DNA from: Hyphomicrobiales bacterium
Lineage (GTDB): Bacteria > Pseudomonadota > Alphaproteobacteria > Rhizobiales > Aestuariivirgaceae
Length of the DNA: 35,970 nt
NCBI GenBank assembly: GCA_012032065.1
Contig: JAAURV010000002.1
Span: forward strand, 1 to 35,970
Direction: 5' to 3'
The notes beneath the pieces were generated by a model. The model saw only the letters and a program-made list of their open reading frames with translations. It was not told where the DNA came from and did no database searches. Shown piece after piece: positions 1 to 35,970 of this stretch. A program made the position numbers and the translations under genes. Position 1 is the first letter of the stretch. Each line of letters begins with the position of its first letter.

Positions 1-45
1 GCCTTCACCGTCGCTATCGACGACAACGAACCCAAATCGTCCTGA
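1..45 (+). CDS. C-terminal tail of an upstream gene (partial, product unknown)
   Basis: Frame 1 reads AFTVAIDDNEPKSS then TGA at 43-45, five nt before the next ATG; too short to identify. Confidence 0.4.
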   Translation, partial: AFTVAIDDNEPKSS

Positions 46-49
46 TCCC

Positions 50-1573
50 ATGAGCGGACACGGTGCGGCGAAGCCGGAGATCGTTCTCCGGCTCGCCGGC
101 ATCACCAAAAGGTTCGGGCCGCTGGTTGCCAACGAGGCGATCTCGCTCGCTCTGGCGCGCGGCGAAATCGTTGGTCTGCTTGGGGAAAACGGCGCGGGCA
201 AAACCACGCTGATGAACATCCTGTTCGGCCACTATGTGGCGGACGAGGGATCAATCGAGGTGGAGGGCAGGACGCTCCCGCCCGGCTCACCGAGCGCGGC
301 GATCAAGGCGGGCATCGGCATGGTGCATCAGCATTTCACCCTCGCCGATAATCTGAGCGTTCTCGATAATATCGTGCTTGGCACTGAGCCGTTGACGCGG
401 CTCTCCTCCAACACCGCCAAAGCCCGCGCGCGCATCCGCGAACTGGGTGAAAGCTTTGGCCTCGCCATCAAACCGGATGCGCAAGTGGCTACGCTCTCGG
501 TTGGCGAGCGCCAGCGCGTCGAAATCCTGAAAGCGCTCTATCGCGAGGCGAAAATTCTGATTCTCGATGAGCCAACAGCAGTGCTGACGCCGCAGGAAAC
601 GGCATCCCTGTTCGAAACATTGAAGAAGTTCGCAGCCAAGGGCCTCTCCATCATCCTCATTTCCCACAAGCTCGGAGAAGTGCTCGCCGCGTGCAACCGG
701 GTGGCCGTCCTGCGCGCGGGAAAACTCGTTGCGGAACGGCCAGCTGTGGGCACGACGCGGGCGGAACTCGCCGAGATCATGGTTGGCCGCGTCATCAAAC
801 CACCGAAAGCCGAGCCGCAGCCCGCAGGCGACGTGCTGCTGTCGCTTAAGGGAGTGAGTGCGCGGCAACTCGATGATGTGTCGCTTTCCCTGCGCGCGGG
901 AGAAGTCACCGGTCTGGCAGGCGTCTCCGGCAATGGCCAAAGCCTCTTGGCCGAAGTCATCTGCGGATTGCTTCCACCTCAGCGCGGCTCGGTATCGGTG
1001 AAAGGCAATGAAATAAGGGCTTTTTCGCCGCGCGGCATGATTGCGCTCGGCATTGCCCGCATCCCCGAAGATCGTCACGCCGAAGGCCTCGTGGGCGACA
1101 TGACTGTTACAGAGAACGCGATCTCCGAAGCCTATCGCTCGCCTGCCTTTTCCCGCCTGGGCCTCATCGATTGGCCGTCGGCGCGGCGCTTCGCGGAGGA
1201 CATCATCGCGAAGTACCAAGTGAAGTGCCCATCGCCCGGCGCGCGCGTGCGATTGCTCTCTGGCGGCAACATGCAGAAGATCATTCTGGGCCGCGTCATG
1301 GCCAACTCACCCTCGATCATTCTCGCCAACCAGCCAACGCGCGGACTCGATGTCGGCGCCGTCGCCTACGTGCACGAGCAGCTGCTTGACGCGCGAAAAC
1401 GCGGTGCGGCCATTCTTTTGATATCGGAGGATCTCGACGAATTGCTGGCGCTCTCGGACCAGATTGCGGTGATGTATCGCGGCCGGATTTCGGCGCCAAT
1501 TCCGCGCGGCCGGGTGAACATCTCGGAGATCGGCCTGATGATGGCCGGACAGGGCTTTGCCCATGCGGCTTGA
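50..1573 (+). CDS. ABC transporter ATP-binding protein, duplicated ATPase (BMP/simple-sugar/nucleoside type)
   Basis: Walker A GENGAGKTTL, signature LSVGERQRVEILKAL, Walker B ILILDEPTAVLTP; second half with LSGGNMQKIILGR. Confidence 0.93.
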   Translation: MSGHGAAKPEIVLRLAGITKRFGPLVANEAISLALARGEIVGLLGENGAGKTTLMNILFGHYVADEGSIEVEGRTLPPGSPSAAIKAGIGMVHQHFTLADNLSVLDNIVLGTEPLTRLSSNTAKARARIRELGESFGLAIKPDAQVATLSVGERQRVEILKALYREAKILILDEPTAVLTPQETASLFETLKKFAAKGLSIILISHKLGEVLAACNRVAVLRAGKLVAERPAVGTTRAELAEIMVGRVIKPPKAEPQPAGDVLLSLKGVSARQLDDVSLSLRAGEVTGLAGVSGNGQSLLAEVICGLLPPQRGSVSVKGNEIRAFSPRGMIALGIARIPEDRHAEGLVGDMTVTENAISEAYRSPAFSRLGLIDWPSARRFAEDIIAKYQVKCPSPGARVRLLSGGNMQKIILGRVMANSPSIILANQPTRGLDVGAVAYVHEQLLDARKRGAAILLISEDLDELLALSDQIAVMYRGRISAPIPRGRVNISEIGLMMAGQGFAHAA

Positions 1574-2612
1574 ACCGCGCGAGCATCGGCCCTTGACCAT
1601 TGTCGGCGGGTATCCCGCGCTTGCAATCCTCTTCGCGGCGGCTTTTTGCGCGATGTTGGTGGCGTTTTCTGGCGCCTCGCCCTTCTCGGTTTTTGCGCTC
1701 ATCGCCAAGGGCGCCGCTGGATCACAGTTCGCGCTGCTGGAAACGCTCACTCGCGCCACACCACTCATTTTCACGGGGCTTGCTGCCGCAGTCGCCTTCC
1801 GCGCCAAGCTCTGGAACATCGGCGGCGAGGCGCAGCTTTATGCTGGTGCGGTTCTGACTGCCGTCTTCGGAACGGGGCTTCTGCCGCTTCCCGCGCCACT
1901 CCTTATCCCCATTCTCATGATCGCCGCCATTCTTGGCGGCGCGGCGATGCTTTCGATTCCCACTTTCCTCAAAACCCGTTTTGGCGTGGACGAAGTGGTG
2001 ACTACGCTGCTCCTGAACTTCATCGCGCTTCTTTTCGTAAGCTTGCTTCTCGAAGGCCCGCTGAAGGACCCGATGGGGCTTGGCTGGCCGCAATCCAAGA
2101 AGGTGATCGCGGAGGCGGCTTTGCCCAAGCTCATCCAAGGCAAGAGGCTGCATTTCGGGTTCATCATCGCCATCGCCGCCGCGGTTGTGGTGTGGATCAT
2201 CGACCGCCGTTCGGCGCTTGGTTACGAGATGCGTGCTGTTGGCGACAATCCGAAGGCCGCGCGGTTTGCCGGCATTCCGGTCAATCGCGTGTTTATCAAG
2301 ACGGCACTTCTGTCCGGCGGACTTGCGGGGCTGGCAGGCTTCTCCGAAGTGGCCGGGCTCAAAGGAAACCTCACGCTCGATCTGTCGCCTGGCTTTGGCT
2401 ACACCGGTATCGTCGTGGCGATGCTGGCCATGCTGCATCCGATAGGCGTGGTTGCCGCCGCTATTTTCGTGGCTGCCGTCTTCGTTGGCGCCGATGCGAT
2501 GAGCCGGACAGCGGGCGTTCCGAGTTACATCGCTCAGGTGATGGTGGCCGTGTCGCTGCTGGCGATGGTGACCGCCGTCATGTTCACGCGCTATCGACTG
2601 CGCTGGAGGTGA
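1557..2612 (+). CDS. ABC transporter permease (BMP-type nucleoside/sugar uptake)
   Basis: Multi-TM protein with KLWNIGGEAQLYAGA and VDEVVTTLLLNFIA motifs; overlaps the upstream ATPase gene by 17 nt. Confidence 0.92.
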   Translation: MPMRLEPREHRPLTIVGGYPALAILFAAAFCAMLVAFSGASPFSVFALIAKGAAGSQFALLETLTRATPLIFTGLAAAVAFRAKLWNIGGEAQLYAGAVLTAVFGTGLLPLPAPLLIPILMIAAILGGAAMLSIPTFLKTRFGVDEVVTTLLLNFIALLFVSLLLEGPLKDPMGLGWPQSKKVIAEAALPKLIQGKRLHFGFIIAIAAAVVVWIIDRRSALGYEMRAVGDNPKAARFAGIPVNRVFIKTALLSGGLAGLAGFSEVAGLKGNLTLDLSPGFGYTGIVVAMLAMLHPIGVVAAAIFVAAVFVGADAMSRTAGVPSYIAQVMVAVSLLAMVTAVMFTRYRLRWR

Positions 2613-2614
2613 CG

Positions 2615-3556
2615 GTGGAAGCGTTCGAAATCCTCTTCACTGCATCGATCTGGGCTGCCGCTGTGCGAATTGCCTCTCCGCTCATTTTCGCCACGTTGGG
2701 CGAACTCATCTGCGAGCGGGCTGGGGTGCTCAATCTCGGCATCGAAGGCATCATGACAGTCGGCGCGTTCACGGGCTGGCTCACGGTTTATCTGGGCGGC
2801 GATTTGTGGCTTGGCGTGTTCGTTGCGGCAATGGCTGGCGGAATGTTTGGCCTGCTGCATGCTTTTCTGGTCGTGCCGCTCGGACTATCGCAACACGTAA
2901 CGGGCATTGGCATCACGCTTCTCGCGGCGTCGCTTTCCTATTATGTCTACCGGCTCGTTCTCCCGGAGGTGACATCGCCGCCGAAGATCGAACCATTCCA
3001 GCCGCTCCATATTCCCGGCCTTTCGGAAATCCCGGTGATTGGCGAGGCGCTGTTCCGCCAAACGCCACTCACCTATCTTGCATTTCTCATGGTGGGTGTT
3101 GTCGCGTGGGTCCTCTACAAGATGCCCATTGGCCTTGCAATCCGAACCGTGGGTGAAAACCCCGCCGCCGCCGAAGCGCAGGGCATCAATGTCATCGCTG
3201 TGCGCATGGGAGCTGTGATGGCGGGCAGCGCGCTGATGGGGATCGGCGGCAGTTTTCTGACGCTTTCCGCTTTCAACTCATTCTTCTTTGAAATGGTCAA
3301 TGGGCGCGGCTGGATATGCATTGCGCTCGTGGTGTTTGGATCGTGGCGGCCCGGCAAGGCCCTGCTCGGCGCACTGCTGTTCGGCGCATTCGATGCCTAT
3401 CAGTTGCGTCTGCAGCAGCTGGCGGGTGCGTTCGTTCCGTATCAAGTTTTCCTGATGATGCCGTTCGTGCTGTCGATCATCGCGCTGATCGTCATGTCGC
3501 GCCGCGCCGCCTATCCGCGTGCGCTGATGGCGCCTTACCGGAAGGGCGAGCGCTGA
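2615..3556 (+). CDS. ABC transporter permease (second subunit, BMP-type)
   Basis: GTG start at 2615 in the frame of ORF 1646..3556; VLNLGIEGIMTVGAF and VGENPAAAEAQGINV typical of this permease family. The ORF track start at 1646 is an upstream frame artefact. Confidence 0.9.
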   Translation: MEAFEILFTASIWAAAVRIASPLIFATLGELICERAGVLNLGIEGIMTVGAFTGWLTVYLGGDLWLGVFVAAMAGGMFGLLHAFLVVPLGLSQHVTGIGITLLAASLSYYVYRLVLPEVTSPPKIEPFQPLHIPGLSEIPVIGEALFRQTPLTYLAFLMVGVVAWVLYKMPIGLAIRTVGENPAAAEAQGINVIAVRMGAVMAGSALMGIGGSFLTLSAFNSFFFEMVNGRGWICIALVVFGSWRPGKALLGALLFGAFDAYQLRLQQLAGAFVPYQVFLMMPFVLSIIALIVMSRRAAYPRALMAPYRKGER

Positions 3557-3622
3557 GGCGATCTTGCGGGCGCGTGGGCATCCGCCTAAACATTGCAAGC
3601 AACGGAGATTGGATATTGCGCG

Positions 3623-4255
3623 ATGGATGCAAGTTTGGATGCGCTTGCAGATGCGGTTCTCAAAAATTTCGCGTTGGCGCAGCGCCGCACAATTGTCGCC
3701 ATGGCAGGCCCGCCCGGATCGGGGAAATCCACGTCAGTCGAGGCGCTGAATGATCTGCTCAATGCGGGCTCGCGCGGCATTGCGTCCATTTTGCCGATGG
3801 ACGGTTATCACTATGACGATGGCCTCTTGAAGGAGCTGGGACGGCTTGAACGCAAGGGAGCGCCCGACACGTTCGATGTCGGCGGTTATGCAAGCACCTT
3901 GAGGCGGCTTCGCAGCAACGACGAGGCGCAGGTCACGGTGCCGGTTTTCGACCGCGCGCTCGAAATCTCGCGCGGATCGGCGCGGATGATCCCGCGGGAG
4001 GTGGGCATCATTTTAACCGAAGGAAATTATCTGCTGCTTTCCCACGAACCGTGGAGCTTGCTGAGGCCACTATTCGATCTGACGGTGAAGATCGAAACGC
4101 CAATCGATATTCTGCGAAATCGATTGGACGCGCGATGGCGCGAATTCGGGTTGCCCGAAAACGAAGTCCGCCGCAAAGTCGACAGCAACGATCTGCCCAA
4201 TGCGCGGTTTGTGATCGACAATAGCGGGCCAGCGGATTTTGTCATAAGAACATGA
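3623..4255 (+). CDS. Nucleoside/sugar kinase family protein (FrcK/PanK-like P-loop kinase)
   Basis: AGPPGSGKSTSVEAL P-loop, PMDGYHYDDGLL, GAPDTFDVGGYASTLRRLR, LTEGNYLLL, NDLPNARFVIDNS. ATG at 3623 in frame with ORF 3593..4255. Confidence 0.82.
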   Translation: MDASLDALADAVLKNFALAQRRTIVAMAGPPGSGKSTSVEALNDLLNAGSRGIASILPMDGYHYDDGLLKELGRLERKGAPDTFDVGGYASTLRRLRSNDEAQVTVPVFDRALEISRGSARMIPREVGIILTEGNYLLLSHEPWSLLRPLFDLTVKIETPIDILRNRLDARWREFGLPENEVRRKVDSNDLPNARFVIDNSGPADFVIRT

Positions 4256-4421
4256 CCACGTCCGCCAACCACGGCGTTATCTTCGATTGCAACAGAGTGC
4301 TGATCGGCAGCGAAATGCCGGGCGCCCGAGTCCTGATGCGCAATTGGCGGAACTCGGCGTGACATGGCCAAAATTCTTCCGCTCCTCCGCAAGTCTGGCC
4401 TTTGCGCTCATAACCCTTTAG
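4252..4421 (+). pseudogene. Truncated/degenerate N-terminal remnant of a HAD-family phosphatase
   Basis: ATG overlapping the kinase stop encodes MTTSANHGVIFDCNRVLIGSEMPGARVLM (compare HAD motif I, FDCDGVLIDSE), then a one-base frame change to RQLAELGVTWPKFFRSSASLAFALITL-stop. No room for the remaining HAD fold. Confidence 0.5.
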
Positions 4422-4448
4422 CAGCATCTCCAAGCTGAAGGACATCAA

Positions 4449-5402
4449 GTGGCCCGCAAATCCGAAATAGAGAAAGAACGGCTTGACGACGCCGCGCGCG
4501 CGGGCTGGCTTTACTACATCGCCGGCAATACGCAGGATGAAATCGCGCGAAAACTTGGCGTATCGCGGCAAACGGCGCAGCGGCTCGTGTCGCTGGCGAT
4601 GAGCGAGAAGCTGATCAAGGTGAGGCTCGATCATCCGATCGGCGTCTGCCTGGAGTTGGCCGAGCGTCTCCAGGACAGTTTTGGAATCAGCTTCTGCGAA
4701 GTTGTTCCGAGCGATCCGGAATCGCCCTCAACGACGCTCGGTGTTGCGGAGGCAGCGGCAGCGGAACTCGAGCGCTATCTCATGTCGTCGCATCCAGCCA
4801 TTCTTGCAATGGGCACGGGCCGCATGCTGCGCTCCATGGCGGAGCAGCTCACACCCATGGAATGTCCGCAGCACAAAGTGGTCTCGCTGGTCGGTAACAT
4901 CGCTCCCGATGGTTCCGCGTCGCTGTTCGATGTGGCAAGTCGTGTCGGTGACCGGGTGAAGGCACCGCATTATCCGATGCCTCTGCCGGTGATCGCGACA
5001 ACCGTTCATGAGAAAGCCCTTCTTCTTTCCCAAACGTCGCTCCGCAATACGATTGATCTGGCTCAGCAAGCCGATGTCACATTCGTCGGTATCGGCGCTG
5101 TCGGCGATGATGCCGCTCTCTTGCGCGATGGCTTTGTAAAGCCCGACGAGATGCGCGCGGTCGTGAAAGCCGGTGCGGTGGGTGAGATTGTCGGTTGGTC
5201 TTACGATGCCGAGGGCCAGTTGATCGAAGGCCTTACCAATGACCGCGTCCTCAGCGTTCGTCTGTCTCGCCCGGCCCAGCGCAAGGTGATCGGCGTGGTG
5301 ATGGCGATGCCTCGTCTCAAGGGTGTGCGCGGCGCCTTGGCGGGGCGTCTGGTCAATGGCCTCATCACCAATGAAGCGATGGCGACGCAGCTTCTGCAAT
5401 AG
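4449..5402 (+). CDS. SorC/DeoR-type sugar-binding transcriptional regulator
   Basis: HTH YYIAGNTQDEIARKLGVSRQTAQRLVSLAMSEKLIKV; C-terminal sugar-binding domain with GTGRMLRSMAEQL, VSLVGNIAPDGS, ADVTFVGIGAVGDDAALLRDGF. Confidence 0.9.
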   Translation: MARKSEIEKERLDDAARAGWLYYIAGNTQDEIARKLGVSRQTAQRLVSLAMSEKLIKVRLDHPIGVCLELAERLQDSFGISFCEVVPSDPESPSTTLGVAEAAAAELERYLMSSHPAILAMGTGRMLRSMAEQLTPMECPQHKVVSLVGNIAPDGSASLFDVASRVGDRVKAPHYPMPLPVIATTVHEKALLLSQTSLRNTIDLAQQADVTFVGIGAVGDDAALLRDGFVKPDEMRAVVKAGAVGEIVGWSYDAEGQLIEGLTNDRVLSVRLSRPAQRKVIGVVMAMPRLKGVRGALAGRLVNGLITNEAMATQLLQ

Positions 5403-5535
5403 TTCTATCCAATCGAAGAGCGAGCGAATTGCTGCGCCGCAGCAACGAAAACATGTTGACTCTTACCCACAATCGTGTCGAATATCTGCCCGTAGATTTG
5501 GCAAATGCTCACAAACCACACTTGGGAGGAATGAA

Positions 5536-6837
5536 ATGAAGCAACTCTTTACCGGTGCCTTTGGCGCCATGATGTTCGCTGCGCTGGCAACGACGGCGCT
5601 GGCGGAGACGAAACTAACGATAGCAACGGTGAACAACGGCGACATGATCCGCATGCAGGGTCTGACCGATGACTTCACCTCCAAGAATCCCGACATCAAG
5701 CTCGAATGGGTGACCCTCGAAGAGAACGTGTTGCGCGAGAAGGTGACGACCGACATCGCCACCAAGGGCGGCCAGTTCGACGTTCTCACCATCGGCACTT
5801 ACGAAGTTCCGATCTGGGGCAAGAAGGGGTGGCTGGTTCCGTTGACGATGGTCGACGATCCGGCCGACCTACTCCCCGCCATGTCGGGCGGCCTCTCGGT
5901 CGATGGCAAGCTGATGGCATCGCCGTTCTATGGCGAGAGCTCGATGGTGATGTATCGCACTGATCTCGTCGAAGCGACCGGCATGAAGATGCCGGATGCG
6001 CCGACCTGGAAGGACATCAAGGAGATCGCCGCCAAGATTACCAACAAGGACAAGGAAATCTATGGCGTGTGCCTGCGCGGCAAAGCCGGCTGGGGCGAGA
6101 ACATGGCCTTCCTGACGGCCACGTCCAACTCCTTCGGCGCGCGCTGGTTTGACGAAAACTGGAAACCCCAGTTCGACAGCCAGGAATGGAAAGATACGCT
6201 CAACTTCTATCTCGAGCTGATGAAGGAGTCTGGACCTCCGGGCGCTTCGAACAATGGCTTCAACGAAAACCTGGCGCTGTTCAATGCCGGCAAATGCGGC
6301 ATGTGGATCGACGCCACAGTGGCCGCGTCCTTCGTGACCGGCAAGGACTCGACGGTTGCCGACAAGGTCGGCTTCGCTCTGGCGCCGGATAACGGCCTCG
6401 GCAAGCGCGGCAACTGGCTGTGGGCCTGGTCGCTCGCAATCCCTGCCGGTTCGCAGAAGGAAGAAGCCGCTCAGAAATTCGTCGGCTGGGCGACTTCGAA
6501 GGCTTACACTGAACTCGTCGCTGCGAAGGAAGGCTGGGCCAACGTTCCTCCGGGCACGCGCACCTCGCTCTACAACAATCCGGAGTACCAGAAGGTCGCC
6601 TTCGCCAAGATGACGCTCGACTCGATCAACGCGGCCGATCCGACGAAACCGACGGTGAAGCCGGTGCCTTATGTTGGCGTGCAGTTCGTGGCCATTCCGG
6701 AATTTGCGGGGCTTGCCACGACTGTCGGACAGATCTTCTCGGCAGCGCTCGCTGGCGAAAAGACCGCGGATGAAGCTCTTGCCGAAGCGCAAGACGTGGC
6801 AACGCGCGAAATGACCAAGGCTGGTTACATCAAGTAA
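5536..6837 (+). CDS. smoE: Sugar (polyol-type) ABC transporter substrate-binding protein
   Basis: Signal peptide MKQLFTGAFGAMMFAALATTALA; RBS GGAGG upstream of ATG 5536; SmoE-like SBP followed by permease/permease/ATPase. Confidence 0.85.
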   Translation: MKQLFTGAFGAMMFAALATTALAETKLTIATVNNGDMIRMQGLTDDFTSKNPDIKLEWVTLEENVLREKVTTDIATKGGQFDVLTIGTYEVPIWGKKGWLVPLTMVDDPADLLPAMSGGLSVDGKLMASPFYGESSMVMYRTDLVEATGMKMPDAPTWKDIKEIAAKITNKDKEIYGVCLRGKAGWGENMAFLTATSNSFGARWFDENWKPQFDSQEWKDTLNFYLELMKESGPPGASNNGFNENLALFNAGKCGMWIDATVAASFVTGKDSTVADKVGFALAPDNGLGKRGNWLWAWSLAIPAGSQKEEAAQKFVGWATSKAYTELVAAKEGWANVPPGTRTSLYNNPEYQKVAFAKMTLDSINAADPTKPTVKPVPYVGVQFVAIPEFAGLATTVGQIFSAALAGEKTADEALAEAQDVATREMTKAGYIK

Positions 6838-6861
6838 CGCCTTCCTCCCATGGAAACTTGG

Positions 6862-6883
6862 CTGCCCGGAGAAATCCGGGCAG
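6862..6883 (+). terminator. Intercistronic hairpin CTGCCCGGA-GAAA-TCCGGGCAG
   Basis: Perfect 9-bp stem with GNRA tetraloop between SBP and permease genes; lacks a T tract, so more likely 3'-end stabilizer/attenuator than full terminator. Confidence 0.6.
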
Positions 6884-6933
6884 TCCTCTCCCGGCGCCAT
6901 TGACGGCGCGAATGGAACTATTGGTGGGATCCC

Positions 6934-7842
6934 ATGGCAACACAGCAGTCACGCGCTCTCGGCCGCATCGCGGTAGCGCCCTCGGTGATCGCACTTTTCC
7001 TCTGGATGATTGTGCCCCTGGCGATGACCATATGGTTCTCGTTCCTGCGCTACAATCTGCTCGATCCGAATTATGCCTGTTCGCTGCTGACGCCAGGCCA
7101 GCTCTTCGATGAGGCCAACCGCTGCTTCGCGGGCACATCGAACTACTATTACTTCCTCACCGATCCCGCCTTCTTCAAGGCGATGACCAATTCGCTGCTG
7201 ATCGTCGGCAGCGTTCTTCTGATTTCCATTGTCGGCGGCACGCTGTTTGCCCTGCTGCTCGATCAGGCCATTGTTGGACGCAACATCGTGCGCCTCATGG
7301 TGATTGCCCCGTTCTTCGTGATGCCGACGGTTGCCGCACTCGTGTGGCAGAACATGCTGATGGACCCCATCATTGGCTTCATCTCATGGATCACCAAATC
7401 ATTGGGAATGGGCGCCATAGATTGGTTCACGCATTATCCCAAAACGGCGGTGGTGATCATTGTCGCCTGGCAATGGTTTCCATTTGCAACGCTGATCCTG
7501 CTTACCGCGCTTCAATCCTTTGACGAGGAGCAAAAGGAAGCGGCACAGATGGATGGAACGCCGCCGCTGTCATTCTTCTGGTACATGATCCTGCCGCATC
7601 TGGCGCGCCCGATCACCGTGGTGGTGCTGATCGAAACCATCTTCCTGCTCAACGTCTTCGCCGAGATTTATGTAACCGGCACAGGTGGCCGCGCCGGCAA
7701 TTTGCCCTATCTCGTCTATCAGTATGGCTTGCTGTCGAACGACATCGGCGGCGCTTCCGCCGGCGGCATTGTCGCTGTTGTCCTCGCCAATATCGTTGCG
7801 TTCTTCCTGATGCGGATGATTGGCAAGAATCTGGAGGGCTGA
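6934..7842 (+). CDS. smoF: Sugar/polyol ABC transporter permease
   Basis: MalF-type permease with EAA-like loop EEQKEAAQMDGTPPLSFFWYMILPHL. Confidence 0.88.
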   Translation: MATQQSRALGRIAVAPSVIALFLWMIVPLAMTIWFSFLRYNLLDPNYACSLLTPGQLFDEANRCFAGTSNYYYFLTDPAFFKAMTNSLLIVGSVLLISIVGGTLFALLLDQAIVGRNIVRLMVIAPFFVMPTVAALVWQNMLMDPIIGFISWITKSLGMGAIDWFTHYPKTAVVIIVAWQWFPFATLILLTALQSFDEEQKEAAQMDGTPPLSFFWYMILPHLARPITVVVLIETIFLLNVFAEIYVTGTGGRAGNLPYLVYQYGLLSNDIGGASAGGIVAVVLANIVAFFLMRMIGKNLEG

Positions 7843-7845
7843 CAC

Positions 7846-8676
7846 ATGGCACGCGCAGTTTCATCCCGCCGCAAATGGACCTTCACACTTATTGCCTGGT
7901 TCCTGGCGTTTCTGATCTTCTTCCCGATCCTCTGGACCATTCTCACCAGTTTCAAGACGGAAGGCGATGCCGCGGCCATTCCGCCCAGGTTCCTGTTCTT
8001 CGATTGGACGTTCGAGAACTATGGCGTGGTCCAGGAGCGGTCGAACTATTTCAAGTTCGCCATGAACTCCGTGATCCTTGCACTGGGCTCAACCTTCTTC
8101 GCGCTGCTGATTGCCATCCCTTCCGCCTGGAGTATGGCCTTCGCGCCGGGCAAGAGGACGAAGGATCTCCTGATGTGGATGCTCTCCACCAAGATGATGC
8201 CGCCGGTCGGCGCCTTGATTCCGCTCTATCTGATCTTCCGCGACTTCGGCCTGCTTGACACGCGGGGCGGGCTTATTGCGGTCCTGATGATGCTCAACCT
8301 GCCGATCATCATCTGGATGCTTTACACTTACTTCAAGGAGATCCCTTCCGAAATCCTGGAAGCCGCGCGCATGGATGGTGCCTCGGTTTGGAAGGAGCTG
8401 GTCTATGTGCTCACCCCTATGGCCATTCCCGGCATTGCGTCCACCATTCTCTTGAACGTGATCCTCGCCTGGAATGAGGCGTTCTGGACGCTGGCTCTCA
8501 CCACCAAAGATGCGGCACCGCTTCCGCAATTCATCGCCAGCTATTCTTCGCCGGAAGGCTTGTTCTGGGCCAAGCTCTCGGCTGCCTCCACCATGGCCAT
8601 TGCGCCAATCCTGGTGCTTGGCTGGTTTGCACAGAAACAATTGGTTCGCGGCCTCACATTCGGAGCGGTGAAGTAA
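7846..8676 (+). CDS. smoG: Sugar/polyol ABC transporter permease
   Basis: MalG-type permease with [29 protein letters not shown]. Confidence 0.88.
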
Positions 8677-8677
8677 C

Positions 8678-9681
8678 ATGGGCAACATCAATCTCAGGAA
8701 TGTGCGCAAGGCTTTCGGTGATGCAGTCATCATCCCGGGCGCCGATCTCGATATCAAGAATGGCGAGTTCGTGGTCTTCGTCGGCCCATCCGGCTGCGGC
8801 AAGTCAACGCTTCTACGCCTCATCGCCGGTCTGGAAGATCTCACCTCGGGCGCCATCGAAATTGACGGCAAGAATGTGAGCAGTGCCGCGCCGTCGGAAC
8901 GTGGGCTCGCCATGGTGTTCCAGTCCTACGCGCTCTATCCGCATATGAGTGTACGCAACAATATCGCCTTCGGCCTCAAGATGGCGAACGTCCCGAAATC
9001 CGAGATCGATGAGAAGGTCGCCAAGGCCGCGGCAACACTGAATCTCACCGATTATCTCGACCGCAAGCCGCGCCAACTCTCCGGTGGCCAACGCCAGCGT
9101 GTTGCTATAGGCCGCGCCATCGTGCGTGAACCAGAAGCCTTTCTGTTCGACGAACCACTGTCGAACCTGGATGCGGCGCTGCGTGTCAACATGCGCGTTT
9201 TTATCATGCAGCTGCACCAAGACCTGGGCACCACCATGATCTACGTGACTCACGACCAGGTCGAGGCCATGACAATGGCCGACCGCATTGTGGTGCTGAA
9301 CCGCGGCAACATCGAACAGGTGGGCTCGCCGCTCGAGCTCTACAACAAGCCGCAATCGCTGTTCGTGGCGGGGTTCATCGGCTCGCCGAAGATGAATTTT
9401 GTCGCCGGCAAGGTTGCGGCGGGTCACAAGGCGCACACCATTGGAGTTCGGCCCGAACACATCGACATCGTCGCCGGCAAGGCGAGTGGCGGGGAACCAT
9501 CAAGCTCGCCGAGCATCTTGGAGCCGATGCGTTTCTTCATGTCGATGCCGGCGAGTGCGGCAATCTCATCGTGCGCGCCGACGGCGAGTATGACGGCAAG
9601 CCAGGCGACAAAATCGCGATGAAGCCCGATCCGCGGCGCATCCACCGGTTCGACGAAAGGGGCAGGGCCCTCAAGCAATAG
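8678..9681 (+). CDS. smoK: Sugar/polyol ABC transporter ATP-binding protein, apparent one-base frameshift near 9480
   Basis: [44 protein letters not shown]. The original frame degenerates after HIDIVAGK, while the next frame continues [66 protein letters not shown]-stop (9681). Confidence 0.88.
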
Positions 9682-9713
9682 CTTGCGTTGCGTATTGCGG
9701 GCGGCCGAAGACG

Positions 9714-11321
9714 ATGAGCGAAACTTACGATTACATCATTGTCGGCGGCGGCTCCGCTGCCTGCGTTGCGGCCTACCGTTTGACCCGGGAGAAGAATGCA
9801 CGCGTGCTCATCGTGGAGCGCGGCCCCGCCAAGGCGCCGGGACTGTCGGCGTATCTGCTGCCCATGCCCGCCGCATGGATGAAAAGCATGAACGGCAGCT
9901 CGACTGTCGAAATGCATGTGCCCGTTCCCCAGAAACATCTGAACGGACGCGCGCCCGCCGTCGGGCAGGCGGCAATCCTGGGCGGAGGGTCGTGCATCAA
10001 CGGCATGGTCTACACCCGAGGCCAGCACGAAGATTACGATCACTGGGATGAGTTTCTGGGCGGCAACTCCGGCTGGGCATTCAAAGACATGCTGCCGCAT
10101 TTTCGCGGCATGGAGTGCAATCACAGCTTCCACAATCAGTGGCACGGCGTCGACGGGCGGCTGCATGTGTCGGACACCGGCGCCAAATGTCAGCTCACGG
10201 AGGACTATGTGCTTGCCGCGCAAGGGCTGGGCGTTCCGTTCAACCCGGACTTCAACGGGGCGAGCCAAAATGGCGTCGGCACAATGCAATACACCACGCA
10301 CCGTGGCAGGCGCTGCAATGCCGTGGAAGCGTTTGTCCAGCCGGCGCTCGAGACTGGACGGTTGACGATCAAGACAAACTGCCTGGTGTCTCGCATCATC
10401 GTGGAGAACGGCAGCTGCAAGGGGGTTGTATTCGGTGAGAATGGACAGGAAGTGGCGGCGCGGTGCGGCGCCGAGGTTTTGATGGCCGCCGGCACATATC
10501 ACACACCCAAAATTCTCATGCTTTCCGGGATCGGCCCGGCGTCTCACCTTGATGAACATGGGATCAGGACGCTTCTCGATCTCCCGGGTGTGGGCGAAAA
10601 CCTCCAAGATCATCATGAAGTGCCGGTCGTTGCGGGCACCAACGGCCACTTCGGTTATTTCGGAGAAGAAAAGGGCTTGAAAGCCTTACGCAACGGATTG
10701 CAGTATTTGCTGTTTCGATCTGGCCCTGTGGCGAGCGTGGGAGTCGAGGCCTGCGCCTATGTCGATCCCGACGGAGGCAAGCGCCCCACTATCAAGATGT
10801 ACTGCATTCCCACTGTTTATGTGGATGGCGATGTCAAGGAGGTTGCGCCGCAGGACGGCGTGACACTCAATGCCTGCCTTCTGCGGCCAAGGTCGCGCGG
10901 AACCGTGCGGCTCCGCTCCAAAGATCCGTTGACGCAGCCTGTTGTCGACAACAACTATCTGGCCGAGCCCGACGATTTGCGGCTTGAAATCGCGGGGCTG
11001 CGTTTTGCCCGCGAAATTCTCAAGTCGAACCCGTTGTCGAAGCGCGTGACGCGGGAATTGCTTCCGGGACCTGATGTCACGGACGATGCCGGTCTTGCGA
11101 CTCACTGCCGGCGCACGGTCAAAACCAATTGGCATCCTGTCGGCACCTGCCGCATGGGCAGCGACGGCGATGCCAACGCCGTGTTGGATACCAAGCTCCG
11201 CGTGCGCGGCATCCAGAACCTGCGCGTTATCGATGCATCCGCCATGCCCTTCATTCCCTCCGGAAACACCAATGCACCAACCATGGCACTCGCGCACCGT
11301 GCGATGGATTTCATCAACTGA
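9714..11321 (+). CDS. GMC-family FAD oxidoreductase (choline/alcohol dehydrogenase-like)
   Basis: N-terminal YDYIIVGGGSAACVAAYRL FAD motif, AILGGGSCINGMVYTRG, C-terminal VIDASAMPFIPSGNTNAPTMALAHRAMD. Confidence 0.93.
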   Translation: MSETYDYIIVGGGSAACVAAYRLTREKNARVLIVERGPAKAPGLSAYLLPMPAAWMKSMNGSSTVEMHVPVPQKHLNGRAPAVGQAAILGGGSCINGMVYTRGQHEDYDHWDEFLGGNSGWAFKDMLPHFRGMECNHSFHNQWHGVDGRLHVSDTGAKCQLTEDYVLAAQGLGVPFNPDFNGASQNGVGTMQYTTHRGRRCNAVEAFVQPALETGRLTIKTNCLVSRIIVENGSCKGVVFGENGQEVAARCGAEVLMAAGTYHTPKILMLSGIGPASHLDEHGIRTLLDLPGVGENLQDHHEVPVVAGTNGHFGYFGEEKGLKALRNGLQYLLFRSGPVASVGVEACAYVDPDGGKRPTIKMYCIPTVYVDGDVKEVAPQDGVTLNACLLRPRSRGTVRLRSKDPLTQPVVDNNYLAEPDDLRLEIAGLRFAREILKSNPLSKRVTRELLPGPDVTDDAGLATHCRRTVKTNWHPVGTCRMGSDGDANAVLDTKLRVRGIQNLRVIDASAMPFIPSGNTNAPTMALAHRAMDFIN

Positions 11322-11335
11322 GAGGGATTTCCGGC

Positions 11336-12808
11336 ATGGCACACAAACTCTCGCTCGCCACACTCGGCAGCCTCGGTTCCAAGGTCGCGGTGCCCAAATA
11401 CATGCGCCAGTCGTTGTCGCCGGGCATTCTCCACATCGGGACCGGGAATTTCCACCGCGCACATCAAGGCGCATATCTCGATGGTCTGTTCAATACCGGG
11501 AAGGGTCACGACTGGGCCATTGTCGGCACAGGCGTCCGCGATGCCGACAAGCAGATGATGGAAGCCCTCAAGGACCAGGACTATCTGACGACACTGGTGG
11601 AACAGGAAGCGGCTACCAGCAGGGCGCGCGTAACTGGCGTCATGATCGATTTTATATCGCCGGATGACCGTTCCTTGCTTGTTAAAACGCTGGCCGATCC
11701 AAAGATCAGAATCGTCTCGCTGACAGTAACTGAAGGCGGTTACTTCATCGATCCGGCGACGGGCGAGTTCAATCCCGGCGACCCGCAAATCAAGCAGGAC
11801 GGAGCAAATCCAAACGATCCCAGAACCGCATTTGGCCTCATCGCGCTTGGCCTCGCGCGCCGCAGAGCCTCAGGGATCAAGCCGTTCACCGTCATGTGCT
11901 GCGACAACATTCCCCACAACGGCATCGTGACGAAGAACGCCGTCGCAGGTATAGCGCGGCTCGGCGATCGAGGATTGGCCGCGTGGATCGAGGACAACGT
12001 CGCCTTCCCAAACGCCATGGTGGACCGCATCACGCCGGCAACGACGGACCGCGAGCGCAAGATGCTGCTGCAGGATTACGATATCGAGGATAACTGGCCA
12101 GTTTATTGCGAAGAGTTCATCCAGTGGGTTCTGGAAGACGAATTCTGCAACGGGAGGCCAGCGCTCGAAGAGGTTGGCGTACAGTTCGTGCCCGATGTGA
12201 CGCCATTCGAATTCATGAAAATCCGCATTCTCAACGGCGGGCATGCGACGATTGCTTATCCTGGGCGGCTGCTTGACGTGCACTTCGTGCACGATGCGAT
12301 GAACCATCCGTTGATCGGCGGTTTTTTCGCCAAGCTCGAGCGCGAGGAAATCATGCCGACGGTGCCGCCGGTTCCCGGTGTTGTGCTTGACGACTATACT
12401 CAACTCATCCATCGCCGCTTCTCGAACCCCAAGATCGGCGACACGATTGCGCGGCTTGCTTTCGATGGTTCGAACCGCCAGCCCAAATTTATCGTGCCGG
12501 TCGTGCGCGATCAGCTGAGTGCGGGGCGGAGCGTCAATGGCCTGGCGCTCGAGTCGGCGTTGTGGTGCCGTCACTGCGCGGGAACATCGGATAGCGGCAA
12601 ACCGACCGGGCCGAACGATCCCATCTGGGACCGCCTGGAAAAGACCGCGCAACAGGCGAAGAGCAATCCGGCGGTATGGCTCGGCATGCAGGACATCTAT
12701 GGCGATACCGCGCAGGCCCCGGCATTTTCGGGCGCGTTCTCGCGCTGGCTAAATGCGCTGTGGGCCAAGGGGACAGAAGCGGCGCTGAAAGATTATCTTG
12801 CGGGCTGA
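11336..12808 (+). CDS. mtlK: Mannitol 2-dehydrogenase family protein
   Basis: ILHIGTGNFHRAHQGAYLDGL, TVMCCDNIPHNGIVTKNAV, PNAMVDRITPATTD, KIRILNGGHATIAYPG are typical of the mannitol dehydrogenase/fructuronate reductase family. Confidence 0.92.
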   Translation: MAHKLSLATLGSLGSKVAVPKYMRQSLSPGILHIGTGNFHRAHQGAYLDGLFNTGKGHDWAIVGTGVRDADKQMMEALKDQDYLTTLVEQEAATSRARVTGVMIDFISPDDRSLLVKTLADPKIRIVSLTVTEGGYFIDPATGEFNPGDPQIKQDGANPNDPRTAFGLIALGLARRRASGIKPFTVMCCDNIPHNGIVTKNAVAGIARLGDRGLAAWIEDNVAFPNAMVDRITPATTDRERKMLLQDYDIEDNWPVYCEEFIQWVLEDEFCNGRPALEEVGVQFVPDVTPFEFMKIRILNGGHATIAYPGRLLDVHFVHDAMNHPLIGGFFAKLEREEIMPTVPPVPGVVLDDYTQLIHRRFSNPKIGDTIARLAFDGSNRQPKFIVPVVRDQLSAGRSVNGLALESALWCRHCAGTSDSGKPTGPNDPIWDRLEKTAQQAKSNPAVWLGMQDIYGDTAQAPAFSGAFSRWLNALWAKGTEAALKDYLAG

Positions 12809-12850
12809 GCATCACGCCTGTGTATAATGGCGGGTTCGATGGGGAGGCAG

Positions 12851-14915
12851 ATGCGCGACGCCCGCTACGACATTCTATTCGACTCCGTCAAGATCGGGCC
12901 GGTCACGGCGAAGAACCGTTTTTATCAGGTGCCGCATTGCAACGGCGGCGGCTATCGCGATCCTTCGGCGGCGGCGGAGATGAGGCGGATCAAGAGCGAA
13001 GGCGGCTGGGGCGTCATCTTCACCGAGCAGGTGGAGATCCATCACACCTCCGAGATCACGCCCTTCATTGAGCTTCGCATCTGGGATGACGAAGATATCC
13101 CGGCGCTTGCCAGGATGGCCGATGCCATTCATTCGAACGGCGCGCTTGCGGGCATCGAGCTTGCCTACAGCGGCGCCAACGGGCCGAACCTTTACACGCG
13201 CGAAGTGCCGCTTGCGCCGATGCATACGCCGATCCTTACCTTCACCAGCGATCCGGTTCAGGCGCGCGCCATGGACAAGGAGGACATCCGCAATCTCCGC
13301 CACTGGCACAAGTTGGCCTATCGCCGCTCGAAGCGGGCGGGCTACGACATTCTCTGCCTCTACGGCGCGCATGGCTTCGGCGCGATTCAGCACTTCCTCT
13401 CGCCGCGGACAAATCAGCGTACGGATGAATATGGCGGCTCGCTGGAGAACCGCGCGCGCCTTCTGAAGGAGTTGATCTCCGACGCGCACGACGAGGTCGG
13501 AGATAGCTGCGCTATCGCGGTCCGGCTTTCACTGGACGAGTTGGCGGGCGATAGCGGTTTCACCAACAGCCAGCTTCGCGATCTTATCGCCATGCATGCG
13601 GAACTTCCCGATATCTGGGATTTCGCGCATGGAACATGGGAAGCATGTTCCGCCACCTCGCGCTTTGCCGGCGAAGCGCGCAGGAGGACTTGATCCGCGG
13701 CCTCAAAGCGCTGACGCCGCGCCCTGTCGTGGGTGTGGGCCGTTTCACATCGCCGGATGCGATGGTGCGGCAAGTGAAGAGCGGCATTCTCGATTTGGTC
13801 GGCGCCGCGCGGCCATCGATTGCCGATCCATTTTTGCCGAAGAAGATCGAGCAAGGGGAACTCGACGACATTCGCGAATGCATCGGCTGCAATATCTGCG
13901 TCTCTGGAGACATGACCATGTCGATTTCCCGCTGCACGCAGAACTCGTCCTTCATGGAGGAGTGGCGAAAGGGCTGGCATCCGGAGCGCATCAAGGCAAG
14001 GGCTTCTCAGTCGAAGGTGCTGGTTGTGGGCGCGGGCCCGCCGGACTCTCGGCGGCGCACAAGCTTGGTCTTCGCGGCTATGAGGTCTCGCTTGCGGAAG
14101 CAACCACGGAACTGGGCGGGCGCGTGAGCTTCGAAAGCCGTCTTCCCGGTCTTTCGGCGTGGGCGAGAGTGCGCGACTATCGCGCGGGCCAGATCGCGAA
14201 GTTCTCCAATGTGACGGTTTACCGCGACTCCAGACTGACGGCGGACGACATTCTCGATTTTGGTTTCGAACACGTGGCCATTGCGACCGGCGCCGATTGG
14301 AGGCGGGATGGCGTGGCGCGTTACAATCTGTTGCCCATACCGGTTTCACAGGAAGCCATTGTCATGACTCCGGATGACATCATGGCCGGGCAGCGGCCCA
14401 AGGGCCGTGTCGTCATCCACGACGACGATCACTACTATCTGGCGGGCGTGCTCGCCGAACTTCTTGTCGCCGAAGGAACAAAGGTCACCTTCGTCACCCC
14501 TTCGGCGAAAGTTTCCGAATGGGCAGGCAATACTCTGGAGCAGGGGCGCATTCAATCGCGGCTGATGTCGCTTGGCGTGTCACTGGAACTCAGTCAGGCT
14601 GTGACCGCCGTGAAGCAGGGAAGCGTCGAAGCCACTTGTACATACACCGGACGGACGCGAGACCTGCCTTGCGACGCAACAGTCCTGGTGACGGCGCGGC
14701 TTCCCCGCGATCAGCTTTACCTTGACTTGAGGAACCGGGAGGCCGAGTGGGCGGATCGGGGCATCCGTAGCGTCAAGGTGATTGGCGATGCCAATGCCCC
14801 AGCCGCCATCGCCTGGGCGACTTATGCAGGGCACCGATATGCCGAAGAATTGGACATGCCGCCCATTGGCGATTCATTGCCGTTCCGGCGCGAGATCGCG
14901 GCATTGAAATCGTGA
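12851..14915 (+). CDS. Trimethylamine/dimethylamine dehydrogenase-like NADH:flavin oxidoreductase, split by two apparent frameshifts
   Basis: Frame A (to about 13675) OYE-type barrel; frame B ALTPRPVVGVGRFTSPDAMVRQVKSGILDLVGAARPSIADPFLPKKIEQGELDDIRECIGCNICVSGD (Fe-S cysteines); frame C from about 14036 GPAGLSAAHKLGLRGYEVSLAEATTELGGRVSFESRLPGLSAW to stop 14915. Confidence 0.82.
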
Positions 14916-14969
14916 GGCGGAATGCGCCAAACTCCTTCCGCGAGATAACGGCGATCATGAGGGGTTCAG

Positions 14970-16052
14970 GTGAAGCCTGCGGTTGAGGCGAAATCGGTTT
15001 CGAAAATCTATGAAACCGCGGGACATGCGCCGGTAAAGGCGCTGGATAACGTCTCACTGGCTATTGCCGAGAACGAGTTCTTCACGCTGCTTGGACCATC
15101 GGGCTGCGGCAAGACCACACTGTTGAGGCTTATCGCGGGATTTGAGTTTCCAAACGGCGGCCACATCCTGCTTCAAGGGCAGGACATCGCACATCTTCCG
15201 CCGGACAAGCGGCCCGTGAACACGGTGTTTCAGCACTACGCGCTCTTTCCGCACATGACGGTCGCGCAGAACGTGGCCTTTGGCTTACGGATGCTGAAGC
15301 GGCCTCAAGCCGAGATCGGCGATTCGGTCCGCCAGGCGCTGGCGCTCGTCAAGATGGAGGCCTATGGCGCGCGGCGGCCTTCGCAGCTTTCAGGTGGCCA
15401 ACAGCAGCGCGTTGCCTTCGCGCGGGCTATCGCGCCTCATCCTAAAGTTCTTTTGCTCGACGAACCGCTTTCGGCGCTCGATCTAAAACTTCGGCAGGCG
15501 ATGCGGCTCGAACTCAAACGTTTGCAACGCGAAACGGGCATCACCTTCATCTTCGTGACCCACGATCAGGAAGAAGCGCTCACCATGTCCGACCGGATCG
15601 CGGTGATGTCGGCGGGACATGTTCAGCAGGTAGGGGAGCCGCTCGCCATCTACGAAAGCCCAGTCAACCGGTTTGTCGCCGACTTCATCGGCGATTCGAA
15701 CTTCCTCGATGGCGCCGTTGTGAAGACCGCCAAAGGCGGGGCGTTGATAAAAGTGGCGCCAAACTTCCTGATTGAAACATCCGCGGCCGGCGCCGCGAAG
15801 GGAGACAAGGTGTCTTTGGCCTTGCGTCCCGAAAAGATAACCCTCGCCCAGCCCGTGAAAGGCTTGCCGCGCGGCGTAGTCCGGGAAGCCGTCTATATCG
15901 GAAACAGCACGACTTACATGGTCGAGATCGATGGAGGCATTGGCGTTACCGTCCGCGAATCCAACAGCTTGTCAGGCCAAAGCCACTTTGCGGTGGGTGA
16001 TAGAGTGGGCGTTGTCGTCGAGGCGGGCGCCGCGCGCCTGTTGGCGGGCTGA
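14970..16052 (+). CDS. potA: Polyamine-type ABC transporter ATP-binding protein
   Basis: [54 protein letters not shown]-like C-terminus; GTG start. Confidence 0.9.
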   Translation: MKPAVEAKSVSKIYETAGHAPVKALDNVSLAIAENEFFTLLGPSGCGKTTLLRLIAGFEFPNGGHILLQGQDIAHLPPDKRPVNTVFQHYALFPHMTVAQNVAFGLRMLKRPQAEIGDSVRQALALVKMEAYGARRPSQLSGGQQQRVAFARAIAPHPKVLLLDEPLSALDLKLRQAMRLELKRLQRETGITFIFVTHDQEEALTMSDRIAVMSAGHVQQVGEPLAIYESPVNRFVADFIGDSNFLDGAVVKTAKGGALIKVAPNFLIETSAAGAAKGDKVSLALRPEKITLAQPVKGLPRGVVREAVYIGNSTTYMVEIDGGIGVTVRESNSLSGQSHFAVGDRVGVVVEAGAARLLAG

Positions 16053-16942
16053 TGCAACGCACGCAAATCTCGGCATGGTTGGGCGTTGCGCCTGCATGGT
16101 TTGTGATCGGCATATTCGGCGTTCTGCCGATGCTGATCATGCTTGGCATTTCGTTCATGGTTGCCGATCCCTATGGCGGTGTTGAACCTGCATACTCGCA
16201 TGAAGCTTATATTCAGTTCCTCTTCGAACGCGATCTCGACGACTCGCTGATCTTCAATCCGATCTATCTGAACATCGTTTTGCGCTCGGTTGGGCTTGCA
16301 GCGATCACGACCGCCCTATGTCTGATCGTGGGCCTGCCCGTGGCATACTTCATAGCGCGGCAGCCGGAGAGCCGCCGCGATGTGCTGATCCTGCTGATCA
16401 CAATTCCGTTCTGGACCAATCTCCTGATCCGCACCTATGCGTGGATATTGATCCTCACTCGCAATGGCGTCGTCGATGCCCGGTTGCAGTCGGTGGGTTT
16501 CGAGGCGGGGACATTCGATCTGCTCTACACCAATACCGCGGTTCTGATCGGCCTCGTTTACAGCTATCTGCCGTTCATGGTTCTGCCGCTCTACGCCAGC
16601 CTCGAAAAAATGGACTTCCGGCTGGCCGAGGCGGCTAGCGATCTTTACGCCAATCGTTGGCGCGTTGCGTGGGAGGTGATCCTGCCACTTGCCAAACCCG
16701 GCATCGTCGCCGGGTGTCTGCTGGTGTTCGTGCCATCTATCGGGGCGTTCATCGCGCCCGATCTGCTTGGTGGCGGCAAGCGGATGATGCTGGGCAGCCT
16801 TATCTATTTCCAGTTCGCAACGGCGCGAAACTGGCCCTTCGGCGCGGCGGTGTCGATACTGCTCATGGCGTTCGTGATGCTGGCGCTGCTTGTCTACGCG
16901 CGAGTTAACAAGGGGCAGGGCCTTCCTGCCGGGGGACATTGA
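16052..16942 (+). CDS. potB: Polyamine-type ABC transporter permease
   Basis: PotB-like permease with LAEAASDLYANRWRVAWEVILPLAKPGI. Confidence 0.88.
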   Translation: MQRTQISAWLGVAPAWFVIGIFGVLPMLIMLGISFMVADPYGGVEPAYSHEAYIQFLFERDLDDSLIFNPIYLNIVLRSVGLAAITTALCLIVGLPVAYFIARQPESRRDVLILLITIPFWTNLLIRTYAWILILTRNGVVDARLQSVGFEAGTFDLLYTNTAVLIGLVYSYLPFMVLPLYASLEKMDFRLAEAASDLYANRWRVAWEVILPLAKPGIVAGCLLVFVPSIGAFIAPDLLGGGKRMMLGSLIYFQFATARNWPFGAAVSILLMAFVMLALLVYARVNKGQGLPAGGH

Positions 16943-17742
16943 TGCGCAGCCACGTGGGACAATACCCGGGTTTGCGCATATGGGCGGCGCTCTTCTTTGT
17001 ATTTCTCTATGCACCGATGGTTGTACTCATCAGCTATTCCTTCAATACGAACAAGCTGGCGATGATTTGGGGCGGGTTTTCGGTCCGCTGGTACGAGAAG
17101 CTGTTCACGACGGGCGGCATCGCGGACGCAGCGTTTAATTCTCTCGTCGTTGCCGTCATCGCCACAACGGTGGCCGTCGTCATCGCCATCGCGGCAGCAC
17201 TCGTGCTGGTCCGGCAGCGGCCGTTCGGTGGAGCAGGTATATCGACGGCGCTGATTTCCATGCCGTTGATCGTGCCGGAGATCGTCACAGCCGTGGCGAC
17301 GCTGATGTTCTTCGTCATCGCCAAGGCGGCGATCGGTTTCGATTTCGGCATCGGCAACATCGTTCTGGCCCATATCGTGTTCTGCATTCCCTTCGCTTTC
17401 ATGCCGATCCGGGCGCGGCTCTCAGACATGGATGGCACGATGGAGCAGGCGGCGCGCGATCTTTACGCAACGCCATGGCAGGCGTTCCGCTACGTGACGC
17501 TGCCGATTCTGATGCCAGGCGTGATTGCAGGCGCCATGCTGTCGTTCGTCATTTCGCTCGACGATTTCATCATCACGCAGATGATTTCCGGCCCTGGAAC
17601 GACGACGCTTCCGGTCTACATCTATTCCATGATCCGCAACGGCATCACGCCGGAGGTGAACGCCGCATCCACAATTCTGATTGCAGCCTCGACCGTGCTC
17701 GTGACAATCTACTGGTACGTATCGCGGCCCAATGCGAAGTGA
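16942..17742 (+). CDS. potC: Polyamine-type ABC transporter permease
   Basis: PotC-like permease with MEQAARDLYATPWQAFRYVTLPILMPGVIAGAMLSFVISLDDFIIT. Confidence 0.9.
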   Translation: MRSHVGQYPGLRIWAALFFVFLYAPMVVLISYSFNTNKLAMIWGGFSVRWYEKLFTTGGIADAAFNSLVVAVIATTVAVVIAIAAALVLVRQRPFGGAGISTALISMPLIVPEIVTAVATLMFFVIAKAAIGFDFGIGNIVLAHIVFCIPFAFMPIRARLSDMDGTMEQAARDLYATPWQAFRYVTLPILMPGVIAGAMLSFVISLDDFIITQMISGPGTTTLPVYIYSMIRNGITPEVNAASTILIAASTVLVTIYWYVSRPNAK

Positions 17743-17768
17743 AGTGAATCAAACAGGAGGAACGCCAA

Positions 17769-18794
17769 ATGAAAACACTACTGCTTGCGCTTGTTGCGGC
17801 AACCGCTTTGAGCGGCGCCGCTCAGGCCGAAGGCCAGCTTAACATCTACAACTGGGTCGAATACACCTCGCCGGAAATGCTCGCCAAATTCGAAAAGGAA
17901 ACCGGCATCAAGGTGACCGTCGACACCTACGACACCAACGAAACACTTCTCGCGAAGCTGAAAGCCGGCGGCACTGGCTACGACGTCGTGGTGCCAAGTC
18001 AGCATTTCGTGGAAATTCTTATCAAGGAAGGCCTGTTGCAGGAGACGGGCGCTGGCGGCATGTCCACCTACGCCAATGTCGACCAGCGCTGGCAGAAGCC
18101 GGTCTGGGACCCCGAGGCCAAGTACTGCGCGCCCTGGCAATGGGGCACGGCATCGATTGCCTACCGCAAGGATCTCTATGGCAAGGAGATGACCTCGCTC
18201 AAGGAATTCTTCGAGCCTGAAGAGGCTTTGAAAGGCAAAGTTCAGGTCTTCAAGTCTCCGGACGAAGTCTACAATCTCGCCAATATTTACCTCAACAAGC
18301 CGTTCTGTTCGGAAAACGCCGAGGACGCGAAAGCCGTGCAAGGGCTCTTCGAGGCGCAGAAGCCTGCCGTCGTGACCTACAATTCCGAGAACCAGAACGA
18401 CAATTTGGCAAACGGCACTTCGATCGTCGCCAATAATTGGAACGGCTTCACCATGCGGGCGCGCATGGATTCGAAAACCGATATTGCCTATGCCTTCCCA
18501 AAAGAGGGCGTGGTGGGTTGGTTTGACTCGGCCTGCGTGCCGGCCGGCGCGCAGAACGCGGATAATGCGAAGAAATTCCTTGAGTTCATCATGAAGCCGG
18601 AGAATATCGCGTTGCAATCGAACTATGCCCGCTATTCGAACGCTATCGTGGGCGCGGACAAGTTTCTGGACAAAGACCTTGCCAGCGCGCCGGAAATGAA
18701 TGTTCCCGAGGGTGTGCCAGTGAAGTTTGGCCAGGCCTGTTCTCCGGAGGCGCAAAAACTGATCGACAAGGTGTGGACGAAGCTTCTCCAATAG
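17769..18794 (+). CDS. potD: Polyamine-type ABC transporter substrate-binding protein
   Basis: Signal peptide MKTLLLALVAATALSGAAQA then LNIYNWVEYTSPEMLAKFEKETGIKVTVDTYDTNETLLAKL. Confidence 0.9.
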   Translation: MKTLLLALVAATALSGAAQAEGQLNIYNWVEYTSPEMLAKFEKETGIKVTVDTYDTNETLLAKLKAGGTGYDVVVPSQHFVEILIKEGLLQETGAGGMSTYANVDQRWQKPVWDPEAKYCAPWQWGTASIAYRKDLYGKEMTSLKEFFEPEEALKGKVQVFKSPDEVYNLANIYLNKPFCSENAEDAKAVQGLFEAQKPAVVTYNSENQNDNLANGTSIVANNWNGFTMRARMDSKTDIAYAFPKEGVVGWFDSACVPAGAQNADNAKKFLEFIMKPENIALQSNYARYSNAIVGADKFLDKDLASAPEMNVPEGVPVKFGQACSPEAQKLIDKVWTKLLQ

Positions 18795-18807
18795 GAGGAG
18801 CAGGGGG

Positions 18808-18829
18808 AAGGCGCCGAGTTTGGCGCCTT
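18808..18829 (+). terminator. Hairpin AAGGCGCC-GAGTTT-GGCGCCTT downstream of potD-like gene
   Basis: Perfect 8-bp inverted repeat 14 nt after the stop codon; weak or absent T tract. Confidence 0.5.
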
Positions 18830-18835
18830 GCCGCC

Positions 18836-18851
18836 TTAACCGTCCGTTAAC
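18836..18851 (+). promoter_or_regulatory. Candidate CtrA-type box TTAA-N7-TTAAC
   Basis: TTAACCGTCCGTTAAC exactly matches the alphaproteobacterial CtrA full-site consensus, about 105 nt upstream of the 18957 start codon. Confidence 0.45.
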
Positions 18852-18956
18852 CGTAACGCGTAGAGTACCGGCGGCGCGTCCGGAACCTGTGCCGCTTCAC
18901 CCAATGTTAATCGCCACGTGTGACAAAGGCAGGTGCAATTGGTGTGGAGTATTAAC

Positions 18957-19421
18957 ATGAATCTCACTCGGCGCAAACTCGCCTATGCCGGCGGCCTGAT
19001 GGCAGGCGCCGCGCTGATCGGCGCGACCTCGGCAGTTCCGGCGCTTGCCTGTGCCGACGACGACCTTGCCAAGGCGGTCGAGGATTTCCGCAAGGCGATG
19101 GTCGAAGCGAACGGTGCGCGGCTTCTCGAACTTTCGGCCGACGAAATGAGTTTTGGCCACGCGAACGGCGTCATTCAGACGAAAATCGAGTTCGTGAAGT
19201 CGGTGGTCGACAAGGCCGAAGTGTTCAAACGCATCGATCTCGTGAGTCACCAGAACCGCGTAGCCGGTGACATCGGCATCGCCCGTCATACCTTCGATGC
19301 AGACATCTTCTTCCAGGGCAAGGATATTTCGCTGACGCTCGGTATCGTGATGGTGTGGAAGAACGTCGACGGCCGCTTCCGTCTGTTCGCGCGCCAGTCG
19401 TTCAAGCCGATCACAGTCTAA
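18957..19421 (+). CDS. Exported NTF2/SnoaL-like (DUF4440-type) protein with twin-arginine-like signal
   Basis: MNLTRRKLAYAGGLMAGAALIGATSAVPALA leader; C-terminal VMVWKNVDGRFRLFARQSFKP typical of NTF2-like proteins. Confidence 0.7.
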   Translation: MNLTRRKLAYAGGLMAGAALIGATSAVPALACADDDLAKAVEDFRKAMVEANGARLLELSADEMSFGHANGVIQTKIEFVKSVVDKAEVFKRIDLVSHQNRVAGDIGIARHTFDADIFFQGKDISLTLGIVMVWKNVDGRFRLFARQSFKPITV

Positions 19422-19443
19422 GCGGCATCGGCAGGAATTTTCG

Positions 19444-19467
19444 CGCCCCGGAGCTTGCTCCGGGGCG
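19444..19467 (+). terminator. Rho-independent-type terminator
   Basis: CGCCCCGGAGC-TT-GCTCCGGGGCG perfect inverted repeat followed by AATTCTTTT, 23 nt after the 19421 stop. Confidence 0.75.
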
Positions 19468-19639
19468 AATTCTTTTGCGTTCAGAACATATCCAGGGCGA
19501 TAGAGCCGGCACGGCAAAGACAATCTTAAAGATTTTTGGCCATAGATACCGTGTTGGCACGGGACGATTGGCTTGCCTGCAGTCCGTTTATATTGGATTG
19601 GGGGGCGCGGCTTGGCCCAAGAACGAATGGAATGCGACA

Positions 19640-20617
19640 ATGAGCCTGAAGAGGTTTGCCGGAATTTTCGCTGCAACGGCATGCTGCCTTTCCGCAGGGG
19701 GCGCGCATGCGGGGCAAAAGTGGGACATGCCCATGGCATATCCGGCGGCCAACTTCCATTCCGTCAACGCCAAGGAGTTCGCGGCCTGCGTCAAGGAAGG
19801 CACGGGCGGCGAGATCGACATCGTCACGCACCCAGGCGGGTCGCTTTTTAAAGGCAATGACATCAAGCGCGCCGTTCAGACTGGCCAAACGCCGATCGGC
19901 GAGCGGCTGCTTTCCGCCCATGAGAACGAGAATCCGGTGTTCGGCGTCGACTCAGTGCCGTTTCTGGCGAATTCCTACGACGATTCGGTGAAGCTTTGGA
20001 ACGCCACCAAGCCCGAGCTCGAAAAGGTTTTGGACAAGCAGGGTCTTGTCCTCCTCTATTCCGTGCCGTGGCCGCCGCAGGGCTTTTACTTCAAGAGGGA
20101 CGTGAATGCGGTCGCGGACATGGGCGGCGTCAAGGTGCGCTCGTACAACAATTCGACGGCACGCATATCGGAGTTGACCGGCATGGCGCCGGTTCAGATC
20201 GAAGCAGCCGAAATAACCCAGGCGCTTGCAACGGGAGTTATCGGCGCGCTGATTACGTCAGCGGTCACCGGCCAGGACAGCAAGGCGTGGGAACAGCTCT
20301 CGCACTTCTACACGGTCGAGGCCTGGATGCCGCGCAACCACGTGATCGCCAACAAATCGACATGGTCGGCCTTGCCGGATTCCCAGAAGGCCGCCCTCAA
20401 GGACTGCGCGGCGAAGGCGGAAGCCGCGGGCGTCGAGAAGTCCAAGGCCGCGAACCAGGCAGCGCTCGAAGCGCTCGCCAAGAACAACATGAAAGTGCTG
20501 CCGCCATCGGACGCGCTTGCCGCCGAACTGAGAAAGGCTGGCGCAACCATGACAGACGAATGGGTTGCGAAGGCTGGAGACGCAGGCAAGGCTGTTGTTG
20601 ACGCGTACAAGAAATAA
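19640..20617 (+). CDS. dctP: TRAP transporter substrate-binding protein (DctP family)
   Basis: Signal peptide, then PGGSLFKGNDIKRAVQTGQTPIGERLLS and GGVKVRSYNNSTARISELTGMAPVQIEAAEITQALATGVIGALITS, characteristic of DctP. Confidence 0.9.
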   Translation: MSLKRFAGIFAATACCLSAGGAHAGQKWDMPMAYPAANFHSVNAKEFAACVKEGTGGEIDIVTHPGGSLFKGNDIKRAVQTGQTPIGERLLSAHENENPVFGVDSVPFLANSYDDSVKLWNATKPELEKVLDKQGLVLLYSVPWPPQGFYFKRDVNAVADMGGVKVRSYNNSTARISELTGMAPVQIEAAEITQALATGVIGALITSAVTGQDSKAWEQLSHFYTVEAWMPRNHVIANKSTWSALPDSQKAALKDCAAKAEAAGVEKSKAANQAALEALAKNNMKVLPPSDALAAELRKAGATMTDEWVAKAGDAGKAVVDAYKK

Positions 20618-20653
20618 GCGGGTTAGCGCCTGCGTTTGCCAAGTGACTGCCGC

Positions 20654-21216
20654 ATGTCCTCATCCGCAGTGATGCACGCGAAGCAAGCAGGCTTGAGCCG
20701 CACCTTGGGCGGCCGCATGCGCTCGTTTCTCGACACTCTCTATCTTGGTTGCGGCTATCTCGCTGCCGCCAGCATGTGCGCCATTCTCGTCATCACGATC
20801 GTGCAGATCGGCGGGAGGTTCTCGGGTCACAATTTCCGCGGCCTCTCGGATTATGCAGGTTATTTCATGGCGCCTCGGCCTTTCTCGCCTTTGCCCACAC
20901 GCTGAACAGGGGCGCTCATATCCGAATCGAACTGTTGCTCTCCAATGCCGGTAGAGGGCGCCGTGCGCTCGAGACCGCGAGCTTCGCCGCCGGGATCGCG
21001 ATCTCCACGTGGTTCGCCTACTACTGCTGCGACATGGTTTACTGGTCGTATCAGCTGGGCGACATCAGCACGGGCCAGGATGCGACACCGCTGTGGATTC
21101 CGCAGTTGAGCATGGCGATTGGCGCGGTTCTCTTCGCCATTGCCATTGCCGATCACGGACTCAGGCTTTTGATATCGGGCGATCATGGCATTGAGCAATC
21201 GGCCGACGTGACCTAG
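20654..21216 (+). CDS. dctQ: TRAP transporter small permease (DctQ family), apparent one-base frameshift near 20870
   Basis: Frame A DYAGYFMA; frame B continues ASAFLAFAHTLNRGAHIRIELLLSNAG. Adding one G (GCGCC to GCGGCC) gives the DctQ-like YFMAASAFLAFAHTLNRGAHIRIE. Confidence 0.85.
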
Positions 21217-21226
21217 GAGCGGGCGG

Positions 21227-22543
21227 ATGGATTACGGATTGATGCTGGCCATCCTGCTCGGCTTCATGTTCCTGCTGCTCGCGGGTGGCGTGTGGATTGC
21301 GCTCTCGCTGCTCGCGGTGGCTGCGGTCGGCATCGAGCTGTTCGCGGGCCGGCCAGCGGGCGCATCGATCGCCACTACTATCTGGTCGTCTTCTTCCTCA
21401 TGGATGCTCACATCCTTGCCGATGTTCATCTGGATGGGAGATATCCTCTTTCATTCGAAGCTTTCGGAGGATCTCTTTCGAGGCCTCTCGCCATTGATGA
21501 GCAGGCTGCCCGGCGGGCTGCTTCATACCAATGTCATGGGCTGCACATTGTTCGGATCGGTATCGGGTTCGTCCGCCGCGACGCTGACGACTGTCGGCAA
21601 GATGACGATCCCCGAGCTCAAGAAACGCAATTACCCCGAGGATCTTGTCGTCGGAACGCTGGCGGGACCGGCTACTCTCGGACTCATGATTCCACCGTCG
21701 ATCATCATGATCGTCTATGGCGTCATGACCAATGAATCGATCGCGGCGATCAATCTGGCGGGCGTGATCCCAGGGTTGGTTCTGGCCGCCATGTTCAGCG
21801 CCTATGTGGCGGTCAAGGCGAAGTTCACGCCTGGCTTTGCTCCGGCGGTCGAGCCAAACTACACGTTTTTCGAGAAGCTCTACGCATCGCGGCGGCTGAT
21901 CCCTGTCATCTTGTTGCTCGTGCTTGTCATCGGATCGATGTTCACGGGTTATGCGACGGCAACCGAAGCGGCCGCACTTGGCGTGGCCGGCGCATTCGGG
22001 CTGGCATGGTCGCAGGGCACGCTGACGTGGCGGACTTTCATGGACGGCCTGATGAGCGCCACGCGAACTTCGGCGATGATTGCGTTTATTCTCGCGGCTT
22101 CCGCGGCCCTGACGCTGGCCATGGGATTCACCGGATTGCCAGGCATGCTGGCGGACTGGGTGGCGTCGCTCAATCTCAATGCCTACACGCTGCTGATGGC
22201 GTTGCTCGTACTTTACATCGTACTCGGATGCTTTCTGGACGGCATCTCCTGTGTTGCGCTCACCATCGCCATCATCGAGCCGATGGTGCGGGGCGCCGGG
22301 ATCGACATGATCTGGTTCGGCATCTTCGTAGTGCTCGTCGTCGAACTGGCGCAGATCACGCCGCCCGTCGGCTTCAATCTCTTCGTGCTGCAGTCGATGA
22401 CCGGGTACAATATGTTCCGCATCGCCGCCTGGTCGTTCCCGATGTTCCTGATCATGTTGATCATGGTGTTCGTGCTGATCGAGTTTCCGGGCCTTGCGAC
22501 TTGGCTTCCCCAGCAAATGTCTCCTGCGGCCCCCATCGGCTGA
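21227..22543 (+). CDS. dctM: TRAP transporter large permease (DctM family)
   Basis: GSSAATLTTVGKMTIPELKKRNYPEDLVVGTLAGPATLGLMIPPSIIMIVYG, TPPVGFNLFVLQSM. Confidence 0.93.
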   Translation: MDYGLMLAILLGFMFLLLAGGVWIALSLLAVAAVGIELFAGRPAGASIATTIWSSSSSWMLTSLPMFIWMGDILFHSKLSEDLFRGLSPLMSRLPGGLLHTNVMGCTLFGSVSGSSAATLTTVGKMTIPELKKRNYPEDLVVGTLAGPATLGLMIPPSIIMIVYGVMTNESIAAINLAGVIPGLVLAAMFSAYVAVKAKFTPGFAPAVEPNYTFFEKLYASRRLIPVILLLVLVIGSMFTGYATATEAAALGVAGAFGLAWSQGTLTWRTFMDGLMSATRTSAMIAFILAASAALTLAMGFTGLPGMLADWVASLNLNAYTLLMALLVLYIVLGCFLDGISCVALTIAIIEPMVRGAGIDMIWFGIFVVLVVELAQITPPVGFNLFVLQSMTGYNMFRIAAWSFPMFLIMLIMVFVLIEFPGLATWLPQQMSPAAPIG

Positions 22544-22625
22544 CCAGGACTCCTTCCGGCGAAATGGAACCCTACCGCCGATGCGAATTCGCGCCGATTC
22601 CGCCAACCCACTGGGCCTGAGGAAC

Positions 22626-22660
22626 GAAAAAAGGGCGGCGCCTGGGAGGCCCGCCCCTTT
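22626..22660 (-). terminator. Rho-independent-type terminator for the minus-strand response regulator gene, possibly bidirectional
   Basis: On the minus strand AAAGGGGCGGGCCTCCCAGGCGCCGCCCTTTTTTCG: GC-rich stem followed by a T6 run; lies between convergent genes. Confidence 0.65.
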
Positions 22661-22683
22661 ATGATGAATTGTTCCGCCTGCTG

Positions 22684-23151
22684 TTAAGCGGCCAGGCGTT
22701 TGCACTCCGGCGGGAGCGCTACAATCTCGATCCAGTAGCGGCCCACGGTGCGGACGATTTCGACAAGGCTGTCGAAGGTTACCGGTTTGCAGATGAAGGA
22801 GTTCACACCGAGATTGTAGGTGCGGACGATATCTTCCTCGGCCTTCGACGTGGTGAGGATGATGATCGGCAGACGGTGCAGATCGGCCGATTCCTTGATC
22901 TCTTTCAGAGCCGTGCGGCCATCTTTCCTCGGCATGTTGAGGTCGAGGAGAATGAAGCCGGGAAAGGGCTGATCGGCCAAGTGCTCGTAGGCGCCGCGGC
23001 GGTTAAGGTAATCCATCAACTCGACGCCGTCGGCGACGAAGTCGACCGGGTTGCCAAGCCGCGATTCGTCGAATGCGTCCTTGATCATCATGCGATCGTC
23101 CGCGTCGTCGTCCGCAACAAGAATCCTGATTGGCTGCGCCGTACGGTTCAT
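22684..23151 (-). CDS. Single-domain response regulator (Rcp1/CheY-like)
   Basis: ILVADDDADDRMMIKDAF, FILLDLNMPRKDGRTAL, IIILTTSKAEEDI; stand-alone REC of about 155 aa. Confidence 0.9.
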   Translation of the reverse strand: MNRTAQPIRILVADDDADDRMMIKDAFDESRLGNPVDFVADGVELMDYLNRRGAYEHLADQPFPGFILLDLNMPRKDGRTALKEIKESADLHRLPIIILTTSKAEEDIVRTYNLGVNSFICKPVTFDSLVEIVRTVGRYWIEIVALPPECKRLAA

Positions 23152-25256
23152 GCTGATTTCTCCTCCAATTGCCCCTGGTTAACCGGAATGGTGATTTCGA
23201 ATGTCGAGCCTTCGCCTGGCCTGCCGGTAGCGTCGATCATGCCCTGATGGCGTTCGACGATCTTGCGGCAGGTGGCGAGGCCGATGCCTGTTCCTTCGTA
23301 TTCGTTGCGGCTGTGCAGGCGCTGGAAGATCGTGAAGATCTGTTCCTTGAACTGGTTGTCGAAGCCGATGCCGTTGTCCGAAATGCGGATGACCACGGCG
23401 GGGCCAAGCGCTGCAAGTCCGTGTTTGTGCACGACTTCCGCCGTCACCTCGATCACCGGCGCCACTTCCTTTTGGCGGAACTTCAACGCGTTGCCGATTA
23501 GGTTCTGGAACAGCTGCCGCATCTGCATGGGATCGCATTCGATCTTGGGCAGCGCTCCTACTTTAACGGTGGCTTCACTTTCCTCGATACGAATCTGCAA
23601 GTCGGACAATACGCCTGAGACGACCTCGGTGAGATCGTTGCGAGAGAATGGATTTGCCGCGGTGGTGATTCGTGAATAGGACAGGAGATCGCTGATCAAG
23701 AGGCGCATGCGTTCGGCGGCACTCTGCATGCGGTTGACGAACATCCGGCCTTCCTCGGGCAGGTCGGCAGCGTATTTCCGCACCAGGCGGTCGCCGAAAG
23801 CTTCGATCTTGCGGAGCGGTTCCTGCAAGTCGTGCGAGGCGACATAGGCGAAGTCGACAAGTTCGCGGTTGGAGCGCTCGAGTTTCCGCGTGTAATCCAG
23901 CATCGTCTGGGAAGCAGTTTCGGCGTCGGTGATGTCCTGATAGGTGGCGATGGTGCCGCCGTCCGGCATCGGCTCGTTCATGACGGCAATGATGCGGCCG
24001 TCCTTGAGGCGCTGCTTGATCGTGGTGCGGGTTCTGAGCCGCTCGGGGTCGTTGCGTTCGGCGAGGGCGCGCTCGGCTTCCTCGACCGTGTAGTTGCCGA
24101 GGCTGACGCTGTATTCCATGAGCCCGCGTAGCGTGATGCCGGGCTTCACGACATCCGCCGAGAAGCCGTAGATTTCGAGATAGCGGCGGTTGACGACGAC
24201 AAGGCGCTGGTCCTTGTCGAACATGCAGAGGCCCTGGATCATGTTCTCGATGGCGCTGTCGAACTGCAGGTTCTTGGCGTGGAGCTGCTGCGAGATGCGC
24301 AGCATCTCGATTTCGCGGTGCTTGAGCTCGGTGATGTCGGAGCGCGTTCCCACGATGCCGCCGTCGTGCGTGCGCTTTTCGCTGATCAGAATCCAGCGGC
24401 CATCGGAGAGCTGAACTTCGATCGGATCGCCGGGATTGCGGTGCTTGTGCAGGCGCCAGGCGATATAGTCATCCTCGCTCATGCCGTTCAGCACGAAGGC
24501 GCCGCGGCGGACCGATGCCTTGAGGATTTCTTCCTTGGCGGCACCCGGCATGATGATGTCGGAAACCAGCGGGCTGTAGTCGACGTATTTCCTGTTGTAG
24601 AGCACCAGCCGGTCGCTGGCGTCGTAGAGCGCGAAACCGTCCGCCATGACATCGAGCGCGTGCATGAGGCGGGCGCGGGAGCGTTCCGCGATCATCTCGA
24701 ATTGGGTGTTGAGGTCGATGCCCGAGGCCGGCGCATCGACATGGCGCGCGGTCTCGACCACGGTACCATTGGTCAAGCGCCTGCGTCTTACTTCAACGAC
24801 CTGGGCGCTCGGGGAAGCGTAGCGGAACGTGTATGAGGCGCCCGGTTCGAGCGAGCGGATGATTTTGGCGACGCGGGCCTCGATGTCCTCTGCGGAAACA
24901 TTCTGGCGGCGGAAGGTAATCCGCATGAGGTCTTGAAGCGTCGTTCCAGTCGAGGCTTCCTCGAGCAGGTAGCCGCAAAGCGACCGGTAAAGATCGTTGC
25001 AGGCGAGCAGCCTCAGTTCGGAGTCAAATAGCGCCAGGCCAACATCGGCGCCGGCGAAGATGTCGTCGATGCCAATTCCATCGCGGTGCAGGACCGTGGC
25101 GGCTTCGGCCAGCGCCGGCTGGTTCTTCAAATACGCAAGTGTGCCGTTCCCGCTCATGGTTCCCATCCGATTGATTTCGGAGAATGTCATCCATGCATAA
25201 AGGAACGGTGAAAGTTGCACTTCCATTTGCGCAAATTGGGCGCTCGGTTTCGGCAT
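23148..25256 (-). CDS. PAS-domain sensor histidine kinase
   Basis: Multiple PAS-like repeats; H-box FAYVASHDLQEPLRKIEAFGDRL; HATPase DNGIGFDNQFKEQIFTIFQRLHSRNEYEGTGIGLATCRKIVERHQG. Overlaps the response regulator by 4 nt; the true start may be internal (MSGNGTLAY). Confidence 0.9.
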   Translation of the reverse strand: MPKPSAQFAQMEVQLSPFLYAWMTFSEINRMGTMSGNGTLAYLKNQPALAEAATVLHRDGIGIDDIFAGADVGLALFDSELRLLACNDLYRSLCGYLLEEASTGTTLQDLMRITFRRQNVSAEDIEARVAKIIRSLEPGASYTFRYASPSAQVVEVRRRRLTNGTVVETARHVDAPASGIDLNTQFEMIAERSRARLMHALDVMADGFALYDASDRLVLYNRKYVDYSPLVSDIIMPGAAKEEILKASVRRGAFVLNGMSEDDYIAWRLHKHRNPGDPIEVQLSDGRWILISEKRTHDGGIVGTRSDITELKHREIEMLRISQQLHAKNLQFDSAIENMIQGLCMFDKDQRLVVVNRRYLEIYGFSADVVKPGITLRGLMEYSVSLGNYTVEEAERALAERNDPERLRTRTTIKQRLKDGRIIAVMNEPMPDGGTIATYQDITDAETASQTMLDYTRKLERSNRELVDFAYVASHDLQEPLRKIEAFGDRLVRKYAADLPEEGRMFVNRMQSAAERMRLLISDLLSYSRITTAANPFSRNDLTEVVSGVLSDLQIRIEESEATVKVGALPKIECDPMQMRQLFQNLIGNALKFRQKEVAPVIEVTAEVVHKHGLAALGPAVVIRISDNGIGFDNQFKEQIFTIFQRLHSRNEYEGTGIGLATCRKIVERHQGMIDATGRPGEGSTFEITIPVNQGQLEEKSA

Positions 25257-25358
25257 TGTTAATGATTGCGAGCTAGGTTCCGGCAGAAGTCAGGTGTCCA
25301 TGGGAGAGACCCAGGACGGTTACCGCTAAGGGGCTGGCGCAGGCGAGAGTGTTAACGA

Positions 25359-26375
25359 ATGGGTAATCGTTTTTTGACGGGAGTTCTGCTCGCGTGTTCG
25401 GTCGTATGCGGCATCGCCTTCCCGCAGCTTACCGAAATCTTCGCCCTTACGCGCTGCCGAGCCTCTTCATCATGATTCTGTGCTCGCTGTTGCCCATGGC
25501 GCGGCTCGAGCTCGACGAGGTGTTCAGCCTCGAACCCGCGGCCTGGCGGATCGTGCTTTGGCAGATCTTCGTGCTGCCGACGATTATCATCGCCGCCGCG
25601 TATCTGGGCAAATTCAGCGAGTCGATCATCGCGCTGATGGCGGTGACGGCCTGCGCGGGGTCATTGTTCGCATCTCCCGTTTTGGCCGACCTGCTTGGGC
25701 TTAACCGGGGCAGGGCACTCCAGTGCATGGTGCTCTCCACCTTCATCATGCCGTTTTCCTACTTCGTGTTCCTGGACGTCATCCTGCACAGTTCGTTTTA
25801 ACTTGCATTTCGGCGAGTTCATCGGGCGCAGCGGAATCTTCCTGCTTCTGCCGACCGGCTTGTTCTTGCTCTACAGCGCCTTTGCGCCAGATATCAGCGA
25901 AGCCTTAACCAAGAAAATCGAGCATACGGCGCGCTGGATCACGGTCATCGCCCTCATCATCTTCGGCATTGGCATTCTCGGCCCGGCGGCGGAGCTCTTG
26001 CGCACGGACACGCATCGCTTCGTACTCTATCTCTTCATCGTGACGGGGCTTGGAGCAGGCATGGCATTCTTGACTGCGATCGTCATGTATCACCAAGGCA
26101 TTACCGACGCCCTGACCGCCAGCATTGTCAGCGGGTTCAGGAATGTGGGCTTGGGTTTTGTGCTGATCGGCGCGAACCAGGAAGGCGAGACGGCGGCCTA
26201 TGTCGGGATCTCGCAAATTCCGATCTTTTTCGCGCCGCTGGTCATCCATTGGCTGGTGGGCCGCAAACGGAGACGTCTCCCGACCTCGTGCCGCTGCCTG
26301 CGTGAGCTTCTCCTAATGGCACCGCTAAAGGTGCCGCTGAGTCCGCAACCTCTACTTAACAATACCGGCAATTAA
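25359..26375 (+). CDS. Bile acid:sodium symporter (BASS)-like membrane transporter with two or three apparent indels
   Basis: Pieces MGNRFLTGVLLACSVVCGIAFPQLTEIFA / YALPSLFIMILCSLL...LHSSF / NLHFGEFIGRSGIFLLL...SGFRNVGLGFVLIGANQEGETAAYVGISQIPIFFAPLVIHWLVGRK in three frames. The real stop may be TGA at 26303-26305 (GRKTETSPDLVPLPA) if a further A is missing. Confidence 0.6.
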
Positions 26376-26455
26376 CCCGGTTCCCGCGCAGCCAATTTAC
26401 CAATTCTTGTGCGGAGGGAAGCCAAGGTCGCTCCGATTGGCGGAGGAATTGGTTA

Positions 26456-27794
26456 TGTCGTCTGAGGTTATGCAGGCAGGCTGGGCGCGCCCGATGCGGC
26501 GGCGATTCTGGCCGATGCCCGTCAGGCCTTGAGGTCTCAGAGCCGCTTGGCCAAGAAAGCGGATATTGCCAAAGTGCAGAAAGCCCCGGCTGTAGCCATG
26601 CCGGCGTATGACGCCGTTCCCTCGCCCCTAGCTCCTGCCGTAGTTGCCCAACCCGTCGAGCAGGCCAAAGCCGCGCCAGGATCCGGAAGACCGGGCCGTT
26701 ACGCGCTGCTCTGCGCCGCGTTTGCAATCGCGGGCATCGCTTCGGTCTTCACCGCGAACCGGATGTTTGCCCTGGAGATGTATGACGAGAAGGGCATGGC
26801 GCCCGCCGTTGCCGCCTTCGCCGAAGGCAAGAACTACGCCGTCTTCGATCTCAATCTCAATATCCGCAAGCTCCGTGACAAGCAGATTGCGCAGATGAAA
26901 GACACGCCCGATGTCGTCATCTTCGGCGCGAGCCACTGGCAGGAAGCTCATTCGGGCCTCGTCCGCCACAAGAAAATGTACAATTCGCATATTCACCGCG
27001 ACTATTGGGAAGACCTGCTGGCTGTCCCCGAGATGTGGGTCAGGAACGGCAAGCTGCCGAAGCAGGTGATCATCAGCATCCGCGACAACCAATTCGTGCC
27101 GGTCGGTATGCGCAACGACTTCCTGTGGGAGCCGGGCATTCCATATTACAGGCAGATGGCCGAGAGGCTTGGCCTTCCGGTCCGGGACTTCTTCAAGACG
27201 CTGCCCTGGCAGAGAATGCGCGAGCGCACATCGCTGGCGATGCTCTTCAGCAATGTCACCCGCTGGTATAACGCCGAAGCAAAACCGCAGGCAACCAAGG
27301 AAACGAAACTCGACAAGCTCGATATCCTGCTGCCGGATGGCTCGATCATCTGGTCCAGGGAGCATATGGCGCTGTTCACGCGGGAACGCACGATCCAGTC
27401 GTCGAGGGAATTCGCCGATCAGAAGCGCAACAGTCCGCCGGTTGTCGATGAAGCCGGCGTGGCTCAGTTCGAGAAGCTTCTCGCTTTCTACAAGTCGAAG
27501 GGCGTCGAGGTCTATCTCGCGCATCCGCCGTTCAATCCGGATTTCTACGATAGCCTGGCGGGATCGCCTTATGCCGAGGGCCTGCGCAAGATCGAAGCCT
27601 TGACCAAGGACATCGCCTCCCGGCATGGACTGAAGATCATCGGCAGTTTCAATCCGCATGACGTCGGCTGCACGGCGGAGATGTACATCGACGCCGAGCA
27701 CGCCAACGATCAATGTCTTGGCAAGATTTTCGCGCAGTTCGAGGAGATGGACCTCAAGGGCGTGGCCTTGCGCGGAACGCAGGGAGCCAACTGA
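26456..27794 (+). CDS. Membrane-anchored SGNH-hydrolase-like protein (DltD/AlgX-like role), possible 5' frameshift near 26481
   Basis: TM segment YALLCAAFAIAGIASVFTANRMF, then VVIFGASHWQEAHS (candidate nucleophile Ser) and YIDAEHAND (DxxH-type motif). ORF track starts at TTG 26529; a better start with RBS GGAGG is ATG 26456 if one C is restored. Confidence 0.65.
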
Positions 27795-29311
27795 TGTCTT
27801 TCACGTCTTTCCAGTTCATTTTCGTTTTCCTGCCGGTCTGCTACGCGGGTTTCCTGCTCTGCCACCGTTACGGCGGCTGGACCTGGGCCACGCATTTTCT
27901 CGCAGCCGCTTCGCTTGCCTTCTACGGCATGTTCGGCTTGCCGCTGCTGCTCGTGCTGCTCGGATCGATCTCATTCAACTACGTGGCGGGCAGGGCAATC
28001 CTGGCGCAGGAGGAAAACCGCGGCGCGGCAAAGCTGATGCTCATGGGCGCCATCGGCGCTAACCTCGCGCTGCTGGGCTATCTCAAATACACCAACTTCT
28101 TCATCGACGTGCTGAACCAGCTCGGCGGCACCTCGTTCGGGCATCATCATTTGCTGCTGGCCATCGGCGTTTCGTTTTTCACCTTCATCCAGATCGGCTA
28201 TCTGATTGACGCCTACAATCGCCAGCTTTTGCCCGCATCCTTCAGCCGCTACGTGGTATTCGCCGGCTTCTTTCCATGCGTGACCGCGGGTCCGCTGGTC
28301 ATGCAGCGCGAGATCATGGAGCAGCTCCATGAGCGAAACGATCCTGCCTTCGACTCGCGCCGCCTTGCCATCGGACTCACCATGTTCGGCATGGGCCTGT
28401 TCAAGAAGGTCGTGCTGGCCGACTCAATCGCTCCGTATGCGGATGTTCTCTTCAACGGCGTTGCCGCCGGTGGCGCGGTCGATCCCGTCGGCGCTTGGCT
28501 GGGTGCTGGCTGCTACACGCTGCAGCTCTACTTCGACTTCTCCGGCTATTCCGACATGGCGATCGGCCTTGGCTACATCTTTGGCATCAAGCTCCCGCTC
28601 AACTTCGACTCGCCCTTCAAGGCGACCAACATCTCGGACTTCTGGCGCCGCTGGCACATAACCATGACGCGGTTCTTCACCAACTACATCTATTCGGGGC
28701 TTGCCATGAAAGGCATGCGTTCCGAAGCGAGCCGCAGGGGAGCGCTGCCCCGCTTCGCGCTGGTTGCCGCCATTCCCGCCATCCTCACGTTCTTCGTCGC
28801 AGGTTTGTGGCATGGCGCGGGCTGGACCTTTGCTCTCTATGGTTTGCTCCATGGCGTTGCCATTGCCGTCTACCTCGGCTGGCGCGAGTTCTCGCCGAGC
28901 CGCTTGCCGGATCCCGTCGCCTGGTTCCTGACGATGAGCGTTGTCGTGACGGGCCTCGTGATCTTCCGCGCGGCGGACCTTGCGACGGCGGGCGTCATCC
29001 TCGGAAATATGTGGGGCCTCTCGTTCCTCGGCATTGTCGACGGTTCGGTTGCCGCCGCGGGCCTCGACATCGGCCGGGCGTTGTCCTTCATCATTCTGCT
29101 TGGCGCGATCGTGCTGCTTCTGCCCAACACGCAGCAAATCCTGCATCGCGACTGGCCGAGCAGCGACACAAAGCCCGCGGCGACGGAAGCGCGCGCCGGT
29201 CTCCTGGCTTGGCGTCCAGCATTCAGCGGCGCTTTCGCAGTCGGCTTCGGTTACGCCGTGGCGCTCACGTCGATCGGCGCGGGCACTGGCTTCCTTTACT
29301 ACCAATTCTAA
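27794..29311 (+). CDS. MBOAT-family O-acyltransferase (AlgI/DltB-like)
   Basis: MSFTSFQFIFVFLPVCY start (TGATG coupling with upstream gene); NISDFWRRWHITMTRFFTNYIY and FVAGLWHGAGWTFALYGLLHG MBOAT motifs. Confidence 0.93.
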   Translation: MSFTSFQFIFVFLPVCYAGFLLCHRYGGWTWATHFLAAASLAFYGMFGLPLLLVLLGSISFNYVAGRAILAQEENRGAAKLMLMGAIGANLALLGYLKYTNFFIDVLNQLGGTSFGHHHLLLAIGVSFFTFIQIGYLIDAYNRQLLPASFSRYVVFAGFFPCVTAGPLVMQREIMEQLHERNDPAFDSRRLAIGLTMFGMGLFKKVVLADSIAPYADVLFNGVAAGGAVDPVGAWLGAGCYTLQLYFDFSGYSDMAIGLGYIFGIKLPLNFDSPFKATNISDFWRRWHITMTRFFTNYIYSGLAMKGMRSEASRRGALPRFALVAAIPAILTFFVAGLWHGAGWTFALYGLLHGVAIAVYLGWREFSPSRLPDPVAWFLTMSVVVTGLVIFRAADLATAGVILGNMWGLSFLGIVDGSVAAAGLDIGRALSFIILLGAIVLLLPNTQQILHRDWPSSDTKPAATEARAGLLAWRPAFSGAFAVGFGYAVALTSIGAGTGFLYYQF

Positions 29312-29327
29312 CGGTGAGGTGAGAAAC

Positions 29328-30539
29328 GTGAATAAGCATTCAACCGACTTCAACCAGATCGTCCTCGATCTGCCACGGCAGGTGGACACGGAAGTCGCGG
29401 GCGACATCGAAAAGGAATCGGTATTCGTGTCGCCCTGGATCGAACGGATCAAGGTCAACGAGGACCGCAGCTCGGTAAACGTCGAGCTGCGCCCTGGCGC
29501 CAACGTCGAGGAGGTCGCGGGCAAGGCACGCCGCTATCTCGATGTCATGGCGAAGCAACTCTCGGGCTTCGAGATCAAGGTGTTCATCGAGACCAAACGC
29601 AAGGACACCGGTCCGTATCAGCTCGGCGTCAACGAAGGCCTGATCGAGCGCGGCTGGATGCACGACTACGGCAAGGGCCAGGTCGCATACTCCGGCCCCG
29701 TGCTCAAGCTTGCAAGGCTGATCAACGAGCGCTCGGGCGAACTTTACGCTCAGGCCTTCGGCGCCAAGGACGGCCACTTCCCGGCGATGGTCGACGCGGA
29801 CACACTGCAGAAGTGCGGCTATTTCGATTCGCATCCCAATGCGGTGACGTTCCTCGGCAACGTGGTCGAGGACATCGACGCGCTGGAAGAATTTCGTGTC
29901 GCCAACTCTTGCTCGGAAGGCGCGATCCTCCCTCCGCATGAACACATCCATGTGGACGGCATGTGCCTCAACCCGGCGGCGTGCTTCCCGTGCTATCCGA
30001 CATTGACGGGCAAGACCTTCGCGGACGGCGCGGCCTATTCGTGGCTCGGCCGGGTGTTCCGCTACGAGTCGCGCAACATCAACGGGCTTGACCGGCTTTA
30101 CGAATTCAACGTCCGCGAACTCGTTTTCGTCGGCAGCGAGGACTACGTGCGTTCGTGCCGCGCGAAAGCTCTTCCCATCGTCGAGGACGCTCGCCAGCCT
30201 GATCGACATCGACTGCACGGTGCAGACGGCGACGATCCGTTCTTCGCCACCGTCTCCGCCGCCAAGAAATTCTGGCAGGCAGCGCAGGAAGTGAAGAACG
30301 AGATCAAGATCCCGGCGCTCTCATCGGATGGCAGCGTCAAGCAGCTCGCCTGCGGCTCGATCAATCTGCACGGAAATTTCTTCGGCAAACGTTTCGGCTT
30401 CAACGACGGAGCCGGTGAGCCGGCCCAGACCGGTTGCGTCGGCCTGGGGATCGAGCGCTGGGTGCTGGCTGCATTCACGCAACATGGTTTCGACGAACGG
30501 CGGTGGCCCGAGTCCGTTCGCGAAAAACTCTTTGGATAA
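29328..30539 (+). CDS. Class-II aaRS-like amino acid:[acyl-carrier-protein] ligase
   Basis: EEFRVANSCSEGAILPPHEHIHVDGMCLNPAACFPCYP, RVFRYESRNINGLDRLYEFNVRELVFVGS (motif 2 region), PAQTGCVGLGIERW (motif 3); no tRNA-binding N-terminal arm evident; followed directly by a carrier protein gene. Confidence 0.85.
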   Translation: MNKHSTDFNQIVLDLPRQVDTEVAGDIEKESVFVSPWIERIKVNEDRSSVNVELRPGANVEEVAGKARRYLDVMAKQLSGFEIKVFIETKRKDTGPYQLGVNEGLIERGWMHDYGKGQVAYSGPVLKLARLINERSGELYAQAFGAKDGHFPAMVDADTLQKCGYFDSHPNAVTFLGNVVEDIDALEEFRVANSCSEGAILPPHEHIHVDGMCLNPAACFPCYPTLTGKTFADGAAYSWLGRVFRYESRNINGLDRLYEFNVRELVFVGSEDYVRSCRAKALPIVEDARQPDRHRLHGADGDDPFFATVSAAKKFWQAAQEVKNEIKIPALSSDGSVKQLACGSINLHGNFFGKRFGFNDGAGEPAQTGCVGLGIERWVLAAFTQHGFDERRWPESVREKLFG

Positions 30540-30569
30540 ACAGGGCAAAAGAGGCGACAGGAGACTGAA

Positions 30570-30827
30570 ATGCAACTCTACAACATCATCGGCAAAGTTC
30601 TGGGCGTGGATCCGGCTACTCTCTCGGAGGACTCGAACGCGCAAAATACCCCCAAGTGGGACTCGCTCCGCCACATCGAAGTGGTGTTTGCGATGGAGAG
30701 CGCGTTTCACGTGCGCTTCACGATGCCGGAAATCGCGAGCCTTCGCAATCTCGGCGACATCCGGAAGCTCTTGCTCTCGAAGAACGTCAGGCTGAACGAA
30801 CCCGAAAACCAACGCCGCGTCGCCTAA
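30570..30827 (+). CDS. Small acyl/aminoacyl carrier protein
   Basis: 85 aa with KWDSLRHIEVVFAMESAFHVRFTMPEIASLRNLGDI; predicted phosphopantetheine Ser32 (codon TCG 30663-30665); RBS GACAGGAG upstream. Confidence 0.9.
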   Translation: MQLYNIIGKVLGVDPATLSEDSNAQNTPKWDSLRHIEVVFAMESAFHVRFTMPEIASLRNLGDIRKLLLSKNVRLNEPENQRRVA

Positions 30828-30841
30828 ACGTGGATAGTAAC

Positions 30842-30862
30842 GCCGCGAAATCAGTTCGCGGC
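30842..30862 (+). other. Intergenic hairpin GCCGCGAA-ATCAG-TTCGCGGC between carrier protein and REC-GGDEF-EAL genes
   Basis: Perfect 8-bp inverted repeat in the 49-nt gap, 14 nt upstream of ATG 30877; no T tract. Confidence 0.5.
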
Positions 30863-30876
30863 AGCGGGGCACGGCT

Positions 30877-32915
30877 ATGATCGAGAGCAACACACTGCGG
30901 ATACTGGTCGTCGATGACGACGACGACGATCTTTACCTCATCAACGATGCGTTGGCTGAGGTCAAGGATACGCGCTACGCGGTCGAGGCCGTCACTTCGG
31001 CGCTCGCCGCGATGAGCAAACTCGTGGCGAACACGTACGACACGATCATCTGCGATTACCGTCTGGGCGCTGTAACCGGCGTCGACTTCATCCGCAACTT
31101 GCGGGCTGCCGGAGTGGAGACACCGGTGATCCTGCTGACGGGTCTCGCGGCGCATACGGTTGACCGCGCGGCGCTCGAAGCGGGTGCATCCGACTTCTTG
31201 CCCAAGGGCTCGCTCAGCCCCGTGGTGCTCGACCGCTCGATCCGCTACGCGATGGCGCATGCCGACAGGCAACGGTTGTTGCAGGCAGTTCTGCGCAGCA
31301 CGACGTCTGGCATCGCGGTGCTCAATGGCGAAGGGCGGATCACGCTGTGGAACCCTCGCTTCCTCGAGTTCGCGCAATCGGCCTTTGGAGAAGAGAGCGA
31401 CCGCCTCGACCAGATCGTGGCCCTCGTCCAAAACGCGGTTTCGAAGGACATCATCGCCGGCGACCGTGTTGTGGAATGGCACCGAACGGCGCTGCCGGAC
31501 GGCGATACGGTTCTGGCGCTCCATGACGTGACGGCGCGTGTCAGCGAGTTGAAAGAGCGCGAACGCGCCGAGCAGCGCATCCGCAAGATCGCCATGACCG
31601 ATGCGCTGACGGGCCTTCCCAACCGGATGGCGTTTAATGACAGGCTCGACCGGTCGATTGCGGACGCTGCTTCGAATGGCTCCCGCATCGCGGTGTTGAG
31701 CTTCGACTTCGACCGGTTCAAGGAAGTGAACGATCTCTTCGGGCACGCGGCCGGAGACGAGTTGCTGCGGTCCACGTCCGAACGACTAGGCCGCATCCTG
31801 AGCTCGCGCGAATATGTTGCGCGGCTGGGTGGAGACGAGTTCGTGATGATTCACGACTTCCCCGACAGCGAAAGTATTCAGGCGCTTTCCGACCGTCTCG
31901 TGAACGAACTCTCGCGTCCCATCGAATGGGACGGTCGCGTTGTCGAAGCGGGCGTCAGCGTCGGCATCTCATACTTCCCGGAACATGGGCAGGAGCGCGA
32001 CACGCTCCTCGCCAATGCCGATCTCGCCATGTATCGCGCCAAGTGCGATACCGGCCGCTCGGTTTGCATCTTCGATGCGAGCATGGACCAGTTCGTCCGC
32101 GAACGGCGCAAGATCGCGCTCGATCTCCGCCGCGCCATTCAGGACAACGAGCTCAGCCTCTATTTCCAGCCGCAATATGCCGCGGGCGATGGCGGGCTTG
32201 CGGGCTTCGAGGCTTTGCTCCGGTGGAAGAGCCGCACGCGCGGTTTCGTTTCGCCGGCCGATTTCATCCTGATCGCCGAGGAAAACGGCATGATCAACGA
32301 AATCGACGAGTGGGTGATCCGCCAGGCCTGCCAGATCGCGGCCAAATGGGAATCGAACGCGAAAGTCGCGGTGAACATTTCCGCGAAGGCGATCTGCCAT
32401 GCTGGCGTCACCGACACGGTGCGCAACATCATTCTCGAAACCGGTCTTTCGCCCTCGCGCCTCGAACTCGAAGTTACCGAAACCGCGCTGATCCACGATC
32501 TCAACCGCGCGCTGCACAATCTCCGCCAGATCAAGGCGCTGGGAATCTCCATCGCCATGGATGACTTCGGAACCGGCTACTCTTCGCTGTCGCTGCTCAA
32601 TTCGTTCCCCTTGACAGGATCAAGATCGACAAGTCTTTTATCCAGGCCATCGGGCAGACGGCGCGGGCCGAGACCATCTTCCGCGCAGTCGTGGGCCTTG
32701 GCACCGCATTGCAAGTGCCGGTACTGGTCGAAGGCGTCGAAACGCGCGACCAGCTTGACTTCGCCAAGGCGCAGGGCTGCAACGAGTTCCAGGGATACTA
32801 TTTTGGAAGACCGGTTCCGGAAGCGGAGACATACGCTATTGCGAGCGGCAGAGCGCAGGGGAACGGCGACCGGTTCCAAAGCGCCGCGGACGGTCTCCTC
32901 GAGGCCGTTGCCTAA
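30877..32915 (+). CDS. REC-GGDEF-EAL (diguanylate cyclase/phosphodiesterase) response regulator, apparent one-base frameshift near 32611
   Basis: REC: ILVVDDDDDDLYLIND, IICDYRLGAVTG. GGDEF: RLGGDEFVMIHDF. EAL: GFEALLRW, ELEVTETALI, MDDFGTGYSSLSLLNSFP; next frame continues DRIKIDKSFIQAIGQTARAETIFRAVVGLGTALQVPVLVEGVETRDQLDFAKAQGCNEFQGYYFGRPVP to TAA 32915. Confidence 0.9.
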
Positions 32916-33517
32916 CTGGCGAGCTTCTTCTGTGCGTTGCGGAACGAACGCCTGAGCCAGGGCACGTCGGGCGCTTCCCAGTTGGGTGCGTTCCCACACA
33001 CGAGGTCGAAGAACGCCACGGCTGTTGCCGGGCTTTCGAGCGAGTTCTCGCGGAAGGAATCCCAGAATGCCGGATCGTCGGAGAGACCGGATGCGCGCGG
33101 CTCTTCTTCGCCCATCTCTTTTAGAATGGCCGAAGCGACCGACAAGCAGAAGCTGGTGTAGGCATAACCCTCCGGCCAACGCTCCATCGACCGGCTGAGT
33201 TCCTTCTCGGCACTCCCCGTGTTCTGGCCGGTGCGCAGCGGCGACGCGGCGACGAGCTCCTTCAGCATCATGCCGGCCGCGTAAATCACGAAGTCATGGC
33301 GGTTGACGCCGGCCAAGTGCTTGGCCTTGTCGAAGGCCTGACGCCATTTCGAGAAGGCTTCGGCCAAAGCTTCGGTATCGACCAGGGGTTTTAGGCCGGT
33401 TCCATCGAACAAGAGCGTGAGGTTCCGTTCGAAGGTCCACATGATCGTGCGGAAGCGCCGCGCCTCGTGGCTGAGGTCGCCCAGGTCCGCAACTTCGTTT
33501 TTGAGTGGCGTCAACAT
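32912..33517 (-). CDS. Hypothetical protein (201 aa), family not recognised
   Basis: Continuous ORF with balanced composition (MLTPLKNEVADLGDLSHEARRFRTIMWTFERNLTLLFDGTG...), no competing plus-strand gene over most of it; stop codon overlaps the stop of the EAL gene. Confidence 0.65.
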   Translation of the reverse strand: MLTPLKNEVADLGDLSHEARRFRTIMWTFERNLTLLFDGTGLKPLVDTEALAEAFSKWRQAFDKAKHLAGVNRHDFVIYAAGMMLKELVAASPLRTGQNTGSAEKELSRSMERWPEGYAYTSFCLSVASAILKEMGEEEPRASGLSDDPAFWDSFRENSLESPATAVAFFDLVCGNAPNWEAPDVPWLRRSFRNAQKKLAS

Positions 33518-33753
33518 CTGCTAGTCTGCCCAGACTGCCGGACCTGCAAAAAGTGCAACCCTTAAAATGAAACATTTGCATCCAGCCCTGTCTGTTTGTA
33601 TAGTAATCGAAAGAAAGATACAAATTTGCCGGGCTACGCATCCGGCGGGAGGGAGGATCGGCCGGCGCAACTGCCGGATTGGGCAGCCTTACATGCGCGA
33701 GCCCCTGCATACCGTCTTCAAAAAGAACACGCACAGGAAAAGGAGGAAACCCT

Positions 33754-35325
33754 ATGATGCGTCGCAAGCCTGCAAGTCTAACGAGGCGTTCCGTTCTGAA
33801 ATCGTCTGCCGCACTGGCGGCAACGGCGGCAACGGGAACCGGGGTCTCGCTGTTCAACGTCAACAATGCTTTCGCCCAAATGCCGAACCCGGCCGATGTG
33901 CTGGCGAAACTCAACGTCGGCAAATTTGTCAAGAAAGAATACCGCGAACAATACAAGCTGGGCGACAATGACGAGCTCTGGGATCCGGCGAAGGATTGGA
34001 TCCGCACCGCCGATTGGGAAGCCATCCGCAAGGAGCACGCCGGCAAGACGGTGCGTTTCGCCGTGGGCGCCGCCGATCGTGAATCAGCCCAGGAACAAAC
34101 GCAGCCTTTCGCTGATCTCTCCGGCATCAAGATTGACGTCGTGTCGATTCCCGACGACGCCATGTACGACAAGGTGGTGGCTGAGTTCCTGTCCGGCAAC
34201 GCCGGCTTTGACGCCATCCAGTTCTTCTCGCCATGGCTCGGCGACTTCGCGGCGCAAGGGTTCCTGAAGCCACTGGATGAATATGTCGCCAAGTGGAAGC
34301 TGCCGTTCGATGATTGGTATGAAACCTATCAGCGCAACTACGGCCACTGGGGTGACAAGGGCATCCTCGGCATTCCGTTCGACTGCGACATCCAGCAGGT
34401 GCACGTGCGTCCGTCGATCCTCGCCAAGATCGGCATCAGCAGCGTGGACAAGGTCACGACCATTCCGTCCTATGACGAAATGCTGCGCATAGCCCCTGAA
34501 CTGAACAAGGCGCAGCCCGGCGTTGCCGGTATCGGCCTCATGGCCGGCCGCGGCTTCTGGGCAACCTACGCTTGGGAACACGTTGCCGCCCAGTACGGCA
34601 TGCACCTGTTCAACGAAAAGTGGGAACCGATCTTCAACGGCGATGCCGGTGTGAAGGGCCTCGAAATGCTGAGCGCCCTCTCCAAGCACGCAATCGAAGG
34701 TGTTGCCGCTGCCGACTGGCCCACCAACCGCGCGGCGATGCTGGGCGGCCAGATCGCCTGCAACATCTCGTGGCAGGATACAGGCACGCAAGCCACCCGT
34801 CCTGACCAGTCGAAGCTGGGTGATGACATTGTGACGATCTATGAACCACGCGTTGCCGGCGGCACCTATGCGCCGCCCAACATCGCTGGCTCGACATCGG
34901 TCGTCGCGGCCACCTCGCCAGAGCCGGAAGCAGCATTCCTCATGCTGGCCTTCCTGACGACTTCTTCGATCATGGCCATGAACGAAGCCAACGCCAACGG
35001 CGTCGCTCCGGGCACCAAGTCGGTGATGAACAATGAGAAGCTGCGCGCCGTGTCGCAGCCGGCCAAGGTCTGGGCAGAGAGCTTGGACTACGCGTGGTGC
35101 GCGCCGCGCATTCCATCGGGCTTCCAGGTCGAGCAGGAAATCGGCTTCCTGGTCAACGAAGTGATCGTTGGCACGAAGAAGCCGAAGGAAGCCCTTGATG
35201 AAGCCGCCGGCAAGGTCAAGGCCATCATGGAAAAGAACGGCTTCTACAAAGACGCCGACCCGATGAACTTTGCCGCCACGGAGCCAGGTCTCTGGATCGG
35301 CAAGGGCAAGGCCGTTCCGATCTAG
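33754..35325 (+). CDS. Sugar ABC transporter substrate-binding protein, Tat-type leader
   Basis: MMRRKPASLTRRSVLKSSAALAATAATGTGVSLFNVNNAFA leader, RBS AGGAGG; family 1 SBP fold (GIPFDCDIQQVHVRPSILAKIG, NRAAMLGGQIACNISWQDTG); followed by a permease. Confidence 0.88.
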   Translation: MMRRKPASLTRRSVLKSSAALAATAATGTGVSLFNVNNAFAQMPNPADVLAKLNVGKFVKKEYREQYKLGDNDELWDPAKDWIRTADWEAIRKEHAGKTVRFAVGAADRESAQEQTQPFADLSGIKIDVVSIPDDAMYDKVVAEFLSGNAGFDAIQFFSPWLGDFAAQGFLKPLDEYVAKWKLPFDDWYETYQRNYGHWGDKGILGIPFDCDIQQVHVRPSILAKIGISSVDKVTTIPSYDEMLRIAPELNKAQPGVAGIGLMAGRGFWATYAWEHVAAQYGMHLFNEKWEPIFNGDAGVKGLEMLSALSKHAIEGVAAADWPTNRAAMLGGQIACNISWQDTGTQATRPDQSKLGDDIVTIYEPRVAGGTYAPPNIAGSTSVVAATSPEPEAAFLMLAFLTTSSIMAMNEANANGVAPGTKSVMNNEKLRAVSQPAKVWAESLDYAWCAPRIPSGFQVEQEIGFLVNEVIVGTKKPKEALDEAAGKVKAIMEKNGFYKDADPMNFAATEPGLWIGKGKAVPI

Positions 35326-35343
35326 TCTCTCTTCGAACACCGG

Positions 35344-35363
35344 GGGCGGAGGCAACTCCGCCC
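35344..35363 (+). terminator. Intercistronic hairpin GGGCGGAG-GCAA-CTCCGCCC
   Basis: Perfect 8-bp stem with GNRA tetraloop between SBP and permease, followed by TCTTCC; attenuator/stabilizer-like. Confidence 0.6.
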
Positions 35364-35387
35364 TCTTCCACTTTCGCGGCCCCGTTC

Positions 35388-35970
35388 ATGACCGACCTCG
35401 CCCTAGCAACGCCCACGATCCGCCGCCGCTCGCCTTTCATGCGCAAGGCGTTTCCCTATTTCCTGGTGGCGCCCGCGGTCATCTATCTTCTGGGCATCAC
35501 GCTGTGGCCTGGCGCATTTGCGCTCTATCGCTCTTTTTTCACCGGCAAGTTCAAATGGGATTATGTCGGCTTCGACAACTACAGGCAGCTTTTCTCTGAC
35601 GAGCACTTCTGGGCCGCGATCTGGAATACGCTGTTGCTCGGTTCGATCACGCTAGCGATTGAATTTGTCATCGCTCTTTTGCTGGCCGCGCTGGTATACC
35701 GTTCGCCCTGGGTGAAGGGCTGGCGCATTCTGTTCATGCTGCCCATGCTCTTCATGCCGTCGGCGGTGGGTTATCTCTATAAATTGCTGTTCAACGACGG
35801 CCGCGTCATGGCGGACTTGCTAACCAAGATCGGCCTTGCCGATGGTGGCGTTGACTGGATGGCCCACACGCTCAATGCGCGCTTCGTGCTGGTGGTGACG
35901 GACGTGTGGCAGTGGACACCATTCATTTTCATCATTCTCGTGGCCGGCTTGCAGGGCCAGGACAAGGAAA
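35388..35970 (+). CDS. Sugar ABC transporter permease (partial, runs off the window)
   Basis: MTDLALATPTIRRRSPFMRKAFPYFLVAPAVIYLLGITLWPGAFALYRSFFTGKFKWDYVGFDNYRQLF, MalF-type permease. Confidence 0.88.
   Translation, partial: MTDLALATPTIRRRSPFMRKAFPYFLVAPAVIYLLGITLWPGAFALYRSFFTGKFKWDYVGFDNYRQLFSDEHFWAAIWNTLLLGSITLAIEFVIALLLAALVYRSPWVKGWRILFMLPMLFMPSAVGYLYKLLFNDGRVMADLLTKIGLADGGVDWMAHTLNARFVLVVTDVWQWTPFIFIILVAGLQGQDKE

Follow-up and report, generated by a model that had tools for sequence, protein, structure and literature searches.

The locus examined here raises the question of whether an enzyme related to the aminoacyl-tRNA synthetases (aaRS) can stand in for DltA in a pathway that resembles Dlt, the DltABCDX system by which Gram-positive bacteria D-alanylate teichoic acids. 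In the window (the whole stretch of 35,970 nucleotides that was analysed, from an environmental alphaproteobacterium of the Hyphomicrobiales), four genes lie in the order SGNH, MBOAT, aaRS-like ligase and carrier protein, all intact and in frame between positions 26529 and 30827. A first-pass annotation, made without database searches, had read this set as a Dlt-like aminoacylation operon, and all four proteins, with the motifs that it quoted, were located among the open reading frames and translations of the window. We regard it as likely that the module is a Dlt-like aminoacyl-export system in which the aaRS-like ligase replaces DltA and a DltX-type tail is fused to the MBOAT. The gene content, its conservation, the motifs, the fold of the SGNH model and the differences among MBOATs at the carrier-docking element are all backed by data; no activity has been shown, and every chemical step is inferred from the protein families involved.

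The SGNH gene (26529..27794, + strand) overlaps the MBOAT gene (27794..29311, +; 505 aa) by a single base, a gap of 16 bp separates the latter from the ligase gene (29328..30539, +; 403 aa, with a GTG start), and another of 30 bp precedes the carrier-protein gene (30570..30827, +). The first-pass annotation placed the start of the operon at 26456, and this part of its reading failed, that position being outside the SGNH frame: Because the ATG at 26455 begins a different frame that stops near 26530, the SGNH gene starts at 26529 or 26547 (TTG), or at an ATG further in.

The best match of the ligase is Bll0957 (PDB 3mey, E = 6e-29), a solved amino acid:[carrier protein] (aa:CP) ligase, and against the model for amino acid--[acyl-carrier-protein] ligases (NF005479) it scores 136 bits (E = 1.3e-39), below the cut-off of 357. 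Its zinc ligands (C219, E264 and C370), motif 2 (R245 and E247) and motif 3 (G372xG374xE376R377) are invariant at these positions in an alignment of 20 sequences, and 13 relatives show almost no variation in the carrier-recognition helix, the segment in which the Bll0957 constructs 3mey and 4h2w differ. Archaeal type-2 seryl-tRNA synthetase (SerRS; 3w3s, E = 4e-24) is another match of the catalytic core, which is preceded by an extra N-terminal region of about 105 aa, where solved SerRS chains have about 195–200 aa; a structure model of the ligase (pLDDT 58) was too poor for use. The adjacent carrier protein matches PF00550 above the gathering cut-off and has its phosphopantetheine site at Ser32 of a WDSL motif; it is conserved in relatives, and its gene adjoins that of the ligase in nearly all loci. 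The ligase is a homologue of Bll0957, sharing with the Bll0957/NF005479 enzymes its core, zinc ligands, class II motifs, carrier-recognition segment and adjacent carrier gene, but differing from them in its extended N-terminus, its score below the family cut-off and its place in an operon with MBOAT and SGNH genes; Bll-type ligases form a clade separate from the window type. The identification of a class II aaRS-like aa:CP ligase in the first-pass annotation holds at the level of sequence, and charging of the carrier, for which there are no data, is inferred only.

At the other end of the operon, the SGNH protein has one transmembrane helix (residues 55–80) followed by a periplasmic SGNH domain, in which the motifs GASHWQE (Ser135) and IDAEH (Asp388 and His391) carry three residues that are invariant in relatives. 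A Pfam search with the single sequence returned no match, and profile searches of Pfam and the PDB that started from the alignment gave nothing significant, Pfam DltD reaching only E = 0.026 in relatives. Its placement rests on the fold model alone: The top three Foldseek matches of the AF2 model (pLDDT 81) are to DltD (E from 4e-4 to 1e-3, the best being 6o93 at E = 3.9e-4), with TM scores of 0.33–0.37 that mark the resemblance as distant. As a distant match of a predicted model, this makes a DltD-like identity probable.

The MBOAT supplies the features on which the choice of donor turns. It is the only one found in the genome, which is 66% complete, as a single match to PF03062 (E = 3.9e-20), and a PDB search with its profile matches DltB alone (E = 9e-51); the motif WHGAGWTF holds His340. 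Ligase-linked and ligase-free MBOATs cannot be told apart by their scores against the DltB model TIGR04091, the window protein reaching 178 bits (below the cut-off of 375) and ligase-free proteins 144–179. What does distinguish them is the length of the segment between two conserved histidines, together with a PLGG motif. This segment spans 51–52 residues in 15 of 15 and 44–45 in three of three ligase-linked MBOATs, compared with 47 in DltB, whereas all 22 ligase-free MBOATs have exactly 39 residues and PLGG, which none of the 18 ligase-linked proteins has. In DltB the corresponding stretch is helix HC, on which the contacts with DltC lie (PMC11035591), and in the window it runs from His288 to the catalytic His340 (28658..28810, +). 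The docking residues on the aligned stretch are not identical to those of DltB, and there are no binding data; by analogy with DltB, this comparison nonetheless makes it likely that the long HC-like segment docks the carrier. The loss of Arg296 in ligase-linked MBOATs was considered as a lost coenzyme A site and rejected, and it is not used as evidence because DltB retains the equivalent arginine ('FRDF').

The C-terminus of the MBOAT ends in FLYYQF (29291..29308, +), an instance of the FxYxxF motif, which functions as an acyl shuttle (PMC12148441) and whose F500, Y502 and F505 are invariant in 17 of 17 MBOATs. The MBOAT thus carries a fused tail of the DltX/PatA type, and the acyl route therefore probably runs from the MBOAT to the tail tyrosine and on to the SGNH serine.

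If the four genes act together, their association should extend beyond a single genome, and the first-pass annotation had allowed that its reading would be refuted were the linkage not conserved in relatives or were the MBOAT/SGNH pair to cluster with dedicated O-acetylases. In a set of 397 order-level genomes, nine contain the MBOAT clade; eight of these nine also contain the ligase clade, and no ligase of this clade lies outside them. Since all eight ligase-bearing genomes hold the MBOAT clade (Fisher p = 6e-16, relatedness ignored), the linkage is not due to chance. All 12 of the GTDB loci that carry the ligase have the order SGNH, MBOAT, ligase, carrier protein, and the linkage is conserved across taxonomic orders and recurs in a second gene arrangement: In the distant alphaproteobacterial loci L082 and L083, the same functions are arranged as carrier, ligase, GNAT, MBOAT and SGNH, with ligases of 25–27% identity and MBOATs that fall outside the window clade. 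This gene order and clade position suggest that these two loci represent an independent re-use of the combination. The linkage is conserved but not absolute. One genome (G049) has kept the membrane module and the carrier, which still adjoins the MBOAT, and has lost the ligase; near its operon lies a free-standing amino-acid adenylation protein, whose domain reads as serine-type (code DVWHFSLVD, read by hand), and this protein and the retained carrier speak for the Dlt-like reading. In a second (G087) the ligase lacks its core (residues 118–351), and a third (G033) keeps ligase and carrier without SGNH or MBOAT. As for clustering, the ligase-linked MBOATs form a clade of their own, though one nested among ligase-free MBOATs from the same order.

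Locus L086 was considered as a third arrangement (ligase, DUF1574/SGNH and a convergent MBOAT) and was demoted to weak support only, because its carrier adjoins a ketosynthase III-like gene. No relative was found on viral contigs, and the ligases on plasmids were all distant, with identities under 60% and about 30% for the best one listed. The plasmid-borne ligases of Bll0957 type adjoin acyl-CoA dehydrogenase or DUF1839 genes, and at the sampled loci of relatives no MBOAT lay near Bll0957-type ligases within the stretch examined.

Upstream of the SGNH gene, and fused to it in several relatives, is a gene for an AEC-like permease (25406..26372, +), a membrane protein; a frameshift near 25795–25812 breaks its reading frame in the window, and the protein matches PF03547 (Mem_trans) weakly, at E = 5e-4 in six of 12 members, and a PDB search returned no match of note. 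Beyond it lies a divergent PAS histidine kinase (23148..25256, −), which also adjoins the module in L002, L081 and L149, and on its 3' side a small open reading frame (22684..23151, −), which corresponds to a single-domain response regulator in L002. Downstream is a conserved response regulator-GGDEF-EAL gene (30877..32955, +), whose EAL domain contains a frameshift near 32607. The permease and the two-component system are counted as parts of the module.

Compared with known systems, the module matches Dlt one to one in the roles of charging ligase, carrier, MBOAT and SGNH protein, and in the long HC segment and catalytic histidine of the MBOAT, the DltD-like SGNH protein and the FxYxxF motif. 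It differs in that DltA is an ANL D-alanine:carrier ligase whereas the window ligase is class II aaRS-like (no ANL gene is present in the window operon), in that DltX is a separate microprotein rather than a C-terminal fusion, and in its additional permease and Gram-negative host. A Gram-negative host rules out teichoic acid as the acceptor, and no synthesis of this polymer is known from alphaproteobacteria. O-acetylation systems of the PatA/PatB and AlgI type likewise pair an MBOAT bearing a C-terminal FxYxxF tail with an SGNH partner, and their MBOATs, of the same DltB/AlgI/PatA superfamily, are the nearest relatives of the window protein; they differ in using an acyl-CoA donor without a carrier protein, and the short PLGG segment of all 22 ligase-free relatives is absent from the window MBOAT. 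AlmEFG, which modifies the lipopolysaccharide of Vibrio cholerae with glycine (PMC3783018), is comparable as a Gram-negative system that aminoacylates the envelope with a charged carrier protein as the source, but it employs an ANL ligase resembling DltA and a transferase of the LPLAT family, without the MBOAT/SGNH relay.

In the pathway that we propose, the ligase would use ATP to activate a small amino acid and join it by a thioester bond to the phosphopantetheine group of the neighbouring carrier protein. Once charged, the carrier would dock on the MBOAT at its long cytoplasmic HC helix. Through His340, the MBOAT would move the aminoacyl group along its tunnel onto Tyr502 of its own tail, which would hand it to Ser135 of the periplasmic SGNH protein for esterification of an envelope acceptor, either a glycan or a lipid. 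The membrane complex probably includes the permease, and the kinase and regulators probably control the module. The Dlt-like reading of the first-pass annotation is supported, the computational checks that were run (homology, neighbourhood survey and SGNH fold) having been passed, and its route from ligase to carrier, MBOAT and SGNH is kept, refined by the tyrosine relay, the permease and the two-component system. Its suggestion of a Gly/Ala-like amino acid has no evidence in the window, one relative hinting at serine, and its envelope or exopolysaccharide acceptor, equally without evidence there, stays hypothetical. It knew of no characterised example of the combination, and we found no report of an aaRS-like ligase, carrier, MBOAT and SGNH together in the open-licence literature searched.

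The rival that survives best holds that the MBOAT and SGNH proteins form a conventional polysaccharide O-acetylase supplied by acetyl-CoA (PatAB/AlgIJ type) and that ligase and carrier serve a separate pathway sharing the operon. In its favour are the nesting of the MBOAT clade among ligase-free proteins, the fused tail, typical of CoA-fed MBOATs, and the separability of the modules in G049 and G033. We consider it unlikely: The donor-docking segment differs from that of every ligase-free relative and is DltB-like in length, a long segment and ligase association recur in the unrelated MBOATs of L082 and L083, ligase and MBOAT clade co-occur, and G049 retained the carrier beside the MBOAT when the ligase was lost. 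Less plausible still is that ligase and carrier feed a small-molecule or NRPS-like pathway whose secreted product the MBOAT and SGNH proteins acylate. The plasmid-borne Bll0957-type ligases seemingly belong to such a pathway, and the GNAT of L082 and L083 and the ketosynthase neighbour in L086 point the same way; against this, the conserved neighbours of the window module are permease and signalling genes, with no dehydrogenase, NRPS or product-export gene seen among them, and the SGNH model best matches DltD, a cell-envelope transferase. That the ligase is a SerRS-like enzyme charging tRNA or another RNA, the carrier being charged by something else, can be all but dismissed, since the match to archaeal SerRS and the retained N-terminal region are outweighed by a best match to an aa:CP ligase, an N-terminus shorter than in solved SerRS chains, the nearly invariant Bll0957-type segment and the adjacency of the carrier gene.

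The preferred reading of a Dlt-like aminoacyl-export system admits a bolder form, toward which we lean only slightly: that Gram-negative bacteria possess a second carrier-protein-fed MBOAT pathway, its amino acid supplied by a ligase derived from a tRNA synthetase, the pathway having evolved on two or more occasions, out of acyl-CoA-type MBOATs or by part swapping, each time with a DltB-like long docking segment, and giving one or more branches of the aa:CP ligases their physiological role. The biological role of these ligases was described as unknown in a 2022 review (PMC9437257), and according to a 2023 review (PMC10213974) DltB alone among MBOATs does not draw on acyl-CoA. If the reading is true, one branch of aa:CP ligases would gain a role that can be tested, DltB would no longer be the sole MBOAT without an acyl-CoA donor, and the long- and short-HC MBOATs would offer a clean pair for studying the choice between coenzyme A and carrier-protein donors. 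It would also mean that a translation enzyme was recruited for building the cell surface, and that a Dlt-like charge-modifying system exists in Gram-negative bacteria.

The linkage of the four genes is conserved: at all 12 GTDB loci found with the ligase (ligase identity 69-78%), the four occur in the same order as in the window, and among 397 genomes of the order, the ligase clade is present in 8, the MBOAT clade in 9 and both in 8 (Fisher p=6e-16, relatedness ignored). In the window, all lie on one strand, with the SGNH gene at 26529-27794, the MBOAT gene at 27794-29311, the aaRS-like ligase gene at 29328-30539 and the carrier protein gene at 30570-30827, and the source genome is alphaproteobacterial, 66% complete and in 370 contigs, its nearest named relatives being Hyphomicrobiales metagenome assemblies. 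The motifs quoted in the first-pass annotation were recovered, but the operon start that it proposed, 26456, falls outside the SGNH reading frame.

The closest solved relative of the ligase is Bll0957, an amino acid--[acyl-carrier-protein] ligase (3mey, E=6e-29), with archaeal type-2 SerRS ranking behind. Residues C219, E264 and C370 align with C131, E176 and C279 of Bll0957, which we take to be its zinc ligands. All three are unchanged across 20 sequences, and so are the residues of class II motifs 2 and 3. In the alignment shown, 3mey and 4h2w differ in a single stretch, which we take to be the engineered carrier-recognition helix; its counterpart in the window ligase, DPFFATVSAAKKFWQAAQEVKNEI, is almost invariant across 13 relatives. 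The carrier protein matches PF00550 over the cut-off. A Pfam search with the SGNH protein gave no match; the top fold match of its AlphaFold model (pLDDT 81) is DltD (6o93, E=3.9e-4), and at a TM of 0.33-0.37 the likeness is distant.

The case for the carrier supplying the MBOAT rests most strongly on the stretch between the two conserved histidines of that enzyme (288 and 340 in the window protein), although this evidence is comparative and not a binding result. The protein matches PF03062, and an MBOAT profile run against the PDB recovers DltB only (E=9e-51). Within the window clade, 15/15 MBOATs have a spacing of 51-52 residues from one histidine to the other; the three distant ligase-linked MBOATs have 44-45, and DltB has 47. 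Ligase-free MBOATs, for which an acyl-CoA donor is inferred by analogy with PatA-like enzymes, have exactly 39, together with a PLGG motif (22/22 distinct sequences). Because this stretch in DltB is the horizontal helix HC, from which Met302, Val305, Ile306, Met309 and Lys312 hold DltC (PMC11035591), what sets ligase-linked MBOATs apart from their ligase-free kin lies in the donor-contacting element, and the shift is toward DltB. The MBOAT tree groups the ligase-linked sequences of the window clade, with that from genome G049, in a single clade (support 100/100) beside and among ligase-free MBOATs.

A second arrangement, carrier-ligase-GNAT-MBOAT-SGNH, occurs in two other alphaproteobacterial genomes (L082:5502-9771 and L083:8214-12506), with ligases merely 25-27% identical and a GNAT that could be a modifier of the loaded amino acid. 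Since these ligases form their own branch, apart from both the window clade and the Bll-type clade, and since their MBOATs fall outside the window clade (on long branches of unsure position), the combination was probably assembled more than once. Other families of the phylum have ligase-carrier pairs akin to this branch with no accompanying MBOAT (L084, L088-L096), some of them adjoining hybrid histidine kinases. On plasmid records from Rhizobium, Shinella and Streptomyces, distant aa:CP ligases lie beside acyl-CoA dehydrogenase or DUF1839 genes and probably serve a different pathway.

Three genomes depart from the complete set. G049 (L168:13340-15544 and L149) has a permease-SGNH fusion, MBOAT and carrier and lacks the ligase; past three regulatory genes lies a free-standing NRPS-type adenylation domain (TIGR01733, 425 bits, over cut-off) without a carrier domain. 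Its hand-read specificity positions, DVWHFSLVD, we take to be the EntF serine code, so that a DltA-type enzyme may have replaced the aaRS-like ligase, with a hint at serine; however, the gene also adjoins an unrelated-looking cluster. In G087 (L104:9307-9831), the ligase core (residues ~118-351) has been lost in frame, with carrier and MBOAT intact, and G033 (L100) keeps a ligase-carrier pair, flanked by the kinase and GGDEF-EAL genes, but has lost the permease, SGNH and MBOAT genes from the locus. These cases reflect either modules that can come apart or, in some copies, decay.

The window copy itself has irregularities. Relative to its homologs, the ligase carries two compensating indels (residues ~284-300, window 30165-30250), reading ARQPDRHRLHGADG in place of LASxxDIDCxVQTAT, which could be an artifact of assembly or a genuine change of frame over this short stretch. 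The permease gene (25406-26372) has one frameshift near 25795-25812 and the GGDEF-EAL regulator another near 32607, in its EAL part; relatives' copies of both are intact, and assembly errors may account for all of these lesions. The catalytic residues are unaffected.

This permease-like gene lies directly upstream of the SGNH gene in nearly all complete loci examined, is on the opposite strand at L081, and was not found near the SGNH gene at L101. In five loci (L011, L012, L103, L104, L105), the two are fused into one protein of ~820-840 aa, which suggests that the permease belongs to the transfer complex. Recurrent neighbors are the GGDEF-EAL regulator and a PAS histidine kinase paired with a response regulator; the kinase and small regulator accompany even L081, which belongs to another order. 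TRAP-type transporter genes (DctM and neighbors, 19271-22543) also lie near the operon, and several relatives (L002, L099, L101, L104) have related genes in its vicinity as well.

In the PatA and DltB systems, the acyl group travels via an acyl-Tyr of an FxYxxF motif, which in Dlt belongs to DltX and in PatA to the C-terminal end of the MBOAT itself (PMC12148441). At its C-terminus, the window MBOAT reads FLYYQF, with F, Y and F kept in 17/17 aligned homologs, and the L082/L083 MBOATs end in FIYFRF. Because of this known route and the conserved tail, we propose a relay through Tyr502: the ligase would load the carrier as a thioester, from which the amino acid would pass to the MBOAT (His340), to Tyr502, to SGNH Ser135 and finally to an envelope acceptor. 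A search of the open-licence PMC literature for an MBOAT, an aminoacyl-tRNA synthetase, a carrier protein and an operon together found none, and further open-licence searches returned no such system, though an earlier gene-context remark in one primary aa:CP ligase paper is not excluded. Since non-Dlt MBOAT/SGNH pathways operate without a carrier protein (PMC12148441), the operon would join a donor of the Dlt type, a carrier protein, to a tail of the PatA type, borne on the C-terminus of the MBOAT.
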